A stretch of 64,000 nucleotides of DNA from Bacteroidota bacterium (GTDB taxonomy: Bacteria; Bacteroidota; Bacteroidia; Chitinophagales; Saprospiraceae), in contig JAIUPL010000002.1 in NCBI GenBank assembly GCA_020160935.1, positions 248,001 to 312,000 of the forward strand, read 5' to 3'. Below, in pieces: positions 1-64,000 of the stretch. A model generated the notes under the pieces. The model was given only the letters and a program-made list of their open reading frames with translations, was not told the DNA's origin and did not search any database. The translations under genes were made by a program, and so were the position numbers. How positions within the stretch are numbered: the stretch's first letter is position 1; every line of letters starts with the position of its first letter.

Positions 1-125
1 TCGCCAGTTTTTTCCAGATTGCTGACGGCAGGACAAGGGTCCAGTTGTTCTTTTGAGGAATGGACAGCGTCAAAATCGTGGCCGGAGAAATGAAAAAGGC
101 TCAGAAAAAGCAGTACTTTAAGCAT
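1..125 (-). CDS. Secreted hypothetical protein, 5' end only (partial)
   Basis: Reading the minus strand from the ATG at 125 gives 41 codons open to the window edge without a stop. The N-terminus (MLKVLLFLSLFHFSG) is a short basic start followed by a hydrophobic stretch, as in a signal peptide, and the following residues are polar with one cysteine (LDPCP). It lies 306 nt downstream of the LytTR regulator on the same strand, with a hairpin between them. No family can be assigned from this fragment. The call rests on the open frame and signal-like start only. Confidence 0.45.
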   Translation of the reverse strand, partial: MLKVLLFLSLFHFSGHDFDAVHSSKEQLDPCPAVSNLEKTG

Positions 126-368
126 GATAATCAGAGTTTATTCAGTGAATGAAAAGCCCCGTTACTTGCCGAAAGGCATGAGATGGCCAGGCTGATGCAG
201 TGTCAGCAGCGTAGCGGGGGATGAAAATGTGCTCAGGATATTTCGCGCGAAAAGTTGCTCCCGAAAGAGGGGAGGCTCACTTCCTGTGCCGGTTATGATC
301 TGAATGATCGCTTCCGACAGTACAAACATGGGGGCTTGCAACGAGCGCTGCAAACGATAGGTATGAAG

Positions 369-401
369 CCCGGGGTTTTACAAACGAAACCCCGGGTTTT
401 T
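369..401. terminator. GC-rich hairpin, possible terminator
   Basis: CCCGGGGTTT (369-378) pairs perfectly with AAACCCCGGG (387-396) around an 8-nt loop, followed by TTTTT on the plus strand. It lies 30 nt past the stop codon of the minus-strand LytTR gene. The U-run is on the plus-strand side, so termination of the minus-strand operon is less certain. The rest of 126-431 shows no convincing gene. Confidence 0.5.
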
Positions 402-431
402 CCAATAAAGCATTTGTAAAATGGGCTGGAA

Positions 432-1196
432 TTATTTGCCAGGGGCTGCAATAGCAAGCCGATGCAGTAATTCATCCAGTTTGTCGGCTGCTACGGGCAC
501 CTTCTCACCTGTAGTCATGATAACCTGCCGTACAGGGCGCTGATATTCGGCTATTTTTGTCAGGTTGAGGATGTGTGATCGGTGCACTTGCATCAGGATA
601 TCGGGAAAATCCGCTTCGAGCGAAGTATACATACCGATATTTTTTGTTACCAGCATTTTGGAAGCAGGAGCATCGAAATGAAAAACAGTGGATGTGCCGT
701 CCGCCTGGATGTGTACGATGGTGTCGAGATAGGGAAAAAGAATACGCTGCTGATCGGCAAGTGCAATACGCGGGCGTTTGCTCTGCACCACACTGTCTCG
801 CCAGCGCTGGTATTGTATATTTTGGGTGCGAAGTATTCGCTCTGCCAGGGCGCGATCTACCGCCTGTCGCAATTCTGTTTCCACAACGGGTTTTTGTAAA
901 AAATCAATAGTGTTGTCGGAACGAAAGGCTCGAACCGCAAATTGACCATAAGCGCTCGTAAAAATCACCTGAATATCCGGCAACCTGCAGGCTTCCAGCA
1001 CCTCAAATCCATTGCCGTTGTCGGCCAGTTCGACATCCATAAAAACCAGGTCGGGTTGCAAGTCCATCATCAGACGAATCGCATCATTTTGTGTGGCAGC
1101 ATGCCCGATGACCTCTATTTCAGGACACAAGTCGGATAGTAAACCCATCAAATCCTGCAGGGCGTGGTAATGATCTTCTACAATAATTGCTTTCAT
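432..1196 (-). CDS. LytTR-family response regulator
   Basis: A 254-residue cytoplasmic response regulator. The receiver domain (about 1-120) has the acidic pair E7/D8, phosphoacceptor D54 in FMDVE, T80/S81 in IFTSAYG and K102 in FLQKPV. After a linker of about 40 residues comes a LytTR DNA-binding domain (about 155-250; VHRSHILNLTKIAEYQR is typical). Its ATG overlaps the stop of the upstream kinase by 4 bp (ATGA), so the two are translationally coupled and form a cognate pair. The target genes are not evident from the sequence; regulators of this architecture in Bacteroidota often act on envelope or polysaccharide genes. Confidence 0.93.
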   Translation of the reverse strand: MKAIIVEDHYHALQDLMGLLSDLCPEIEVIGHAATQNDAIRLMMDLQPDLVFMDVELADNGNGFEVLEACRLPDIQVIFTSAYGQFAVRAFRSDNTIDFLQKPVVETELRQAVDRALAERILRTQNIQYQRWRDSVVQSKRPRIALADQQRILFPYLDTIVHIQADGTSTVFHFDAPASKMLVTKNIGMYTSLEADFPDILMQVHRSHILNLTKIAEYQRPVRQVIMTTGEKVPVAADKLDELLHRLAIAAPGK

Positions 1197-4100
1197 ATTG
1201 AATGTTGTGCCATGCCTAATCGCAATGTTATACGGGTGCCTGCAGCAGAGCCGTCTGCATGTGTCAAATCTTCCATTTGCAGGCTGGAGTGGGTGTGGTG
1301 TTGCAGGTCGTATAAATTCAAACGCTCTCTCGTGATTTCCAGGCCATGTGATTTCCTTTCGGTCCCTGGTGTTATTTTTTCACGCCTACCTACTCCGTTG
1401 TCTTCTATCACAAAAACAAGTGCATGCGGCGCCATAGAAATGCTCAACCTGATACTGCCTACGCCATTCCTGGGCCCCAGACCGTGTATTATTGCATTTT
1501 CCAGAAAAGGCTGGAGCAACATGCCGGGTAAATGAAAACGAGCAACATCCAGTCCTTCTTCTATTTCTATGGAAAATTCTATCGGTTGGGGAAACCTGCC
1601 CGATTCCACTTCCACGAAATATCGCAACATATTTAGTTCATCTGCAAGGGGCACAACGGGCTGCCGGGCACTTTCCAGCACACTGCGCATGAGGTTTGCA
1701 AAAGTGGCTACATAACCGCGTACTTTCTCCACACCGTTATGGCGTATGTAATTGTTGATAGAAATCAGGTTGTTGGAAATAAAGTGAGGGTTTAACTGCG
1801 CACGAAGCGCATTTAGTTCCAATTCGATCATGCGCCGCTTTTGTTCTTCTTTGCTGCGTATCGAAGCCATTCTGGTACGATATACGACATAGAGCAATAA
1901 CAGCGCCAGCACAAGCGACAAGGTGGCAAACCACCAGGTCTGATAAAAAGGCGGTGTGATTTGTATTGAAATTTGCCGGGGCGTCGGACTCCAGACGCCA
2001 TCCGAATTGGAGCCGATAATATTAAGCACATAACGGCCCGGGGGTAAATTGGCATATCGTGCAAAGCCGCGCGCATCCGCACAATCTACCCACGACTGAT
2101 CGTAATGACTGCCATCGGAAAAATCGAGTCGGTAACGGAGCCGGTTGTTTCCGGGGTCTGAAAATTCGAGCGCTACAAAATGAAAAGTAAGTGTAGCCGA
2201 ATCATACGGAAGGCGCAATGATTCTACCAGCACAGGGTTTTTCTTAAATGGATAAGGTTCGTCATTTACTTGAATATCAATAATTTGCACTTTGGGAAAT
2301 ACATGGTGCTTTTGAATCTCGGAAGGGGTGAAACTGTTGTAACCGCCGACCCCTCCAAACCAGACCTTGCCATCGGAAGTGCGCAAACTGGATCGTCTGT
2401 TGTACTCCATGCCTTGCAGGCCGTCGGCCAATCCATAACTTTGAAATTGTGTGTTTGCTGCGTTGAATTGTACAAGCCCTTTTCCAGTGCTTAGCCACCA
2501 TTCATTGTTATTGGTCTGCAGCATCGCATATACCATGTTATCGGGCAAGCCTGAAGCCATATTGATCATTCGACTAGTCTGATCCGTTTTGTCAATTCGA
2601 CACATCCCGAATGCCCCACCCAGCCATACCGCCTGCTCTTCTTCCGCCGAGCAGGTGATAAAGCCTGGCAGCGACACGAGTTTTTGGGGCTGTGACGACT
2701 GATTTGGTCTGACATGGAATACAGTGTAGTTTTCATCGGCTACCAATAACTCCTGGTTCGATGCACTTGTGATATAATACCAGTCTTTGGAAGTTATCTC
2801 TGGCGATCCGAAAGGCTCCATCTCGTATCCATTGCCATGGAATGCAAGTTTTAGCAAGCCCTGGCGACCATTCCCGCTGGCTATCACAAATGTTTTTTCA
2901 TCGAGCCGGCACATGCTGTAGGTGCTTACCGGCGCCCCATTCCACAGGAGTACCTGGGTTTTCCTGCTTTTCGGATCCAGTACAAGCAAACCTTCCCTGA
3001 AATTATTGATCAGCAAACGCCCGTCGTTTAGTTCAAATAACTGGTCGGGCGAGGGCGCCTGTCGGCTGAAATCGCCATACAAACTGCCATCGGGTTGTAA
3101 AGCCAGCAATCCATTCATCTGACTTCCGCACCAGATGCGTTTGCCGCTGTCTTCCAGCAAAGGCCCCGGTACAAACAAATGCGGATTGCCTTGTGCATCG
3201 TTGGTATAGTAGCGTCGGGTCTGAAATTTTAATTTACGCAAACTGGTATAGTCTACTCCTTTCGTCCAGGCCGCCGCCCAGAGGTTATCATCTGAGTCGA
3301 CATAAACAAACGATAGGTTGTTGCCCGACAAACCCGATATAGAACGAGCATCGTAGGTCCAGCGCCTGATAAATTGTCGGCGCGTTTTGTCGAGCAGTAA
3401 CAGGTCGTAATCTGTTGCTACAAACAGGTATTCCGTTCCCCATGGCTCCAAACACCGCACTCGGCCCACCAGCATGTCTTCAGTGGGGGCAATCAGGCTA
3501 AATGCCTGTCCGGATGCCTGGCGCCAAAGCCCGGAAGTGCCGCCGGCCCAAATAGTTCCATCGGCATCCTGTTGAACACACCGAATATTCTCCTCCCCGC
3601 TGAGTAAGGTGTCGAGCGCTGTTACACCCTGCTTGTCATATCGAAACTGCACAAGCCCGGATGGCGTACTGGCAAACAGGATACCTGTCATACCCTGGTC
3701 AAAACAATATATGCTGGATGCAGACAAGGGCATGACGGGCTTTTTCAAGTCGGCCGGATTGGGTGCAAGTACATTCAACCAATACAACTGCCCGTTGCAA
3801 TGCACCCATAGTCTTTGCTGTGCATCGAGATGATACGCCTGATATCCCTTGAGCGGGGTATTGTCAGGCCCAACAATAGTAAACCGCTGAAAATCATCGT
3901 ATTGCCTCCTGTATTGATGTATAGCCGTATGGGTGCAAAACCATAAATCGCCTCGCTTGTCCTCAAAAATACGGCCTGTTACAGTTGGGTCGGCCAGTTG
4001 ATTGGGCGCATCTGTATCTGCCCTGTACACCTTCACACGTAGTCCGTCGAAACGATTGAGTCCATCGGCCGTACCGATCCAGACAAATCCGCTTTGGTCG

Positions 4101-4291
4101 CGGTAAATACTCGAAACAGTACTTTGGGAAAGCCCCTGTGCAGCGGCGAGGTGGTGAAAATAAAGGTCGGTGGGTTGGGCCTGGAGGCAGGCTGGCATTT
4201 GGCATAGAAACCACACCCCAAAAGCAGCCATCATGTGCTGCATGGGCGTGAACAACAGAAAAAAAATCCTGCACGATAATGTATTCATCAT
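1193..4291 (-). CDS. LytS-like sensor histidine kinase with N-terminal beta-propeller
   Basis: A membrane kinase of 1032 residues from the ATG at 4291. The frame stays open to 4375, but that longer start would overlap the preceding gene, and the 4291 start places a signal-like segment (MMNTLSCRIFFLLF) at the N-terminus. Order: signal, two-component-regulator propeller repeats (for example DQSGFVWIGTADGLNRFDG) over roughly the first 700 residues, a Y_Y_Y domain, one membrane segment (WWFATLSLVLALLLLYVV), then a His_kinase domain with phosphoacceptor His in LNPHFISNNL about 200 residues from the C-terminus and a HATPase (N box PFLENAIIHGL, G box EDNGVG). The usual PHFIFN is PHFISN here. The propeller is periplasmic and senses an unknown signal. 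Confidence 0.92.
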   Translation of the reverse strand: MMNTLSCRIFFLLFTPMQHMMAAFGVWFLCQMPACLQAQPTDLYFHHLAAAQGLSQSTVSSIYRDQSGFVWIGTADGLNRFDGLRVKVYRADTDAPNQLADPTVTGRIFEDKRGDLWFCTHTAIHQYRRQYDDFQRFTIVGPDNTPLKGYQAYHLDAQQRLWVHCNGQLYWLNVLAPNPADLKKPVMPLSASSIYCFDQGMTGILFASTPSGLVQFRYDKQGVTALDTLLSGEENIRCVQQDADGTIWAGGTSGLWRQASGQAFSLIAPTEDMLVGRVRCLEPWGTEYLFVATDYDLLLLDKTRRQFIRRWTYDARSISGLSGNNLSFVYVDSDDNLWAAAWTKGVDYTSLRKLKFQTRRYYTNDAQGNPHLFVPGPLLEDSGKRIWCGSQMNGLLALQPDGSLYGDFSRQAPSPDQLFELNDGRLLINNFREGLLVLDPKSRKTQVLLWNGAPVSTYSMCRLDEKTFVIASGNGRQGLLKLAFHGNGYEMEPFGSPEITSKDWYYITSASNQELLVADENYTVFHVRPNQSSQPQKLVSLPGFITCSAEEEQAVWLGGAFGMCRIDKTDQTSRMINMASGLPDNMVYAMLQTNNNEWWLSTGKGLVQFNAANTQFQSYGLADGLQGMEYNRRSSLRTSDGKVWFGGVGGYNSFTPSEIQKHHVFPKVQIIDIQVNDEPYPFKKNPVLVESLRLPYDSATLTFHFVALEFSDPGNNRLRYRLDFSDGSHYDQSWVDCADARGFARYANLPPGRYVLNIIGSNSDGVWSPTPRQISIQITPPFYQTWWFATLSLVLALLLLYVVYRTRMASIRSKEEQKRRMIELELNALRAQLNPHFISNNLISINNYIRHNGVEKVRGYVATFANLMRSVLESARQPVVPLADELNMLRYFVEVESGRFPQPIEFSIEIEEGLDVARFHLPGMLLQPFLENAIIHGLGPRNGVGSIRLSISMAPHALVFVIEDNGVGRREKITPGTERKSHGLEITRERLNLYDLQHHTHSSLQMEDLTHADGSAAGTRITLRLGMAQHSI

Positions 4292-4350
4292 GGCTTTCCT
4301 GATATCTGGAAAGGACATAATGAAGCATGAATTGAATGCGGTGTTATGGG

Positions 4351-4998
4351 TTAGGGATAACAAAATGGAGGGCAAGGTGGTGCATAGGCACTATTGCCTT
4401 TGTTGCCTGGCATGGGTGGAAGTTCGCATGCCAGGGAAAAAAGATTATTGACGCTCCCTTGAAAAGTAACGCTGGTAATAACCGGGTACAGGGTGATGCC
4501 TTGCTCCGAACAGGCAGGTAATGTGCTTTTATAACCTAACAAGCCTAATAGTTCCAGTTTCGTATAGTAAAAGGCATGATTAGGGTTCATATTCCCCTTT
4601 AGCAAACCATGTAAATTGCCTGATGAGGGGAGTTTGGTACCCTCCAGGGCTTTTCTCTCATTGTCCGTACCGAATGCGTTTAGTTTTAGCATCCCGTCCT
4701 TTTCAAACAATTCAAAAACAATTCCAATGTTATCGCCCTGTTGGGCAAATATTGGGTCGGTACTTCCAAGTGCTCTCTTTAACATACTACCATACATGCC
4801 TGCCCAAATCTCGGGTTTGGGAAGTACGTGATACCCTGGGTACTTTAATATTTCAATTCGGGAGGCTTTATTATCAAATTCGGCTTTTGCTTGCGCAAAT
4901 TTGCTTGCACTCTGGTAATACATGTCGTCAGCAAAATCAAAACTCCACTTTGGAGTGAAGACAAGACCTTGCGGGTCGCAATCGTTCTCGTTGTTCAT
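4351..4998 (-). CDS. Hypothetical protein, 215 aa
   Basis: I recognise no family. The 215-residue product has no signal peptide or membrane span. It opens with an acidic, Asn-rich start (MNNENDCDPQGL), has an aromatic-rich first half (WSFDFADDMYY, YPGYHVLPKPEIWAGMYG) and ends in a Cys/Pro-rich tail (ACELPPMPG, APPCPPFCYP). It starts 19 nt after the haem peroxidase gene on the same strand, so the two are probably cotranscribed; a role linked to the peroxidase is inference from position only. Its 3' end lies 59 nt upstream of the preferred kinase start. Confidence 0.75.
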   Translation of the reverse strand: MNNENDCDPQGLVFTPKWSFDFADDMYYQSASKFAQAKAEFDNKASRIEILKYPGYHVLPKPEIWAGMYGSMLKRALGSTDPIFAQQGDNIGIVFELFEKDGMLKLNAFGTDNERKALEGTKLPSSGNLHGLLKGNMNPNHAFYYTKLELLGLLGYKSTLPACSEQGITLYPVITSVTFQGSVNNLFSLACELPPMPGNKGNSAYAPPCPPFCYP

Positions 4999-5017
4999 AA
5001 TGATTTAGGTTTAAATT

Positions 5018-6517
5018 TTAACGTTGAGAATAAATGCCGGATTCTGCGATATGCAAGACGTCGACAATAGAAAAATTTCCTTTTATAGGGAGATAATGTT
5101 TACTTAAATCATTCATTGGATTCCATGCTTGGTCTGCATTTAAAAAAGAATCCGGATCATGCTCTAATACCCACATCATTTGCTCGGCAATTATTTGTGC
5201 CCCCAACGGGCCAAGGTGTTGCGACACTTTTTGGAAATGATATTTTTCTGCTCCCAGCACCATCGCTTCTACCAATATGAAAACCCAGAGTGGCCATGCG
5301 TCCAAACCCAGTAAGTATTCTTTGCATTGCAGCCATTCAGTATCCTGGTTTGAATCAATGGTATTTAGTACCGAAAAACTGGAAATGGTCGGGATTTGAA
5401 GGGCGTCTCTTATATACTGCAGATCTGTTTCAAATATCACTAATTGATGATCTATTGACCTTTTGATATTGGTTAAACTTAAATTGCTTTCAACAGTCTT
5501 TGGTTGAAAGAAAGGTAGTGCCCCAAGTGATGCTGCAATTACAACATCTATTGGGCGACTTTTCTCTACTTTAGGGAATGGTGATTGATCAAATGTGAAC
5601 ATAAAGCGCCAGTCTACTGGCCCTCTGTTTTTGTTTCTCATGAAGCCTCTAAGAGTGGGCTTTTCAGGATAGCCTACATCGTGAAAGAGATGCGCTATGC
5701 TACGGCTATTAATCCTGTAAAATGAGCGAACCTGGCTATGCCCGATTCGGAATGTTGCCATATTAAATTCAGGCATTAGCACGGGTGGCTTGAGGCGTCT
5801 GTTTTTATAAGCCAATATTTTATACAATCCGCTATCAATTAGCGTCTGGGCGCCAATACCTGTAAGCAAAGGGAGGTATTCATGCACGATCAGCCATTGA
5901 TATGTTTGGGTCACAAATTTTCTGGTTTTTCGAAAAAGTGCCTCAGGTTTCAGTGATTCCTCGCCCATAAAATACTCAGCAACCTGGTTGTGAAAGCGCA
6001 TGAAAGCACAATGTAACTGATTGAGAATGAAGTTGTCATCATTCCGCACGTCACCCATAATAGGCGCGCTGGCAAGCGGCCCGGTTCGATACACGTCATT
6101 AACTTTGTCGCCAGTAGATGTTATGTAAGAATTCAATAAAAAGCGTACTCCCCGGAATGTATAATTATCAAAAGCATCTCGCTCCATTTCGTATAAATGT
6201 GCGTTTGATTTCGGTCCGGCACCATACAAACTGTCCAGATTCAATCTTGGCACAGGGTCTCCCAGTTCACGTCGTATGGTAATATCATGGGAGATAAACT
6301 GGCCAAAATAGGTCCATCCTGCATCAATACGTTCATTTGATATACGTTCTTTATCGGCGCCATCTGTTTCCAGGGTAATAATGAGTTTTTGCGAGTGCTC
6401 AATTTCAATATTACGGTTTTTTTCAGAGTAGTCCATCAGGAATTGCAACAAGGGAGAATTATCAAGGACAGTGGACTTTTTTGGACCGTCTTTTTCAAGG
6501 CTATGCAAAGAATACAT
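5018..6517 (-). CDS. Animal-type haem peroxidase (An_peroxidase superfamily)
   Basis: A 499-residue peroxidase of the animal haem-peroxidase/cyclooxygenase superfamily. Family landmarks are in the right order: WTYFGQFISHDIT with distal His77, LDSLYGAGP (95-102), QLHCAFMRFHNQVA (167-180) and PEFNMATFRIGHSQVR with proximal His260. Length matches compact bacterial members. These enzymes oxidise halides or organic substrates with hydrogen peroxide; the substrate here is unknown. I see no signal peptide, so the protein is either cytoplasmic or exported by an unrecognised route. The downstream 215-aa orphan follows after 19 nt. The CotH gene is divergent on the other side. Confidence 0.9.
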   Translation of the reverse strand: MYSLHSLEKDGPKKSTVLDNSPLLQFLMDYSEKNRNIEIEHSQKLIITLETDGADKERISNERIDAGWTYFGQFISHDITIRRELGDPVPRLNLDSLYGAGPKSNAHLYEMERDAFDNYTFRGVRFLLNSYITSTGDKVNDVYRTGPLASAPIMGDVRNDDNFILNQLHCAFMRFHNQVAEYFMGEESLKPEALFRKTRKFVTQTYQWLIVHEYLPLLTGIGAQTLIDSGLYKILAYKNRRLKPPVLMPEFNMATFRIGHSQVRSFYRINSRSIAHLFHDVGYPEKPTLRGFMRNKNRGPVDWRFMFTFDQSPFPKVEKSRPIDVVIAASLGALPFFQPKTVESNLSLTNIKRSIDHQLVIFETDLQYIRDALQIPTISSFSVLNTIDSNQDTEWLQCKEYLLGLDAWPLWVFILVEAMVLGAEKYHFQKVSQHLGPLGAQIIAEQMMWVLEHDPDSFLNADQAWNPMNDLSKHYLPIKGNFSIVDVLHIAESGIYSQR

Positions 6518-6686
6518 GTTGGGAATATCTGTTTTATTCGGGAAATGTACAAATAGTTTTCAACCCTTATATGTTTTTCTAAAATCCTCAAAAACCGGCC
6601 CTCCCGTTTTCACCGACACATTCCCCTGTTTCACCGATTCTTCCTCCCTTCAGGCAACGCATCCCGCCGTTTCAACGTGTAAAGGA

Positions 6687-6694
6687 TATATTTG
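6687..6694 (+). promoter_or_regulatory. Bacteroidota-type -7 element (TATATTTG) upstream of the CotH gene
   Basis: TATATTTG matches the Bacteroidota -7 consensus TAnnTTTG exactly, 34 nt before the ATG at 6729. No good TTTG box is visible at -33, so this is a half-supported promoter in the divergent region 6518-6728. Confidence 0.4.
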
Positions 6695-6728
6695 CCACCA
6701 TCTGTATCCTTTGTCACACTTTTCTATC

Positions 6729-9059
6729 ATGAAACCATCTTTCCTACGGCTGTCGGCCAGCCTCTTGCTGTTATTTGTTTTTAAGGTTGTTTTTGCACAA
6801 AACCTCTACGATGCGGCTACCATTCAGGAAATCAGAATCACTTTTGATTTTAACGACTGGGATGCTAAAATGGATGCTGCTATTGCTTCTACCGAAGACT
6901 ATACCATCGCAAAAACGGTGGAAATCAATGGTGCGTTATTCGACTCCTGCGGGGTGAAATACAAGGGAAACAGCAGTTACAACGCCAATAATGCCAAAAA
7001 TCCCTTACACATCGAACTCAACACGGTAAAAGGTAACCAGGATTACAACGGTTTTACCGACCTGAAACTGAGCAACGGATTCAGCGACCCCACGTTCGTT
7101 CGCGAAGTCGTGAGTTACTGGGTGCTCAGCCACTACATGCACTGCCCGCGCGCCAATTTCGCCAAAGTGTACATCAATGGCAGTTACTATGGCCTGATGA
7201 CCAATGTGGAAAGTATCACCAAATCTTTCCTCAGCGATCACTTTTCCAGTTCGCAAGGCGCATTTTTCAAGTGTACCCCTGTCGGTGGCGCAGGCCCCGG
7301 CGGCAGCAGCAATTACCCCACCCTGAAATGGCTGGGCGCCGATTCCACGCTGTATCAAACCGCTTATGAAATAAAAAGCGATGCCGGTTGGGCCGACCTG
7401 CTCCACCTGATCGATACACTCAACAACCAAACCGCGGCTGTCAGCCAAATCCTCGACGTCGACCGTGCCCTCTGGATGCTGGCATTCGACAACCTGCTGG
7501 TCAACCTGGACTCCTACATCGGCACCTTTTCCCAGAACTACTACCTGTATCGCACCGACAACCAGCGTTTCAGCAGTATCGTGTGGGACCTCAATATGTC
7601 GTTTGGCGGTTTTCGCAACCTTGCAGGTGGCACAGGAGGCGGCCCGGGTGGTGGTGGCCTCGATACCACGGCTATGAAAAACCTGTCGCCCCTGGCAGTG
7701 TCCACGGTTACCGACCGCCCCCTGATCAACAAACTCCTGCAGAATGCTACCTACAAGCGCATGTATCTGGCGCATATACGCACCATACTGGAAGAAATGT
7801 TTGTAAGCGGCGATTATCTCGACAAAGCCCTTGAACAACAGGCCATTATCGACGCTGCGGTGCAATCCGATACGCACAAATTTTATTCCTACGCGCAGTT
7901 CCTCTCGAATGTGTACTGGGGCGCCACCGGCACAGGCGGTGGACCGGGTGGCGGCAGTGTGCCCGGTATCGTGTCGCTCATGAACGGCCGAAAAAACTAC
8001 CTGCTTTCCACCACAGAAATCAGTGCAGCCCCTCCTGCCATTTCCGATGTGACGGCGCCTACAGCCCCTCCGCTCGGTTCGGAAGTGTGGATTACCGCCA
8101 AAATCAGCGGCGCCAGCACCAGTACCCTGCTTGGCTGGCGCGGCGCTACTACCGATGCATTTACCCGTGTGGCGATGTACGACGACGGGCAACACCAGGA
8201 CGGCACTGCTGGCGACGGTATCTTTGGCGCCAGTTTTACGGCCCTGACGCCTCGCTCGGAATACTATATTTACTCGGAAAACAGCAGCGCGGGCGCTTTC
8301 CTGCCGGTGCGCGCCGAACACGAGTTTTTCAACCTCGAAACGGGCCTCTCGGCGCCCAATGCCGGCGAAGTGGTGATCAATGAATTGATGGCCGACAATA
8401 CAACCGGCGCTACTGATCCCGCCGGCGAACTCGAAGACTGGATCGAACTGTATAACAACACGGCTTTCGAGGTGAACCTGACGGGCCTTTACTTGTCCGA
8501 CAACCCCGAAAACCCCAATAAATGGGCTTTCCCGAGCGGCACGCTTATCCCGGCGCATGGCTACCTCATCGTGTGGGCTGATGAAGACGGCTCGCAATCG
8601 GGCCTGCATGCCAATTTCAAACTCAAAGCCTCGGGCGAATTCCTGTCACTGGCAAGCTCCGATGGCGCTATTTTGGACAGCCTGTCGTTTGGCGAACAAA
8701 GTGCCGACCGCAGTTTTGGCCGTTATCCCAATGGCACGGGCAGTTTCACCGACATGCCGCCTACATTTGCAGCGGAAAATATGCTGACGACGGCTGTTGG
8801 AAGTGTTTCGGCCGCCACTGCAACCCTGTCGGTGTATCCCAATCCGGCTGCCGATCAGGTGCAGGTATCGGTTTCAGAAAAAATTGCCGATGCAGAAATC
8901 CGCTTGCTCGATGCGCGGGGGCAATTGTTGCAAACACAAAGACATGAGGCGTTTACGGGGACAAAATTTACATTGACGAACTTGCCTTCAGGCGTTTATT
9001 TCCTGTCTGTTTTTGCGGCCGGCAACCCCCTTGGTATGGTAAAACTGCTCGTTGAGTGA
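6729..9059 (+). CDS. Secreted CotH-family kinase-like protein with lamin-tail and T9SS sorting domains
   Basis: From the ATG at 6729 the product has 776 residues; this start puts a clean signal peptide (LSASLLLLFVFKVVFAQ) at the N-terminus, unlike the open frame further upstream. The CotH domain shows KYKGNSSYN (78-85), DLKLSNGFSDPTFVRE, YYGLMTNVES and, further on, LVNLDSYIGTFSQNYYLYR and IVWDLNMSFGG, matching the atypical-kinase fold of CotH. Two Gly-rich loops (GGTGGGPGGGG, GTGGGPGGGS) interrupt it. A lamin-tail (LTD) domain follows (VVINELMADN, EDWIELYNN). The last 80 residues are a T9SS type A sorting domain (LSVYPNPAADQVQVSVS to the C-terminus), so it is exported to the cell surface. Target proteins are unknown. 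DUF4956 lies downstream, a known genomic partner of CotH proteins. Confidence 0.92.
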   Translation: MKPSFLRLSASLLLLFVFKVVFAQNLYDAATIQEIRITFDFNDWDAKMDAAIASTEDYTIAKTVEINGALFDSCGVKYKGNSSYNANNAKNPLHIELNTVKGNQDYNGFTDLKLSNGFSDPTFVREVVSYWVLSHYMHCPRANFAKVYINGSYYGLMTNVESITKSFLSDHFSSSQGAFFKCTPVGGAGPGGSSNYPTLKWLGADSTLYQTAYEIKSDAGWADLLHLIDTLNNQTAAVSQILDVDRALWMLAFDNLLVNLDSYIGTFSQNYYLYRTDNQRFSSIVWDLNMSFGGFRNLAGGTGGGPGGGGLDTTAMKNLSPLAVSTVTDRPLINKLLQNATYKRMYLAHIRTILEEMFVSGDYLDKALEQQAIIDAAVQSDTHKFYSYAQFLSNVYWGATGTGGGPGGGSVPGIVSLMNGRKNYLLSTTEISAAPPAISDVTAPTAPPLGSEVWITAKISGASTSTLLGWRGATTDAFTRVAMYDDGQHQDGTAGDGIFGASFTALTPRSEYYIYSENSSAGAFLPVRAEHEFFNLETGLSAPNAGEVVINELMADNTTGATDPAGELEDWIELYNNTAFEVNLTGLYLSDNPENPNKWAFPSGTLIPAHGYLIVWADEDGSQSGLHANFKLKASGEFLSLASSDGAILDSLSFGEQSADRSFGRYPNGTGSFTDMPPTFAAENMLTTAVGSVSAATATLSVYPNPAADQVQVSVSEKIADAEIRLLDARGQLLQTQRHEAFTGTKFTLTNLPSGVYFLSVFAAGNPLGMVKLLVE

Positions 9060-9138
9060 TCTTTTTTTGAAAATTTATGACGAAACAGGCTACACTTGCC
9101 TGAAAGTGAAAAAAACTGCGAAGTTTTGGGGCTGGAGA

Positions 9139-9420
9139 TTTTTTGTGTTTTCGTGTTTTGGTGTTTTCGGGCGCGTTGCGCTGGGCTTTGTGTGTACTGA
9201 AAAACAGAAAACGAGAATGTTCAGAAAACCGGGATGAACAAGGTTTTCTGAACCCTCTCCACTCCCTTATTGGCAGGCTCAACCTCTCAACCACCTCAAC
9301 CTCTCAACCACCTCAACCTCTCAACTCCTCAACCTCTCAACTCCTCAACCTCTCAACCCTTATTCTCAAATACCACGAGCGAAGCCTCAAAAACACAAAA
9401 ACACCCAAACACCAAAACAC
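9139..9420. repeat. Inverted GTGTTTT / AAAACAC word arrays between the CotH and DUF4956 genes
   Basis: The left arm (about 9139-9170) is a run of GTGTTTT-like words; the right arm (about 9389-9420) carries the complementary AAAACAC words. Several registers of pairing are possible. The same word family recurs at 27698-27832. The interval also holds a CTCAACC tandem repeat and a short hairpin AGAAAACC/GGTTTTCT near 9222-9250. There is no gene in 9060-9449. Confidence 0.7.
9278..9359 (+). repeat. Tandem CTCAACC word array
   Basis: About ten consecutive CTCAAC-containing words (CTCAACC, TCTCAACCAC, TCTCAACTC) fill 9278-9359. Unlike most other word arrays here, no complementary GGTTGAG arm is present nearby, so this may be a half element. 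Confidence 0.8.
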
Positions 9421-9449
9421 TACTTTAAACTGTATCCAATCCTTTTTTC

Positions 9450-10151
9450 ATGCAGGAATTCTTTTCCCAATATGCCAAAATCCAGAATCCGACCTACGAA
9501 ATGGTGTTGTTCACCTTTTTGCTGGCGTTTCTGTGTTCCACGCTGATTGCTTTTGTGTACTGGATTACCAGCCCGACTACGCTCAAAACCGGCAACTACA
9601 TCCAGTCGCTGATCCTGAGTTCGCTGATCGCCACCATGATTTTGCAAAGTATCGGCGACTCGGTAGCCTCGGGGCTGGGCATACTGGGCGCCCTGACGAT
9701 CATTAATTTCCGTACGTCTTTTCGCGACCCGCGCGACATCATTTTTATGTTCGCCGCACTGGGAACCGGTATTGCCTGTGGTTCTTATGTGTTTTTCATT
9801 GCCATCATGGGTACGCTTTTTTTTAGTTTCATTGCAGTTTGCCTCAAGTTTACCCCTTTTCATATGGGCAACCATGTGATATGGGAACTGCGGGTACGCA
9901 TTGAAGATCGCGATAAAATTCCTGCTATGGAACAGGTATTTGAAAAATATTGCCGCCGCAGTTCCCTCGATGATATTCGCAATGAGCCCGGGAAAAATAC
10001 CGGCGCGATCGTTCAGGAGCGCGAATATTTTCTCGTTCTGCGCGATGATGCTGACAACCTCGAACTGTTGCAAACCATCGAATCGCTCGGCGGCATCATC
10101 GTGCGCCGACTGAGTAAACAAACGATGGTGGAAAATACCCTTGTTGATTGA
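9450..10151 (+). CDS. DUF4956 inner-membrane protein
   Basis: A 233-residue membrane protein. Hydrophobic segments lie at about 18-42 (MVLFTFLLAFLCSTLIAFV), 52-75 and 97-130, with the hallmark loop LGALTIINFRTSFRDPRDI between them; this loop and the following membrane pair are typical of DUF4956. A cytosolic C-terminal domain of about 90 residues follows (WELRVRIEDRDKIPAMEQ). In other bacteria DUF4956 genes sit with VTC-type polyphosphate polymerases and CotH kinases; here CotH is upstream, no VTC gene is present, and an adaptor/outer-membrane pair follows after 22 nt. A role as inner-membrane base of the export module is inference. Confidence 0.88.
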   Translation: MQEFFSQYAKIQNPTYEMVLFTFLLAFLCSTLIAFVYWITSPTTLKTGNYIQSLILSSLIATMILQSIGDSVASGLGILGALTIINFRTSFRDPRDIIFMFAALGTGIACGSYVFFIAIMGTLFFSFIAVCLKFTPFHMGNHVIWELRVRIEDRDKIPAMEQVFEKYCRRSSLDDIRNEPGKNTGAIVQEREYFLVLRDDADNLELLQTIESLGGIIVRRLSKQTMVENTLVD

Positions 10152-10173
10152 AACGCTACTCAAGAAACGCTGC

Positions 10174-11175
10174 ATGAAATTCAATATCCTGTACCTGCTG
10201 TTTCCCGCAGCCATTTTCGCATGTTTCTGGATTGTCCATGATTTTCAGGGCCAAAGCAGTAATACTTTCTTTGGAATTGCCGAAACAGAATCGCGCACGC
10301 TCAATTTCGACCACGATATTGCTGTGCGTGACATCCGCGTACAAACAGGCGATCTGGTAAAAAAAGGCGATACCCTGGCTATTTTTACCCGTGCCGACCT
10401 CGATAAAAGCGAGGTGGAGCGCCGCAATGAAATCACGCGCGCCGAAACCGAACGCTCCACCCAGCACACGGTGCTGGAAAAGGAAAAAGAACTCGTGGCA
10501 GCCCGCCTGCGTGCCAAAACGGGTGAACTGAAAGCGCAAATTCGGGTGTTGCGCACAGAAGATTCCTTGAAAACATCGTACCGGAACAACATTTATGGCA
10601 ACCTGCCCGCCGCTCCTGAAAGCAAACTTGCCGCGGAGGAAGCGGCCGCCCTGCAAAAACAAATTGCCGATCTCGAAGCAGAAGCCCGCGAAGAACTCCG
10701 ACTGCTGGAATCCAAACAGTCGGCCCTCCAACGCGTCACGGCTACAAAAACCGGGCTTTCTGTAGCAGAAATAGGCTTTATTGAGGCCGAGCGCGGCCGT
10801 TTGCTGCTCATCGCTCCGATCGACGGCTATGTGGAAAGCGTTTTTTTCGGCCAGAATGCACTCGTGCCGGCTCACAGCGACCTCATAAAAATCAATCCCC
10901 TGACGCCCAATCGCATCATCGGGTTTATCCATGAAACGGCAGAAGTGCCATTTTCTATCGGGCAGGAAGTCGAATTGGTCTCCACGGCGCGCCCGGAGAT
11001 AAAGGCCAAAGGCGTGATTATTGGCAGCAACCCCAAAATGTCGGAACTTCCCCTGCGGCTACGCAAATTTATTGAATTGCGCTCCTGGGGCCGGGAGGTG
11101 TACATCAGCCTGCCCGATAACAACGGTTTTTATATCTCCGAAAAAATTACCATCACCTTACCTGCCGTCCAATGA
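10174..11175 (+). CDS. HlyD-like periplasmic adaptor (membrane fusion) protein
   Basis: A 333-residue protein from ATG 10174 (a TTG at 10141 in frame is less likely because it overlaps the DUF4956 gene). One N-terminal membrane anchor (NILYLLFPAAIFACFWIV), a lipoyl half-motif (VRDIRVQTGDLVKKGDTLAIF), a long coiled-coil hairpin rich in Glu/Lys/Ala (about 75-195), a second lipoyl half (LLIAPIDGYVESVFFGQNALV) and a beta-barrel domain (EVPFSIGQEVELVS). This is the order of adaptor subunits of tripartite export systems. It overlaps the TolC-like gene by 4 bp. No ABC, MFS or RND partner gene is adjacent; the nearest inner-membrane protein is DUF4956. Confidence 0.88.
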   Translation: MKFNILYLLFPAAIFACFWIVHDFQGQSSNTFFGIAETESRTLNFDHDIAVRDIRVQTGDLVKKGDTLAIFTRADLDKSEVERRNEITRAETERSTQHTVLEKEKELVAARLRAKTGELKAQIRVLRTEDSLKTSYRNNIYGNLPAAPESKLAAEEAAALQKQIADLEAEAREELRLLESKQSALQRVTATKTGLSVAEIGFIEAERGRLLLIAPIDGYVESVFFGQNALVPAHSDLIKINPLTPNRIIGFIHETAEVPFSIGQEVELVSTARPEIKAKGVIIGSNPKMSELPLRLRKFIELRSWGREVYISLPDNNGFYISEKITITLPAVQ

Positions 11176-12446
11176 AACAGTTTTTGTCGGCGCTGGCAGC
11201 CGTTTTTTGTCTGTTGCAGCACCTGCCTGCGCAGGTGCTCACCATCTCCGATGTGCTGGCAAGTGCCGCACAGGATACGCGCTGGCAGCAAAATCAGGCG
11301 CTTCAGCAAACGGCGCAAGGGCTGAATATGCAGGACCCGCTCCTGCGACAAATTGCCTTGCGGGTGGGTATCAACGGCAGCGTCCTGGGCGACACCATTT
11401 ACGGCTACCTGCGCAATGAAGATACCTATCAGTTGCAGGTGGGTTTCAACAGTCTGGCAGAGCGTCGCAGCCAGCGCCAGGTAAAAACAGCCGAAGTGGC
11501 AGCATTGGGCGCCGAAGGCCGCCTGCTTCAACAGGATGCGCTGATCGACCGCTACGAAGCGCTGGCCGGGTATCTGTTCGTCGAACCTAAACGCGCTGCC
11601 TGTCTGCGCCTCGACTCGTTGCTGGAAAAAGAGCACCTTATCCTGCGGGAAATGCTGACAACCGGCGTGCTCGATGTAAAAATTCCCAAAGTAGTCAATG
11701 TGGAAGAAGACCGCAACCGCAACCGACTCACCTTGCAGGAACTCGACAACACGCTTGACCTGCATAAAAACAGGCTTCAACAGTATGCAGGCGCCTTTTC
11801 CGACATCGACCGAAACGGGCTGGCGTCGCTGAGCGAAATCCGCATTCGGGTGGCTGCACTTGGAGCCTTGCCATCTGAGCAGCAGCCACTGTTTGCGCTC
11901 AAGGACTCGGAAGTGGCGCGCGAACAGGCCAACCTGAATTATATCAACGCCCAGAACCGACAGATTTTCAATAACTTTTCCGTAGGCTACCAGAATCCAT
12001 TGTACCTCGATCGTCCCAAGCGTTTCAACACGTTCAACAACTTCAATATTCGCGCAGGTTTTACCGTGCCGCTGCCAGCCAACAACCGTTTCAAAAAATC
12101 GAAAGCCCTCCTCGATTTGCAAGATGCCCGCAACGATGCTGCCTGGGCCCGGGAAGAAACACGCCGCGACCTGGCGCAACAACTGGTGCGCCTCAACAAC
12201 CTCTTCCGCGAATACGATGCCGTGCAGGATCGCATCGACAATAGCCTCATTCGTAAAATGCTCGATAATCAGGCCCTGCGCGCTCAAATCCTGCCGCTGG
12301 AAATCGCCGAACTGGAAATTGCCCAGCAAAAACTGTTCGTTAGCCAGGCAAGCCTGCTGGCCGACATTGCGGAGGAATATGTGCACCTGCTGGAACTGGC
12401 CGGGGTAGTGGGCGATGGGCGGAATTACCTGGGCAAGGGATGGTAA
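11172..12446 (+). CDS. TolC-family outer-membrane export protein
   Basis: A 424-residue protein with signal peptide (SALAAVFCLLQHLPAQ) and the long amphipathic alpha-helical pattern of outer-membrane efflux proteins, in two halves (about 25-210 and 230-410), with a short beta strand segment in each (TYQLQVGFNSLAERR and NIRAGFTVPLPANNRF). The start ATG overlaps the adaptor stop codon (ATGA), so coupled translation with the adaptor is expected. It would form the outer-membrane duct of the module begun by DUF4956 and the adaptor. Similarity to canonical TolC is by architecture only, so substrate cannot be predicted. Confidence 0.82.
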   Translation: MKQFLSALAAVFCLLQHLPAQVLTISDVLASAAQDTRWQQNQALQQTAQGLNMQDPLLRQIALRVGINGSVLGDTIYGYLRNEDTYQLQVGFNSLAERRSQRQVKTAEVAALGAEGRLLQQDALIDRYEALAGYLFVEPKRAACLRLDSLLEKEHLILREMLTTGVLDVKIPKVVNVEEDRNRNRLTLQELDNTLDLHKNRLQQYAGAFSDIDRNGLASLSEIRIRVAALGALPSEQQPLFALKDSEVAREQANLNYINAQNRQIFNNFSVGYQNPLYLDRPKRFNTFNNFNIRAGFTVPLPANNRFKKSKALLDLQDARNDAAWAREETRRDLAQQLVRLNNLFREYDAVQDRIDNSLIRKMLDNQALRAQILPLEIAELEIAQQKLFVSQASLLADIAEEYVHLLELAGVVGDGRNYLGKGW

Positions 12447-12495
12447 TCCAAAGTTGCTTCTTCTTCATATTAATTGTAATGAAAACTTCATCGAT

Positions 12496-14028
12496 ATGAA
12501 AACAATCTTCCCTTTTGCATTTTTTTTGCTTTTCCAGTGTGCCCTTCTTGCCCAACCCCAGACCTACTTTAAAGCATTCGACCCAAACCCCGAAAATGTA
12601 TTCTGGACGAAGCAGGGCGCACAAGTTTTTCAACATGACAGTTTCTATTATGTACTTGTCCGTATTCTCACCGGGGATCAGTCGAAATGCTGTTTTGTTA
12701 AATTGGATACTCAAGGGGAAATTGTACAAATACAAAGTTTCAATGTGGGGCTGGATGACCTGAGTTTGGTGTCGGGCTACTTTACGCACGATGGTTATTT
12801 CCTGTTTTCAGGATACAGGACAAGTTATGATACCGGAATAAATCATGCCGTGTTGATAAAAAGGGATATGGAACTAAATCTGAACTGGATGCGAGAATTC
12901 TCCAATCCGGTTAACGACAATTCAAATTTGTTTGGCGGTTCAGTTATTGAAACAGATGATCAACAGAGTTATTTATTTTATGCAGGAAATAATAATGATC
13001 ACCTCCTTTTTCGTACAGACTTAAATGGAATACTTGTTTCTACATCATCTCTGGCAGACAACCTCTATCCTTTTTCCAACGTTTCGTTTACAAAAACGCT
13101 GGATGGAAACCTGTTGATACCGGGTCGTTTGGCGGTCGACACTACTGCATACCAGATAATTTTCAACCCTGTATTGAGGAAAGTAGACGTACAGGGAAAT
13201 ATGATATGGCATAAAGTATTGTCCATTGGAAATCATGCACTTGTTTCCATGTTGGCAACTCCATTACAGAATGGAAAATTTGCTGTCGTTTGTACCAATG
13301 ATAGCCTTCCCGGAGAGATGGGGTATTACTCGTCGCTTTTTATTCTGAATGAAACCGGCCAGAGCGAACATGAAGTGCGTTTTGACATGCCAAAAGGTGT
13401 GCAGTTTCCAATCAATCTTACAACGACTGCAAATGGCGACATTATAGGCTGTGGATATGCCAATACATGGTATACTGCCTGGGTATTCCGAGCAAGCCAG
13501 GACGGAACGATCTTGTGGCAACGTTATTTATCAGATTCCTTGCAGCGCCCCTGGTCTCCTCTTTATCTGACAAACCTTGTTGAAACATCAGATGGACTGA
13601 TTGCCTTTACAGGATTTGTATTCGATAGCATACCAGGTCTTAATCCCTATTCCGAAGACAACAGTAACACAGTGCCATTGCTGATGGTTATGGATGCCGA
13701 TGGCTGCCTGCTTCCCGGTTGTACGGAGGATATTCATTATATCACTTCAATTAAGGAATCGTCCGATTCATTCATTGTCAAACTGGAAACATATCCAAAT
13801 CCAGCATCGGAATGGCTAACAGTAAATGTGCCTTCTTTTATCTGCCAAGCGGGATGTAGCCTTGAACTTCGCGACCTTACCGGTCGACTTCAATCAATAG
13901 AGCGTCTCGATGCTCTTTCCACTTCTGAAACATTGAATATTCGGGATTTGCCCAATGGGTTTTATTTGCTGAGCCTACATTCATCTGGCAAAATGATGAA
14001 TCGGAGGAAGGTAATCATCCAACATTGA
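12496..14028 (+). CDS. Secreted protein with T9SS type A sorting domain
   Basis: A 510-residue protein from ATG 12496, chosen because it begins a signal peptide (IFPFAFFLLFQCALLAQ). The middle 400 residues look like a beta-propeller with repeated strands (KLDTQGEIVQIQSF, IKRDMELNLNWMREF, ASQDGTILWQRYL) of the kind seen in PQQ-like or delta-60 repeat secreted proteins. The C-terminal 80 residues are a T9SS sorting domain (YPNPASEWLTVNV, GFYLLSLHSSGKMMNRRKVI). It begins 49 nt after the TolC-like gene. Its base composition is more AT-rich than its neighbours, suggesting a later arrival or relaxed selection. Confidence 0.82.
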   Translation: MKTIFPFAFFLLFQCALLAQPQTYFKAFDPNPENVFWTKQGAQVFQHDSFYYVLVRILTGDQSKCCFVKLDTQGEIVQIQSFNVGLDDLSLVSGYFTHDGYFLFSGYRTSYDTGINHAVLIKRDMELNLNWMREFSNPVNDNSNLFGGSVIETDDQQSYLFYAGNNNDHLLFRTDLNGILVSTSSLADNLYPFSNVSFTKTLDGNLLIPGRLAVDTTAYQIIFNPVLRKVDVQGNMIWHKVLSIGNHALVSMLATPLQNGKFAVVCTNDSLPGEMGYYSSLFILNETGQSEHEVRFDMPKGVQFPINLTTTANGDIIGCGYANTWYTAWVFRASQDGTILWQRYLSDSLQRPWSPLYLTNLVETSDGLIAFTGFVFDSIPGLNPYSEDNSNTVPLLMVMDADGCLLPGCTEDIHYITSIKESSDSFIVKLETYPNPASEWLTVNVPSFICQAGCSLELRDLTGRLQSIERLDALSTSETLNIRDLPNGFYLLSLHSSGKMMNRRKVIIQH

Positions 14029-14088
14029 GTGAAAATTCAACTGTTCCGGAAAAGACGCCACGTCTTTAAGTTAGTTCGGCAGGCAGCA

Positions 14089-14886
14089 TTACATCACCGG
14101 ATTCAGGGGCGTATCAATGATATCGCCCACGGTGGCGCCCGGGCACCAGGTATGCCAGTCATTCACCTGATTGTCGTTTTCAGGCTGCTTGAGCACCATG
14201 TTTTTATCCATAAAAATAACGGTCATCACTTTGCGCGTCTGGTTGGTACTATTGGCGCCTGCCCGGTGGAAAACCCAGCCGGAATGAAAACTCACTTCGC
14301 CCAGGTCGAATGGTTCGACGACATGCCGGAAATCGGTGACGCGCAGGCGCTGCTGAATTTTGGCTTCGCTTTCATCGCTGATCGACAATTCTCTGCCTTC
14401 CACAATGACGTGGCTACCTGCGCTGAACTCCAGCGGCCCCATTTCCAGCGGCACGGCTTGCAACGGAATCCAGGCCGTAACGGTCTTGTCGGTGCTAAGC
14501 GGCCAATAGTACTGGTCGGCATGCCAGGGGGTAATGCCCCCGCCTGCTTCCTTGTACAGCGCCTGATCGTGGTACATGCGCACCCCGTCCACCTGCATGA
14601 GCCCGGCAGCGATTTGGGAAAGCCGTTTGCTGAAAACGAAGTCCTTCACCTCGGAATCTTGCAACCATAGGTTGAAAACCTGCAAAAAGGCTTTGCCGTA
14701 GGTGTCGCGCTGGTCGAGCGGCCTGTTATCGGCACTGGCGGCCGCTACCAGTTGAGTGATTTTTTCACCATAATGGGTGAGGCTTTCTGCATCAAACACA
14801 TTTTTGAGTTTGATGAAGCGATTTTTTTGATAAAAATCAATGGCCTCCTGAGAGAGTTGGTAGGGTTCGTTCAGTATGGCATTCAT
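14089..14886 (-). CDS. Phytanoyl-CoA dioxygenase (PhyH) family protein
   Basis: A 265-residue non-haem Fe(II)/2-oxoglutarate dioxygenase. The facial triad is visible: H122 and D124 in TPWHADQYYW and H207 in VFHRAGAN, with R218 well placed to bind 2-oxoglutarate. Length and the order of motifs fit PhyH proteins, which hydroxylate diverse small molecules. The substrate is not predictable. It is convergent with the preceding T9SS cargo gene and no operon partner is close; 14887-15011 upstream is free of genes. Confidence 0.9.
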   Translation of the reverse strand: MNAILNEPYQLSQEAIDFYQKNRFIKLKNVFDAESLTHYGEKITQLVAAASADNRPLDQRDTYGKAFLQVFNLWLQDSEVKDFVFSKRLSQIAAGLMQVDGVRMYHDQALYKEAGGGITPWHADQYYWPLSTDKTVTAWIPLQAVPLEMGPLEFSAGSHVIVEGRELSISDESEAKIQQRLRVTDFRHVVEPFDLGEVSFHSGWVFHRAGANSTNQTRKVMTVIFMDKNMVLKQPENDNQVNDWHTWCPGATVGDIIDTPLNPVM

Positions 14887-15011
14887 GTGTAAGGAAAGTA
14901 TTATCGTTCTCCAATGAGCACCTTTTGAGGTTGCCTTCGGCCTGACTTAAAAGGTACCGCCGGTATGGTGCGAAAATAATGATTCCGATGATTGTTGTTG
15001 CTGCCCTCCAT

Positions 15012-15497
15012 TCAGGTTGCATGCATCTGAAAAATCTCGTTGTCCTTTTTTGCACTCTTTTCCTGGCTTTGCAGCGCATAATGTGAGAAAAAACACACCT
15101 CTGTTATTTGAATGCGATCCATCCTGCCATTACTGACCAGATTAAAAATCTGCTGTGTCAGGGTTTCCTGCCTGATATGAAATATGCCGTCCGACCAGCC
15201 ATGGTTGCCACACGTCATACTCCAGGAGCCGTTGTCGATGTTTTTTTGAGTGGAATAACTGAAATAGGCCCCCGGATCGCTCAGGGTAGGGTGAATGGTA
15301 TCGTGAAAGGCTATTTCGAATCCGGCGCTCCTTAATTCTTCCAGCAATACGCTGATGTCTTGTCGGGTAATATGTGGAGGAAAGACCACGAACGTATGGC
15401 CGTCCGCCACCTCGGTTTTCAAAGCAGGGTTAGAAGGTCGAAATATCTTGTCGGAGGTTTTCCCGGAGCGGAAAAATGATAGGATTTTATTGAACAT
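15012..15497 (-). CDS. Hypothetical protein, 161 aa
   Basis: Unrecognised cytoplasmic protein. I prefer the ATG at 15497 (MFNKILSFFRSG); a TTG at 15536 would overlap the upstream gene by 4 bp and give 174 residues. A basic, phenylalanine-rich start is followed by a soluble mixed alpha/beta sequence with HTFVVFPPHITRQDIS and a repeated pattern of Ser/Gly/Asn (STQKNIDNGSWSMTCGNHG). It follows the DUF1801 gene on the same strand and is probably cotranscribed with it. Confidence 0.65.
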   Translation of the reverse strand: MFNKILSFFRSGKTSDKIFRPSNPALKTEVADGHTFVVFPPHITRQDISVLLEELRSAGFEIAFHDTIHPTLSDPGAYFSYSTQKNIDNGSWSMTCGNHGWSDGIFHIRQETLTQQIFNLVSNGRMDRIQITEVCFFSHYALQSQEKSAKKDNEIFQMHAT

Positions 15498-15532
15498 GCG
15501 TAGCAATTTATTCCCAGAAAAATGTGCGCTCT

Positions 15533-15958
15533 TCAAAACTGCCCCTCCAACCCATACCTCACTGCCGCCTCCAGCACTGCCACGTTGATGTCTTTCAGGT
15601 TTTTAAACTTGATACAATAGCCGGTCACGCTGGCTTTTCCCAGGCTTTTTCCATAAGTGGTGGCCAGGTATGTTTTGTCCGGGATGCCCATGATGTAGAC
15701 GGAGATACCTGTAGTGTTGGCGCTCAAACCAATTCGAAAAAACTCCCGGCTGCTGCCGTCTGCATATTGTATGGTGTAAAATCCATAACCTATGTTGGGG
15801 TTGGAAACGATCTTGCCTTCGCTGTTTTTCCCATCATTGAACCATCGTCTGCAGTCGGGCGACACCTGAAGTATACGCTGGTGCAATGCCTGCAGGTCGC
15901 TTCTTTTGGGCTCGGGTTGACTGGCAATATAGGCGTCGATTTGTTCTTGTATGCTCAT
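15533..15958 (-). CDS. DUF1801 (YdhG-like) domain protein
   Basis: A 141-residue single-domain protein. The N-terminal helix (IQEQIDAYIASQPEPKRSD), the following LQALHQRILQVSPDC and the central FYTIQYADGSSREFFRIGLS followed by GKSLGKASVTGYCIKFK fit the DUF1801 fold, a small alpha/beta domain of unknown biochemical role. It is the first gene of a probable two-gene unit with the 161-aa hypothetical protein. The upstream interval 15959-16108 shows no gene. Confidence 0.82.
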   Translation of the reverse strand: MSIQEQIDAYIASQPEPKRSDLQALHQRILQVSPDCRRWFNDGKNSEGKIVSNPNIGYGFYTIQYADGSSREFFRIGLSANTTGISVYIMGIPDKTYLATTYGKSLGKASVTGYCIKFKNLKDINVAVLEAAVRYGLEGQF

Positions 15959-16108
15959 GGGAAATGACGGGTTATGTGCTTTTGTGCTCTGCTATATAGC
16001 CAGAAGGGGCAACCAGCAATGGCTTCTACAAAGGAAAGCGGCCCGCCCCGAAAGCAGGGGAGGAGGATACGACAAACCAGAGGGGGAAATGTGCCAGAAT
16101 GAATTTGT

Positions 16109-16366
16109 TTATGGCTGGGTTGTGTTTCTGCGACTGATTTCCGCTTCAATACTTTTTACACTTTTCGAGTAGTTGGAACCGATCGCAAAAGCAAATATAA
16201 GCATCGCAATGGTGGTCAGAAAACCTTTATGCGTAGCAGCATAGACCGCAACGCCGAGGAAAAAGCCGACGAGCACGGCCGTCAGGATTTTTTGCGATTT
16301 CAGTTTTTTCTCTTCCGCCAAAAGGTCTTCGAGCGGCATGTTGGAGTAGTCTTTTTTGGAAAGCAT
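16109..16366 (-). CDS. Small membrane protein, 85 aa
   Basis: From the ATG at 16366 the product is 85 residues: a charged amphipathic helix (LEDLLAEEKKLKSQK), two adjacent membrane segments (ILTAVLVGFFLGVAVYAA and GFLTTIAMLIFAFAIGSNY) and a short polar tail (SIEAEISRRNTTQ). The longer open frame upstream has an unlikely composition. No function known; the layout is typical of small inner-membrane hypotheticals of Bacteroidota. Confidence 0.7.
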   Translation of the reverse strand: MLSKKDYSNMPLEDLLAEEKKLKSQKILTAVLVGFFLGVAVYAATHKGFLTTIAMLIFAFAIGSNYSKSVKSIEAEISRRNTTQP

Positions 16367-16622
16367 GATAGGATGTGGGTTGTGAAAGGTTTTATCTCTT
16401 GTGTACAAACATGCTCGTACGTTTGCGTGCAAATATAAATGAATAGGCCTCCTCATGAAAGGTTTTCCTTTACACGCCACTCTACGTCAACGCGGCCATA
16501 AGCCACAGGTACTGGGGTCGAAGGGAAATTACAGGTATAGTGATCTCCGCTTTTCCTGATTGTACAATACTTCCGGTTTTTTCCACATCCATTTCTTTTT
16601 CAATCCGTAAGAACCGGGATTA

Positions 16623-17273
16623 TCATCCATAAAATTTATCCATGTCCCAATTTTCAGCATTGTCGATGATGTATTGGGAAATACGGTCAAAGGAGGGTTC
16701 GTCGCGAATGATATGGTCATGAAACCGAGGTTGCCAGGCAAAGTCGAACCCCAGGCGGTGTGCATGTTTGGTTACGGCAGATTTGTATCCGCCTATGATG
16801 GACGAGATGGAATTTTTACCCTGGTTTTGAAAACGTTGTTGTCCGAGGGTTTTTGGTGGGGTGGTGGGTAGAGACAAGGCACGCCTTGTCTCCACGTTTG
16901 GTTCGTTTGGTAGAGACAAGGCGTGCCTTGTCTCTACATTCGATACGTTCGGTGCGTTCGGCGGAGACAAGGCATGCCTTGTCTCTACGTTTTCCACGCC
17001 CGTCAATATCAAAATCCCGTGCATATGATTTGGCATCACCACAAATTCACCCAATTCAATATGTTGTGCATGGTTTTTTATTTCATACCAAAATACATCT
17101 GCCAGCACGCCCAGCGGCGACAACACCATTCTTTTATTTACAACCTCCCCAAAATAATGAAGGCGATGGTGGGTGCAAATGGTGATAAAATAGGCAGCAG
17201 CCCAGCGATAATCCCAGTGTTGGTGGCGTGCTGACGGAATGCGGTATTTGTTTTTGTATTTTCCGTGGTCCAT
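16623..17273 (-). CDS. REP-associated tyrosine transposase (RAYT, Y1/HUH family) with internal REP insertions
   Basis: A 216-residue HUH single-strand nuclease of the COG1943/IS200-like group. Visible: RWAAAYFITICTHHRLHYFG (23-42), HUH motif PNHMHG with H83 and H85, GGYKSAVTK (161-169), WQPRFHDHIIRDE (180-192) and ISQYIIDNAENW, where Y201 is the likely catalytic tyrosine. RAYTs cleave and rejoin REP palindromes. Residues 93-138 are an insertion made of three VETRHALS/VETRRALS units encoded by REP palindromes lying in frame inside the gene; the catalytic motifs and reading frame are intact. More REP copies lie just upstream at 17354-17534. Whether it is active is unknown. Downstream 16481-16622 holds nothing I recognise. 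Confidence 0.9.
   Translation of the reverse strand: MDHGKYKNKYRIPSARHQHWDYRWAAAYFITICTHHRLHYFGEVVNKRMVLSPLGVLADVFWYEIKNHAQHIELGEFVVMPNHMHGILILTGVENVETRHALSPPNAPNVSNVETRHALSLPNEPNVETRRALSLPTTPPKTLGQQRFQNQGKNSISSIIGGYKSAVTKHAHRLGFDFAWQPRFHDHIIRDEPSFDRISQYIIDNAENWDMDKFYG
16868..16988. repeat. Three REP palindromes inside the RAYT coding sequence
   Basis: Three 28-nt imperfect palindromes with half-site GTAGAGACAAGGC and its complement lie at 16868-16895, 16910-16937 and 16961-16988. Between them are short related spacers (CGTTTGGTTCGTTTG, ATTCGATACGTTCGGTGCG). All three are read in the same frame by the minus-strand RAYT gene as VETRHALS-type octapeptides at residues about 96-105, 113-122 and 127-136. 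Confidence 0.95.
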
Positions 17274-17353
17274 CCTTGTATTAAAAACAAAGCGTGAAAA
17301 TGAAGCGTGCGATTAACGCCACCAAAATAATACATTCATCTAAAACGTGCAAC

Positions 17354-17534
17354 GTAGAGACAAGGCACGCCTTGTCTGCCCGCACGCAGAGACAAGGCAT
17401 GCCTTGTCTCTACCCACCCACCCACAAAAAAAGGCAGCCATTGCTGGCTGCCTCCCACTCCGGATTAAATAAACCCTTGAATTGTTTTATATGACAATCA
17501 ACCACGATAGAGACAAGGCATGCCTTGTCTCTAC
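17354..17534. repeat. Three further REP palindromes upstream of the RAYT gene
   Basis: The same 28-nt palindrome occurs at about 17354-17381 (right half degenerate), 17386-17413 and 17507-17534. The first two are head to tail; the third abuts the outer-membrane factor gene, whose TAG stop (17534-17536) overlaps its last base. A short hairpin GGCAGCCA/TGGCTGCC near 17431-17452 lies between them. There is no gene in 17274-17533. Confidence 0.92.
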
Positions 17535-18970
17535 TACCGCCATCCGCCGCCCAATTCCCGATATACCTGCACCACAGAGGTCATCATATCGCGTTTGGTT
17601 TCCATCAATTCCAGTTTGGCTTCCAGCACGTCGCGTTGCGTCATCAGTACCTCGAAATAGTCGACGCGGGCGGATTTGAACAGGTCGTTGGAAGCGCTGA
17701 TCGCCCGATTGAGCGCATCTACCTGTTGCGATTTCAGCGCGTAGTTTTTTTCCAGGTTGCTGATATTCGACAGTTGGGTCGACACACCGAGATAAGCATT
17801 CAGGATAGAGCGCTCGTAGTTGTAAATGGCCTGCAATTGCCGGTTGTTGGCGCTGTAAAACTCCGCTTTAATCGCGTTGCGGTTGATGATGGGCCCTGCC
17901 AGGTCGCCAGCCATGGTAAACAGCAGCGATTCGGGGAATTTGACCAGATACGAAGGTTTGAACGCCTGCAAACCCAGCGCCGCCGAAATTTCGAGCGAGG
18001 GATAAAACTCGGCCCGCGCCACCTGAATGTCGATATTCGAGGCGGCCAGTTCCAGTTCGGCCTGGCGGATGTCGGGTCGGTTGGCCAGCAGGCTCGACGG
18101 AATACCCGTGTGCACTTCGGCAGGTACAAGGCTCAGAAAATCGCCTTGCGTGCGCTTGATTTCCTGAGGATAGCGGCCCAGCAGGAAGTTGATGCGGTTT
18201 TCGGTTTCCTTGATTTTCTGCAGTATTTCAAACTCCATGCTTTGCGATGCCAGCACTTCTGCCTGAAATTTCTGTACGCCGAGTTCGGTGGTTTGGGCGG
18301 CCTCTTTCTGGATTTTTACAATCTCCAGTGCATTTTTCTGGAGATCGATATTCTGGCGGACGATCTGAAGTTGGCCGTCCAGCGCCAGCAATTCGTAGTA
18401 GGAATTGGCAATTTCCGCGATCAGGTTGGTCACCACGAAATTTTTGCCTTCTACACTTGCCAGATAGCGCGTGACGGCGGCTTTCTTGGCGTTGCGCAGT
18501 TTTTTCCAGATGTCTACTTCCCAGTTGGCGTAGGCCACCGGCGCGTAATCGAGCAGCACTTCAGGCACTTCTTTGCCCGGCGTTATTTCCGTAGAGGCAT
18601 CGCCTGCGCCCTGGCTGGTGTAGCGCCCTACTTTTTCGAGGCCAATGCCGCCCCCGGCACGCACAGAAGGCAGGATGGCGCCTTTGCGCATCATCACTTC
18701 ATTGCGGGAGATTTCAATTTCCTGCAAAGTGATGTTCAATTCCTGGTTGTTGCGCAGGGCGACGTCGATCAGTTCGAGCAGGTTCGGATCTTTGAAAAAC
18801 GACTTCCACGATATTTGGGCGATGTTGCTCGTATCTGTGGTTGCATTCCCGAAGGTGTCCGGCACTGTCGTGTTGACGCTTTTGGTAGCAATGGTCGGCA
18901 CCTTGCAGGACGCCATTGCCAGACCCAGCCCTAGTGGCAGGAGCAAATGATATATTTTAAAATTCAACAT
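17534..18970 (-). CDS. RND efflux outer-membrane factor (NodT/OprM-type lipoprotein)
   Basis: A 478-residue outer-membrane factor from ATG 18970. The signal ends in a lipobox (LAMASC), so it is lipid-anchored as in OprM/NodT proteins. Two outer-membrane efflux repeats are visible: LLELIDVALRNNQELNI with ASTEITPGKEVPEVLLDYAP, and SLLANRPDIRQAELELAASN with a long coiled coil; the NRPDIRQAE motif is diagnostic. It forms the outer-membrane duct of the tripartite pump with the two preceding genes, and overlaps the pump gene by 14 bp. Its stop codon overlaps a REP palindrome edge. Confidence 0.93.
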   Translation of the reverse strand: MLNFKIYHLLLPLGLGLAMASCKVPTIATKSVNTTVPDTFGNATTDTSNIAQISWKSFFKDPNLLELIDVALRNNQELNITLQEIEISRNEVMMRKGAILPSVRAGGGIGLEKVGRYTSQGAGDASTEITPGKEVPEVLLDYAPVAYANWEVDIWKKLRNAKKAAVTRYLASVEGKNFVVTNLIAEIANSYYELLALDGQLQIVRQNIDLQKNALEIVKIQKEAAQTTELGVQKFQAEVLASQSMEFEILQKIKETENRINFLLGRYPQEIKRTQGDFLSLVPAEVHTGIPSSLLANRPDIRQAELELAASNIDIQVARAEFYPSLEISAALGLQAFKPSYLVKFPESLLFTMAGDLAGPIINRNAIKAEFYSANNRQLQAIYNYERSILNAYLGVSTQLSNISNLEKNYALKSQQVDALNRAISASNDLFKSARVDYFEVLMTQRDVLEAKLELMETKRDMMTSVVQVYRELGGGWR

Positions 18971-21900
18971 GGTGATCAATTTCTTCTGTTAACGGATTTT
19001 CTTCTTCGTCTTCCACAAAATGAACCTTTTCAGACCGGCGACCGATCAGGTAGTACAGCCCTGGTATCATTAGCACGCCTATGATCGTACCGATGAGCAT
19101 ACCGCCGGCGGAAGCGGAACCAATGGTGCGGTTGCCAATAGCGCCCGGGCCAGTGGCGAACACCAATGGAATCAGACCAGCGATAAATGCGAACGAAGTC
19201 ATCAGAATTGGGCGGAAACGCGCTACTGAGCCCTCTACGGCAGCGGTAAAAACCGAATCGCCCGAGCGGTGTCGCTGCACGGCAAATTCCACGATCAGTA
19301 CGGCATTTTTACCCAACAAACCGATCAGCATGACGATGGCCACCTGTGCGTAAATGTTGTTTTCCAGACCGGCAATTTTCAGCAGCAGGAAAGCACCGAA
19401 AATACCCGTCACCAGAGAGAGGATGACTACAAACGGCAGGATAAAACTTTCATATTGCGCCGACAGGATCAGGTAGACGAACCCGAGACAAATCAGGAAG
19501 ATGTACAGGGCTTCGTTGCCGCGCCCCACCTCATCCTTGGAAATACCCGCCCAGTCGATGCCAAAACCCCGCGGCAGGGTTTTATCGGCCACATCCATAA
19601 TGGCAGCAATGGCCTCGCCGCTGCTGTAACCCGGTGCAGCCTGGCCGCTGATCTCGGATGCATTGTACAGGTTGTGGCGTGTGATTTCCGACAGGCCGTA
19701 CACTTTTTCCATTTTCATAAATGCGGAAAACGGCACCATTTCCTCGCGGTCGTTCTTCACGTACAGTTTCAGGATGTCTTCCGGCAAGGCGCGGTATTCG
19801 GGCGATGCCTGCACAATGACTTTGTACTGACGACCAAATTTGATGAAACTGATTTCATAGTTACTACCCAGCAAGGTGGAAAGCGTATTGGTGGCATTTT
19901 CGATGCTCACGCCTTTCTGCTGTGCAATGTCGTTGTCGATGCGCAGCATGTACTGTGGGAAACTGGCACTGTAAAACGAGAACACCGACGACAGTTCCGG
20001 GCGCTGGTTGAGGGCATTTACAAACTCGTTGTTCACCGTTTCCATTTTTTTGTAGTCGCCCGAACCTGCTTTATCGAGCAGACGTAATTCAAAACCGCCC
20101 GCCGCGCCATAGCCGGGCACCGCCGGAGGCTGGAAAAACTCGATGGTAGCGCCTGTAATGTCTTTGGAGCGCTCTTCAATTTCCTCGATCACCTCGCGGG
20201 CCGAATGCTTGCGCTCTTCCCAACTTTTCAGGTTGATGAGGCAGGTGCCCGAGTTGGCGCCTGTGCCTTCCGTCAGGATTTCGTAGCCAGCAAGGCAGGA
20301 AACGGATTGTACGTCTTCTATTTCCTCCGCAATTTTTTGCAGACGCTCGGCTACTTCGTTGGTACGTTCGAGGCTGGAGCCTGGCGGCGTTTGAATAACG
20401 GCATAAAACATACCCTGATCCTCATTTGGGATAAAACCCGTGGGCAAGGTGTTGTTGAAATACCAGGTACCAGCAAAAAACGCCAGCAACACACCCAGGG
20501 TGACCACACGCCGGTTGACGATCAGTTTCAGGATGTTCCGATACCCACCTGACAAGCTGTTAAACCAGTTGTTGAAGCCATCCAGAATCCGGTTTAGCAC
20601 CGTTTTCTTTCTGGGCTGGCCATGCGTGTTTTTCAACATCATGGCACAAAGAGCCGGCGTCAGCGTCAGGGCGATCAAACCCGAAAGAACGATGGAGGTG
20701 GCCATCGTGATGGAAAACTGGCGGTAGAAAATACCTACCGGCCCCGACATGAAGGCCACCGGAATAAACACCGCCGCCATCACCAGCGTAATGGCAATAA
20801 TCGCCCCACTGATTTCGTGCATGGCCTCTTCGGTAGCCTGTACAGGCCCCAGGTGCTTGGTTTCCATCTTGGCGTGCACGGCTTCCACCACCACAATGGC
20901 GTTGTCGACCACAATACCGATAGCCAGTACGAGGGCAAACAGCGTAATCAGGTTGAGCGTGATTCCGAAATACGACATGAACATGAAGGTACCAATGAGC
21001 GATACCGGCACTGCAATCGTCGGAATCAGCGTGGAACGCCAGTCGCCCAGAAACAGAAACACCACCAGTCCCACCAGCAAGAACGCCTCTACCAGGGTGT
21101 GCAGCACTTTTTCGATGGAGGCATCGAGGAAGGTGGATACGTCGTAACTGATCTCGTAGTCCATGCCTTTTGGGAATGAATTGGCCTTGATTTCCTTCAG
21201 TTTGGCCTTTACATCCTTGATAACCTGGCTGGCATTACTCCCGTACGACTGTTTGAGTACGATGGCCGCAGATGGCTTGCCGTTCAGGTTGGAATAGATG
21301 TCGTACATGGAACTGCCAAATTCCACTTTTGCAACGTCTTTCAAGCGCAGCATTTCGCCATTTGGGCTGGCGCGCAGCACGACATTTCCGTACTCCTCTT
21401 CGGTGGTAAAACGGCCCGGGTATTTCAGTACGTACTCGAATGCCTGTGAACGTTTGCCCGAACTTTCGCCGGTTTTACCGGGCGAGGCTTCGAGGCTTTG
21501 TGCACTGAGGGCTTCCATCACTTCATCGGCCGAAATTTTATAGGCCAGCAGGCGGTCGGGCTTCAGCCAGATACGCATGGCGTACTCGCGGTTGCCGAGG
21601 ATGTCGGCAAAACCCACACCGTCGACGCGGCGCAGTTCGGACAAGAGGTTGATGTCGGCGAAGTTGAACAGAAATTTCTGGTCGGCCAGCGAGTCGGTGC
21701 TGTACAAGTTGATGTACATCAACATGTTGGATTCTTCGCGGGAAATTTTCACCCCTTCGCGCACTACCAGCGGCGGCAGTTTGTTCACTACTGATGCCAC
21801 GCGGTTTTGCACATTCAGCGATGCCTGGTTGGGGTCGGTACCGAGGTTGAAAATGATTTGCACGGTACCTTCGCCGTCGTTGCCAGCATCGGAAGTAATG

Positions 21901-22130
21901 TATTTCATACCGGGCACGCCGTTGAGCGCTCTTTCCAGCGGGATGATGACCGACTTGGTCATCAATTCGTTGTTGGCGCCCGGATAGTCGGCCACCACGT
22001 TCACTTTGGGCGGCGAAATCGACGGAAACTGCGTAACGGGCATTTTGACCAGCGCCAATGCGCCCATGAAAACGATAATAAGAGATATTACAATCGACAG
22101 TACCGGTCGATGTATAAAGATTTTGAACAT
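18957..22130 (-). CDS. RND multidrug efflux pump, HAE1/AcrB family
   Basis: A 1057-residue inner-membrane proton-driven pump of usual length for HAE1. Twelve membrane segments in two halves; start MFKIFIHRPVLSIVISLIIV, periplasmic porter signatures (TQFPSISPPKVNV, PGANNELMTKSVIIPLE) and in TM4 IGIVVDNAIVVVEAV. AcrB has Asp-Asp here; this protein has Asp-Asn, a substitution I believe is common in Bacteroidota relatives. The TM10 lysine is kept (LLGKNAVLIVEFA). It is the middle gene of an adaptor-pump-outer-membrane-factor operon, 26 nt after the adaptor. Substrates cannot be deduced; drugs, dyes or bile-like amphiphiles are usual for the family. Confidence 0.96.
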   Translation of the reverse strand: MFKIFIHRPVLSIVISLIIVFMGALALVKMPVTQFPSISPPKVNVVADYPGANNELMTKSVIIPLERALNGVPGMKYITSDAGNDGEGTVQIIFNLGTDPNQASLNVQNRVASVVNKLPPLVVREGVKISREESNMLMYINLYSTDSLADQKFLFNFADINLLSELRRVDGVGFADILGNREYAMRIWLKPDRLLAYKISADEVMEALSAQSLEASPGKTGESSGKRSQAFEYVLKYPGRFTTEEEYGNVVLRASPNGEMLRLKDVAKVEFGSSMYDIYSNLNGKPSAAIVLKQSYGSNASQVIKDVKAKLKEIKANSFPKGMDYEISYDVSTFLDASIEKVLHTLVEAFLLVGLVVFLFLGDWRSTLIPTIAVPVSLIGTFMFMSYFGITLNLITLFALVLAIGIVVDNAIVVVEAVHAKMETKHLGPVQATEEAMHEISGAIIAITLVMAAVFIPVAFMSGPVGIFYRQFSITMATSIVLSGLIALTLTPALCAMMLKNTHGQPRKKTVLNRILDGFNNWFNSLSGGYRNILKLIVNRRVVTLGVLLAFFAGTWYFNNTLPTGFIPNEDQGMFYAVIQTPPGSSLERTNEVAERLQKIAEEIEDVQSVSCLAGYEILTEGTGANSGTCLINLKSWEERKHSAREVIEEIEERSKDITGATIEFFQPPAVPGYGAAGGFELRLLDKAGSGDYKKMETVNNEFVNALNQRPELSSVFSFYSASFPQYMLRIDNDIAQQKGVSIENATNTLSTLLGSNYEISFIKFGRQYKVIVQASPEYRALPEDILKLYVKNDREEMVPFSAFMKMEKVYGLSEITRHNLYNASEISGQAAPGYSSGEAIAAIMDVADKTLPRGFGIDWAGISKDEVGRGNEALYIFLICLGFVYLILSAQYESFILPFVVILSLVTGIFGAFLLLKIAGLENNIYAQVAIVMLIGLLGKNAVLIVEFAVQRHRSGDSVFTAAVEGSVARFRPILMTSFAFIAGLIPLVFATGPGAIGNRTIGSASAGGMLIGTIIGVLMIPGLYYLIGRRSEKVHFVEDEEENPLTEEIDHHVEF

Positions 22131-22156
22131 TTCCGAAATTTTAAATTGGGAGGGAT

Positions 22157-23248
22157 TTATTCCGCTTTGAGTTTCAAATGCGTCACTACTTCCTGCGGGT
22201 TTTGAAACTCGTATTCGATCCGGTCATCGTCTTTCACTTTTTGAACGCCTTCCAGCAGAATCTTTTCGTCGGCATTCAGTCCGCTTCTGACCACGTATAA
22301 ATCAGGCACTTCGCCAGTGATATTGATTTCACGCGATTTCACCACCTTGTCGGCGCCGACTACGAAGACATATTTCTTGTTCTGAATTTCGTAAGTGGCT
22401 TTTTGTGGGATGATGACGGCGTTTTTGATCGGCATTTTCATTACCACTTTGCCCGTTTCGCCGTTGCGCAGCAGGTTGTCGGGATTGGGGAACAGCGCGC
22501 GGAAAGCGATGTTGCCGGTTTCGCTGTCGAACTCGCTTTCAATCACTTCCACCTTGCCTTTGTACTTGTGCATTTGGCCGTTGGCCAGCATCAGGTTGAT
22601 GATATTGTCGGCGCGGCCTTTTACATTGGTCTGGTATTCGAGGTATTCCGGTTCCGACACGTTGAAGTAGGCGAACATCTTGCTGTTGTCGGACAGGCTG
22701 GTGAGCAGTTCGCCTTCGTCGATCAGGCTACCCACTTTTTTCGGAATGCGGTCGATGTAACCCTCGAAAGGAGCGCGGATTTCGGTAAACGAGAGGTGCA
22801 CTTTTGCCATCGAAACGGCGGCTTTGGCCTGTTCGAGTTTGGCTTGTGCGAGGGCCTGTTCGTTTTTGGAAATCACATTTTTGTCGGCCAGTGCCGTTGC
22901 ATTTTGCAATTCGATTTCGGCGGCTTTGGCTTCGGCCTGCGCTTTTTGCAGTTCTGCTTCGTAGAGCGCGGGCATGATTTTAAACAGCAACTGGCCCGCT
23001 TTTACAAACTGGCCTTCGTCGACGTAAATGTTTTGCAGGAAGCCTTTCTCCTGTGCGTGTAATTCAATGTTTCTGACAGAGCGAATTTGTGAAACATATT
23101 CCTTGATGAAAGCAGTATCCATTGTAACAGGCTGTGTAACAATGAATTTGTTGATTTCTTCTCTTTCCTGTTTTTCGGCGGTGGCAGTGGTACAGCTTTG
23201 AAAAGCCAGCAGGGATACGAATCCCGCAAGCATCATAATTCTGATCAT
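22157..23248 (-). CDS. RND efflux periplasmic adaptor (AcrA/MexA-type lipoprotein)
   Basis: A 363-residue membrane-fusion protein, first gene of the RND operon. A lipoprotein signal (MLAGFVSLLAFQSC) is followed by lipoyl halves (GFLQNIYVDEGQFVKAGQ and IRAPFEGYIDRIPKKVGS) flanking an alpha-helical hairpin (about 90-155), a beta-barrel (NGETGKVVMKMPIKNAVIIP) and a membrane-proximal domain (YVVRSGLNADEKILLEG). Start ATG 23248 gives the expected N-terminus. The upstream 156 nt carry no recognisable operator, and no TetR-type repressor gene is adjacent, so regulation is not evident. Confidence 0.95.
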   Translation of the reverse strand: MIRIMMLAGFVSLLAFQSCTTATAEKQEREEINKFIVTQPVTMDTAFIKEYVSQIRSVRNIELHAQEKGFLQNIYVDEGQFVKAGQLLFKIMPALYEAELQKAQAEAKAAEIELQNATALADKNVISKNEQALAQAKLEQAKAAVSMAKVHLSFTEIRAPFEGYIDRIPKKVGSLIDEGELLTSLSDNSKMFAYFNVSEPEYLEYQTNVKGRADNIINLMLANGQMHKYKGKVEVIESEFDSETGNIAFRALFPNPDNLLRNGETGKVVMKMPIKNAVIIPQKATYEIQNKKYVFVVGADKVVKSREINITGEVPDLYVVRSGLNADEKILLEGVQKVKDDDRIEYEFQNPQEVVTHLKLKAE

Positions 23249-23404
23249 GATGTTTAAGAAATTGGAGTGGTTAAACGTGATGAATTCAAGGGAAATCGTT
23301 TCAGGCCAATACCATCAGGATATGGCTGAAAACGACAAAAGGAACCCATGCAGCCGGACTGGTCTGCAGATGTTCAAAATGAAGAAAATGGCAGGAAATG
23401 CGCG

Positions 23405-23788
23405 CTATAGTCTGAATACCTGATTGAACAGGTAGAGCGGCAGCGCGGCGCCGCGTGGGAGCAGGGTTGAAAATGGAAGGCGCACCTGCGTAATCGGAGG
23501 CAGGAAACACAGGGTCGGTTCGCCTGAGGACTGCTCCGCCTCATCGAAACCGCTGTTGTTGCTGTCATCGTCGTTGCTTTCCGTTGAGTTTTCCTCCAGA
23601 ATATATGGAAAGTCCTCCTCAAACTGATCGGAAAGGTCAGCATCCTCAATGAATACAGCAATACCTCTCTGCTCGATACGATCGTTGTTCGTGCAAAGGG
23701 ACAGGCCCTGGTTCGCTTCTGAATGCGCGTGACTCCCGTAGGCCAGTAGAAATACCAGTGGATATAGCAGTTGCCTTAATTCCATCAT
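23405..23788 (-). CDS. Small secreted hypothetical protein
   Basis: A 127-residue product from ATG 23788 with signal peptide MMELRQLLYPLVFLLAYG. The mature part is acidic and Ser/Asn-rich (FEEDFPYILEENSTESNDDD), ending in a more hydrophobic tail (LPLYLFNQVFRL). No family recognised. It sits between the phospholipase and the efflux adaptor on the same strand, 156 nt before the latter. An alternative frame over 23374-23661 has an implausible Arg/Ser/Cys composition and was not chosen. Confidence 0.55.
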   Translation of the reverse strand: MMELRQLLYPLVFLLAYGSHAHSEANQGLSLCTNNDRIEQRGIAVFIEDADLSDQFEEDFPYILEENSTESNDDDSNNSGFDEAEQSSGEPTLCFLPPITQVRLPFSTLLPRGAALPLYLFNQVFRL

Positions 23789-23863
23789 AGCGCTGCAAAA
23801 GTAGGGGCATATATGGGAACCGGACAGCGGGGTGCGTGTTAACAAATGGCAAAAGGGTAATCG

Positions 23864-26380
23864 TCACCAACTCATCGCCGGGTCGCTCATGCCCTCTTTC
23901 CCTGTTTCCACGCGGCCGGCATAGCGCCTTTCAAAACCCTGTAGGCCCTCCACCTGCACACTCAGTTCGTACCAGAAATGGCTTGCCCCGAGGTTAATAA
24001 AGAGGGTTTGGCTACTTTTTTTATCTATGATCAGATTTTTGGAAGGTAAATCATACGCCAGGTCGCGAATGTGGAAAGTCCTTTTCCGAGCCGTATGATT
24101 GTGCAGCGTAAGTACGATATGGCCTGTTGGAACGCCGTTCACGATTTCATAATCCAGCGTGGTTTCCAGGCCCTGGGTATCGGCATTGCCTTTGAGGGCA
24201 CGGTAAAAACCATTGGGGCCATACACTTCCAGGTGATACCGGCCGTCCTCAAACGCCGCCATGTCCCAGGTGTCGCTCAAGGTATCGCCCGCCCTGACGG
24301 CATAGTGCCGGGGCGCGGCCCATTGTTGCCGATAGGGCCGGGAGGTGTAAGCGATAAAGGGGCTGCCGCAGGCTTTTTCAGCAAATGCATCTTTACCTGC
24401 CTTGAATTGCAGGACAATATTTTTTTTGTGAGCGATGCCTTCCACATATAGTTCATAAGGCAGGGGGCGCGATTTGCGCATGCCCTTCTCCTGACGGGCG
24501 CCCCAGTCGAAACCCTTGTCATTGTGATTGATGCGCTCGATGTCGGCAGCGTTGAATGCCTTGAACCCGGAAGGTTTATCCTGAAACTTTGCCTGATGAA
24601 TGCCCTTGATGAAAGGCCCTTTGTTGATAAATTCCGGGAAGATGATTTTTTCGCCATTGTAAGGCTGAAACACCGAAGTCAGGTCGCCACAAACGGTGCG
24701 CCGCCATTCGGAAATATTGGATTCCTGCACCGCCTTTTTGGTTTTTTTACTCAAAAAAGTTTCCAGAAACTGCAATACGGAGGTGTGGTCGAACACTTCG
24801 GAGCACACCTGCCCACCGCGGCTCCAGGGGGAAGCGATGACCATGGGTACGCGGAACCCCAGTCCGATAGGGCCTTGAACGGCTTGTTTTTCAGGATTTT
24901 TGTAGTTGCGTTTTTGCTCGTGCAGGATGTTCACTTGTTCCACTGACAAGTCGATACCTTCCGATGCTTTGCCCGTTTCCGGCCGTTCGTGGTGGGGCGC
25001 AACGAAGGGCGGCACATGGTCGAACAGCCCGTCATTTTCGTCGTAGGTCAGGATGAAAATGGTTTTTTTCCACACCTCCGGGTTTTGCGTCAGGATGTCG
25101 AGGGCCTCCGACACGTACCAGGCCCCGTACCAGGGAGCATCGGGGTGGTCGGAAAATTTTTCAGGGGCCACCAGCCACGACACGGTGGGCAAATTGCCCG
25201 TTTGCACGTCTTTTCTGAACTGGTGCAGCAGGTCGCCTTTGGGCAGATTCAGGCTGCGTTGCTCGCCATTTTCCTCGTATTCGAAGGCGGTGAGGCTGCG
25301 GTAGTCGGGGTCGTTGCGGTTGGTGGTGAAGGCTTTTTGATGAATATTTTTATGGAAATCACTGAGTTGTTCGAATTTTTCCGGTACATACAGATCGAGG
25401 TCGCGGAGGAGCAGTTGGTAAAAATCTTTTTTACGTGCGAGTGTTTGTTGGGCATTCTCCAGTTCCGCTCCAGTGAGGGTGGCAACCTGCGCTTCCAGTT
25501 CCCTTATTTCAGCCGGTATTTTATCCCGTATTTCCAGCAAATGTTGGCGGTATTCCGGATGAAATTTCACCCTGTATTGTTCGAACCATTCAATCGGGTT
25601 GTCAGTAAAATTGGCCAGCAGCGCGTCGTATTCGCCTTCCAGTCCGGAGGGCACACTGATTTCATTCTGATAAATCCGCCATGGAATGCCGTGTTCTTCC
25701 AGCCGTTCGGGGAAAGAGGTCCATCTGACCCATTTTTCATAATCTACGTCTTCGTTTTTGACATTTGCCTTGACCTGAAAATCGGGCTTTTCCCGGATTG
25801 TACCACTCCACAGGTACAGTCGATTGGGCGTGGTGCCGGTCAGGGACGAACAGAAATGCTGGTCGCACACGGTAAAAGCGTCGGCCAGGGCATAATAAAA
25901 CGGAAGGTCTTCGCGATTGTAATAGCCCAGGGTAAGCGGTATGTGTTTGTAACCATCGAGGCCGGTTTGTTTCCAGTGCAGCCACCGGTCGTGCCAGCCG
26001 TGGTTGCGGGCGCCGCTCTGGTCTTCCCAGGCGTGTGGGAGCGAGTAAATCCAGGTGGCGTTGGAGCCTTTCATGTCGAGCCGGAAAGGTGCGTAGGTAT
26101 TGCCTTGTGCATCGGTCTGGAGCCAGACCTTGTTGCCATTGGGCTGGCGGATAGCCCGCGGGTCGTTGAAGCCGCGCACACCCTGCAATGCGCCGAAACA
26201 GTGGTCAAACGAGCGGTTCTCCTGCATCAAAATAACCACATGCTCGGCATCCCAAAAAGTACTGCCGAGCGCCGGATCAATGGAAAGCGCTTTTTGAATG
26301 GAAGGCGGCAGGTGGGTCATCAGGCCCGCGCCGGTGGATAAAATGGCTGCTTTTTTCAGGAAATCCCTTCTCGAATCCAT
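23864..26380 (-). CDS. Phosphocholine-specific phospholipase C (Tat-exported)
   Basis: An 838-residue phosphoesterase of the PlcH/PlcN/AcpA family. The N-terminus carries a twin-arginine signal (DSRRDFLKKAAILSTGAGL), then the catalytic domain (HVVILMQENRSFDHCFGALQGV, a metal/nucleophile motif in which the Thr/Ser-Asn region is EN-RSFDH; further HFCSSLTGTTPNRLYLWSG and LTYDENDGLFDHVPP) and two C-terminal domains resembling DUF756 (about 640-830; ENGRYHLEVYGPNGFYR-like segment at FEDGRYHLEVYGPNGF). Expected reaction: release of phosphocholine from phosphatidylcholine or sphingomyelin, outside the inner membrane. Length matches the family (about 700-850). Confidence 0.94.
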   Translation of the reverse strand: MDSRRDFLKKAAILSTGAGLMTHLPPSIQKALSIDPALGSTFWDAEHVVILMQENRSFDHCFGALQGVRGFNDPRAIRQPNGNKVWLQTDAQGNTYAPFRLDMKGSNATWIYSLPHAWEDQSGARNHGWHDRWLHWKQTGLDGYKHIPLTLGYYNREDLPFYYALADAFTVCDQHFCSSLTGTTPNRLYLWSGTIREKPDFQVKANVKNEDVDYEKWVRWTSFPERLEEHGIPWRIYQNEISVPSGLEGEYDALLANFTDNPIEWFEQYRVKFHPEYRQHLLEIRDKIPAEIRELEAQVATLTGAELENAQQTLARKKDFYQLLLRDLDLYVPEKFEQLSDFHKNIHQKAFTTNRNDPDYRSLTAFEYEENGEQRSLNLPKGDLLHQFRKDVQTGNLPTVSWLVAPEKFSDHPDAPWYGAWYVSEALDILTQNPEVWKKTIFILTYDENDGLFDHVPPFVAPHHERPETGKASEGIDLSVEQVNILHEQKRNYKNPEKQAVQGPIGLGFRVPMVIASPWSRGGQVCSEVFDHTSVLQFLETFLSKKTKKAVQESNISEWRRTVCGDLTSVFQPYNGEKIIFPEFINKGPFIKGIHQAKFQDKPSGFKAFNAADIERINHNDKGFDWGARQEKGMRKSRPLPYELYVEGIAHKKNIVLQFKAGKDAFAEKACGSPFIAYTSRPYRQQWAAPRHYAVRAGDTLSDTWDMAAFEDGRYHLEVYGPNGFYRALKGNADTQGLETTLDYEIVNGVPTGHIVLTLHNHTARKRTFHIRDLAYDLPSKNLIIDKKSSQTLFINLGASHFWYELSVQVEGLQGFERRYAGRVETGKEGMSDPAMSW

Positions 26381-26436
26381 GACATTTTTTTAGCAATGGG
26401 AAGATGGGATAAAAGTAATGGTTTGGAGTTTGAATT

Positions 26437-26563
26437 AGGATTGAGTGGATTAATAAAGGATTAGAAGGATTGCCGATTTTACGATGACAATTCATATAAT
26501 TTGAAAAATTGTCATCGTAAAATCGGCAATCCTTCTAATCCCTTTATTAATCCACTCAATCCT
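26437..26563. repeat. Near-perfect 56-bp inverted repeat (GGATTGA words)
   Basis: Arms 26437-26492 and 26507-26563 are reverse complements apart from one extra base, around a 14-nt AT-rich loop. The arms contain GGATT-based words. The repeat fills most of the gap between the radical SAM gene (stop at 26574) and the phospholipase start (26380), both on the minus strand, and should form a long hairpin in a read-through transcript. Confidence 0.95.
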
Positions 26564-26573
26564 GTTCATTCCC

Positions 26574-27671
26574 CTAAAACAACCGCATCTGTGGCGATTT
26601 ATGCTGTTCGTGCAAATCCAGATTGTACGCCGGCATTTTCCGGTCTTTCATGTATTTCTCCCGCGCCACACGGAATTGTTGGTGAATCACATCGGCAATA
26701 TTGCCCGAGCCGCGCATGCGTTCGCCGCTGCGATAAGACGACAACTGCCCGCCGTGCACATCGCGGATTCTGTTGAGTACTCGTTCTGCCCGATCCGGCA
26801 TGGTGCGCCGAATCCAGTCTTCAAATAATACGGCCACGTCGCCATTGAGCCGCACCATCGTATGGCCGATGCCCAGGGCGCCCAGATCGGCCACTTTTTT
26901 GACCATGGGAATAATTTCGTGGTCAGTCAGACCGGGAATAATCGGCGCCATCATCACAAAAACGGGGATTCCGGCTTTGGAAAGCGTTTCGACCGTGCGC
27001 AGGCGTTGTTGTACCGAAGCGGTGCGGGGTTCGAGGAAGCGGCGCAGCGGCTCGTCGAGGGTAGTGATACTGATGGCCACATGCACGAGGTTTTCGGAGG
27101 CAAGTTGCTGAAGCAAGTCTATATCGCGCAGTATGAGGCTGTTCTTGGTAATAACGCTCACCGGATGGCGGTATTTCCAGAACACTTCCAGACAGGCGCG
27201 TGTGATGGCAAAACGGCGTTCGGCAGGCTGGTACACGTCGGTATTTCCGGCAAACATGACCGGACTGGCGCGCCAGGTTTTCTTTTTGAATTCATGTTCG
27301 AGCAACGCCGCAGCATTGCGTTTGACCAATATTTTTCGTTCGAAATCAAGCCCGGCGCTATACCCCCAGTAAGGGTGTGTATTGCGGGCATAACAATAAA
27401 TACAACCGTGTTCGCAGCCCTGATAGGGGTTCATGCTCCAGGCGGCGGGAATATCAGGGCTTTCCACCCAGTTGAGGATGGTTTTGGGGTGCGTTTCGAG
27501 GTATTCGGTGGGCAGGTCGCCATCTTCCCATTCATCGGCCACCAGCGCCCAGTCAAGCGGTTGGCGGTCGCGTTGCATAGCCTCGTATTTGGAAGCCGGG
27601 TTGATTTGAGCGCCGCGGCCGCGCAGGAAAGGCGTAGTGTTCTTCCTGTTTTGTACTTTTTGTTGTTTCAT
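26574..27671 (-). CDS. PA0069/Rv2578c-family radical SAM protein
   Basis: A 365-residue radical S-adenosylmethionine protein. The cluster motif is CEHGCIYC (C86, C90, C93), preceded by the family hallmark SMNPYQG and followed by YARNTHPYWGYSAGLDFE. Later landmarks are FAGNTDVYQPAE, RHPVSVITKNSLILRD and SITTLDEPLRRFLEPR. Family members resemble spore photoproduct lyase (SplB) but lack an assigned substrate; repair of nucleic-acid damage is only a suggestion from that resemblance. The gene is divergent from the SRPBCC gene. Confidence 0.93.
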   Translation of the reverse strand: MKQQKVQNRKNTTPFLRGRGAQINPASKYEAMQRDRQPLDWALVADEWEDGDLPTEYLETHPKTILNWVESPDIPAAWSMNPYQGCEHGCIYCYARNTHPYWGYSAGLDFERKILVKRNAAALLEHEFKKKTWRASPVMFAGNTDVYQPAERRFAITRACLEVFWKYRHPVSVITKNSLILRDIDLLQQLASENLVHVAISITTLDEPLRRFLEPRTASVQQRLRTVETLSKAGIPVFVMMAPIIPGLTDHEIIPMVKKVADLGALGIGHTMVRLNGDVAVLFEDWIRRTMPDRAERVLNRIRDVHGGQLSSYRSGERMRGSGNIADVIHQQFRVAREKYMKDRKMPAYNLDLHEQHKSPQMRLF

Positions 27672-27697
27672 TGCTGCAAAAATAAAACAAATTATTT

Positions 27698-27832
27698 GTG
27701 TTTTTGTGTTTTTGTGTTTTAGTGTTTTGGAGGTGCTTCGCTTTTGGCATTAGAGGCTATACGGCCAATTGATTTCTCAAACCAGGAGCAAAGCACCTCC
27801 AAAACACAAAAACACAAAAACACTAAAAACAC
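27698..27832. repeat. Inverted GTGTTTTT / AAAAACAC word arrays in a divergent promoter region
   Basis: The left arm 27698-27742 (GTGTTTTT words ending GGAGGTGCTTCGCT) faces the right arm 27787-27832 (AGCAAAGCACCTCC then AAACACAA words). The CACCTCC-containing inner 12 bp pair almost perfectly; the outer words can pair in several registers. Loop of about 44 nt. This is the same word family as 9139-9420, here between divergent genes, so it cannot be acting as a terminator for either. Confidence 0.88.
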
Positions 27833-27835
27833 TCT

Positions 27836-27843
27836 TAAATTTG
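27836..27843 (+). promoter_or_regulatory. -7 element TAAATTTG upstream of the SRPBCC gene
   Basis: TAAATTTG matches TAnnTTTG 26 nt before the ATG at 27870. The region where a -33 TTTG should lie is taken up by the right arm of the word-array repeat and no such box is present. Confidence 0.4.
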
Positions 27844-27869
27844 CGGCGTTTTATCAATCATTTCCTACC

Positions 27870-28901
27870 ATGAAAATACTGAAATACCTCCTGTACACGG
27901 CGCTTGGGCTGGCCGTGCTGATTGCACTGTTGGGCTTTTTTGCCAAAAAAACTTACCACATCGAACGAAGCATCGACATCGAGGCGCCTCGATCTATGGT
28001 GTTTGAAGCCGTTAGTCAGTTCAAAAACATGGAAAAATGGTCGCCCTGGACCGAATTCGACCCATCCATGAAAAAAACGTACAGTGGTACCGATGGTACA
28101 GTGGGCGCCAGTTTTACCTGGGAAGGAAATGAAGATGTAGGCAGCGGCACGCAGACCCTGCAAACGATCAGCCCAGATCGAATCGACTACCGACTAAATA
28201 TCAGCGAACCGTTCAAATCGGATTTCCCGGTCAGTTTTCTGCTATCCGGTGATGACAAGATAACGCACGTCACCTGGACGCTCGACCCGGTTTTACCGTT
28301 TCCGATCAATGTGTGGGCCATGTTCACCGATGTGGACGAGGCCATGGGCAAGGATTACGAGCGCGGACTCGGCAATTTGAAAAAGCATATCGACGCTATT
28401 TTACACCCGAAATACCGCGGCTTTGAAATTGTGGAAACCAAACGCCCCCTGATGTTTTACCTCGGAAAGCGTGAGGTGGTAGATACGGCGGATATTCAAC
28501 CTTACTACGCTACTAATATTGCAAAGGCAATGGAAGCGCTGAAGAAAGCCAATCTCAAACCTTTCGGCCCGCCTTCCGGTTTGTACTGGACCTGGGATAC
28601 TACAACCGATATGGCCGCCGCCATTGCCATCGAAAAAGAACAGGTGTTCGATAGCCTGCAGGTTTTTCGCATCGACAGCAGCCAGGCACTGGTAATCAAC
28701 TATACAGGCGCCTACGGCGGTATGGCCGAAGCGCACGGGGCCATGGATGACTACATGAAAAAATTCAACCTCGAAAATGTGCCGCCGGTGATGGAAGAAT
28801 ACGTGACAGCCCCTGCCAATGAACCCGACACGACGAAATGGCTCACGCGGGTTATATATATGGTGAAGCCCAAGACGGCGGCGGCGCAAACGAAGAAGTG
28901 A
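27870..28901 (+). CDS. SRPBCC-domain protein fused to a GyrI-like effector-binding domain
   Basis: A 343-residue protein from ATG 27870. One N-terminal membrane anchor (ILKYLLYTALGLAVLIALLG), then an SRPBCC/polyketide-cyclase-like domain (ERSIDIEAPRSMVFEAVS; FKNMEKWSPWTEFDPSMKK; about 30-185), then a GyrI-like/AraC effector-binding domain (about 190-335; YLGKREVVDTADIQ, GPPSGLYWTWD, QALVINYTGAYGGM). The helix-grip fold suggests binding of a hydrophobic ligand and the second domain binds small molecules in relatives; no enzyme activity is implied. Sits alone between divergent and convergent neighbours. Confidence 0.88.
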   Translation: MKILKYLLYTALGLAVLIALLGFFAKKTYHIERSIDIEAPRSMVFEAVSQFKNMEKWSPWTEFDPSMKKTYSGTDGTVGASFTWEGNEDVGSGTQTLQTISPDRIDYRLNISEPFKSDFPVSFLLSGDDKITHVTWTLDPVLPFPINVWAMFTDVDEAMGKDYERGLGNLKKHIDAILHPKYRGFEIVETKRPLMFYLGKREVVDTADIQPYYATNIAKAMEALKKANLKPFGPPSGLYWTWDTTTDMAAAIAIEKEQVFDSLQVFRIDSSQALVINYTGAYGGMAEAHGAMDDYMKKFNLENVPPVMEEYVTAPANEPDTTKWLTRVIYMVKPKTAAAQTKK

Positions 28902-28998
28902 GCGCCGGTTTGATGGGGTGGGGCTACGATTTAATGTGATTTAGATAGATAATAACGATTTTTTAGGCCTAATGACCGTTGTAATGCCAAAATCCATA

Positions 28999-29111
28999 GG
29001 TACACTCTAGGCATTGTGTCCTTTGTGAAACCTTCGTGCACGTTGTGGTTAAAAATTTTTACCACGAAGATCACGAAGATTTCACAAAGGACACAAGACC
29101 CAGAGTGTACC
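28999..29111. repeat. Imperfect inverted repeat between convergent genes (CCTTTGTGAA words)
   Basis: The ends GGTACACTCT (28999-29008) and AGAGTGTACC (29102-29111) are exact complements, and GTGTCCTTTGTGAAA / TTTCACAAAGGACAC pair further in; the middle is AAAAATTTTT at 29051-29060. Several mismatched bases lie between. It sits between the convergent SRPBCC and acyltransferase genes and probably serves both as a terminator hairpin. The remainder of 28902-29203 shows nothing else. Confidence 0.85.
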
Positions 29112-29203
29112 TCATCTCAAAAATATATTGATGGAAAACAATCTGCGGTAATCCAAAGAAATCCGCTCCATCCGTTGTTCCATCCTGCTATCCACGCTCG
29201 GCT

Positions 29204-30307
29204 TCACATCAGCCATTTATTGGCTGCCGGCAATTTACTCATGACATAAATGGTTCCGTACGACAAGGCCAGTACCAACAATGCCTGTGGAACAGCGCCG
29301 AACAACGGATAAACAGGGTGGTTAAAAAACACCTCCGTCGTGGTGTGCCACTGCGCGATGTAGCCGTTTTTCAAAATATCCAGCATCAGTGCATGAATGA
29401 AGTAAACGCCAAAACTCAGCGCAGCAAAATGATGGATAAAACGGTCGAAACGCGGAAACCTGTCAGCAAAAGCCGACCAGTCGCGCCAGCGCAACCAACT
29501 GAAAAAAGCAACCACCATAATGACGACGTTCGGACTGAAGTAGATATACATGGACTGGTCGTGTGCCCCTTTTTTGACGGATAAAAACCAGGTGCCAATG
29601 GCCGTTACGATGGGCATCAGCAGGGCCAGGGCATATATCCATTTTTCCCATCGTTCGGGCAGCCGGTAGGTGCTGAGGTAATATCCCAGCACATAAAAAC
29701 CGATGTAGCCGAGCCAGCCCACATATTCCACAATGAAAAAGCCTGGAAACAGGTGCTGCATGGCAGTAATAAAAAACGCAATACCCAGAAAATACTCAAT
29801 ATCCTGTCGATGCGCATGTCGTATAAAAATGCGGAACACCGGCGTCAGCAGATACAGGCTTACGATCATGGGTACAAACCACAGGTGATAATACACGTCT
29901 TCGAAAAAAATCCGGTTGAATACCTCTTTCCATTCAGGCCACTGCCCACTAAAAAACGATTCGCGGTACTGGTACAAGGTGTACACGACCGTCCAGAATG
30001 CAAAAGGAAGCAACACCCGTGTGATGCGTTTTTTCAAAAATGGCGCCGTCGATTCATGCCTGCCGGGATCGAGCAAAAAGCCGCCACTCAATAGAATAAA
30101 AAAGGGCGTTGCCCAGCGCAGCAGACTACAATAAATATTGCCTGTCCACCAGTGAATGTCCATGTTATCGGCCGGATTAAAAGCAGTCAGGTAAGAGCCG
30201 GTAGAGTGAATGGTTACTACCGCCATGGCTGCAAACGAACGAATATAGTCGGCGTACAGACGTGTAAATTTTCGGGGAGATTCCGCTGTTTTGATCGAAT
30301 CAGACAT
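29204..30307 (-). CDS. Membrane acyltransferase (acyltransferase family 3)
   Basis: A 367-residue integral membrane protein with about ten hydrophobic segments. The N-terminal block RLYADYIRSFAAMAVVTIHS matches the acyltransferase 3 start (DxxRxxA.. then conserved His in VTIHSTG), and TPFFILLSGGFLLDPGR and LWFVPMIVSLYLLTPVFR are typical of the WecH-like branch. Members transfer acetyl or other acyl groups to surface sugars; the acceptor here is unknown. It stands alone on the minus strand, upstream of nothing in an obvious operon. Confidence 0.88.
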   Translation of the reverse strand: MSDSIKTAESPRKFTRLYADYIRSFAAMAVVTIHSTGSYLTAFNPADNMDIHWWTGNIYCSLLRWATPFFILLSGGFLLDPGRHESTAPFLKKRITRVLLPFAFWTVVYTLYQYRESFFSGQWPEWKEVFNRIFFEDVYYHLWFVPMIVSLYLLTPVFRIFIRHAHRQDIEYFLGIAFFITAMQHLFPGFFIVEYVGWLGYIGFYVLGYYLSTYRLPERWEKWIYALALLMPIVTAIGTWFLSVKKGAHDQSMYIYFSPNVVIMVVAFFSWLRWRDWSAFADRFPRFDRFIHHFAALSFGVYFIHALMLDILKNGYIAQWHTTTEVFFNHPVYPLFGAVPQALLVLALSYGTIYVMSKLPAANKWLM

Positions 30308-30375
30308 CTATTGGAACACGATGTGAAGTAAGCGGTCAGAAGGGGCTGTCAGTCATCTGGGTTTAAAGCAGGCTA

Positions 30376-31599
30376 TCATAGAGCCTCCAGCACTACGCCG
30401 CTAACTTCTCCAAATCCGACGCGGATGCCGTCTTTTTCGGCGGCAGCACGCATCACCAGCCGGTCGCCATCTTGCAAAAACGTACGTGTGATGCCTCCGG
30501 GCAAGGACAGGGGCTCTTTACCGCCCCAGGTCAGTTCAAGCAGGGAGCCATAACTACCCGGCACAGGTCCGCTGATGGTACCCGAGGCCATGAGGTCGCC
30601 CACTTGGACATTGCAGCCGTTCACGGTGTGATGGGCCAGTTGTTGCGCCATCGACCAGTAGAGATAGCGCGTATTCGAGCGGGAAATGACCGTTTCGGGC
30701 GCGCCACCTGCTGCCACTGCTACTTCCAGTTGGATGTCGTATTGTTGTTTGCCTTTTTGCTCCAGGTATTCGAGCGGCGCAGGCGTTTGCCGCGGGCCCT
30801 TTACCCGGAAAGGTTTCAGGGCTTCGATGGGCACAATCCAGGGAGAAATGCTGGAGCCGAAATTTTTACCCAGAAATGGGCCCAGGGGCACATACTCCCA
30901 GCGTTGTATGTCGCGTGCGCTCCAGTCGTTGAACAGCACCAGCCCAAAAATGTACTCATCGGCCTGTTCTACTGAAATGGGCGTTCCCAGCGCACTGTTT
31001 TTACCGATAACGAATGCCATTTCCAGTTCAAAATCAAGTTGCTGCGAAGGCGCGTACACAGGCGTTTCCTGTCCTTTGGGTACAATTTGCCCCCATGGGC
31101 GCCGAACAGGGGTACCACTTGCCACAATAGAAGACGCACGCCCGTGGTAGCCCACCGGGAGCCAGCGCCAGTTGGGTAGCAGGGGGTTGTCGGGGCGAAA
31201 CATTTTGCCTACATTGGTGGCATGCTCTATACTGCTGTAAAAATCGGTGTAGTTGGGCACCTGAATGGGCATCAGCATAGTGGCCGCCCGCCGGTCGGCG
31301 AGCAAACGATCGGCATTCGCCGGACGTTCTGGCTGCTGCAGCCAGGCGTGCACTTTTTTGCGGATGCGTTGTGCGACGGGTTTTCCCAGTCCGATAAATT
31401 CGTTCAGGGTAGGCTGGCTGAATATTTTTTTGAAAAAACGGGCTTTCCCAAACAGGCCGCTTTCGGCCGCCGCTGCCAGGTCGATAATATGATCGCCGAT
31501 GGCAATGCCCGCTCTGGGCTGCCCGTCGCCGGTATGAAAAATGCCGTAAGGCAGGTTATGAATGGAAAAGTCGGTATTGGCAGGCACAGAAAGCCACAT
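30376..31599 (-). CDS. fahA: Fumarylacetoacetase
   Basis: A 407-residue cytoplasmic enzyme that hydrolyses fumarylacetoacetate to fumarate and acetoacetate, the last step of tyrosine degradation (EC 3.7.1.2). The N-terminal domain starts IHNLPYGIFHTGDGQPRAG. The catalytic region reads YTDFYSSIEHATNVGKMFRP, with the metal-binding Asp and the general-base His, then LPVGYHGRASSIVASGTPV, QLDFELEMAFVIGK and NDWSARDIQRWEYVPLGPFL, all diagnostic. Usual length is about 420. Other tyrosine-catabolic genes are not in this window. The alpha/beta hydrolase gene is divergent from it. Confidence 0.96.
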   Translation of the reverse strand: MWLSVPANTDFSIHNLPYGIFHTGDGQPRAGIAIGDHIIDLAAAAESGLFGKARFFKKIFSQPTLNEFIGLGKPVAQRIRKKVHAWLQQPERPANADRLLADRRAATMLMPIQVPNYTDFYSSIEHATNVGKMFRPDNPLLPNWRWLPVGYHGRASSIVASGTPVRRPWGQIVPKGQETPVYAPSQQLDFELEMAFVIGKNSALGTPISVEQADEYIFGLVLFNDWSARDIQRWEYVPLGPFLGKNFGSSISPWIVPIEALKPFRVKGPRQTPAPLEYLEQKGKQQYDIQLEVAVAAGGAPETVISRSNTRYLYWSMAQQLAHHTVNGCNVQVGDLMASGTISGPVPGSYGSLLELTWGGKEPLSLPGGITRTFLQDGDRLVMRAAAEKDGIRVGFGEVSGVVLEAL

Positions 31600-31792
31600 G
31601 GCAAACGAAAATAGATAGGTGAATAGAGGTGGGCTGCAAAAGTCGGGAAATCCGCCGCGATTCTGCTGCTATTGCGCCGACTTTTTGAATCCGGCAGCAC
31701 GGATTGTCCGCTGATCAACATGGAAAATGGCGGGAACATTGTCCAATGGGGAGCAGGCACACTTTTTTTGAACCGTATTTTTTTAGCAACAT

Positions 31793-32575
31793 ATGAAACA
31801 TATCCTTATTTCCAATCAGCGCCGTATCGCCTGCTATTACGAAAAACAACCTGCGGGCACACCCCTGGTGCTGCTCCATGGCTTTTGTGAAGATTCCTCC
31901 GTGTGGGAAGCCATGCTGCCATACCTCGACCAGCAACATTTGATTCGAATCGACCTGCCCGGCTTCGGCGGTTCCGATTTGCCCGTTGTCGCAAATCTGG
32001 AATATTATGCCCGTGATGTGCACGAGGCGCTTCAAGCATTGGGTATACAACAATGTCGGCTGATCGGCCATTCGCTCGGCGGGTATGTGGCACTCGAATA
32101 TGCGCGGCAGTATAGCGCTCACCTCTCAGAATTGGGACTTTTTCACTCTCACCCGTATCCGGATGATGAAACGCGTATCCAAAATCGCCGTCGCGGCATT
32201 GAAATGCTTCAGCAAGGCAAACGCGATTTGTATGTAGCCCAGTTGTTTCCCAATCTTTTTGCACCCGAGTTTGCCGAAAAACACCCGGAAATTATCCAGA
32301 AATTAATCAAAAACGGCCAAAAACAATCCCCCGCGGGTATCATTGCTGCCCTGGAAGCCATGATCGCCCGCCCCTCCTATGAGCCGGTGCTGCGGCACTG
32401 CACCTGTCCTGTGCGCTTTATCTTAGGGGAAAAAGATGCGCTCATCCCTCTTGAAGACGGAATAAGGGCCGCAACCATGCCAGTTGTGAGCAGTTTGCAT
32501 GTATTAAAGGGAGTAGGGCATATGGGGATGTGGGAGGCGCCGGAAGAGGCGACTTTATTGAGTCCTGAGTCGTAA
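31793..32575 (+). CDS. Alpha/beta hydrolase
   Basis: A 260-residue hydrolase. The oxyanion region is VLLHGFCEDSSVWE, the nucleophile elbow GHSLGGYVA gives the catalytic Ser, the acid lies near ILGEKDALIP and the His in GVGHMGMWEAP. No signal peptide, so cytoplasmic. Substrate unknown; relatives include esterases and C-C hydrolases. The C-terminal SPES and the TAA stop are encoded by the left arm of the 32561-32693 inverted repeat, so the natural C-terminus probably ends a few residues earlier in relatives. Confidence 0.9.
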   Translation: MKHILISNQRRIACYYEKQPAGTPLVLLHGFCEDSSVWEAMLPYLDQQHLIRIDLPGFGGSDLPVVANLEYYARDVHEALQALGIQQCRLIGHSLGGYVALEYARQYSAHLSELGLFHSHPYPDDETRIQNRRRGIEMLQQGKRDLYVAQLFPNLFAPEFAEKHPEIIQKLIKNGQKQSPAGIIAALEAMIARPSYEPVLRHCTCPVRFILGEKDALIPLEDGIRAATMPVVSSLHVLKGVGHMGMWEAPEEATLLSPES

Positions 32576-32693
32576 GTCCTGAGTCCTAAGTCTGCAGAGT
32601 ACACCTGATTACCTTGAGCGTCCTGTTTAAAAATGTCAAGGGTAATCAGGTGTACTCTGCAGACTTAGGACTCAGGACTTACGACTCAGGACT
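32561..32693. repeat. Near-perfect 57-bp inverted repeat spanning two convergent stop codons (GAGTCCT words)
   Basis: Arms 32561-32617 and 32636-32693 are reverse complements except for one extra base, around an 18-nt loop. The outer part is made of the 7-nt words GAGTCCT, GAGTCGT, AAGTCCT, AAGTCTG. The left arm encodes the last codons and TAA stop (32573-32575) of the alpha/beta hydrolase, and the right arm, read on the minus strand, encodes the last two codons and TGA stop of truA (32686-32688). Confidence 0.97.
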
Positions 32694-33426
32694 TGTATTT
32701 CACTTCCGTCAAAAACAACCCCTGTGGCGGCACGCTCAAACTTTTTTTCAGCATTTTTTGCTCCTCCAGCGCCGTTCGAACATCTTCTACCTGGATCAAT
32801 CCGGCGCCCGCCTGAATGCTGGCGCCCACGATGAGGCGTACCATACCGCGCAGGAATCGGTTGGCCGTGATGTGGAAAAGCAGGAGATGGTCGTTGGCTT
32901 GCAACTCCCAGCGAGCGCTTTTCAGGTCGCATAAATAGGAATCCACACCACTGTGGGTTTTGCAAAAAGGGAAAAAGGCCTTGTATTGAGGAAGCAGGTC
33001 GGCCACTTCCTGCATACGATCCAGGTTGAGCAGCCGGTGCTGCGGATAATACCAGGCCGTCTGGGTGCGGAAAGGGTCTTTCCGCAACGAAATGTAGTAG
33101 ATATAACTGCGTTCGTAGGCGTCGTAACGCGCATGCGCATCGGCGTGCATGGCTTGCACACTGTACACTGCAATATCGTCGGGCAGGAGGCTGTTGAGCC
33201 CCACAAGAAAACGTTCGGGCAGCACGCCTTCCGCATCAAAGTGCGCCACATAGTATCGAGCGTGCACGCCCGCGTCGGTTCTGCCACAGCCGGTAATATC
33301 GATGGGCTGCTGCAAAATCGTGCGGCATGCCTGCTCCAGCGTTTCTTGCACGGATGGCGCATCGGGCTGAATTTGCCAGCCATTGTAACGGGCGCCATTG
33401 TAAGCAAGGGTAAGAAAATAACGCAT
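32686..33426 (-). CDS. truA: tRNA pseudouridine(38-40) synthase TruA
   Basis: A 246-residue cytoplasmic enzyme that converts uridines 38-40 of the tRNA anticodon stem-loop to pseudouridine. ATG 33426 begins the family start MRYFLTLAYNGARYNGWQIQ; the frame upstream of it lacks homology-like sequence. The catalytic Asp is D51 in CGRTDAGVHA. Further landmarks are AMHADAHARYDAYERSYIYY and LLFHITANRFLRGMVRLIVG. The C-terminal KS and stop codon come from the GAGTCCT inverted repeat. The LMW phosphatase gene lies 26 nt upstream on the same strand, suggesting an operon. Confidence 0.95.
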   Translation of the reverse strand: MRYFLTLAYNGARYNGWQIQPDAPSVQETLEQACRTILQQPIDITGCGRTDAGVHARYYVAHFDAEGVLPERFLVGLNSLLPDDIAVYSVQAMHADAHARYDAYERSYIYYISLRKDPFRTQTAWYYPQHRLLNLDRMQEVADLLPQYKAFFPFCKTHSGVDSYLCDLKSARWELQANDHLLLFHITANRFLRGMVRLIVGASIQAGAGLIQVEDVRTALEEQKMLKKSLSVPPQGLFLTEVKYKS

Positions 33427-33452
33427 GGAGATCAGCAGTGCAAGGGGTGAAA

Positions 33453-33914
33453 TCAGGGAGCGGCTACATGCTGGCGAACAAACACCTCGCATGCCTCGTC
33501 GAGCATTTGAAACACCTCCTCAAATCCATTGTCGTCATAATACGGGTCGGGCACCGAACGTCGCTGGCCCGGATGCGTCAAATCCCGAATGAGCGTTACC
33601 TTGTCATGGTGCGCCTTTTGCGATGCCAGGCGCAGCACATCGGTCATGTTGTTGGTGTCCATAACAAATATGTGGTCGAACTGCTCAAAATCGCTGTGTC
33701 GAAACTGTCGTGCGCGCTGGTCGGTAATGTCAATTCCTTTAGCACGGGCAATAGCGATCGAGCGGCGATCGGGCAATTCACCCGTATGCCAGGAGCCTGT
33801 GCCTGCACTGTCGACCTGCCAGTCGAGGCCGTACGATGCGGCTTTGTGTTTCATAATACCTTCTGCCAGCGGACTTCGACAGATGTTGCCGAGGCAGACC
33901 ATGAGGATGCGCAT
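33453..33914 (-). CDS. Low-molecular-weight protein-tyrosine phosphatase
   Basis: A 153-residue phosphatase from ATG 33914. The P-loop VCLGNICRSP (C7, R13; CX5R) sits at the N-terminus as the family requires, and the general-acid Asp is in PDPYYDD near residue 122. The longer open frame upstream is made of translated TTGATGAGGG words and is not used. LMW-PTPs remove phosphate from phosphotyrosine, often on exopolysaccharide kinases; no such kinase is in the window. It is followed after 26 nt by truA. Confidence 0.94.
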   Translation of the reverse strand: MRILMVCLGNICRSPLAEGIMKHKAASYGLDWQVDSAGTGSWHTGELPDRRSIAIARAKGIDITDQRARQFRHSDFEQFDHIFVMDTNNMTDVLRLASQKAHHDKVTLIRDLTHPGQRRSVPDPYYDDNGFEEVFQMLDEACEVFVRQHVAAP

Positions 33915-33920
33915 AAGGAA

Positions 33921-34059
33921 GGGTTGATGAGGGTTGATAAAGGTTGATGAGGGTTGATAAAGGTTGATTCTCATCTGCTCAAGATAAGGGTTGGATATCC
34001 ATTCATCGGGTGGCTGAATATCAACCCTCATCAACCTTTATCAACTCTCATCAACCCTT
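33921..34059. repeat. Inverted GTTGATGAGG word arrays with a conserved core (copy 1)
   Basis: The left arm 33921-33960 is four 10-nt words alternating GTTGATGAGG and GTTGATAAAG; the right arm about 34020-34059 is the complement with one mismatch. The interval between the arms, read on the minus strand, holds a core (TTCAGCCACCCGATGAATGG, then ATATCCAACCCTTATC) that recurs nearly unchanged at 60968-61027 and in part at 36452-36465. It fills the gap between the DUF3078 and phosphatase genes. Confidence 0.95.
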
Positions 34060-34062
34060 TTC

Positions 34063-35103
34063 TCAAAATATCTTGCTAAATTTCAACAGAAACGCACCTG
34101 TCAACTGGCCGCCGCGACCAATACGGTCGGGGCCGGTGGTGGTGCCATCAGAATTTACTTTTACTTCGTAGATACCGTCTTTGTTCACGTCTTTTTGCAC
34201 CAGCACATCGTTGTCATAGAAATATTCGCCGAGCAGGTCGAGCGAAAGTCCTTTGAAAATCATGATGCTGAAGTTGTTGGTAAACAGCACATCCACGTTT
34301 TCAGGATGATCGAGGTAGTTGGAGAACAGGCGCAATCCGGTGGTAACAGACAGGCGATCCTTGTAGTATTTATTGTTGTAGGAAGCCTTGAACTCGGAAC
34401 CCAGGCCGAAAAACGATTTCTTGTAGGCCGTGATGCTGCCGTCGGCGGCGCGCGTCACTTCGTTGCCATGGATGCCACGGGCAGCGATCGAGTCGTCGGC
34501 TACATAAATCATCTGGATGCCGCAGGGCGAATAGAAGAGCGACAGGTGCGCATTGGGTTTGTAGTCGATACCGGGAGAGAAGGTAACCTGAATCGGGGCG
34601 AAGAATTTGGCTACCACTTTGTCATTGGCATCGATCGGGCTCAGGTAGTTGCTGGCGTAGGTTTTCAGCAGCAGCGTCTGTGCGAATACGTCGGCAGCGA
34701 TATACCATTTGTCGCTACCCAGTTTGTAGCCGTAGCGGGAGGTAAGGCGCAGGATATCGAGGTTTTTCTGAAAACCTGTTTTTTGCGTAGGGCTCGTTTT
34801 GCCCAGGCGCTGCGTCGACAGTTGAAGGGAAATGCCGTTGTTCCAGAAAACCTTGTCGGCCTTGTAGTTGGCAAAGAAGGTACCCAGTCCGCCGAGGCCG
34901 AATCGATTGCCACCGGCGCCCACTTTCGGATTCAAGAAGCCCATGCCAGCCATATCGAGGCCGAGGCCGCCACCTTTGTTCCAGCCCATGGAGTCTTTTT
35001 TAGCCATGGTATTGATTTCCTTGAGGCGGTCGTCGCCGGCCTGCGCCGACAGATTAGAACAAACAAGCAGAACGAGTAGAATAGGGTAAATAAAAACTTT
35101 CAT
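34063..35103 (-). CDS. DUF3078 domain outer-membrane-associated protein
   Basis: A 346-residue protein with signal peptide (IYPILLVLLVCSNLSAQ). The mature sequence shows alternating beta-strand patterns ending in aromatic residues (GLGTFFANYKADKVFWNNG, GKTSPTQKTGFQKNLDILR, TSRYGYKLGSDKWYIAAD) and ends in Phe (LLKFSKIF), as in an outer-membrane beta-barrel. I assign it to DUF3078 by the WNxG/NYKAD..W pattern. Function unknown. It is the gene downstream of the MscS-like channel on the same strand, after 58 nt. Confidence 0.75.
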   Translation of the reverse strand: MKVFIYPILLVLLVCSNLSAQAGDDRLKEINTMAKKDSMGWNKGGGLGLDMAGMGFLNPKVGAGGNRFGLGGLGTFFANYKADKVFWNNGISLQLSTQRLGKTSPTQKTGFQKNLDILRLTSRYGYKLGSDKWYIAADVFAQTLLLKTYASNYLSPIDANDKVVAKFFAPIQVTFSPGIDYKPNAHLSLFYSPCGIQMIYVADDSIAARGIHGNEVTRAADGSITAYKKSFFGLGSEFKASYNNKYYKDRLSVTTGLRLFSNYLDHPENVDVLFTNNFSIMIFKGLSLDLLGEYFYDNDVLVQKDVNKDGIYEVKVNSDGTTTGPDRIGRGGQLTGAFLLKFSKIF

Positions 35104-35161
35104 GACGAAAAAGAATGGTTAATGATTGGTGCAAAGCATGAGAAGCGCCGGGAAACCGGGC

Positions 35162-36019
35162 TTATCCTCCCGGTTCGAGCAGGTCTTCTTCCTGACCGTC
35201 GGGATAAAAAACTTCTACCTTTTCGGTGGTCAGTTTGTGGAGCGGGATGATAATGGCACGCTCGGGCGTTTGCAGGATCATGGAGGTCGAATCGATCATC
35301 ACGACCTTGCCGCGGACGCCGATGATGCGTACATCGTCGCCCACACGTACCTTGTTTTTATTGTAGTATCCTGCCAGGTAATTGGCTACCAGGTCGCGCG
35401 AGGCAAAACCGTAACCGAACGCAAAGGCCAGCGCACCGGCGCCAATGATAACCGTCAGGTTGGAGGCAATGAATCCTGTAGCGATTTTGGCCTGCGACAA
35501 TGCGCTGACCGCCACTGTAATAAACAGGAAGTAAAATATGCCGGTAGCAATCATCTTGGCGGAGGAAATCCCCATCGATTGAAGGGCCGTTAGGGCAATA
35601 TTGCGCACAATATCGGCCAAAAACAATCCCAGCAGGAACAGCACGAATGCCGAGAACAGGGCAGGCAGGTAATTGATCAGGTCGCGCACCATATCCGTGA
35701 TAGCGGGAATGCCCAGCATGTCGGTAGCGAAAATGATGAAACCGAGCATGAGTACATAGTACACCATTTGTGCAACAACTCCCGAAATTTCGATGCGCAT
35801 ACCCGAACGCTGCACGATGTCGATATCGTTCAGTTGTTCGCCCATGCGGTCGATGCCAATGCTGGCAAGTACCCTTTTAATAACCTTTCGGGCGGTGACG
35901 GCGATCAGGCGGCCAATCAGCAGGATGATCAGCGCCAACGCGATTTTGGGTATAGCGGCGGAAAAACGCTGGATCAGGTCATTGAAAACCCCTTGTTTCA
36001 GTTCGTCTAAAAAGCCCAT
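35162..36019 (-). CDS. MscS-family mechanosensitive channel-like protein
   Basis: A 285-residue membrane protein. After a short N-terminal helix come membrane segments at about 25-45 (IALALIILLIGRLIAV), 80-105, 120-145 and 165-185, the pattern of proteins with the conserved TM helix related to small MscS channels, followed by FGYGFASRDLVANYLAGYY and a beta domain (VGDDVRIIGVRGKVVMIDS, IIPLHKLTTEKVEVF). The pore-helix Gly/Ala pattern GAGALAFAFGYG is present. It would gate under membrane tension or transport a small solute. DUF3078 follows. Confidence 0.85.
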   Translation of the reverse strand: MGFLDELKQGVFNDLIQRFSAAIPKIALALIILLIGRLIAVTARKVIKRVLASIGIDRMGEQLNDIDIVQRSGMRIEISGVVAQMVYYVLMLGFIIFATDMLGIPAITDMVRDLINYLPALFSAFVLFLLGLFLADIVRNIALTALQSMGISSAKMIATGIFYFLFITVAVSALSQAKIATGFIASNLTVIIGAGALAFAFGYGFASRDLVANYLAGYYNKNKVRVGDDVRIIGVRGKVVMIDSTSMILQTPERAIIIPLHKLTTEKVEVFYPDGQEEDLLEPGG

Positions 36020-36082
36020 GTCAATTGTAAAAAGGAAGATTGTTGTTCGTAGAAAGGGTCAGAAGAGGCGTCGGGTAGTCGG

Positions 36083-36334
36083 TCAGTATCGCCCGGGCGG
36101 TATGCGCCACAGCGGAATATCTTCCTCAAAGGGTGCTCCCGGACCGTTCTGTACAGGCCGGTCAGGCGCCTCGCCTCCGATCATCAAAGCCACTGCGCCC
36201 AATGCATTGGGTACAAATACTTCGACTACTTTTCCGAATGCCGTGAAGGTGCGGGCCTGCTGGAGCACACGGTCTTCCAGTTCAGGCGGCACTCGTTCAA
36301 AATCGGATTGCCATTGTTGAAAGTTATTTTTCAT
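36083..36334 (-). CDS. Small hypothetical protein, 83 aa
   Basis: An 83-residue product with a helical N-terminus (FQQWQSDFERVPPELEDRVL), a hydrophobic middle segment (FVPNALGAVALMIGG) and a Pro/Gly-rich acidic tail. It lies downstream of the ECF sigma factor gene, on the same strand, separated by a word-array repeat. No family recognised. A link to the sigma factor, for example as a regulator, is inference from order alone. Confidence 0.5.
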   Translation of the reverse strand: MKNNFQQWQSDFERVPPELEDRVLQQARTFTAFGKVVEVFVPNALGAVALMIGGEAPDRPVQNGPGAPFEEDIPLWRIPPGRY

Positions 36335-36396
36335 ACAAGTGAGTGATTAAAATACCGAGGAGGTGGATGAATAATCGGTTGGGATTGGGGATTAGT

Positions 36397-36549
36397 GGGT
36401 TGATGAGGTTGATAAAGTTGATAAGTGTTGATGAGGGTTGATAAGTGTTGATATTCAGCCACTCATAAAGTGGAATGACTAATTTAATTCGAGTGGTTTA
36501 ATATCAACACTTATCAACCCTCATCAACCCTTATCAACTTTATCAACCC
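36397..36549. repeat. Inverted GTTGATAAG word arrays (copy 2), spanning the sigma factor stop codon
   Basis: Left arm 36397-36455 and right arm 36500-36549 are complementary; the left arm has one more word. Words are GTTGATGAGG, GTTGATAAAG and GTTGATAAGT. The centre (ATTCAGCCACTCATAAAGTGG) shares the beginning of the core with the copies at 33921 and 60891. The TGA stop of the sigma factor (36543-36545) lies in the right arm. Confidence 0.93.
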
Positions 36550-37142
36550 TGTTCTATCGGATCATGTCCATACAATTCTTCATAAATCAATTGCGCGCGT
36601 TGTTTGGCACGCATGATCTGCATTTTAATAGCGCTTTCGGTTTTGCCCTGAACATCTCCGATTTCCTTGATTTGCAAATCGTCGATGTATTTCATCATCA
36701 GAATAGCCTTGTCGCCGGGAGGTAGCCGGTCGATCACTTTTTCCAGGCGCTCCTGTTTCATTTCCAGCAACACGCTATCGGGCAATTCCTCGTTGGTCTC
36801 GTTGCTTACTTTGCCCACATCTTCGGTAAAAAGAAGTGGCATCTTTTTCTTTTTCCGGATCATGTCTATACAGTAATTGTACGTGATAGAATAGACCCAG
36901 GTGGAGAAAGAGGATTGTTCGGTAAATTTGGCAAGATTGAGCAGGACTTTAATAAAAATATCCTGTGTGGCATCCCGGGCCTGTCCTTCATCTGCCAGCA
37001 TGGAAATACACTTGGCAAATACTTTTCCGGCATACCGTCGATACAGTACTGTAAAATACATCGTATTCTGATCGCGCAGATACCGCGCAATCAGTTCGCT
37101 GTCCGTATAGTCGGTTAATTTCTTGGCAACGACTGGCGTCAC
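36543..37142 (-). CDS. ECF-type RNA polymerase sigma factor
   Basis: A 199-residue sigma-70 family protein. Region 2 (about 20-95) includes FTVLYRRYAGKVFAKC, DATQDIFIKVL and FSTWVYSITYNYCIDMIRKK; region 4 (about 135-185) has DRLPPGDKAILMMKYIDDL and IKEIGDVQGKTESAIKMQIM, the helix-turn-helix for the -35 element. Translation appears to start at GTG 37142, because no ATG precedes region 2. No cognate anti-sigma factor with a recognisable domain is adjacent; the nearest small gene is the 83-residue protein downstream. Its stop codon lies in the word-array repeat. Confidence 0.93.
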   Translation of the reverse strand: MTPVVAKKLTDYTDSELIARYLRDQNTMYFTVLYRRYAGKVFAKCISMLADEGQARDATQDIFIKVLLNLAKFTEQSSFSTWVYSITYNYCIDMIRKKKKMPLLFTEDVGKVSNETNEELPDSVLLEMKQERLEKVIDRLPPGDKAILMMKYIDDLQIKEIGDVQGKTESAIKMQIMRAKQRAQLIYEELYGHDPIEQG

Positions 37143-37318
37143 TGGGGGTGGTTTTTAAAAAAAACAAGTTTGACGCCGCAAAGAGACGAAAAAAGCCTCG
37201 GATAGGTGCTATCATCCCTCATTTTCTTTCAAAACCGTTAATAGGACGTTAAAAACAGATATGCGTCACAGGGGCGCTGAAAATAAAGTTTCGGACACCC
37301 GTTTCTTTGTGAAAAAAT

Positions 37319-37840
37319 ATGCTGAAAATGCTGAAAAATATCACCCTCGCATTGTTGGGCCTGTGTTGCCTCCAAACGGCTTTCGCCCAACAAGAACAAC
37401 CGGTCGAACCTTACCCGTTTCGCATTACCCTGACAAATACAGATAGCACGGAAATCGTGTCGTCTAAAGTGCTGACGACCGGCAAACCCACCGTACTGGC
37501 TTTCTGGCTAACGACGTGCATGCCGTGTATGGCCGAATTCAAAGCCTACACCCAACAGTACGAGCAATGGCAAAAGGAGGCCGACTTCCAGTTGATTGGC
37601 ATTTCGCTGGATTTCCCGCAACGCTTCCGCCAGATCGCTACCGTGGCTGCCGCACAGAAATGGCCTTTTCCTGTATATTGGGATAGCACCCGCGCCTTCA
37701 AAAGCCTGATGCCTGGCGGCCTCAACGGCGTGCCCCAGGTGTTTCTTTTTGATAAAAAAGGCGCCCTGGTGTGGCAACACAAGGGCTTTTACCCGGGAAT
37801 GGAAGGGGAGTTGTTTGCGCGGGTGAAGGAACTCAGGTAG
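37319..37840 (+). CDS. TlpA-like thioredoxin-fold protein (periplasmic)
   Basis: A 173-residue protein with signal peptide (LKNITLALLGLCCLQTAFA) and a redoxin domain: FWLTTCMPCMAEFKAY holds the CxxC active site (CMPC), VPQVFLFDKKG the cis-proline loop. The domain shows PTVLAFWLTTC preceding the cysteines and the long insertion ISLDFPQRFRQIATVAAAQK seen in TlpA/ResA. It should act as a thiol-disulfide reductase in the periplasm, for example in cytochrome maturation. Divergent from the sigma factor gene. Its TAG stop borders the TTATTGG word arrays. Confidence 0.9.
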   Translation: MLKMLKNITLALLGLCCLQTAFAQQEQPVEPYPFRITLTNTDSTEIVSSKVLTTGKPTVLAFWLTTCMPCMAEFKAYTQQYEQWQKEADFQLIGISLDFPQRFRQIATVAAAQKWPFPVYWDSTRAFKSLMPGGLNGVPQVFLFDKKGALVWQHKGFYPGMEGELFARVKELR

Positions 37841-38063
37841 TTATTGGTTATTGGTTATTAAGTTATTAGGGGGGATAAGGGTTTATTGGTTCGTTCGTTT
37901 TGGCATCCCTGTTATTTAGTTATTGGTTATCAGTTATTGGTTATTGGGGGTGGGTAAGGGTTTATTTCTTCGTTTGTCTTTGCTGCTCGGATCGGGATGC
38001 CGAAATGAACGAAGAAATAAACCCTTACCCCCCCCTAATAACCAATAACCAATAACTGATAAC
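37841..38063. repeat. TTATTGG word arrays: two tandem left arms facing one right arm
   Basis: A first left arm (37841-37911: TTATTGG, TTATTAAG words, then GGGGGGATAAGGGTTTATT and GGCATCCC) and a second left arm (about 37925-37975, GTTATCAGTTATTGG to TTTATTTCTTCGTTT) are both complementary to one right arm (about 37993-38063). The second pairs over about 50 nt with a 7-nt word deletion. In 37841-38148 I see no gene. Confidence 0.93.
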
Positions 38064-38107
38064 AAAATGCGCCGCCCTGCGTTTTGCCATTACCCGTCAT
38101 TGATATT

Positions 38108-38133
38108 CGAGTAAAATACCGCACTTTTACTCG
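38108..38133. promoter_or_regulatory. Short perfect hairpin in the leader of the TolB-Omp85 gene
   Basis: CGAGTAAAA (38108-38116) and TTTTACTCG (38125-38133) pair perfectly around an 8-nt loop, 15 nt before the ATG at 38149. It might form in the 5' leader or be a dimeric operator; the sequence cannot decide. Confidence 0.5.
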
Positions 38134-38148
38134 ACTAAACGCCTGGCT

Positions 38149-41100
38149 ATGACAAGAACGATTCCTCTATTCCGTTTTCGCGCCTGTTTTTTGATGCTTT
38201 TGTGCTGTCTGGCAGTGGTTTTGCCGGAAAAAGTGCGGGCACAAACCACTTCGCAAACGTCGTTTGGCAAAAACCGCGTGCAGTACAACCGTCAGATCGA
38301 CGAGTGGATGTTGTATGAAACGCCCAATTTCGTGACCTACTGGTATGGCGATGCCCGGAATGTGGCGCAGGCGGCACTTCAAACAGCGGAATACGATTTT
38401 CAGACCGTACAGCAATTGCTGGAACACCAGACCACAGAGAAAATTGAAATGCTGGTGTTCAGCGACCTCAGCGACCTGAAACAGAGCAATATTGGAGAAA
38501 CGGATTTGTTTCAGTTGCGCGCCGGAGAAACCAAGGTGGTGGGCAACAAGGTGTTTGTGTTTTTCGACGGCAACCACCAGCACCTGCGGGCACAAGTGCG
38601 GGAAGGCACGGCCGGTGTGCTGCTGAATTCGATGCTGTTTGGCTCCAATTTGCAGGAAATTGTGCAAAATGCCGTGCTGCTCAACCTGCCAGGCTGGTAC
38701 ACCGAAGGCCTGACGGCCTACTGCGGCGAAGAATGGAACCCCGAACTCGATAACCGACTGCGCGACCTCATCCAATCAGGCAAATACCGCACCTTCGACA
38801 AACTTGCCAAGGAACACCCGCGCCTCGCCGGCCACGCTTTCTGGTACTACATCGGTCTGCATTTCGGCCGCGGCACAGTCAGCAACCTGCTCTACCTCAC
38901 CCGCATCAACCGCAGCATCGACGCCGGATTTTTGTACGTGCTCGGCAATGGATACCGCCGCACCACCGAATCGTTGATCGACTACTATATCAAACGCTAC
39001 CGCGACGAGGCTAAAGTGACCCGCATGCCCGATGGTAGCACGCTCGTGCCCGTAAAGAACAAGAAAAAACTCCCGCTCAGCCAGGCACGCCTCAGCCCCG
39101 ACGGCAAACGCATTGCCTGGGTGAGCAACCACCTCGGCCGCTGGAATGTGTGGGTGCAGGACCTTCAAACCGGCAAGCGCCACAAAGTGCTGAAAGGCGG
39201 CGTGCGCAATGCCCAGCAAACCACCGATTACAACTACCCTCAGTTGGCCTGGAACCCCGACAATCAGCGACTGGCCGTGTTGTACGAACGCCGCGACATC
39301 CCGCGGATTGCCATGCTCGACCTCGATGCCGGCAAAAAAGAGGTGAAAGACCTCTCGCCCGAGTTCCAGCGCGTGTTCAGCATGGATTTTATCAATCCCA
39401 TCGATATGGTGCTGTCGGCGGCCGTTCGCGGGTATTCCGATCTGTTTATTTACCACACCGTAACACGTCAGACGGAGCGACTCACGCAGGATTTCTGGGA
39501 CGACCTCGATGCGACCGTCGTGAACATCGATGGCCGAAAAAGTATCGCATTTGCCAGCAATCGCACGTCTGATACGCTGTCGACGGCCAAACTGGATACC
39601 ATTTTGCCGCTGGGAAAATTCGACGTGTTCCTGTTCGATCTGGAAAGCCGCAACAACGAACTGGTGCGTCTCAGTCATTCTCCTTTTACTAACGAACGCA
39701 TGCCCGTGGGCATCGACAGCACGCATTTCGCATTCCTGAGCGATGAAAACGGAATCGTGAACCGGCAGGTGGGCTATCTGGAACCGTATCTCGCTTATAA
39801 TCAGGCTGTTGTTTACCTGAAAGACGGTTCGGAGGTGAAAACACTCGACACCAAAAATCCGGGCGAGTGGCCCTTCGAACGCATTTTGCACCTGCTGGCG
39901 CCCCTGGATACGGTGCTGAAAAATGTGGATTCCACGCAAATCGACAGCATTCGTTTTTTTCCGGTATTCAAAAAACGGGCAAAAACCTGGAACCAGACCA
40001 ATTACGACCGCAACATCCTCGAACAACACGTATCTACCCGCAGCGGCAAGTATGTAGAAACGGTGGCGCGGCAGAACCGTACGCAGTTTTTTACCCGAAA
40101 AATAGTGCCCCAGGCGACCGCTCCGGCGCGTATTACCCGCTATCGGGAACTCCAGTTGCGGGATGCCGGCCAAGCCATTCCGCCACAACCTGAAATAGAA
40201 GAACAAAACCCGCCGCCGTCAGATAAAACAGGTGTTGTACCCCACCACGAGGAAGGTATCACCCTCCGCGATTTCAACGACACTGCTCGGGTGATCCAAC
40301 CGGGCTGGTTTTTTCAGGTGCCCGATCACCTCGCAGCACTGCCTCCGAATGCCACACCGACCAAACCGGAAACACCCCGTATCACACAGGCCACTGAACC
40401 GGAAATTATTGCATTCCCGGTGACGACCGACTCGATGAAACCAGCGCCAAGGCGTCCGGCATCGAGCACACCGCTGGTAGAATTTGGAAAAAATAACAGC
40501 ATTCTGCGGTTTTATCCGTCGCAAATCATTCCCTATCGGCTGAAATTCCGCACAGATTACGTGTCCACTAATTTCGACAACAACCTGTTGTTTGAAGGCC
40601 TGGAAAGTTTCGCGGGTACACAAACAGGTATTCGCAACCCGCCTTTGGGCATATTGATGAAGGCGAATTTCAAGGATTTGCTCGAAAATTATGTGCTGGA
40701 GGCCGGGTTCCGTCTGCCCACTACATTCAATGGCGCCGAATACTACGTGTGGTTCGACAACAAGAAACACCGCCTCGATCGCCGTATTGCCCTGTACCGG
40801 AAATCGGAAACAAATGGCCAGAATGTTGACTTTGGCGGCACCCGACCACCTCGTCAAATTCAGTTGCGCAACAAGGTATTTCTGGGTCAATACGAACTGC
40901 GATACCCCCTCGACGAGTTTTTCAGCCTGCGTGGCACACTCACCCTTCGGCAAGACAAGGTGGACAGCCTGAGCACAGACATCCTGACACTTGAATCGCC
41001 TACCAGCCGCGAACAGCGGGGTGCACTTCGCCTGTCAGTGGTGTATGACAACACCGTGGATGTAGATTTGAACCTGAAAACGGGCACCCGCGCCAAACTC

Positions 41101-41793
41101 TCCGTAGAAAGCGTCAAACGCATGGCTTTCAACACCGACCCCAACTGGAGCCTGCGCTTTAACAAGGGATTTATGACGGTTGTCAGCCTGGATGCCCGGC
41201 ACTACCAAATGCTCGACCGGCGTTCGGTGCTGGCGGTTCGACTGGCCGGCGCTACGTCCTTTGGCTCCGAACGGATGTTGTATTTCCTTGGCGGGGTGGA
41301 CAACGGCTTGTTTTCTACCTTCAATAATACAATTCCGATCCCGCAGTCCGGCAATTTTGCCTTCGAAGCACTGGCCACCAACCTGCGCGGCTTCCCGATC
41401 AATATCCGAAACGGCAATTCCTTTGCGTTGCTCAATACCGAACTGCGCATACCGATTTTCAAATATTTTTCCCGTAAGCCTACACTGGGCAATTTCTGGC
41501 GCAATTTCCAGATCATGGGCTTCTTCGACGTGGGAACGGCCTGGCAGGGCGGCACGCCTTATGGCGGCAATAACCCGATCAACACGATTACCCTTACCGA
41601 AGGCCCCGACGGGCGCGATCCAATCGTGATTATGAAGGTGAATTATTTCCGCGACCCGCTCGTAGCCGGGTACGGCATCGGCGCACGCGCCCAGATATTC
41701 GGTATGTACCTGCGCGCTGATTACGGCTGGGGCGTGGAAACCAGAGTGGTACAAAAACCAAGGCTGCATTTGGCTTTGGGGACGGACTTCTGA
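38149..41793 (+). CDS. TolB-like propeller fused to an Omp85-type barrel (outer membrane)
   Basis: A 1214-residue protein with signal peptide (FRACFLMLLCCLAVVLPEKVRA). An N-terminal domain follows (YETPNFVTYWYGDARNVAQ; PGWYTEGLTAYCGEEW; about 30-270) which resembles gluzincin-like extracellular regions. Then a TolB/WD40-like propeller (LSPDGKRIAWVSNHLGRWNVW; AWNPDNQRLAVLYERRD; about 310-600), a Pro-rich linker (about 680-790), and a C-terminal beta-barrel of about 400 residues with the Omp85/BamA-like signature LRGFPINIRNGNSFALLNTE, FFDVGTAWQGG and final LALGTDF. Such fusions are frequent in Bacteroidota; role likely in envelope assembly. It follows the TlpA-like gene with a repeat between. 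Confidence 0.85.
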   Translation: MTRTIPLFRFRACFLMLLCCLAVVLPEKVRAQTTSQTSFGKNRVQYNRQIDEWMLYETPNFVTYWYGDARNVAQAALQTAEYDFQTVQQLLEHQTTEKIEMLVFSDLSDLKQSNIGETDLFQLRAGETKVVGNKVFVFFDGNHQHLRAQVREGTAGVLLNSMLFGSNLQEIVQNAVLLNLPGWYTEGLTAYCGEEWNPELDNRLRDLIQSGKYRTFDKLAKEHPRLAGHAFWYYIGLHFGRGTVSNLLYLTRINRSIDAGFLYVLGNGYRRTTESLIDYYIKRYRDEAKVTRMPDGSTLVPVKNKKKLPLSQARLSPDGKRIAWVSNHLGRWNVWVQDLQTGKRHKVLKGGVRNAQQTTDYNYPQLAWNPDNQRLAVLYERRDIPRIAMLDLDAGKKEVKDLSPEFQRVFSMDFINPIDMVLSAAVRGYSDLFIYHTVTRQTERLTQDFWDDLDATVVNIDGRKSIAFASNRTSDTLSTAKLDTILPLGKFDVFLFDLESRNNELVRLSHSPFTNERMPVGIDSTHFAFLSDENGIVNRQVGYLEPYLAYNQAVVYLKDGSEVKTLDTKNPGEWPFERILHLLAPLDTVLKNVDSTQIDSIRFFPVFKKRAKTWNQTNYDRNILEQHVSTRSGKYVETVARQNRTQFFTRKIVPQATAPARITRYRELQLRDAGQAIPPQPEIEEQNPPPSDKTGVVPHHEEGITLRDFNDTARVIQPGWFFQVPDHLAALPPNATPTKPETPRITQATEPEIIAFPVTTDSMKPAPRRPASSTPLVEFGKNNSILRFYPSQIIPYRLKFRTDYVSTNFDNNLLFEGLESFAGTQTGIRNPPLGILMKANFKDLLENYVLEAGFRLPTTFNGAEYYVWFDNKKHRLDRRIALYRKSETNGQNVDFGGTRPPRQIQLRNKVFLGQYELRYPLDEFFSLRGTLTLRQDKVDSLSTDILTLESPTSREQRGALRLSVVYDNTVDVDLNLKTGTRAKLSVESVKRMAFNTDPNWSLRFNKGFMTVVSLDARHYQMLDRRSVLAVRLAGATSFGSERMLYFLGGVDNGLFSTFNNTIPIPQSGNFAFEALATNLRGFPINIRNGNSFALLNTELRIPIFKYFSRKPTLGNFWRNFQIMGFFDVGTAWQGGTPYGGNNPINTITLTEGPDGRDPIVIMKVNYFRDPLVAGYGIGARAQIFGMYLRADYGWGVETRVVQKPRLHLALGTDF

Positions 41794-41797
41794 TTGT

Positions 41798-41986
41798 GGT
41801 TATTAAGTTATTGGTTATTGAGTTATTAGGGGTGGTGAGGGACAAATGGGACAGTAGTTTGGCCACTCTGGTGTGAACACCCTATATTTGTAGGCATATT
41901 TCAGGCATGCCTAACAGAGATGCCAAACTACTGCCCCAATTGTCCTTCAACACCCTGATAACTAATAACAGATAACGGATAACAAC
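41798..41986. repeat. TTATTGG / AATAACC word arrays (inverted) between the TolB-Omp85 and SpoIIM genes
   Basis: Left arm 41798-41863 (TTATTAAG, TTATTGG, TTATTGAG, TTATTAGGGG words, then GGGACAGTAGTTTGGC) and right arm 41919-41986 (GCCAAACTACTGCCC, then TGATAAC/TAATAAC words) are complementary with mismatches. A candidate promoter lies across the left arm edge and the loop. The second TTATTGG copy in the window. Confidence 0.9.
41858..41890 (+). promoter_or_regulatory. Candidate Bacteroidota promoter for spoIIM-like gene
   Basis: TTTG (41858-41861) and TATATTTG (41883-41890) are 21 nt apart, in accord with the Bacteroidota sigma-ABfr pattern TTTG/TAnnTTTG. The GTG at 41989 is about 98 nt downstream. 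Confidence 0.55.
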
Positions 41987-41988
41987 CT

Positions 41989-43845
41989 GTGCGCGAGACC
42001 AAATTCATAGAGCAGAACAAGGAAAAATGGGCGGATTTCGAGCAAATGCTGCGCGAAAACCGGCATGATCCCGACAAACTCAACAACCTGTTTGTCCAGA
42101 TCACCGATGACCTGTCATATGCCCGTACCTTTTATCCGAATCGTTCGGTGCGTATGTACCTGAATTCGCTTGCCCAGCGCATATTCCATCGGGTATATCG
42201 CGGAAAAAGATTTCCGGTGGAGCGCCTGCGCCTGTTCTGGACCGATGAATTGCCACAATTGATGTGGGAAACGCGAAAAGCGCTGCTGTTGTCATTTTCC
42301 ATTTTTGTGCTGGCGTTTGCCATCGGGGTGCTGTCGAGCATTATCAATCCTGATTTTGCCCGAACCATCCTCGGCGATAGTTATGTAGATATGACGCTGG
42401 AGAATATCCAGAAAGGCGACCCCATGGCGGTGTACAAGCAGTCGGGCCCGTTTGGAATGACCGTTGGCATTGCGGCCAATAACCTGTTTGTGGCCCTGCG
42501 AACGGCTATTTTTGGCGTACTGGCCTCCCTCGGCACCGTATTTATCATGTTGTACAATGGCATCATGGTGGGTGCGTTCCAATATTTTTTTATTGAACAG
42601 GGAGTTTTCTGGCCGTCTTTTCTGAGTATCTGGATACACGGCACTTTGGAGATCAGCGCGATCATCATTGCGGGTGCTGCTGGGCTGGTAGCCGGTTCCG
42701 GTTTGTTGTTTCCGGGCACTTATCGGCGTTCGCAGGCGTTTCAGATCAGTATGCGGCGCGGACTAAAAATATTTGTCGGTGTAGCGCCTATCATAGTGCT
42801 GGCGGCTGTTTTTGAAGGCTTTTTTACCCGTTTCACAGAAACGCCCGACTTTATCAGGGCTGCTTTTATTGCCACCTCTTTGTTCTTCGTGTTGTGGTAT
42901 TTTGTGTGGTTGCCCTGGCACAAGGCGCGCACGGGCGGTTTCCGACAAGCCATTCACGACAAGGAATTGCCGCCCGACAAGGCACAAATCATCGATTTTA
43001 ACGTCATTAAAAATGCCGGCGAAATTCTGGCCGATACCTTCACCGTGGTGTTTCGCCATCCGAAAATGACACTGGGCGTACTCAGCGGAACCACCGCTGT
43101 TTTTATGCTTTGGGCATTTGGTTGGACGGACGAAACCATTGCCCAGACATTTTTGTATCCTGAAAAGCCCCTGGGCGTTTTGGGTGGCGCTTCCGGTTTT
43201 TTTGAAAATAATACGGCTCCATTCCTGTATTTTCTGCAAATCGGGTTGTTGGCCGTGTTGTGTGTGGCTGCATTTCGCGCGCTCGAACTGGAAATGGATA
43301 CCACGCAACGCCCGCGTTTTTCGCGCAGCCGCGTATTTCTGTCGGCCCTGCCACTTGCCCTGATCATGCCCTTGTTTGTCGTATTTATCCGCGCTGATAA
43401 TGGCCTGTTGGCCTGGCTGCTGGGTATGGCAGCGTATCCGTTTCTGGGGATGTGGGCTGCGGTCATTTATTTTGAGGATTTGAACCCCATTACAGCACTC
43501 ATCCGCTGTTTTCGACTGGTGCGTTGGTCGGCAGTCGTACTTGGTCTGATGACGATTAACCTCATGTTGTTGTTTTTTCTGTTTCTGGATACACCTGTCT
43601 GGGAAATGACGATGCAACTATTCAGTTGGCTGGTTCCTTCCGGAGGCGACGCGATGGCCATTTTCCATACCGTTTTCACGACTGCCATGGCGGGTATTTT
43701 GTTATACCTTTTTTTCCTGATGATTGTGCTGGGAGGCGCCTTGCAGTATTTTTCCTGCCGGGAAATCAGGGATGCTACGCATTTGCGAAAAGGAATAGAT
43801 CAGGTGGCGTTGACGCGGCAAATTCGAGGACTAGCGAGAGAGTAG
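41989..43845 (+). CDS. SpoIIM (stage II sporulation protein M) family membrane protein
   Basis: A 618-residue integral membrane protein starting at GTG 41989; no ATG precedes the conserved N-terminal helix (IEQNKEKWADFEQML). The first 330 residues match SpoIIM of Bacteroidota: about six membrane segments with NNLFVALRTAIFGVLASLG and HGTLEISAIIIAGAAGLVAG. The last 280 residues add about six more segments (for example TLGVLSGTTAVFMLWAFGW and LLNPLFVVFIRADN-like LPLALIMPLFVVFIRADNG) and resemble a second membrane domain. In relatives SpoIIM sits with DUF4129, DUF58 and MoxR ATPase genes in one cluster; here only DUF4129 is adjacent. Function unknown. Confidence 0.88.
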   Translation: MRETKFIEQNKEKWADFEQMLRENRHDPDKLNNLFVQITDDLSYARTFYPNRSVRMYLNSLAQRIFHRVYRGKRFPVERLRLFWTDELPQLMWETRKALLLSFSIFVLAFAIGVLSSIINPDFARTILGDSYVDMTLENIQKGDPMAVYKQSGPFGMTVGIAANNLFVALRTAIFGVLASLGTVFIMLYNGIMVGAFQYFFIEQGVFWPSFLSIWIHGTLEISAIIIAGAAGLVAGSGLLFPGTYRRSQAFQISMRRGLKIFVGVAPIIVLAAVFEGFFTRFTETPDFIRAAFIATSLFFVLWYFVWLPWHKARTGGFRQAIHDKELPPDKAQIIDFNVIKNAGEILADTFTVVFRHPKMTLGVLSGTTAVFMLWAFGWTDETIAQTFLYPEKPLGVLGGASGFFENNTAPFLYFLQIGLLAVLCVAAFRALELEMDTTQRPRFSRSRVFLSALPLALIMPLFVVFIRADNGLLAWLLGMAAYPFLGMWAAVIYFEDLNPITALIRCFRLVRWSAVVLGLMTINLMLLFFLFLDTPVWEMTMQLFSWLVPSGGDAMAIFHTVFTTAMAGILLYLFFLMIVLGGALQYFSCREIRDATHLRKGIDQVALTRQIRGLARE

Positions 43846-43877
43846 AGAGGTGAGAGGTGAGAGGTGAGCGCCTCTCA
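43846..43877 (+). repeat. GAGAGGT word array after the spoIIM-like stop codon
   Basis: Three TGAGAGG words run straight on from the TAG stop of the SpoIIM-like gene and end in a small hairpin (GAGAGGTGAGCGCCTCTC). The complementary array lies at 44797-44827, on the other side of the DUF4129 gene. Confidence 0.85.
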
Positions 43878-43880
43878 TTA

Positions 43881-43943
43881 CCACCACGAGAAAGCCCTGA
43901 AAGGGCGTATTCAATAGCACAGGGCAACGCCCTGTGTATTCGA
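43881..43943. repeat. Double-palindrome repeat element (copy 1 of 2)
   Basis: Two palindromes, GCCCTGAAAGGGC (43894-43906) and CACAGGGCAACGCCCTGTG (43918-43936), are joined by GTATTCAATAG and followed by TATTCGAT. The same arrangement recurs at 58416-58478 with compensating changes in the outer stem pairs. It sits immediately after a GAGAGGT array in both places. Confidence 0.93.
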
Positions 43944-43990
43944 TAAACCCACCATGTATTCGATAAACCAACCCACCGTGCATCCGATTA
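43937..43990 (+). repeat. Short tandem repeats after the double palindrome
   Basis: TGTATTCGATAAACC appears twice and a decayed third unit (GTGCATCCGATTAAA) follows, with spacing about 22 nt. They lead up to the DUF4129 gene start. No other feature in 43878-44024. Confidence 0.7.
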
Positions 43991-44024
43991 AAAAATCATT
44001 CAAAGCGCACATACAAACCCGAAC

Positions 44025-44792
44025 ATGTTGTTTCGATATCTGTTAAGCCTCTTTTTATTCACAACGGCTGTGCTGAACGCACAAACCGATTCGATCCTGG
44101 TCGTCGAACCGGAGGAAGTGCAGGAAGCAATAGAAGAAGGTGTGGATGTTCCGGCAGACGATCCGGACGCATACATTCCTCCGGCGGCTAAACCTGTCGC
44201 CATGCGTGACGTAAAAGACGACCAATGGGCCAAAGCAGCATCCGGGCTCGATTACAGCAAAGACGTGCCCGAGCCGCCAAAGCCAGAAAAAGAAAAAAAG
44301 CAAAACAATCCATCCGCGCCCAATATCGACTGGGGGGGATTAGGGTCGTTTCTAGGGCAGATTTTGCAGATCATAGCCATTATTGCGGCCATTATCGGAA
44401 TTGCTTACGGAATTTACAAGGCCATGAATGCCCCGCGCAACCGGCAAATTGCCCGCGACGGCGTAGAAATTACCCTTGATAATGTGGAGCAGTACATCCA
44501 TGAATCCGACCTCGATCATTTTCTGAGAGAAGCGCTGGCGGCAGGAAATTATGCGCTGGCCATTCGGCTGTATTATTTGCAGGTCATCAAACATTTTTCC
44601 GAAACCGGCGCCATCCGCTGGTCGCGCGAAAAAACCAACCGCGATTACCTCCGCGAAACCCGCAACCACCGCTCCGCCGATGCCTTCCGGGTGGCTACCC
44701 GTATCTACGAACGCGTGTGGTATGGCAACCAGCCCGTTGACGAGGCCTATTACCGCCACCTCGAACCTTCCTTCCGCGCCCTCCTTTCCTAA
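44025..44792 (+). CDS. DUF4129 domain membrane protein
   Basis: A 255-residue protein. A signal peptide (LLSLFLFTTAVLNAQ), an acidic/Pro-rich periplasmic linker (about 20-105), one membrane segment (SFLGQILQIIAIIAAIIGIAYG), then a C-terminal DUF4129 domain of about 120 residues (HFLREALAAGNYALAIRLYY, SREKTNRDYLRETR, RVWYGNQPVDEAYYRHLEP). In many Bacteroidota DUF4129 genes cluster with SpoIIM and MoxR genes, as here with SpoIIM. Function is unknown. It is bracketed by inverted GAGAGGT arrays at 43846 and 44797. Confidence 0.9.
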   Translation: MLFRYLLSLFLFTTAVLNAQTDSILVVEPEEVQEAIEEGVDVPADDPDAYIPPAAKPVAMRDVKDDQWAKAASGLDYSKDVPEPPKPEKEKKQNNPSAPNIDWGGLGSFLGQILQIIAIIAAIIGIAYGIYKAMNAPRNRQIARDGVEITLDNVEQYIHESDLDHFLREALAAGNYALAIRLYYLQVIKHFSETGAIRWSREKTNRDYLRETRNHRSADAFRVATRIYERVWYGNQPVDEAYYRHLEPSFRALLS

Positions 44793-44796
44793 ATAT

Positions 44797-44827
44797 CTCT
44801 CACTTCTCACCTCTCACCTCTCACCTC
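44797..44827 (+). repeat. CTCTCAC word array just before hemW
   Basis: Four CTCTCAC-type words (complement of GAGAGGT) end 6 nt before the GTG start of hemW, so they occupy the place of a ribosome binding site. No purine-rich Shine-Dalgarno sequence is present. Confidence 0.85.
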
Positions 44828-44833
44828 TTTTTA

Positions 44834-46000
44834 GTGCTCTACCTCCACATCCCTTTCTGCAAACAAGCCTGCCATTATTGCAACTTTCACTTTTCCACTT
44901 CCCTGAAGCAGAAAGATGCTATGGTAGATGCCTTGTTGAAAGAAATGGAACTGCGCAGCGATTACCTGGCCGACAAACGCCTGGAGTCGGTGTATTTTGG
45001 AGGGGGCACGCCTTCCCTGCTGGGACTGAACGACCTGGAGCGCATTTTTGAAACCATACATCGACTCTTTCAGATAGCGCCCGATGCAGAAATAACGCTG
45101 GAAGCCAATCCCGACGATTTGAATCGGGAAACACTGCGTGACTTGCGCAATAACACGCCTGTGAATCGCCTGAGCATTGGTATTCAGTCGTTTAGAGATG
45201 CCGACCTGGTGTGGATGAACCGGGCGCACCGCAGCAACGAGGCACGTTCCTGTATCGAGCATGCATTGGCTACGGGATTTCAGGACCTGACCATCGACCT
45301 CATTTATGGTGCACCCACTACGTCAGACGAGCAATGGCAGGAAAACCTGGCGATTGCGTTTGACTATGGCATTCCGCACCTGTCGTGCTACTGCCTCACG
45401 GTAGAGGAAGGCACGGCGCTGGGTACGTTTGTACGCCGGGGGCAACAACCACCCGTGGATGAAGAAAAAGCCGCGAGACAGTTTGAATACCTGATACAGG
45501 CCACGGAAACAGCCGGCTATGACCACTACGAAATTTCCAATTTTGCCCATCCGGGTCGCTATGCACGGCACAACAGCAACTACTGGCGCGGCGCGCATTA
45601 CCTCGGGGTGGGCCCTTCGGCGCATTCCTTTGATGGGGGGGCTCGGCAATGGAATATTTCCAATAATGCTCTGTACATCAAGGCTTTACAAGAAGAGAAA
45701 GTGCCTTTCGAACGCGAGGTGCTTACACCGGAACAACGTTTTAACGAGTACCTGATGACCGCTCTGCGTACGATATGGGGTGCGGAGCGCTCCCAAATGG
45801 AACAAATCGATCCGGCATTTGCTGCTCATTTCGAACAGGCTGTGCAGGCTTTTCTGGCTTCCGGTACTGTTGAAAAAATAGCCGACACTTATCGGCTTAC
45901 CCGGGAAGGAAAACTTTTGGCCGATCGAATTGCCATGGAATTGTTCGTGGACAATGCTTCGGGCCTTCATAACAATACAAAAAAGTCGCCAGATTCATAA
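44834..46000 (+). CDS. hemW: Radical SAM haem chaperone HemW
   Basis: A 388-residue radical SAM protein. The cluster motif CKQACHYC (C9, C13, C16) directly follows LYLHIPF at the N-terminus, the characteristic HemW start, and the HemN-like GGGTPSLL, NPDDLNRETLRDLR, RLSIGIQSF, TIDLIYGAPT and NYWRGAHYLGVGPSAHS are present. Translation must begin at GTG 44834, since only this start gives the MxYxHIPFC opening. HemW transfers haem to acceptor proteins; relatives were formerly labelled coproporphyrinogen oxidase. Follows DUF4129 with an array between. Confidence 0.95.
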   Translation: MLYLHIPFCKQACHYCNFHFSTSLKQKDAMVDALLKEMELRSDYLADKRLESVYFGGGTPSLLGLNDLERIFETIHRLFQIAPDAEITLEANPDDLNRETLRDLRNNTPVNRLSIGIQSFRDADLVWMNRAHRSNEARSCIEHALATGFQDLTIDLIYGAPTTSDEQWQENLAIAFDYGIPHLSCYCLTVEEGTALGTFVRRGQQPPVDEEKAARQFEYLIQATETAGYDHYEISNFAHPGRYARHNSNYWRGAHYLGVGPSAHSFDGGARQWNISNNALYIKALQEEKVPFEREVLTPEQRFNEYLMTALRTIWGAERSQMEQIDPAFAAHFEQAVQAFLASGTVEKIADTYRLTREGKLLADRIAMELFVDNASGLHNNTKKSPDS

Positions 46001-46069
46001 AAATAATAAGAGCGCTGGATACATTTACTGCCGAAAATATCAACTTTCATTTAACAAAACGAACCAATC

Positions 46070-46354
46070 ATGATTCAGGAACTCAAAGCATTCTTATTGC
46101 GTGGCGATGTGCTGGCACTGGCAGTAGCCGTTATCATTGCCGGCGCTTTCTCGAAAATCATCGACTCGTTAGTAAACGACATTATCTCCCCAATCCTGGG
46201 CTACATCACCGGAAATCCGGATTTTTCGGCCGTGATGATCGGCAATATTAAAGTAGGCAACTTCATCAATGCCGTAGTTAATTTCGTCATGGTGGGCACA
46301 GTTCTTTTCTTCCTCGTTAAAGCGGCAGGAAAAAAGGGAGAAGACATCAAATAA
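46070..46354 (+). CDS. mscL: Large-conductance mechanosensitive channel MscL (short form)
   Basis: A 94-residue protein with the two MscL membrane helices: N-terminal FLLRGDVLALAVAVIIAGAFSKIIDSLVNDIISPILG (first helix and loop start) and NFINAVVNFVMVGTVLFFLVKAAGKKGE (second helix). The R-G-[DN]-V motif and the helix pairing are diagnostic. E. coli MscL has 136 residues; here the periplasmic loop is cut to about 15 residues and the C-terminal bundle helix is missing after the second helix, so the protein ends in GEDIK. Probably opens on hypo-osmotic shock. Whether it is functional in this minimal form is a fair question. Confidence 0.9.
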   Translation: MIQELKAFLLRGDVLALAVAVIIAGAFSKIIDSLVNDIISPILGYITGNPDFSAVMIGNIKVGNFINAVVNFVMVGTVLFFLVKAAGKKGEDIK

Positions 46355-46424
46355 ACACTTTTTACGAAAAAAACATGGAACCAACTGCCTGAATGGCAGC
46401 ATTGTAATTTTTTTTTCATTCCGG

Positions 46425-46461
46425 GAGGCGTTTGTGTGCGACACAAATGCCTCTCTTTTTT
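46425..46461 (+). terminator. Rho-independent terminator after mscL
   Basis: GAGGCGTTTGTGT (46425-46437) pairs with ACACAAATGCCTC (46441-46453), with one G-U pair and a GCG loop, followed by a T-rich run. It lies 70 nt after the mscL stop. The AT-rich stretch 46462-46650 shows no gene. Confidence 0.85.
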
Positions 46462-46655
46462 ATCCAAACATGCTTTGCAAATTCAATTTTTTATTTGGAA
46501 TGAAAACCTGTGCAGAATATTATTCCACGACTTTTTAGGAAAAAATTATGATTGCTATTTTGAAAGAGAATCTAGTCTCCTGACTAAATGTTTTAAAAAT
46601 GCGTAAATTAAAATTTTACAAAACGTTAATTATTGCTATTAAAACAAACTATTAT

Positions 46656-46684
46656 TTTGTTTAACTGTTTTTCCCGTATCTTTG
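46656..46684 (+). promoter_or_regulatory. Bacteroidota promoter of the SnoaL-HHH gene
   Basis: TTTG at 46656-46659 and TATCTTTG at 46677-46684 are separated by 17 nt, a good match to the TTTG/TAnnTTTG pattern, in a very AT-rich region. The ATG at 46721 is 36 nt further on. Confidence 0.75.
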
Positions 46685-46720
46685 CCCCAGAATTTTTCTT
46701 TCACCAAACGAATTCGACTT

Positions 46721-47449
46721 ATGAAATTGCAACAACTTGTGGACGCGCTGGACGCCCAGATCACAAAAGGCGACATCCTCGGGGCTTTTGAAACATTTGC
46801 TGCCGACGACTGCGTGACACTCAGCAATGAGGCCGATAAAACCTACTCCAAAGCCCAGAAGGCAGAAGCGCTGCGCTGGTTCCTCCACCATGTAGCCACT
46901 ACCAATCGCATCGAACGTTTTGCCGTACAAGTATTGAATGATACTACTACCGATTCGCAGTTTGTATTCGATTTTACCGACCACTACGGTCGCCCAATGG
47001 TGTACAATGAAGTGATCCGCCGCACCTGGAACAATGGAAAAGTAACAGAAGAACTGTACCTGATGGGCCAAACCATCGAAGTAGCCAAACCTGCCAAAAA
47101 AGCAACGGCTACTACGAAGAAATCTGCCGAACCTGCTGCCGATAAAAAACCGGCTACTAAAAGCGCAAAAACCAAAGCCGAACAAACGGCCCCGGTTGCT
47201 GCCGACGACCTGACCATCGTGGAAGGCATCGGCCCAAAAATCGCTGAAATTCTGACTGCCGCCGGCATCGCTACTTTCGCTCAACTGGCTGCCAGCAAAC
47301 CCGCTGCTATCAAAACCATTCTGGAAGCAGCCGGCAAACGGTATCAAATGCACGACCCCGCTACCTGGCCGAAACAGGCTGCACTTGCCCGCGACGGCAA
47401 AACAGCACAACTCGCCAAACTGCAGGGTGAACTGAAAGCAGGGAAATAA
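46721..47449 (+). CDS. SnoaL-like domain joined to a helix-hairpin-helix domain
   Basis: A 242-residue protein from ATG 46721. Residues 1-115 form a SnoaL/NTF2-like domain (LVDALDAQITKGDILGAFET, EALRWFLHHVATTNRIERF, NEVIRRTWNNGKVTEELYL). A Lys/Ala/Thr-rich linker follows (about 122-165). Residues 170-242 are an HHH domain of the kind fused to ribosomal protein L21 in some bacteria (LTIVEGIGPKIAEILTAAGI, TFAQLAASKPAAI, DPATWPKQAALARDGK). The HHH suggests DNA or RNA binding. It is preceded by one of the best promoters in the window and followed by a strong terminator, so it is probably an individually expressed unit. The pairing of these two domains is unusual. Confidence 0.85.
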   Translation: MKLQQLVDALDAQITKGDILGAFETFAADDCVTLSNEADKTYSKAQKAEALRWFLHHVATTNRIERFAVQVLNDTTTDSQFVFDFTDHYGRPMVYNEVIRRTWNNGKVTEELYLMGQTIEVAKPAKKATATTKKSAEPAADKKPATKSAKTKAEQTAPVAADDLTIVEGIGPKIAEILTAAGIATFAQLAASKPAAIKTILEAAGKRYQMHDPATWPKQAALARDGKTAQLAKLQGELKAGK

Positions 47450-47507
47450 AGTCCCTCCCGGCCTGATCCGACCCAAGGATGAGGTGTAAGGGCAAAAATT
47501 ATTGCTG

Positions 47508-47547
47508 TCCCGAATTTTTCACTTGTTGAAAATTCGGGATTTTTTTT
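47508..47547 (+). terminator. Rho-independent terminator after the SnoaL-HHH gene
   Basis: TCCCGAATTTT (47508-47518) and AAAATTCGGGA (47529-47539) pair perfectly around a 10-nt loop, followed by eight T residues. It ends the preceding transcript 58 nt after the stop codon. Confidence 0.92.
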
Positions 47548-47550
47548 GTG

Positions 47551-47665
47551 ACACGGATCGCGCGGATGTTGACGGATTTGCACGGATTGGCTGCATTTAC
47601 AAGAGAAATTTTCACTTCTGAAAATCCAATCCGTGTAAATCTGTCAACATCCGCGCGATCCGTGT
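47551..47665. repeat. Inverted CACGGATT word arrays upstream of accD
   Basis: Left arm 47551-47590 and right arm 47626-47665 match in 38 of 40 positions as reverse complements, with a 35-nt loop. Words are CACGGAT, GCGCGGATG, GACGGATT. It lies just past the terminator at 47508, so here terminator and word-array hairpin are separate structures. Nothing else is seen in 47450-47814 apart from the -7 element. Confidence 0.95.
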
Positions 47666-47686
47666 ATAAGGTGTGCCACATACTGT

Positions 47687-47694
47687 TATCTTTG
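47687..47694 (+). promoter_or_regulatory. -7 element TATCTTTG upstream of accD
   Basis: TATCTTTG, identical to the -7 box of the SnoaL-HHH promoter, lies 120 nt before the accD start. The position of the -33 box falls at the outer end of the inverted repeat and has no clear TTTG. Confidence 0.5.
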
Positions 47695-47814
47695 CCACCC
47701 GAATCCGCTTTTACCCGATTATCAACTGCTGATAACCTATCAATTTGTGCCCAGGTGGTATATTTACGGCCACAGCCCGACCTATTCCACTGCCCTAACA
47801 ACGGATAACGACCT

Positions 47815-48699
47815 ATGAGTTGGTATAAACGACTTCGCGAAGGAATCTCAACTGCCACCAAGTCCAAAAAAGATGTCCCGGAAGGCATCTGGTTTCAATG
47901 CAAAAAATGCAAGGAAACCAGTACCATGCGTGCCCTTCGCGACAACTATTACAAATGCCCCAAATGCGACTACCATACCGCGATTGGTTCGGAAGAATAC
48001 TTTGAACTCCTGTTCGACGAACATCAGTACATCACCTTGCACGATGACCTCGTGTCGGTAGACGTGTTGCATTTTACCGACCTGAAACCCTACGACAAGC
48101 GACTGGAAGAAAGCCGCAAAAAAACGGGGCTCAACGATGCCCTGGCCATCGGCGCCGGCAATGTACACGGCTACCCGCTGGTAGTGGCAGCCATGGATTT
48201 CAAATTTATCGGCGGCTCGATGGGCTCGGTGGTAGGTGAAAAAATCTCGCTGGCCATCGACTATGCCCTCGAAACACAATCAGGGCTGCTCATTATCTCC
48301 AAATCGGGCGGCGCACGTATGATGGAGAGCGCTTTTTCCCTTATGCAAATGGCCAAAACCAGCGCCAAACTGACCCTGCTGGCCAAAGCGCGACTGCCTT
48401 ATTTCTCCCTGATGACCGATCCGACGACCGGCGGCGTCACGGCATCCTATGCCATGCTGGGCGACATCAACCTGGCCGAGCCGGGCGCACTGATCGGCTT
48501 TGCAGGCCCCCGTGTCATCCGTGAAACCATCAAACGCGACTTGCCTGAAGGTTTCCAGACGGCCGAGTATTTGCTGGAAAATGGCTTTGTAGACCTGATC
48601 GTTAATCGCAAGGATCTGAGGGAAACGATGGGCGATTTGCTGGCGTTTTTTGAAAAGAATTTACATGTGGATACTGTTGAAGAAAGGCAGGGATTGTAG
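47815..48699 (+). CDS. accD: Acetyl-CoA carboxylase carboxyltransferase subunit beta
   Basis: A 294-residue subunit of the carboxyltransferase that makes malonyl-CoA for fatty acid synthesis. The N-terminal zinc ribbon has C29, C32, C48 and C51 (CKKC and CPKC). The crotonase-like core shows MDFKFIGGSMGSVVGEKISL, SGGARMMESAFSLMQMAKTS and DPTTGGVTASYAMLGD. Usual length is about 285-305. AccA is not in the window. The TAG stop lies at the edge of the CACGGATT word arrays at 48713. Confidence 0.97.
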   Translation: MSWYKRLREGISTATKSKKDVPEGIWFQCKKCKETSTMRALRDNYYKCPKCDYHTAIGSEEYFELLFDEHQYITLHDDLVSVDVLHFTDLKPYDKRLEESRKKTGLNDALAIGAGNVHGYPLVVAAMDFKFIGGSMGSVVGEKISLAIDYALETQSGLLIISKSGGARMMESAFSLMQMAKTSAKLTLLAKARLPYFSLMTDPTTGGVTASYAMLGDINLAEPGALIGFAGPRVIRETIKRDLPEGFQTAEYLLENGFVDLIVNRKDLRETMGDLLAFFEKNLHVDTVEERQGL

Positions 48700-48712
48700 C
48701 AACACGGATTGC

Positions 48713-48828
48713 AACACGGATTGCGCAGAAATAAACGGATTACACAGATTGGATTAGAATGAAGGAACAATTGTCTCATACGCTCAATCCAATCTGTGTA
48801 ATCTGTTTATTTCTGTGCAATCCGTGTT
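48713..48828. repeat. Inverted CACGGATTG word arrays spanning a convergent stop codon
   Basis: Left arm 48713-48755 and right arm 48786-48828 match in 41 of 43 positions; loop of 30 nt. The words are CACGGATTGC, CAGAAATAAA, CGGATTACACA. Read on the minus strand the right arm encodes the last residues TRIAQK and the TAA stop (48807-48809) of the acyltransferase. The accD stop at 48697-48699 lies 14 nt before the left arm. Confidence 0.96.
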
Positions 48829-49841
48829 TCAAAATAGAAATACGACACATGGCCTGCCACCAGTGTCCCAACCAGGGCTACCGGAAATATCCACCATTCC
48901 GAAGCGTGTAAATACCGCACATGCAGCGCCTTGACCGCCCGAAATACGAGCGGATGCAGCAAATAAACCGAATACGATATGGCGCCCAGCCAGTGTAGCA
49001 AGCGGTGTGCATTTCCCGACCAGCGAACATTCAGTAAAAAAACAGCGGCTGTGATCATGATCGCTGCCAGAGAGAAAATGACCCGGTGTGTGCCGCTTAC
49101 CAGTGTAACTGGCTCATTTCCAACAGGATATACAAAAAGCGCCAGCGTGCCTGCTCCCATCACCAGTCGCCAAAACCTGGGCGAAAGTTGCTGCAAGGAA
49201 TCTTGATACAAACAAATGGCAACGCCAGATGCAAAGAAAAAGGCATGGTTGATAGCCTGCACATACACCGGCCACCAGATATCCTGCGGCGTATTTTTCT
49301 GCATGAAAACAGGTTGGCAGGCATAGTACAGGGCATAGACGAACAGCGAAACAGCAGCAAACAGCACCGAACGCCTGTCTTTTGTACCCAGCCAGATCAA
49401 CAAGGGAAAAAACGAGTAGTACACCCACTCACAGCCGATAGACCAGGCGCCGGTGGCAATGTCGCCTGCTGCATAAATAAACCCGAACAGGCAACTCAAA
49501 TTGAGTGCAATTTGCAGGAAAGAAAAATGCGTTTCTTCCAGAACAATCGTGGCCAGCGTGGCTAACCACAGCAGCGGAAAAATACGCAGCACACGTTTCC
49601 ACATGAAATGCGCCCACGAAGTCATTCGACTAAAATCGGTTCTCTGGTAAACCGAAGTGAGCGCTATTCCACTGATAATGAAAAAGATAGAAACCGCGTA
49701 CACCCCCAGCCGGCCTTGGGGAGTGGCGGGATTCCAGGTTTGAGTGATCCATTTTTCATAATGAAACACCAGCACGGCCAGGGCCATGAGTCCACGCAGG
49801 TAGTCGAGCGCGACGTATCGGGTTACACCTCCACTTTCCAC
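48807..49841 (-). CDS. Membrane acyltransferase (acyltransferase family 3, OafA/YrhL-like)
   Basis: A 344-residue integral membrane protein with about ten hydrophobic segments. The start [20 protein letters not shown] carries the family block with the active-site His; [15 protein letters not shown] and [17 protein letters not shown] follow, typical of the OafA group. It would acylate a surface carbohydrate. The only plausible start is GTG 49841, which overlaps the end of the upstream HAD gene by 19 nt, so the two are an operon. The last seven residues come from the CACGGATT inverted repeat. Confidence 0.87.
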
Positions 49842-50431
49842 TCGCGCAGGGTTTCGCGCAATGAATGGGCGCCCTGGAAATGAATACCGTTGATGCCGAC
49901 GGCCTCGGCGCCTTCCACATTGGTCAGGCTGTCGTCGATGAATACCGCCGATTCCGGCTCTACACTGTATCGATCGAGCAGAATTTCGTAGATGTCGGAA
50001 AATGGTTTGCGCGTTTTTTCGTCGCCCGATACCACAATGCCCTCAAACCAGTGCAGAAAATCGTAACGCTCCAGCGCCACGGGAAAAGTTTCATTGCTCC
50101 AGTTGGTGAGTGCCAGCAGCCGGTACTGCCCGTTGTCGCGGATGTCGCGTAGCAGTTCCACAGTGTCGTGAATAGGACCGCCCAGCATTTCTTCCCAGCG
50201 GCCGTAGAAAGCGCGGATTTCCGGTTCCCAATCCGGATGCTGATTTACCAGCAGGGAGGTTCCTTCCTCTAGCGTTCGGCCTGCATCTTGCTCCACATTC
50301 CAGTCGTGTGTGGCAATGTTTTCAAAGAAAAAACGCCGTTTCTCCGGGTCTGGAATAACGTGCTTGAACACATATTCCGGGTTCCAGTCGATCAGAACGC
50401 CGCCGAGGTCGAAGATAATGGTTGAGATCAT
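49823..50431 (-). CDS. HAD-superfamily hydrolase, subfamily IA
   Basis: A 202-residue protein from ATG 50431, starting [20 protein letters not shown]. Motif I is DLGGVLID in place of the DxDxT pattern (first Asp present, nucleophile position occupied), motif [11 protein letters not shown], motif [16 protein letters not shown], motif [17 protein letters not shown]. These belong to the YihX-like subfamily of sugar phosphate phosphatases. An alternative start further up at 50461 would add ten residues encoded by the array. It lies between YchF (44 nt upstream) and the acyltransferase. Confidence 0.91.
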
Positions 50432-50434
50432 TAG

Positions 50435-50472
50435 AGGCGAGAGGTGAAAGGTGAGATGCAAGAGGTGAAATG
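50435..50472 (-). repeat. Single GAGAGGT-family array between ychF and the HAD gene
   Basis: On the minus strand the array reads CACCTCT, CACCTTT, CACCTCT-like words, ending directly in front of the HAD ATG. There is no opposite arm within 44 nt. It has the same polarity as the array in front of hemW: CACCTCT before a start codon. Confidence 0.75.
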
Positions 50473-50475
50473 CCG

Positions 50476-51582
50476 TTATACGTTGAAGCGGAAGTGCATG
50501 ATATCGCCGTCGGCCACCACGTATTCCTTGCCTTCAACCGACATTTTTCCGGCTTCTTTCACTTTGGCTTCGGAGCCGTAGGATACAAAATCGTCGTATT
50601 TAATCACTTCTGCGCGGATAAACCCTTTTTCAAAATCGGAGTGAATCACGCCGGCTGCTTCCGGGCCTTTGGCCCCGCGGCGCACTGTCCAGGCGCGTAC
50701 TTCCTTCACGCCAGCAGTAAAGTAGGTGATGAGGTTCAGCAGTTTATACGCTGAGCGGATAAGGCGGTTGACGCCCGGCTCGCTCAGGCCCATCATTTCC
50801 AGAAACTCCTGGCGCTCTTCTTTGGTTTCCATTTCGGCAATTTGCGCTTCGATACCCGCACAAATCATGATCACCTCGGCTTTTTCTGCGGCCACAGCCT
50901 TGCTGAAGGCCTCGGTGTGGGCATTGCCTTTTTCAATGGCCGATTCATCTACGTTGCATACATACAACACGGGCTTGGCTGTGAGCAGTGCAAGGTCGCG
51001 TTGCACGAGGGTACGGCCATCGTCGTCCATATCGGCCAGCAGTTCGCGTACGACACGGCCTTTTTCCAGGTGCGCTTTCACGAGTGTCAGCACTTCGAGC
51101 GCTTTAGCGTCGTCTTTGCTACCCATGCGGGCTGCACGTGCTACTTTATCGATGCGTTTTTCCACTGTTTCCAGGTCTTTCAGGCACAGTTCGAGGTCGA
51201 TCACCTCTTTATCGCGCACGGGGTCGACGGAGCCGTCGACGTGCACCACATTGTCGTCGTCGAAACAGCGCACCACATGCACAATGGCGTCTACCTCACG
51301 GATGTTGGCCAGAAACTGGTTGCCCAGGCCCTCACCTTTGCTCGCGCCTTTGATCAGTCCGGCGATGTCGACGATTTCAACGGTCGTAGGCTGTGTATTT
51401 TGCGGCTCCACGATTTCTGTAAGTTTGTCGAGCCGCGCATCGGGCACGGTAATGATACCCACATTGGGGTCTTTGGTCGCGAAAGGATAGTTGGCCGCCA
51501 GCGCTTTTGCGTTGGTGAGCGCATTAAAAAGAGTAGATTTGCCGACGTTGGGCAGGCCAACGATACCACACTGCAGAGCCAT
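50476..51582 (-). CDS. ychF: Redox-responsive GTPase/ATPase YchF (OLA1 family)
   Basis: A 368-residue P-loop NTPase of the Obg-HflX superfamily. ATG 51582 gives the family start MALQCGIVGLPNVGKSTLFN; the longer frame is translated leader. G1 is GLPNVGKST, G3 is DIAGLIKGA, G4 is NVDESA in place of NKxD, consistent with the ATP preference of YchF. Further: GLGNQFLANIREVDAIVHVV and the C-terminal TGS domain (TVRRGAKGPEAAGVIHSDFE, FVSYGSEAKVKEAGK). The protein binds ribosomes and is conserved in almost all bacteria. Confidence 0.97.
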   Translation of the reverse strand: MALQCGIVGLPNVGKSTLFNALTNAKALAANYPFATKDPNVGIITVPDARLDKLTEIVEPQNTQPTTVEIVDIAGLIKGASKGEGLGNQFLANIREVDAIVHVVRCFDDDNVVHVDGSVDPVRDKEVIDLELCLKDLETVEKRIDKVARAARMGSKDDAKALEVLTLVKAHLEKGRVVRELLADMDDDGRTLVQRDLALLTAKPVLYVCNVDESAIEKGNAHTEAFSKAVAAEKAEVIMICAGIEAQIAEMETKEERQEFLEMMGLSEPGVNRLIRSAYKLLNLITYFTAGVKEVRAWTVRRGAKGPEAAGVIHSDFEKGFIRAEVIKYDDFVSYGSEAKVKEAGKMSVEGKEYVVADGDIMHFRFNV

Positions 51583-51689
51583 AAAACAGGTCGAATAAAT
51601 AATGGAATGAACGTTCCGAGGCGCGGGCTGTTTATTGCCCGACGGATCGTTTCGACGGCTTCCGGTAAAGCGGAGCGCCAAAACGGCCG

Positions 51690-51697
51690 CAAAAGTA
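51690..51697 (-). promoter_or_regulatory. -7 element TACTTTTG upstream of ychF
   Basis: On the minus strand TACTTTTG fits TAnnTTTG and lies 107 nt from the ychF start. A weak TTCAAG stands in the -33 area. The plus strand of the same interval may carry the divergent promoter for the AcpH gene (TTG 51712-51714, TAGTTTTC 51732-51739). Confidence 0.4.
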
Positions 51698-51758
51698 ATA
51701 AATTACACGGCTTGAACACGTATTTCCCTGATAGTTTTCACGACATCCTTACCGCACT

Positions 51759-52349
51759 ATGAATCACCTGGCACATTGTTTTCTTTCTTTTGCTGATGAA
51801 GACCTTCTGCTGGGCAATTTCATAGGCGATTTTGTAAAAGGCAACGACTGGCAACAGTACCCGCCTGCAGTTCAACAGGGAATTCTGCTGCACCGAACGA
51901 TCGACTCCTATACCGATAGCCACCCCATGACCGATCGGAGTGTGGCGCGCATTCGCCCTTTTGCTGGCAGGTATTCGCCGCCTTTTACCGATATTTTGTA
52001 CGACCATTTGCTGGCGCTGAACTGGGAGAAATATACTGATGTTTCGTTTGATATATTTGCTGCGCAAACCTACCGGCAACTGGAAAATCGCGCTGCAGAA
52101 ATGCCGCCCGTATTGCAGGAACGCCTCCCCAAAATGATTGCCGGCCAGTTTTTACACGGCTACACCCTGCGCGAAGGGCTGGAATGGGTGCTCGATCGTT
52201 TCAGCATGCGGCTTGCTGGTCATTTTGATGCCAAAGCGCTTGGTTCATTCTTTTTTGATGAAATTGACGCATTTTCGGAAGATTTTAATGCGTTTTTCCC
52301 TGATTTACTGGATGTTTGTCGAAACAAAGTGCATCCTTCGAAGCGCTGA
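51759..52349 (+). CDS. Acyl-carrier-protein phosphodiesterase (AcpH family)
   Basis: A 196-residue protein. The N-terminal half MNHLAHCFLSFADEDLLLGNFIGDFVKG with the His/Asp pairs typical of AcpH, HRTIDSYTDSHP, then ILYDHLLALNW and LDRFSMRL agree with the ACP phosphodiesterase (DUF479) family, which removes 4'-phosphopantetheine from holo-ACP. Length matches E. coli AcpH (193). Divergent from ychF. The following nuclease/phosphatase-like gene begins 25 nt later, suggesting cotranscription. Confidence 0.92.
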   Translation: MNHLAHCFLSFADEDLLLGNFIGDFVKGNDWQQYPPAVQQGILLHRTIDSYTDSHPMTDRSVARIRPFAGRYSPPFTDILYDHLLALNWEKYTDVSFDIFAAQTYRQLENRAAEMPPVLQERLPKMIAGQFLHGYTLREGLEWVLDRFSMRLAGHFDAKALGSFFFDEIDAFSEDFNAFFPDLLDVCRNKVHPSKR

Positions 52350-52374
52350 TTTCTGCTTGTAAAAGAACCTCTCC

Positions 52375-53211
52375 ATGATGCGGAACCTATTTCTGATTTT
52401 ATTGCTGGCTGCATGTCACCTGCATGGCCAGCCTCCTATTGCTGCGCTTACCTATAACATTCGCTACGACAACCCGGGCGATGGCCCGGACGCCTGGCCT
52501 GAACGCCGCGATTACCTTGCTGCCCAACTGCGTTTTTACAACCCCGATGTGTTCGGAATTCAGGAAGGGCTGCACCGGCAGGTGGAATACCTGAGCGAAA
52601 AATTTCCTGATTTTCAGCGTGTAGGTGGCGGCCGCGACGATGGCAAAGAGGCCGGCGAATATTCGGCGCTGTATTTCCGGAAAGCGCGCTTCGGACTGCT
52701 CGAATCAGGCACGTTCTGGCTCTCCGAAACGCCGGATCGCCCCTCAAAGGGTTGGGATGCTGCGCTGCCACGCATTTGCACGTACGCGCACTTGTACGAC
52801 AGCCTGGCGGCAAAACGCCTGTGGGTATTCAATACCCATTTCGATCATATGGGCGAAGTGGCCCGACTGCGGTCGGCTGAACTTATTATAAAGAAAATCA
52901 AGGAGTTAAATAAAGATTCTGAAGCCTTTATCCTGATGGGCGATTTTAATTCGCCACCCGATCAGGCGCCTGCGCAATACCTGAGCAGGGCGCTCACGGA
53001 TACCCGGTCGGTAAGTGAAGAGCCTTCATTCGGCCCTGCGGGTACCTTTAATGCGTTCAAATTCAATGAACCGGTCACCCTGTTGATCGATTACATTTTT
53101 ATCAGCGGAAATGGTTTCAAGGTGAAACAACACGCTGTTTTGAGCGATTCGCGCAATTGTCATTATCCGTCTGATCATTTGCCGGTGATAGCGAGAATGA
53201 GTTATGAATGA
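52375..53211 (+). CDS. Secreted endonuclease/exonuclease/phosphatase-fold protein
   Basis: A 278-residue protein with signal peptide (LFLILLLAACHLHGQ; possible lipobox LLAAC). It has the EEP metal-dependent core: TYNIRYDN, DVFGIQEGL, RLWVFNTHFDHMGEVARLRS (catalytic His), LMGDFNSPP and YPSDHLPVIA. These enzymes cleave phosphodiesters, such as DNA, sphingomyelin or phosphoinositides; the target is open. TGA stop 53209-53211 lies within the first GATGAAT word of the following hairpin. It may share an operon with the AcpH gene. Confidence 0.92.
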   Translation: MMRNLFLILLLAACHLHGQPPIAALTYNIRYDNPGDGPDAWPERRDYLAAQLRFYNPDVFGIQEGLHRQVEYLSEKFPDFQRVGGGRDDGKEAGEYSALYFRKARFGLLESGTFWLSETPDRPSKGWDAALPRICTYAHLYDSLAAKRLWVFNTHFDHMGEVARLRSAELIIKKIKELNKDSEAFILMGDFNSPPDQAPAQYLSRALTDTRSVSEEPSFGPAGTFNAFKFNEPVTLLIDYIFISGNGFKVKQHAVLSDSRNCHYPSDHLPVIARMSYE

Positions 53212-53370
53212 TGAATGATGAATATTTTGAAGGGCTTAGTCGTGGCATGAGGAATAAAAAAGTATCGCCTGTTTTGGCCATCGGCCAAAACAGGCGATAC
53301 TTTTCTATTACTCATGCCACGACTTGTAAAGCGAAAATGCAACGAAATTCATCATTCATCATTCATCATT
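53205..53370. repeat. Long hairpin with GATGAAT word arrays and a 41-bp inner stem, spanning two convergent stops
   Basis: The outer arms are GATGAAT words (53205-53223) and complement (53347-53370). The inner stem 53239-53279 / 53283-53323 contains AAGTATCGCCTGTTTTGGCC paired perfectly with its complement and a 3-nt loop. The nuclease gene ends in the left words (Glu-TGA), and the YdeI-like gene ends in the right words (Asn-Asp-Glu-TGA on the minus strand). This is one of the strongest hairpins in the window. Confidence 0.97.
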
Positions 53371-53877
53371 CCCTTTCAACTCATCATTCAACTGCCTGTA
53401 GTTAATCTTTCCGGCATTCTTTTTCAGGTGTTCTACAATCACAAAGGCGCGGGCGATACGGGCATCCGTATTTTTTACATGTCCGACGATGTACAGCAGG
53501 GTGCGTAGTTTGCCCGGCGTCAGGGCATGAAACAAGCGATTGCCTTCTTCGTCCTGCGCCAGCACTTCAGCCAGTTCATCGGGCATAGGCAAGCCATATT
53601 CGCTTTCGTCTTTATGCAGACTGACGCGGGCTGTGGAGCCTTCCCGGAGGCCGAGTTGCTCGCGGATTTTTTTGTTGACTACGATACAGTACACCCCTTC
53701 CCCTTTTGGAAGCAGCGCGCATTGAAACTCAACGGTATCGTTCAGTTTACATACCACGCGTTTGGCGCCTTCTGTAAGGAACACCTGCGCAATGGGAGCC
53801 GGTACGGGCAAATGAGCTCCCCAGAGTTTATTCGTAGAAATTTCCAGTGTGGAGGTAAAATGCAGTGGTTCCTCCAT
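53359..53877 (-). CDS. YdeI/OmpD-associated family protein with N-terminal DUF1905 domain
   Basis: A 172-residue protein. The first 95 residues form a DUF1905 beta-barrel (STNKLWGAHLPVPAPIAQVF, RVVCKLNDTVEFQCALLPKG, YCIVVNKKIREQLGLREG), and the last 70 an OmpD-associated domain (MPDELAEVLAQDEEGNRLFH, LTPGKLRTLLYIVGHVKNTD). The combination is common in bacteria and of uncertain function; some proteins protect against bacteriocins or peptides. Starts 3 nt after the sugar kinase gene. Its C-terminal NDE comes from the GATGAAT array. Confidence 0.87.
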   Translation of the reverse strand: MEEPLHFTSTLEISTNKLWGAHLPVPAPIAQVFLTEGAKRVVCKLNDTVEFQCALLPKGEGVYCIVVNKKIREQLGLREGSTARVSLHKDESEYGLPMPDELAEVLAQDEEGNRLFHALTPGKLRTLLYIVGHVKNTDARIARAFVIVEHLKKNAGKINYRQLNDELKGNDE

Positions 53878-53880
53878 GAA

Positions 53881-54825
53881 TCACGCGACGGTAGAGTTCA
53901 AATCTACATAAATGGAAGCGCGATCCACCTTTTCGGGCAAAGGGCCGAAGTGACTGAGTTTAAGTTCTGCCATGCGGCGGCCTGCAATGGCGCAATCGAG
54001 CAGATTTTTTTCGTCGAGGCGGGCAGTGAGGTAACCCGACCAGAAAGCGTCGCCGGCGCCTGTGGTATCTTTCACCTCTACCGGGCGGGCGGGCAGGAAG
54101 TGGCGTTCGTCGGCATTACCCACCCAGCAACCTTTGTCGCCCAGGGTAAAGCATATTTCCGTGGCGCCCATTTTCAGGAAGTGATCGATAACGGCATCCG
54201 GCGCAGGGGATTCGTCTTCGTAGAGACGGCTCCAGTCCACATCGCTTACTTTTATCAGGGTGCGAAGGCGGCAGAATTCAGCCACGAGGCGTTGGGCTTC
54301 GCGGCGGTCGGGCCATATTTTTTCAGCGTAGTTGGCATCGATACTGAGTTGGCAGCCGGCGCGTTTGGCTTTTTCGGCGGCTTCCAGCAGCACGTGCTGA
54401 GCAGGTTGTTTACTAAGGGCAAAGCAGGTAGTGTGGAAAATGCCAATTTCTTCAAAACGCTGGTATGGGAACTGCCGGATTGAAAGCATGGCATCTGCGC
54501 CCCGATAGGGTTGGAAATTGGATACGGCTGCCGATCGGGTTACCAGAATCAGGGTCGTCGGTTCTTCTACCTGTGCGACATAAGTGGTATCTACGCCCAG
54601 TTTGCCGACATAATTTCGCAGTACGTCGCCCATATCATCGCTGCCAACCGATGCTGCTAGCATGGTATTGTTGCCCAGACGGGCCATGTTCATGGCCAGA
54701 TTGGCCGGGCTGCCACCCGGAATGCGTTTGAACAGGGTGGCTTCATCCAGGGTTTGAACAAACTCTGCTGTAATAAAGTCTACCAGTAATTCGCCGGCTG
54801 AAAGTATGTCTATGGGTCTACGCAT
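53881..54825 (-). CDS. PfkB-family carbohydrate kinase
   Basis: A 314-residue ribokinase-fold sugar kinase. The substrate-binding region SAGELLVDFITAE and GGSPANLAMNMARLG lies at the N-terminus, and the C-terminal signature VKDTTGAGDAFWSGYLTARL contains the catalytic Asp and the anion hole GAGD. The SDVDWSRLYEDE segment suits fructokinase-like members. Sugar specificity cannot be fixed; fructose is most probable. The YdeI-like gene follows after 3 nt and thrA precedes by 125 nt. Confidence 0.93.
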   Translation of the reverse strand: MRRPIDILSAGELLVDFITAEFVQTLDEATLFKRIPGGSPANLAMNMARLGNNTMLAASVGSDDMGDVLRNYVGKLGVDTTYVAQVEEPTTLILVTRSAAVSNFQPYRGADAMLSIRQFPYQRFEEIGIFHTTCFALSKQPAQHVLLEAAEKAKRAGCQLSIDANYAEKIWPDRREAQRLVAEFCRLRTLIKVSDVDWSRLYEDESPAPDAVIDHFLKMGATEICFTLGDKGCWVGNADERHFLPARPVEVKDTTGAGDAFWSGYLTARLDEKNLLDCAIAGRRMAELKLSHFGPLPEKVDRASIYVDLNSTVA

Positions 54826-54950
54826 AAAAGAAAAATCGATCGCTTACGGAACCGGCCGCAATGATACGGCAATTCCCCTGCATCTTGTTTAATCGGTAAC
54901 AGGAATGTTAGTTTGTCGCTGTAAAAGCCTTGATAATGAATACATTGGCT

Positions 54951-57434
54951 TTACTGCGCCATCCCGATTACCTCGGCAAACACACCGGCGGCAGTTACTT
55001 CCGCGCCCGCGCCCGGGCCGCGTACCACCAATGGTCGCTCGCGGTAACGTTCGGTAGTAAACACTACCATGTTGTCGCTGCCACTGAGGAAATAAAACGG
55101 GTGACTGGTATCGAATTGTTGCAATACGATGGCGGCTTTCCCGTCTTCCAGTTTGGCTACAAAGCGCAGCACCTTGCCCTGCTCGGCCGCTGTCCGCCGC
55201 ATCTGTTCAAAGTAGTCGTCCGATTGTTCCAGTGCTTCAAAAAAAGCATCTACCGAGGCCGCCTGCACGCATTTTTCGGGTAAAATTTGTTCAATTTCCA
55301 CATCCGCAGATTCCAGCGGGAGGCCAGATTCGCGGGCAAGTATGAGCAATTTGCGCCGCACGTCGGAGCCCGACAGGTCGTCGCGTGGATCGGGTTCGGT
55401 CAGGCCGCGTTTTTTGGCTTCGCGTACGATGGCCGAAAAGTTTTCCTGTTGTCCGGGCGCACAAAACGTATTGAAGATGAACGACAAAGTGCCGGATAGT
55501 ATGCCTTCAATTTTTACGATGCGGTCGCCGGAGTGTATCAGGTCGTTGAGCGTACTGATGATGGGCAAACCGGCGCCTACATTGGTTTCATAGCGCCATT
55601 GCACGCCGCGGCGGCCCGCCAGTTGTTTGAGCCGCAGGTATTGTGCGTAGGGCGAGGAGGCTGCCACCTTATTGGGTGTGGAAATGGAAATGCTGGCATC
55701 CAGAATCTGGTCGTAAAAACCGGCCACATCGCTGGAAGCCGTGTTGTCTACAAAAATGGCGTTGGGCAGGTTGAAGGCTTTCATCTGTTCCGTAAAACGC
55801 AACATGGAAAACGGCTCCCCTGCATCGAGCGCATCTTTCCATTGTTCGAGCACGATCCCGTTTTCGGCAAAAACCATGCGGCGGCTGTTGGCCATTCCCA
55901 CTACCTTTATTTCCAGGTTGCGTTTTTCACGCAGGTAATCCGACTGTGATTCAATCTGTTTCAGCAAGGTGCTGCCAATGAGGCCTACCCCCACCAGGTA
56001 CAGGTGTACGGTTTTGGTATCCGACAGGAAAAACGACTCGTGGATGGCATTCAGCGCTTTGGTTTCGTACATGGCATTGACCACCACAGAAATATTCAAC
56101 TCGCTGGAGCCCTGAGCAATGGCCACGATATTAACACCGTTTTTTCCCAGCGCCTGAAACAGCCGGCCAGCAATGCCCGGGCGATACCGCATATTTTCAC
56201 CGACAACAGCCACCACGGAAAGATCGGTTTCGATTTTCAGCGGCTCGATCAGCGCCTCGCGAATTTCGTAGGAAAACTCTTTTTCAGCGGCCTTTTGCGC
56301 GGCTTTGGCCTGCGCTGGCGATACGGCAAAGGTGATGCTGCTCTCGCTGGAGCCCTGTGTGATGATGACGATGTTGACACCCGCCTGCGCCAGGGCGTTG
56401 AACAGGCGCGCTGCAATACCCGGCACACCAAACATACCACTACCCTGAAGGGTAAGCAGGCATATCTGGTTGATACTGGAAATACCTTTGATAGCGCCGC
56501 CCCAGCCGCCTTCCGAGTCGCGTATGCTCGCTTCTTCCGGCGGGTTTTCACCGATGTAAGTGCCCTCAAACGTCGGGTTGAAGGTGTTTTTGATGCGCAG
56601 CGGGATACCTTTTGCCAAAGCCGGCAAAATGGTGGGCGGGTAAATCACCTTGGCGCCGAAATGGCTCATTTCCATGGCCTCCCGATAGGTCATGCTGGGC
56701 AGGGTAAATGCTTTTTTTACCCGCCGCGGGTCGGCCGTGAGTACGCCGTCTACATCGGTCCATATTTCGATCACCGAAGCATCGAGCGCCGCGCCGAGAA
56801 TAGCCGCCGTGTAATCAGAGCCGCCGCGGCCGAGTGTGGTGGTAAGCCCGTCGGCCGTGCTTCCAATAAATCCGGTGGCAGCCTGTACTTTAGGATGTGT
56901 TTTGTAATGATCGGCGATGAGGCGATTGGTTTCATCAAAATCGACCTTGGCGCTTCCGAAATGCGCGTCGGTGCGCACCACGCTACGAGTATCCAGAAAT
57001 TCGCTGGGAATACCGGCCTGGCTCATGGCATGAGAGATGATGGCGGCTGAATTGCGCTCGCCAAAACTCACCACAAAATCCAGCGAACGCGCCGAGGCTT
57101 CCCGCAACAGGTAAATACCTTGCAGCACATTGCCCAGCGCTTCAAAATTGCCGGCAATATGCGCCTTGATGTCGGGGCGGTTGGCAGGTTCCAGTAGCGC
57201 TTCAATGGCCTCCAAATGCCGCAGGCGCACTTTTTCGAGCACATCGAGATACGAACGATCGCCTTTCGAGGCCTTGTGCGCCATATCCAGCAAGGTGTCG
57301 GTCACCTTTGAAAATGCGGAAAAAACCACCGTAAACCGATCGCCGCGCTGGTGGTAGGACTTCAAAATATCGATCAGGCCGCTAATAACCGCCGGGCTTC
57401 CAACGGACGTGCCGCCAAATTTTAAAACTTTCAT
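54951..57434 (-). CDS. thrA: Bifunctional aspartokinase I / homoserine dehydrogenase I
   Basis: An 827-residue bifunctional enzyme. The kinase domain (1-280) begins MKVLKFGGTSVGSPAVI and has the catalytic FVVSFGERNSAAI and TTLGRGGSDYTAA blocks; two ACT domains (about 315-455) follow for allosteric control by threonine; the homoserine dehydrogenase (about 460-827) begins VHLYLVGVGLIGSTLLKQI, with ISTPNKVAASSPYAQYLRLK and the C-terminal KRGLTEPDPRDDLSGSDVRRK. It catalyses the first and third steps of threonine, methionine and isoleucine synthesis. thrB and thrC, which often follow, are not next to it here. Confidence 0.97.
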   Translation of the reverse strand: MKVLKFGGTSVGSPAVISGLIDILKSYHQRGDRFTVVFSAFSKVTDTLLDMAHKASKGDRSYLDVLEKVRLRHLEAIEALLEPANRPDIKAHIAGNFEALGNVLQGIYLLREASARSLDFVVSFGERNSAAIISHAMSQAGIPSEFLDTRSVVRTDAHFGSAKVDFDETNRLIADHYKTHPKVQAATGFIGSTADGLTTTLGRGGSDYTAAILGAALDASVIEIWTDVDGVLTADPRRVKKAFTLPSMTYREAMEMSHFGAKVIYPPTILPALAKGIPLRIKNTFNPTFEGTYIGENPPEEASIRDSEGGWGGAIKGISSINQICLLTLQGSGMFGVPGIAARLFNALAQAGVNIVIITQGSSESSITFAVSPAQAKAAQKAAEKEFSYEIREALIEPLKIETDLSVVAVVGENMRYRPGIAGRLFQALGKNGVNIVAIAQGSSELNISVVVNAMYETKALNAIHESFFLSDTKTVHLYLVGVGLIGSTLLKQIESQSDYLREKRNLEIKVVGMANSRRMVFAENGIVLEQWKDALDAGEPFSMLRFTEQMKAFNLPNAIFVDNTASSDVAGFYDQILDASISISTPNKVAASSPYAQYLRLKQLAGRRGVQWRYETNVGAGLPIISTLNDLIHSGDRIVKIEGILSGTLSFIFNTFCAPGQQENFSAIVREAKKRGLTEPDPRDDLSGSDVRRKLLILARESGLPLESADVEIEQILPEKCVQAASVDAFFEALEQSDDYFEQMRRTAAEQGKVLRFVAKLEDGKAAIVLQQFDTSHPFYFLSGSDNMVVFTTERYRERPLVVRGPGAGAEVTAAGVFAEVIGMAQ

Positions 57435-57442
57435 GACTTCTA

Positions 57443-57475
57443 TTTATAGAAGTGAGAGGTGAGAGGTGTAAAGTG
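57443..57475 (-). repeat. GAGAGGT array and small hairpin upstream of thrA
   Basis: CTTCTAT/ATAGAAG (57437-57452) forms a short hairpin, followed by TGAGAGG words on the plus strand. Seen from thrA it is a CACCTCT array upstream of the ATG, in keeping with the polarity at hemW and the HAD gene. It lies in the divergent region between thrA and the glycosyltransferase gene; the rest (57476-57599) shows no box I trust, except a weak TAATTTTC at 57568-57575. Confidence 0.7.
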
Positions 57476-57599
57476 AGAGCGCAAAAAACGGGCTTGTTTC
57501 GCTATTTTTAAAGCAGAATTAAGAAAAAGACAATATTGAAGAATGGGTAGACTATGTGAGATTGCACTAATTTTCGCCCGCAAAACTTATTGGGACACT

Positions 57600-58346
57600 A
57601 TGTCGACCGCAAGACTCAGTATTGTTATACCTACCAAAAACGAAGCCAATTACATCGATCGCACCCTGGCACAGTTTGTAGACTGGCTAGATCGATTCGG
57701 GCTTGAAATCATTGTATCAGACGCCAACAGTACGGATGGCACCGCCGAAATCGTGCGTGGATATGAAACCCAATACGGCAGCCGCTATTTCCGACTCATA
57801 CAGGCTGCAGGCAAACAAAACATTGCCATCGGCCGCAATATGGGCGCGGCGGCTGCTACCGGCGACATCCTGTTTCACATGGATGCCGACGTGTATATTC
57901 CCGATAAACAGCGTTTCTTTGAATACATTTTTCGGACGTTTGAGAAACCCGACGTCGTCGCTGCTACCGTTCCACTGCGCATCTACCCGGAAGAAACCCG
58001 ACTCAGCGACCGGTTCTATCATGTCTTTATGAACATGATGATCCGCCTGTCGTTCCTGGCCGGTGTGTACCTCGCCAAGGGAGAATGCCAGTTGGTGCGC
58101 CGACGGGTATTCGAACAAATTGGCGGTTACAACGAAAAAATCGTGGCCGGCGAAGACTGCAACCTGTTTTTCCGCCTGAGCAAGGAAGGCCACATTGCCT
58201 ACCTGTGGCGGCTGCGTGTGCAACATTCCCCCCGGCGTTTCCGGCAATATGGCTACCTCGGCATCAGTTGGATTTACCTGCGCGAAGGCTTGTCGCTGTT
58301 GTTTTTGAGAAGATCGTATGCGAAGGAATGGACGCCGGTCAGGTAG
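57600..58346 (+). CDS. Glycosyltransferase family 2
   Basis: A 248-residue enzyme from ATG 57600 (MSTARLSIVIPTKNEANYID). The nucleotide-sugar binding fold shows LEIIVSDANSTDGTAEIVR, GKQNIAIGRNMGAAAATGD, the DxD motif in FHMDADVYIP, and a C-terminal QLVRRRVFEQIGGYNEKIVAGEDCNLFFRL. No membrane helices apart from a possible reentrant segment (NMMIRLSFLAGVYLAKG). It transfers a sugar to an unknown acceptor, probably a lipid-linked or envelope glycan. Its TAG stop leads into a GAGAGGT array. Confidence 0.92.
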   Translation: MSTARLSIVIPTKNEANYIDRTLAQFVDWLDRFGLEIIVSDANSTDGTAEIVRGYETQYGSRYFRLIQAAGKQNIAIGRNMGAAAATGDILFHMDADVYIPDKQRFFEYIFRTFEKPDVVAATVPLRIYPEETRLSDRFYHVFMNMMIRLSFLAGVYLAKGECQLVRRRVFEQIGGYNEKIVAGEDCNLFFRLSKEGHIAYLWRLRVQHSPRRFRQYGYLGISWIYLREGLSLLFLRRSYAKEWTPVR

Positions 58347-58404
58347 ATAGAGGTGAGAGGTGAGAAGTGTGAGAGAGGTGAGAGGTGTGAGAGAGTGAGA
58401 GGCT
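58347..58404 (+). repeat. GAGAGGT word array after the glycosyltransferase stop
   Basis: A run of GAGAGGT, GAGAAGT, GAGAGAG words continues from the TAG stop. No complementary array is found before the convergent isomerase gene, so this copy is one-armed. It leads into the second double-palindrome element. Confidence 0.8.
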
Positions 58405-58415
58405 GGTTACTCAAT

Positions 58416-58478
58416 ACCACCATAAAGAGCCCTGAAAGGGCGTATTCAATAGCCCAGGGCAACGCCCTGGGTATTCGA
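58416..58478. repeat. Double-palindrome repeat element (copy 2 of 2)
   Basis: GCCCTGAAAGGGC (58429-58441) and CCCAGGGCAACGCCCTGGG (58453-58471) separated by GTATTCAATAG, then TATTCGAT. The outer stem pair changes from CAC/GTG in the first copy (43918-43936) to CCC/GGG here, a compensated change that keeps the stem. Both copies follow a GAGAGGT array and the sequence ACCACCA. Confidence 0.93.
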
Positions 58479-58539
58479 TCGTATTCAATACAAAACATAC
58501 ACCCGGGGCACCTGTGCCCACTCCCCTCGTCTCCTACCA

Positions 58540-59394
58540 TCATTTCTTCTTCAACAACGGCGTCAAATACAAAATCGACTGCGGCACCTGTTCCACCGAG
58601 TGCGACGACTCATCTTCAATAAAAAAGTACTCGACGCCGATTTTTTGCGCTTCCCGGAAAATAGCCGGTAAATCGAGGCTGCCTGTACCGGCCACCACAT
58701 TCCATTCCACATCGCTTTGGCCGTTCTGATTGCCCGGAACACCTTTCTTTTGATCTTTGACGTGCATGGCTTTCCAGCGTTTGGGATATTTGCGGAGCCA
58801 GGCCACAGGGTCTTGTCCCGGGTTTTTGATCCAGTAAATATCCATTTCGAAATTGACGTATTTCCGGTTCGTGTTGTTCACCAGATAGTCGAACAGGAGC
58901 GTATTTTCCAGATATGGGCGAAATTCATAGCCGTGCGGATGATAAATCAGTTGCAGGCCTTTCTTTTTCAGTGCCTTGCCGGATGCATTAAAAACCGCGG
59001 CTGCTTTTTTTACATCTTCGATCGTAAATTCGGTGCCGTTGTGCGGAATCCAGGGGCACATGATGAACTTGGCACCCAGCGTGCGGGCATTCATGACCAT
59101 CGTATCCCATTTTTCAGGCTTGGCAAGATCGTCGAATCCGACGCCCATGCTCACGGCTTTCAGCCCGGCTTTGTCGAGTATTTGCCTTGTTTCCGCAGCG
59201 TTTTTGCCATTAAAAACACTGGTTTCCACGGTCGTAAGCCCCATTCCTTTCACCATCTTCAGGGTGCCCTCCAGATCTTTTTTCATTTCATTGCGAAAAC
59301 TGTACAGTTGTACGCCGAGATTGTCGGGGACTTGTGCGGCGATCCACTGACTACATAAGCAGATAGCCAGGCTTAGGAAAAAGTGTTTGTGCAT
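58540..59394 (-). CDS. Periplasmic sugar phosphate isomerase/epimerase-like TIM barrel protein
   Basis: A 284-residue protein from ATG 59394, where the signal peptide HKHFFLSLAICLCSQWIAAQ begins. The xylose-isomerase-like barrel has GVQLYSFRNEMKKDLEGTLK, TTVETSVFNGKNA, FIMCPWIPHNG, QLIYHPHGYEFRPYLEN, YVNFEMDIYWIKNPGQDP and KAMHVKDQKKGVPGNQNGQS, which contain the metal-ligand Glu, Asp and His residues. Members act on sugars or inositols; a secreted form is common in Bacteroidota. It is convergent with the glycosyltransferase gene and divergent from xdhA. Confidence 0.9.
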   Translation of the reverse strand: MHKHFFLSLAICLCSQWIAAQVPDNLGVQLYSFRNEMKKDLEGTLKMVKGMGLTTVETSVFNGKNAAETRQILDKAGLKAVSMGVGFDDLAKPEKWDTMVMNARTLGAKFIMCPWIPHNGTEFTIEDVKKAAAVFNASGKALKKKGLQLIYHPHGYEFRPYLENTLLFDYLVNNTNRKYVNFEMDIYWIKNPGQDPVAWLRKYPKRWKAMHVKDQKKGVPGNQNGQSDVEWNVVAGTGSLDLPAIFREAQKIGVEYFFIEDESSHSVEQVPQSILYLTPLLKKK

Positions 59395-59523
59395 GGATAT
59401 TTTTTTTAAAATGAACAGTGCAGGCAAAATAATGAGGGCAATATAATGCCGCGATTTCACAATAATTTCAAACATCGCCTAATTTTATGCCCCCTCTTTC
59501 CATACCATAGCCACTGCCACCAC

Positions 59524-60951
59524 ATGATAAGGTTTATCCTGAACCAGCAATCCGTTTCGACCGACCTGCCACTCGGCAGTACAGTGCTCGATTTCGTCAG
59601 ATACCACAAGCGGCTTGCAGGCACAAAAATAGGTTGCCGCGAAGGCGACTGCGGCGCTTGCACCGTGCTGGTGGGCGACTTCGAAAATGGCCGACTCACC
59701 TACCGCTCCATGACTTCCTGCCTGATGCCGCTGGCAAATGCCCATGGTAAACACCTTGTAACGGTAGAAGGCATCAATGGTGCGCAACTTACCCCTGTGC
59801 AGCAGGCCATGGCCGAAACCAATGGCAGCCAATGCGGCTTCTGCACCATCGGTTTTGTGATGTCGCTGACGGGTTTTGCCCTGGGGCATGGCGCGCATAC
59901 CCCCGAAAAAGCCATTGCATCCATCGATGGAAATATTTGCCGCTGCACCGGATACAAGTCCATTGAACGTGCTGCGCACCTGCTCGTAGATCGGCTCCAA
60001 ACCCTTGAGAGCACTGACCGGCTCGGCGCACTCGTCGATGCAGGATTTGTGCCGGCCTATTTTTCAGAAATTCCGGCGCGCCTCACTGCGCTCAGGGAAT
60101 CGTTGCTGACAAAGCCGGGTGAAGACGTTCCTGCCGCTGTCCGTATCGGTGGCGGTACCGACCTGCTGGTGCAAAAACCGGAAGCCATCCGACAGGCCAC
60201 CCTGCTGCCGCTCTTCGACCGCGATCCCTTGCGGCAAATCGCATTTCACAACGGACAGTTGCACCTTGGAGCGTCGGTGACGGTTACACAATTTGCTGAA
60301 AACGAGCAGGTGCGCGCATTTTTCCCAAATCTGGACAACATTATCCGGTTGGTGTCGTCGACACCCATTCGGAACATGGCAACGCTGGGCGGCAATCTGG
60401 TGAACGCTTCGCCCATCGGCGACATGAGCGTGCTGCTGCTGGCGCTCGACAGCACGCTTACGCTGCGATCGGGAGCAGAAACAAGACAAGTGCCCTTGCG
60501 CGATTTTTTCCTGTCGTACAAAAAAACAGCCTTGCTGCCCGGCGAGATCATCGAAACCATATCGTTTGTGCCACCTTCACCCGATACGTTTTTCCACTTT
60601 GAAAAAGTGTGCAAGCGCACCCACCTCGACATTGCCAGTGTAAATACCGCCTGTCAGTGGACGCTTGGTCCCGATGGTACCATTGACACGATTCATTTGT
60701 CGGCTGGCGGCGTTTGGCCCTTCCCGAAATACCTGGAAAAAACCGCCGCATTTCTGAAAGGCAAGAAACCCTCGGAAATGTTGTGGACAGAAGCGGAGCC
60801 GATATTGCAGTCTGAAATTGCTCCAATATCGGATGTACGCGGCTCGGAAACGTATAAAAGGTTGCTGCTGAGTAAGTTGGCTGGGATAGGATTGATGGGG
60901 GTTGATGGGGTTGATAGGGTTGATAAGGTTGATGGGGTTGATAAGTGTTGA
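59524..60951 (+). CDS. xdhA: Xanthine dehydrogenase small subunit (Fe-S and FAD domains)
   Basis: A 475-residue subunit from ATG 59524. The [2Fe-2S] ferredoxin domain has C38, C43, C46 and C66 (GCREGDCGACTVLVGD), the second [2Fe-2S] domain C104, C107, C139 and C141 (GSQCGFCTIGF; GNICRCTGYKSI). From about 200 to 450 is the FAD-binding domain (RIGGGTDLLVQKPE, TPIRNMATLGGNLVNASPIGDM). With XdhB it oxidises hypoxanthine to xanthine and urate, passing electrons from molybdopterin to Fe-S to FAD. The last 16 residues (VDGVDRVDKVDGVDK-Cys) and stop are encoded by a 9-nt-period GTTGAT array, not by the conserved domain. Confidence 0.95.
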   Translation: MIRFILNQQSVSTDLPLGSTVLDFVRYHKRLAGTKIGCREGDCGACTVLVGDFENGRLTYRSMTSCLMPLANAHGKHLVTVEGINGAQLTPVQQAMAETNGSQCGFCTIGFVMSLTGFALGHGAHTPEKAIASIDGNICRCTGYKSIERAAHLLVDRLQTLESTDRLGALVDAGFVPAYFSEIPARLTALRESLLTKPGEDVPAAVRIGGGTDLLVQKPEAIRQATLLPLFDRDPLRQIAFHNGQLHLGASVTVTQFAENEQVRAFFPNLDNIIRLVSSTPIRNMATLGGNLVNASPIGDMSVLLLALDSTLTLRSGAETRQVPLRDFFLSYKKTALLPGEIIETISFVPPSPDTFFHFEKVCKRTHLDIASVNTACQWTLGPDGTIDTIHLSAGGVWPFPKYLEKTAAFLKGKKPSEMLWTEAEPILQSEIAPISDVRGSETYKRLLLSKLAGIGLMGVDGVDRVDKVDGVDKC

Positions 60952-61128
60952 TGAGTGTTGATGAGGGTTGATATTAAGCCACTCGATGAATGGATATTCA
61001 ACCCTTATCATGAGCCGATGAGCATCAACATTTATCAACCCTCATCAACACTTATCAACCCCATCAACCCCATCAACCCCATCAACCCCATCAACCCTCA
61101 TCAACACTTATCAACCCTCATCAACCCA
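60891..61128. repeat. Inverted GTTGAT word arrays (copy 3), overlapping the 3' end of xdhA
   Basis: The left array 60891-60973 begins with five 9-nt GTTGATNNG words read in frame as V-D-X by xdhA, then switches to 10-nt words that bring the TGA stop (60949-60951) into frame. The right array 61022-61128 is the complement (CATCAACCC, TTATCAACA) and ends 5 nt before the xdhB ATG. The core between them (AAGCCACTCGATGAATGG, ATATTCAACCCTTATCA) is the same as the minus-strand core of 33921-34059. Confidence 0.96.
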
Positions 61129-61133
61129 CTCAC

Positions 61134-63407
61134 ATGACCACTCATTCTCTTGCCAACATAGAAGCCGCCGCGCATGTCAGCGGCAAATCCACCTACGTCG
61201 ACGACCTGCCGGTGATGGAAGGAACGCTTTGGGTAAAAGTGTTCGATGCCCGCGTTGCGCATGGCCACATCCGGCGGCTCGATATTACAGCGGCTGCGCA
61301 AATGGACGGTGTGGTCAAAATATTTACCCACCACGATATTCCCGGTGAAAACCAGATCGGGGGCATCATTCCCGACGAGCCGCTGCTGGCAGCCGAAGAA
61401 GTGCATTTCCAGGGTCAGCCTATTGCACTGGTGGCTGCCGAAACGGAAGAACAGGCGGCTGCAGCGCTGGAAAAAATTGTGGTGGAGATGGATCCTTTAC
61501 CTGTTATTACCGACCCGCGCGAGGCTTTTCGCAACGGCCAATTGCTCAGCGCTTCCCGCACATTTTCAAAAGGCGATACGGCAACAGCCTTTGCGTCCTG
61601 CGCGCATGTGTTTGAAGGACAGGCGGAAAGTGGCGGACAGGAACATCTTTACCTGGAAACACAGGGCGCCTACGCGGTGCCCACCGAGCACGACAGTGTG
61701 CGCATATTTTCCTCCACACAAGGGCCAACTGCTGTGCAACGCACTGTGGCGCGGGTGCTTGGTGTAAGTATGAACCGCGTAGAAGTAGATGTGGCACGAC
61801 TGGGCGGCGGATTTGGCGGCAAAGAAGACCAGGCGTCTTCCTGGGGGGCATTCGTAGCGCTGGTAGCCTATGTACTGAAAAGGCCGGCTAAATGCATCCC
61901 GCACCGCATGGAGGATATGCGCATGACCGGCAAGCGCAACCCTTACAGCAGCGATTTTCGCATTGGCCTGGATGCCGATTTTCGGATTGTAGCCTACGAA
62001 GCCACTTTTTACCAGAATGGTGGCGCAGCGGCTGATTTGTCGCCGGCTATACTGGAGCGCACCTTGTTTCATGCGGCCAATAGTTATGCTATTCCGCATG
62101 TGCAGGTGACGGCCCATTCCTGCAAAACCAACCTGCCACCCAACACGGCATTCAGGGGTTTTGGAGGACCGCAAGGCAAATTTGTGATGGAAGCCGCGAT
62201 CGATTGTGCCGCCCGACAACTGGGCGTACCGGCAGCGCTTATTCAAGAAAAAAACCTGCTGAGCGATGGCTACGAATTTCATTATGGTCAAATTGCCGCC
62301 GGCGCCGAAGCGCGCAATTGCTGGCAGGCTTTGGAGAAAAAACATCCCTGTAAATCCGTTTTATCAGAAATAGAAACATTCAATACCGCCCATCGTTGGA
62401 AGAAAAAAGGCGCCGCCTGGATGCCCATCTGCTTTGGCATTTCCTTTACCAATACCATGATGAACCATGCGCGGGCCCTCGTGCATGTGTATTCCGACGG
62501 CAGCGTCGGAGTCAGCACCGGCGCAGTGGAAATGGGGCAGGGCGTTAACATGAAAATGATGCAGGTGGCCGCGCGTATTTTCGGCATTTCCCTGCAACGG
62601 ATCAAACTGGAAACCACCAACACCACCCGGGTAGCCAATACCTCGCCCTCGGCAGCAAGCGCCACCGCCGATTTGAATGGGAAAGCACTGTCTGATGCGT
62701 GTTTTCAAATCAGAAGTCGGCTGGAAACCATTGCACGTTCGGCTTTGAATGCTTCAGAAAACGCGGCAATTTCCTTGCAGGATGAACAGGTTTGGCTGGA
62801 AGGGAAAGCGACCGACCTGTCCTGGACGGCGCTTATTCAGCAGGCATTTGTACAACGCGTCAACCTGAGCGCAAAAGGCCATTATGCCACACCGCAGATA
62901 CATTTCGACAAAACCACGGGAAAAGGCCATCCTTTTGCCTATCATGTATATGGTACAGCCCTGACAGTTTGTACGGTCGATTGCTTGCGTGGCACGTATA
63001 GCATCGATCTGGTGGAAGTCGTACATGATTATGGCAACAGCATTAATCCGGGCATCGATCAGGGACAATGCGAAGGCGGTATTGTGCAAGGTATTGGCTG
63101 GATGACCATGGAAGAAGTGGCTTATAATGCGGACGGCCGGCTGCTCTCCAATGCCTTGTCGACCTATAAAATACCCGATGTTTATGCTGTGCCACAGACG
63201 CTGCTTATTCATGCGCTGGAAACCGAGGGCGCCGAACTGGCCATTTTTAAATCAAAAGCAGTAGGCGAACCTCCCCTGATGTATGGCATCGGGGCATTTT
63301 TTGCCTTGCGCAATGCCGTGCTGGCGTTTCATCCGCAATCCAGCATTACCTATTCGGCGCCCATGACGCCCGAAAAGGTGTTGACGGGTTTGTACAACAA
63401 AGGTTAA
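61134..63407 (+). CDS. xdhB: Xanthine dehydrogenase molybdopterin-binding subunit
   Basis: A 757-residue catalytic subunit that binds molybdenum cofactor. The N-terminal domain begins NIEAAAHVSGKSTYVDDLPV. The cofactor-binding region shows RLGGGFGGKEDQASSWGAF, AFRGFGGPQGKFVMEAAID, GAVEMGQGVNMKMMQVAARI and NTSPSAASATADLNGKA, and the catalytic Glu is in KAVGEPPLMYG near residue 707. Length is usual for XdhB (about 760-780). XdhA precedes it, separated by the word-array repeat, but the maturation factor XdhC is not in the window. Confidence 0.95.
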   Translation: MTTHSLANIEAAAHVSGKSTYVDDLPVMEGTLWVKVFDARVAHGHIRRLDITAAAQMDGVVKIFTHHDIPGENQIGGIIPDEPLLAAEEVHFQGQPIALVAAETEEQAAAALEKIVVEMDPLPVITDPREAFRNGQLLSASRTFSKGDTATAFASCAHVFEGQAESGGQEHLYLETQGAYAVPTEHDSVRIFSSTQGPTAVQRTVARVLGVSMNRVEVDVARLGGGFGGKEDQASSWGAFVALVAYVLKRPAKCIPHRMEDMRMTGKRNPYSSDFRIGLDADFRIVAYEATFYQNGGAAADLSPAILERTLFHAANSYAIPHVQVTAHSCKTNLPPNTAFRGFGGPQGKFVMEAAIDCAARQLGVPAALIQEKNLLSDGYEFHYGQIAAGAEARNCWQALEKKHPCKSVLSEIETFNTAHRWKKKGAAWMPICFGISFTNTMMNHARALVHVYSDGSVGVSTGAVEMGQGVNMKMMQVAARIFGISLQRIKLETTNTTRVANTSPSAASATADLNGKALSDACFQIRSRLETIARSALNASENAAISLQDEQVWLEGKATDLSWTALIQQAFVQRVNLSAKGHYATPQIHFDKTTGKGHPFAYHVYGTALTVCTVDCLRGTYSIDLVEVVHDYGNSINPGIDQGQCEGGIVQGIGWMTMEEVAYNADGRLLSNALSTYKIPDVYAVPQTLLIHALETEGAELAIFKSKAVGEPPLMYGIGAFFALRNAVLAFHPQSSITYSAPMTPEKVLTGLYNKG

Positions 63408-63460
63408 TCGGATTTCAAAAAAATCCGGAATCCATGTTCATTTCACAGAAATAATTCATT

Positions 63461-63492
63461 TTTGTGGAGCGTTTTACCCCAGGCTACCTTCA
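63461..63492 (+). promoter_or_regulatory. Candidate promoter for the EAD11-like gene
   Basis: TTTG (63461-63464) and TACCTTCA (63485-63492) are 20 nt apart, close to the TTTG/TAnnTTTG pattern with two mismatches in the -7 box. ATG 63514 lies 21 nt downstream. Confidence 0.35.
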
Positions 63493-63513
63493 CAACCAAT
63501 TGAACAATCATTT

Positions 63514-64000
63514 ATGCCTGCACATGCTATTTTCGAGTCTGTACGCCAACAACTTCAACAGGGCGAAACAGGCGGCGCTCTGGATACCCTCATTAAATAC
63601 CTGGAGTCGGAAGGCAAACAAACCGAATTGCTTCGCACCCTCCGGGTGGTGCAGGCCAATTACAACGCTGCCCAACAGCAGGAACTGAAAGGCATCCTCG
63701 CTTTTCAGGAAGCGCAGCGCGAATATTCCAAAGTAAATGATGCACTGCTCAGGACGCTCGACGACCTTCATGCAGGGCGTCCGACAAACACTGCATTTGC
63801 AGACGTTGGCCGACGCGTCCCCTGGATTTGGGTGGGGCTTGGCCTTGCCCTCCTTGCGGTTGTGGGCGCGTTTTTTATTTTCGGAAAACCCAACACTCCC
63901 AAAAAAGAAACCACGGCGGCTACCTGCCCCGAATTTAGAAAGGTGGATTACCGCATTATGATTATTCCTTTTTTGAGCCTCAGCGGCGATACGGTGATAC
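63514..64000 (+). CDS. EAD11-like effector-associated-domain protein with one membrane segment (partial, 5' part)
   Basis: A frame of 162 complete codons from ATG 63514, running off the window. The first 90 residues are helical (IFESVRQQLQQGETGGALDT, LIKYLESEGKQTELLRTL, RVVQANYNAAQQQELKGIL, FQEAQREYSKVNDALLRTL) and closely resemble Effector-associated domain 11, found at the N-termini of caspase-like and NTPase proteins in bacterial conflict systems. Then a membrane segment (VPWIWVGLGLALLAVVGAFF), a short linker with CPEFRKVDYR and the start of a fold (IMIIPFLSLSGDTVI) like the FlgO/TolB-type domains joined to TPR repeats. The rest is outside. The domain call is by pattern, not by search. Confidence 0.7.
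   Translation, partial: MPAHAIFESVRQQLQQGETGGALDTLIKYLESEGKQTELLRTLRVVQANYNAAQQQELKGILAFQEAQREYSKVNDALLRTLDDLHAGRPTNTAFADVGRRVPWIWVGLGLALLAVVGAFFIFGKPNTPKKETTAATCPEFRKVDYRIMIIPFLSLSGDTVI

Follow-up and report, generated by a model that had tools for sequence, protein, structure and literature searches.

In-frame REP palindromes in a clade of RAYT genes: a candidate cis-acting recognition site of the encoded transposase

Introduction

Why would the gene of a REP-associated transposase carry, in frame within its own coding sequence, copies of what is presumably the enzyme's substrate? The question is raised by a 64,000-nucleotide stretch of a Saprospiraceae (Bacteroidota) genome (hereafter the window; contig JAIUPL010000002.1, positions 248,001 to 312,000), in which a RAYT (TnpAREP) gene contains three REP palindromes. 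A preliminary description treated this as an exceptional gene, invaded by its own REP, and as a placement of the substrate that had not been reported. The latter point must be withdrawn. In the part of Quentin et al. (2018; PMC6006769) accessible to us, in-frame REP insertions between HuH and Y are described as a trait that is both unique to subclass 2.4 and predominant in it, with the suggestion that they affect the protein little. A literature search, with subscription papers outside its reach, brought up no further report of REPs inside RAYT genes. Thus, in-gene REPs in RAYTs are already known, and it is a regular, enzyme-specific and enzyme-matched site that we did not find described in the accessible portions of these sources.

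Related observations come from papers that were likewise available in part. RAYT genes are said always to be flanked by two inverted REPs (PMC2817692), and TnpAREP groups have co-evolved with their cognate REPs (PMC8266576). Rickettsia RPEs and intragenic GTAG/CGTC REPs are also in-frame palindromic repeats inside genes, but their hosts are genes of many kinds (PMC3733652), whereas here the host encodes the presumed enzyme of the repeat. On the comparisons reported below, we consider it probable that the in-gene palindrome is a cis-acting recognition site of the encoded enzyme, kept at the DNA level.

Results

The RAYT gene of the window

The features of the gene are as follows (window coordinates).

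16623..17273, minus strand: RAYT / TnpAREP gene, HUH Y1 transposase, 216 aa, intact ORF
17019..17027, minus strand: HUH motif H83-M84-H85, codons read; H83 and H85 are invariant columns
16671..16673, minus strand: putative catalytic tyrosine Y201, invariant column
16824..17003, minus strand: variable linker, about residues 91-150, holding the palindromes; low pLDDT, variable insert
17238..17240, minus strand: codon for Ile at residue 12, the residue that varies with the first base after GTAG (here A)
16722..16730, minus strand: codons of residues 182-184 (PRF), after W180-Q181; tentative tracking of the third base after GTAG (A here), weak and clade-bound

The protein has the HUH motif, downstream tyrosine and Y1 fold of a TnpAREP; from what is known of this family we take Y201 to be the catalytic tyrosine. 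Residues H83, H85, K164, W180, Y201 and N205 are invariant in a 50-sequence alignment, and the window motifs NHMH, WQ and YIIDNA stand beside a consensus of NHMH, WQ and YIxNNP in the 50 relatives. Both profile scores lie below the curated cut-offs: 49.9 bits (E 3e-13) against 80 for NF047646 REP_Tyr_transpos, and a weak 13.8 bits (E 0.064) against 23 for Pfam Y1_Tnp. NF047646 aligns to the protein in two stretches. We take the low scores as an effect of the insert splitting the domain, and do not treat a score above the curated cut-off as a defining feature of TnpAREP membership.

In the structure model, mean pLDDT is 92-98 for residues 21-90 and 161-216 and 47-61 for residues 91-150. This linker, bordered by strand 83-90 and helix 156-173, is predicted to be disordered, in agreement with the earlier proposal that the REP copies lie in a tolerant loop. 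The best structural match is E. coli TnpAREP with its REP hairpin (PDB 4er8), which has the fold and motifs in common with the window protein; a comparable linker appears to be absent from the 4er8 chain, as inferred from its length of 165 residues. An antisense ORF (window 16853-17185, plus strand) encodes the same octapeptides, as expected of palindromes, and was not taken as a gene.

Palindromes in and beside the gene

The palindrome type in the window RAYT is GTAGAGACAAGGC(A/G)TGCCTTGTCTCTAC, with three in-frame copies 3' of the HUH motif. The copies at the locus are listed without strand.

16868..16895: in-gene REP palindrome, peptide VETRRALS; both feet, foot GTGG on the gene strand
16910..16937: in-gene copy read as VETRHALS; both feet GTAG
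16961..16988: in-gene copy, likewise read as VETRHALS, with a change in one foot
17354..17381: REP copy upstream of the start, with a change in one foot
17386..17413: REP copy upstream of the start; pattern match and hairpin fold
17507..17534: REP palindrome upstream, adjoining the 3' end of the minus-strand ORF 17534-18979; pattern match and hairpin fold

The preliminary description was right about the RAYT gene, its in-frame copies at 16868, 16910 and 16961 and the retention of the catalytic motifs, which fall in invariant columns. Its count of three holds for the gene itself but missed the three upstream copies (17354, 17386 and 17507). Spaced by 42 and 51 nt, the in-gene palindromes all fold as single-stranded DNA hairpins (z -4.8 to -6.7), and those at 16868 and 16910 are double-foot REPs, GT[AG]G ... 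C[TC]AC, a trait of subclass 2.4. When up to 2 mismatches are allowed, the 5.8 Mb genome holds 38 copies of the palindrome and 0 of the reversed control pattern, so the palindrome is not a product of chance. Six of the 38 are at the window RAYT, within 16868-17534; REPs near the gene and dispersed across the genome are a further TnpAREP trait seen here.

These features resemble those given for subclass 2.4 in the accessible part of PMC6006769: an in-frame REP between HuH and Y, a variable domain between beta3 and alphaC, double-foot REPs (GT[AG]G...C[TC]AC) and a distribution over Cyanobacteria, Bacteroidetes and scattered phyla. The motifs given for the subclass are NH[IFV]H, WQ and YIxNNP; WQ and a YIxNNP type recur in the consensus of the relatives, whose first motif is NHMH, and the window protein has NHMH, WQ and YIIDNA. 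The REPs of E. coli, by contrast, are imperfect palindromes with a bulge (PMC8266576, as far as accessible). To that part of PMC6006769 the present analysis adds control counts, persistence as a single copy, distinct palindromes in paralogs and a residue-base coupling.

The palindrome occupies the same linker in most relatives

Two sets of relatives were compared. The first comprised 80 loci from named records (75 parsed). Most belong to Bacteroidota, and some carry the labels of Cyanobacteriota, Calditrichota and further phyla. Metagenome bins account for several of them, and some of the taxon labels of such loci may be wrong. Because the query for this set itself contained the palindrome, a profile-based phylum sample was added. 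At E 1e-30, 130 of 395 phylum genomes had a match, and 110 loci (30+80), nearly the best-scoring among the matches listed, were taken (102 parsed), so that distant clade members lie outside this set. It includes the window gene (L133), and one of its loci, L136, duplicates L012. Thirteen of the 190 loci were unparsed, many being truncated or split.

Palindromes were searched between the HUH motif and the conserved W and scored as paired bases minus 3 per mismatch. At a score of at least 8, 155 of the 177 parsed genes have a palindrome in the same linker. At a score of at least 9 it is found in 142 of 177 genes and in 35 of 1062 equal-length control windows (first set, 56/75 genes and 19/450 flank windows; phylum set, 86/102 and 16/612). 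Within the same 177 genes, the N part reaches a score of 9 in 10 and the C part in one, and the matched stretches of the seven other NF047646 hits in the window's own genome, two of them partial, score 4-7. With a palindrome in most parsed relatives, the window gene is not exceptional in having one, although three or more in-gene copies, as it has, are rare (6 of 155). A synonymous-shuffle null, in which 41 of 78 genes beat all 60 shuffles, is weak because rare codons hardly move; flank windows and a feet-anchored pair count are better controls. In most of the 80 first-set relatives the peptide at this place is the translation of a palindrome, for example VETRHALSL, VETGHALSL, VGTTHALSL, VETLHATSL and VETRFIAS, or RDAINRVST and RDKACLVS in another frame. 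The preliminary description had envisaged an insert absent from all relatives; the opposite was found. A one-off invasion of the window gene is accordingly rejected, as the relatives carry a palindrome too.

The remaining 22 genes have no palindrome or a weak one (score <8). They are scattered: a quick tree of poor resolution gives 21 changes, no departure from shuffled labels, and this looks like repeated loss. L036 beside the carrier L025, and L035 beside the carriers L024 and L063, have the look of natural empty sites. GTAG-footed hairpins within 500 bp outside the gene, counted under rules that differ from those of the in-gene test, occur in 61 of 177 loci, against 155 of 177 for the in-gene palindrome, which therefore looks like the steadier partner. 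Flanking hairpins showed no compensation in genes lacking the palindrome (7 of 22, against 54 of 155 carriers).

In the Algoriphagus RAYT L030, nt 294-394 of the ORF hold two palindromes, one with the stem AGGGC and one with AACGC. The two stems are characteristic of separate sets of relatives, and the gene is a possible intermediate in switching.

Palindromes tend to follow the enzyme lineage, and some persist as single copies

Pairs of genes more than 97% identical or with fewer than 80 shared columns were dropped from pairwise comparison. Palindromes are shared by 1% of pairs at 40-45% core identity, a proportion that grows to 36% at 60-65% and to 5 of 6 pairs at 80-85%. Pairs sharing a palindrome (at most 2 mismatches) at 60-65% core identity have a four-fold identity of 0.30, which suggests that silent sites are saturated at distances over which the palindrome persists. 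An identical 28-mer is common to 13 loci (two of which, L012 and L136, are one gene), with a median core identity of 62% and four-fold sites 34% identical.

Separate genes of one genome were compared in 21 pairs (19 genomes, 39 genes), each of separately fetched loci, not tandem neighbours. Palindromes differ in all 21 (4 to 14 differences over about 20 bases, at a core identity of 36-66%), and no cross hits of the paralog palindromes were found in the genes or flanks of these pairs. Among tandem RAYT stretches, two neighbours at L205 share a palindrome and a nearby third differs, and at L059 two share one. In 55 of 155 loci the locus's own palindrome has a copy in its own flanks; in comparisons with the flanks of other loci, a copy was found in 104 of 3837.

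Double-foot REPs were found in 98 of 130 genomes with a clade RAYT and in 67 of 265 without one, that is, with none at E 1e-30 (odds ratio 9, p 1.5e-21, kinship ignored). Four of the genomes without one at that threshold (G146, G415, G330 and G064) hold 24-44 double-foot REPs, which may be served by another enzyme. In 36 genomes whose fetched loci include a full in-gene double-foot copy, the in-gene copies make up 44 of 218, and in 5 they are the sole ones.

Single copies were followed further, with "only copy" defined as the only match to that stem pattern at no more than 1 mismatch, a definition that misses more-mismatched copies. Of 27 genomes with an in-gene palindrome of the T1-T3 type (G001-G028 minus G014), 12 had one match, and 11 of these matches were located. 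The 13 genomes re-searched were chosen mainly for low counts: 11 one-match genomes, that of L012 (two matches) and that of L029 (uncounted before). In 12 of the 13 there is one match, whose coordinates, checked by hand, fall inside the RAYT gene. By record titles, eight of these 12 cases are isolates (five Pedobacter, Belliella, Algoriphagus and Runella), and other REP types can coexist with the single copy, for example eight in G013. In these 12 genomes, to judge from matches within 1 mismatch, the site cannot be maintained by new insertions from a pool of REPs of that type. Replenishment from a common genomic pool is considered unlikely, as separate paralogs also differ. Nor is an invasion of this one gene by a genomic REP supported, given the palindromes in 155 of 177 parsed genes, the 21 differing pairs and the 12 single-copy genomes.

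The main rival to a recognition site is a tolerated selfish insertion, the view taken in Quentin et al. (2018; PMC6006769), again in the accessible part: REPs mobilised by the enzyme would insert into its gene, and would survive only where they fall in frame in a peripheral flexible loop. The predicted disorder of the linker suits this view, as do the 22 genes without a clear palindrome and the reading frames of the full-foot in-gene copies (67 in the GTA frame, 12 in the next and 0 in the frame giving a TAG stop). So do three other genes of the window's own genome (a propeller protein, hsdS and hsdM) in which the same REP lies in frame:

L113:3281-4699 and L113:4696-6561 (G000:C14), minus strand: type I restriction genes (Methylase_S and N6_Mtase families), in-frame palindromes
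L118:3777-6146 (G000:C26), plus strand: two-component regulator propeller protein, HALSLEQT / HPLSLEQT repeat run

In both restriction genes the palindrome differs from that of the RAYT by at most 2 mismatches and follows the Pfam domains, encoding VETWHAMS and VETGHALS; three in-frame places of the propeller gene match at the same threshold. The preliminary description had considered that such repeats might be frequent in unrelated genes by chance of composition, and this is borne out in part, for a few genes of the genome. Tolerated insertion thus does occur. As an account of the RAYT palindromes it is nevertheless unlikely: it fits poorly with a palindrome at one position in 155 of 177 genes, with the differences in every same-genome pair compared, with a sole copy of its type persisting in 12 located cases, and with conservation beyond saturated four-fold sites.

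A residue of the enzyme tracks a base of the palindrome

Mutual information between core columns and palindrome bases was computed for 133 of the 155 genes, and the top columns were chosen post hoc from 924 column-by-base tests. The top pair is residue 12 with the first base after GTAG (REP base 5). Among 124 genes, 38 combine R, N or S with G and 84 combine another residue with A, a rule that holds in 122; it is broken by L017, where I stands with G, and by one case of S with A. When nearest pairs differing at this base were compared (18 without overlap, mean identity 0.62, among them L031/L016, L143/L135 and L026/L025), residue 12 was again the top column. It changed in 13 of 14 scorable pairs with different bases, against 12 of 53 with the same base (p 2e-6). 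Residue 12 has middling model confidence (pLDDT 67), and sequence alignment with 4er8 gave no match reaching as far as the N-terminus. In E. coli TnpAREP, contacts to the GTAG motif involve beta1, the surroundings of beta4 and the C-terminus (PMC8266576, in its accessible part).

For the third base, Arg stands at 182 in 24 of 28 genes with G and in 1 of 105 with A, an association that is largely that of one clade. L009, L147 and L168 (AGGC-type) have G at this base without the expected residues. The nearest-pair test placed residue 164 first, not 182-184, in distant pairs (mean identity 0.50), and is confounded for this base. Residues 182-184 come right after the WQ that aligns with the WQ of 4er8.

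On the tree, 2 supported independent pairs bear on the first base and 3 on the third, numbers too small to reach significance, and in crossed controls for the residue code the same trend turns up about once; part of the coupling may reflect phylogeny. The residue-12 match also appears in single-copy cases (L040, R with G; L031, S with G; L025, I with A), which are most simply read as showing a constraint that works through the in-gene copy itself. The coupling lends support to the candidate reading, raised in the preliminary description, that the enzyme may act on its own gene.

Pairing and reading frame point to constraint on the DNA

Copies picked by their feet alone (79) have 44 distinct inner sequences, yet complementarity is kept in 243 of 264 inner pairs, and every one of the first five inner positions shows three or four kinds of Watson-Crick pair. 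A stem that varies but stays paired, and full-foot in-gene copies read in two frames (67 and 12), both indicate that conservation is at the DNA level. In 17 of the 79 the arms extend perfectly for at least 3 bp past the foot into the flanks, where about 1.6 would be expected; in L045, L015, L011, L151, L171 and others the arms run past the REP foot to 21-26 paired bases. These extended arms suggest strand switching at the hairpins, as template switching would produce, and raise the alternative that quasi-palindrome correction keeps the arms identical in a neutral way, without selection. Such self-maintenance accounts for pairing but not for sequence identity across distant enzymes, and leaves the coupling with residue 12 unexplained; the 28-mer shared at a median core identity of 62% also points against neutral descent. 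We find this alternative improbable.

More improbable still is an mRNA hairpin that would act on translation or on RNA stability with no reading by the enzyme. It would fit the presence of a hairpin at about the same point of the coding sequence in most relatives, with folding computed as DNA, but the sequence of the palindrome tracks the enzyme and not stability alone. A conserved functional octapeptide, brought to mind by the recurrence of VETRHALSL in many relatives, is hardly tenable and was rejected, as the palindrome is read in two frames yielding unrelated peptides (VETRHALS and RDAINRVS) and lies in a linker predicted to be disordered.

Discussion

As far as sequence comparison reaches, we have documented a palindrome that is widespread and fixed in position, covariation in its stem, independence of reading frame, distinct palindromes in separate paralogs, persistence as a single copy and one residue-base coupling. 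With these in hand we return to the recognition-site reading. The gene would encode a TnpAREP-type HUH transposase that works on single-stranded DNA, with the palindromes as copies of its recognition hairpin. The in-gene palindrome would then be a regular cis element, inherited and diversified together with the enzyme, which the protein itself may only tolerate, as a disordered linker. We infer binding, and perhaps nicking, by the enzyme at the hairpin within its own gene at times when replication or transcription leaves this DNA single-stranded. Several observations speak against this reading. To judge from the 22 of 177 genes that lack a clear palindrome, the palindrome is dispensable, and flanking hairpins do not compensate for it there; tandem copies can share a palindrome; the REP also lies in frame in other genes of the window's own genome; and the coupling may in part be phylogenetic.

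Two uses can be proposed for such a site. If it is used, the chances seem evenly balanced that it serves as a built-in seed REP, whereby enzyme and substrate would be transferred together horizontally and found a REP population. The window genome does hold such a population, its 38 copies including the six at the RAYT gene. Negative autoregulation, again provided that the site is used, is conceivable though somewhat doubtful.

More broadly, the sequence evidence makes it quite possible, and we propose it tentatively, that a large, multi-phylum RAYT clade carries its cognate palindrome as an enzyme-specific in-gene cis element, one that can persist as a single copy, evolves by a readable code (residue 12 with REP base 5 and, more tentatively, residues ~182-184 with base 7) and controls or re-seeds its enzyme.

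These observations bear on how REPs are founded, recognised and kept beside transposases that are mostly single-copy. If the substrate is built into the gene, each such gene supplies both the enzyme and its recognition site. If the proposal is true, autoregulation or seeding would be directly testable, and RAYT specificity would be readable from sequence, with a first residue-base pair proposed here.
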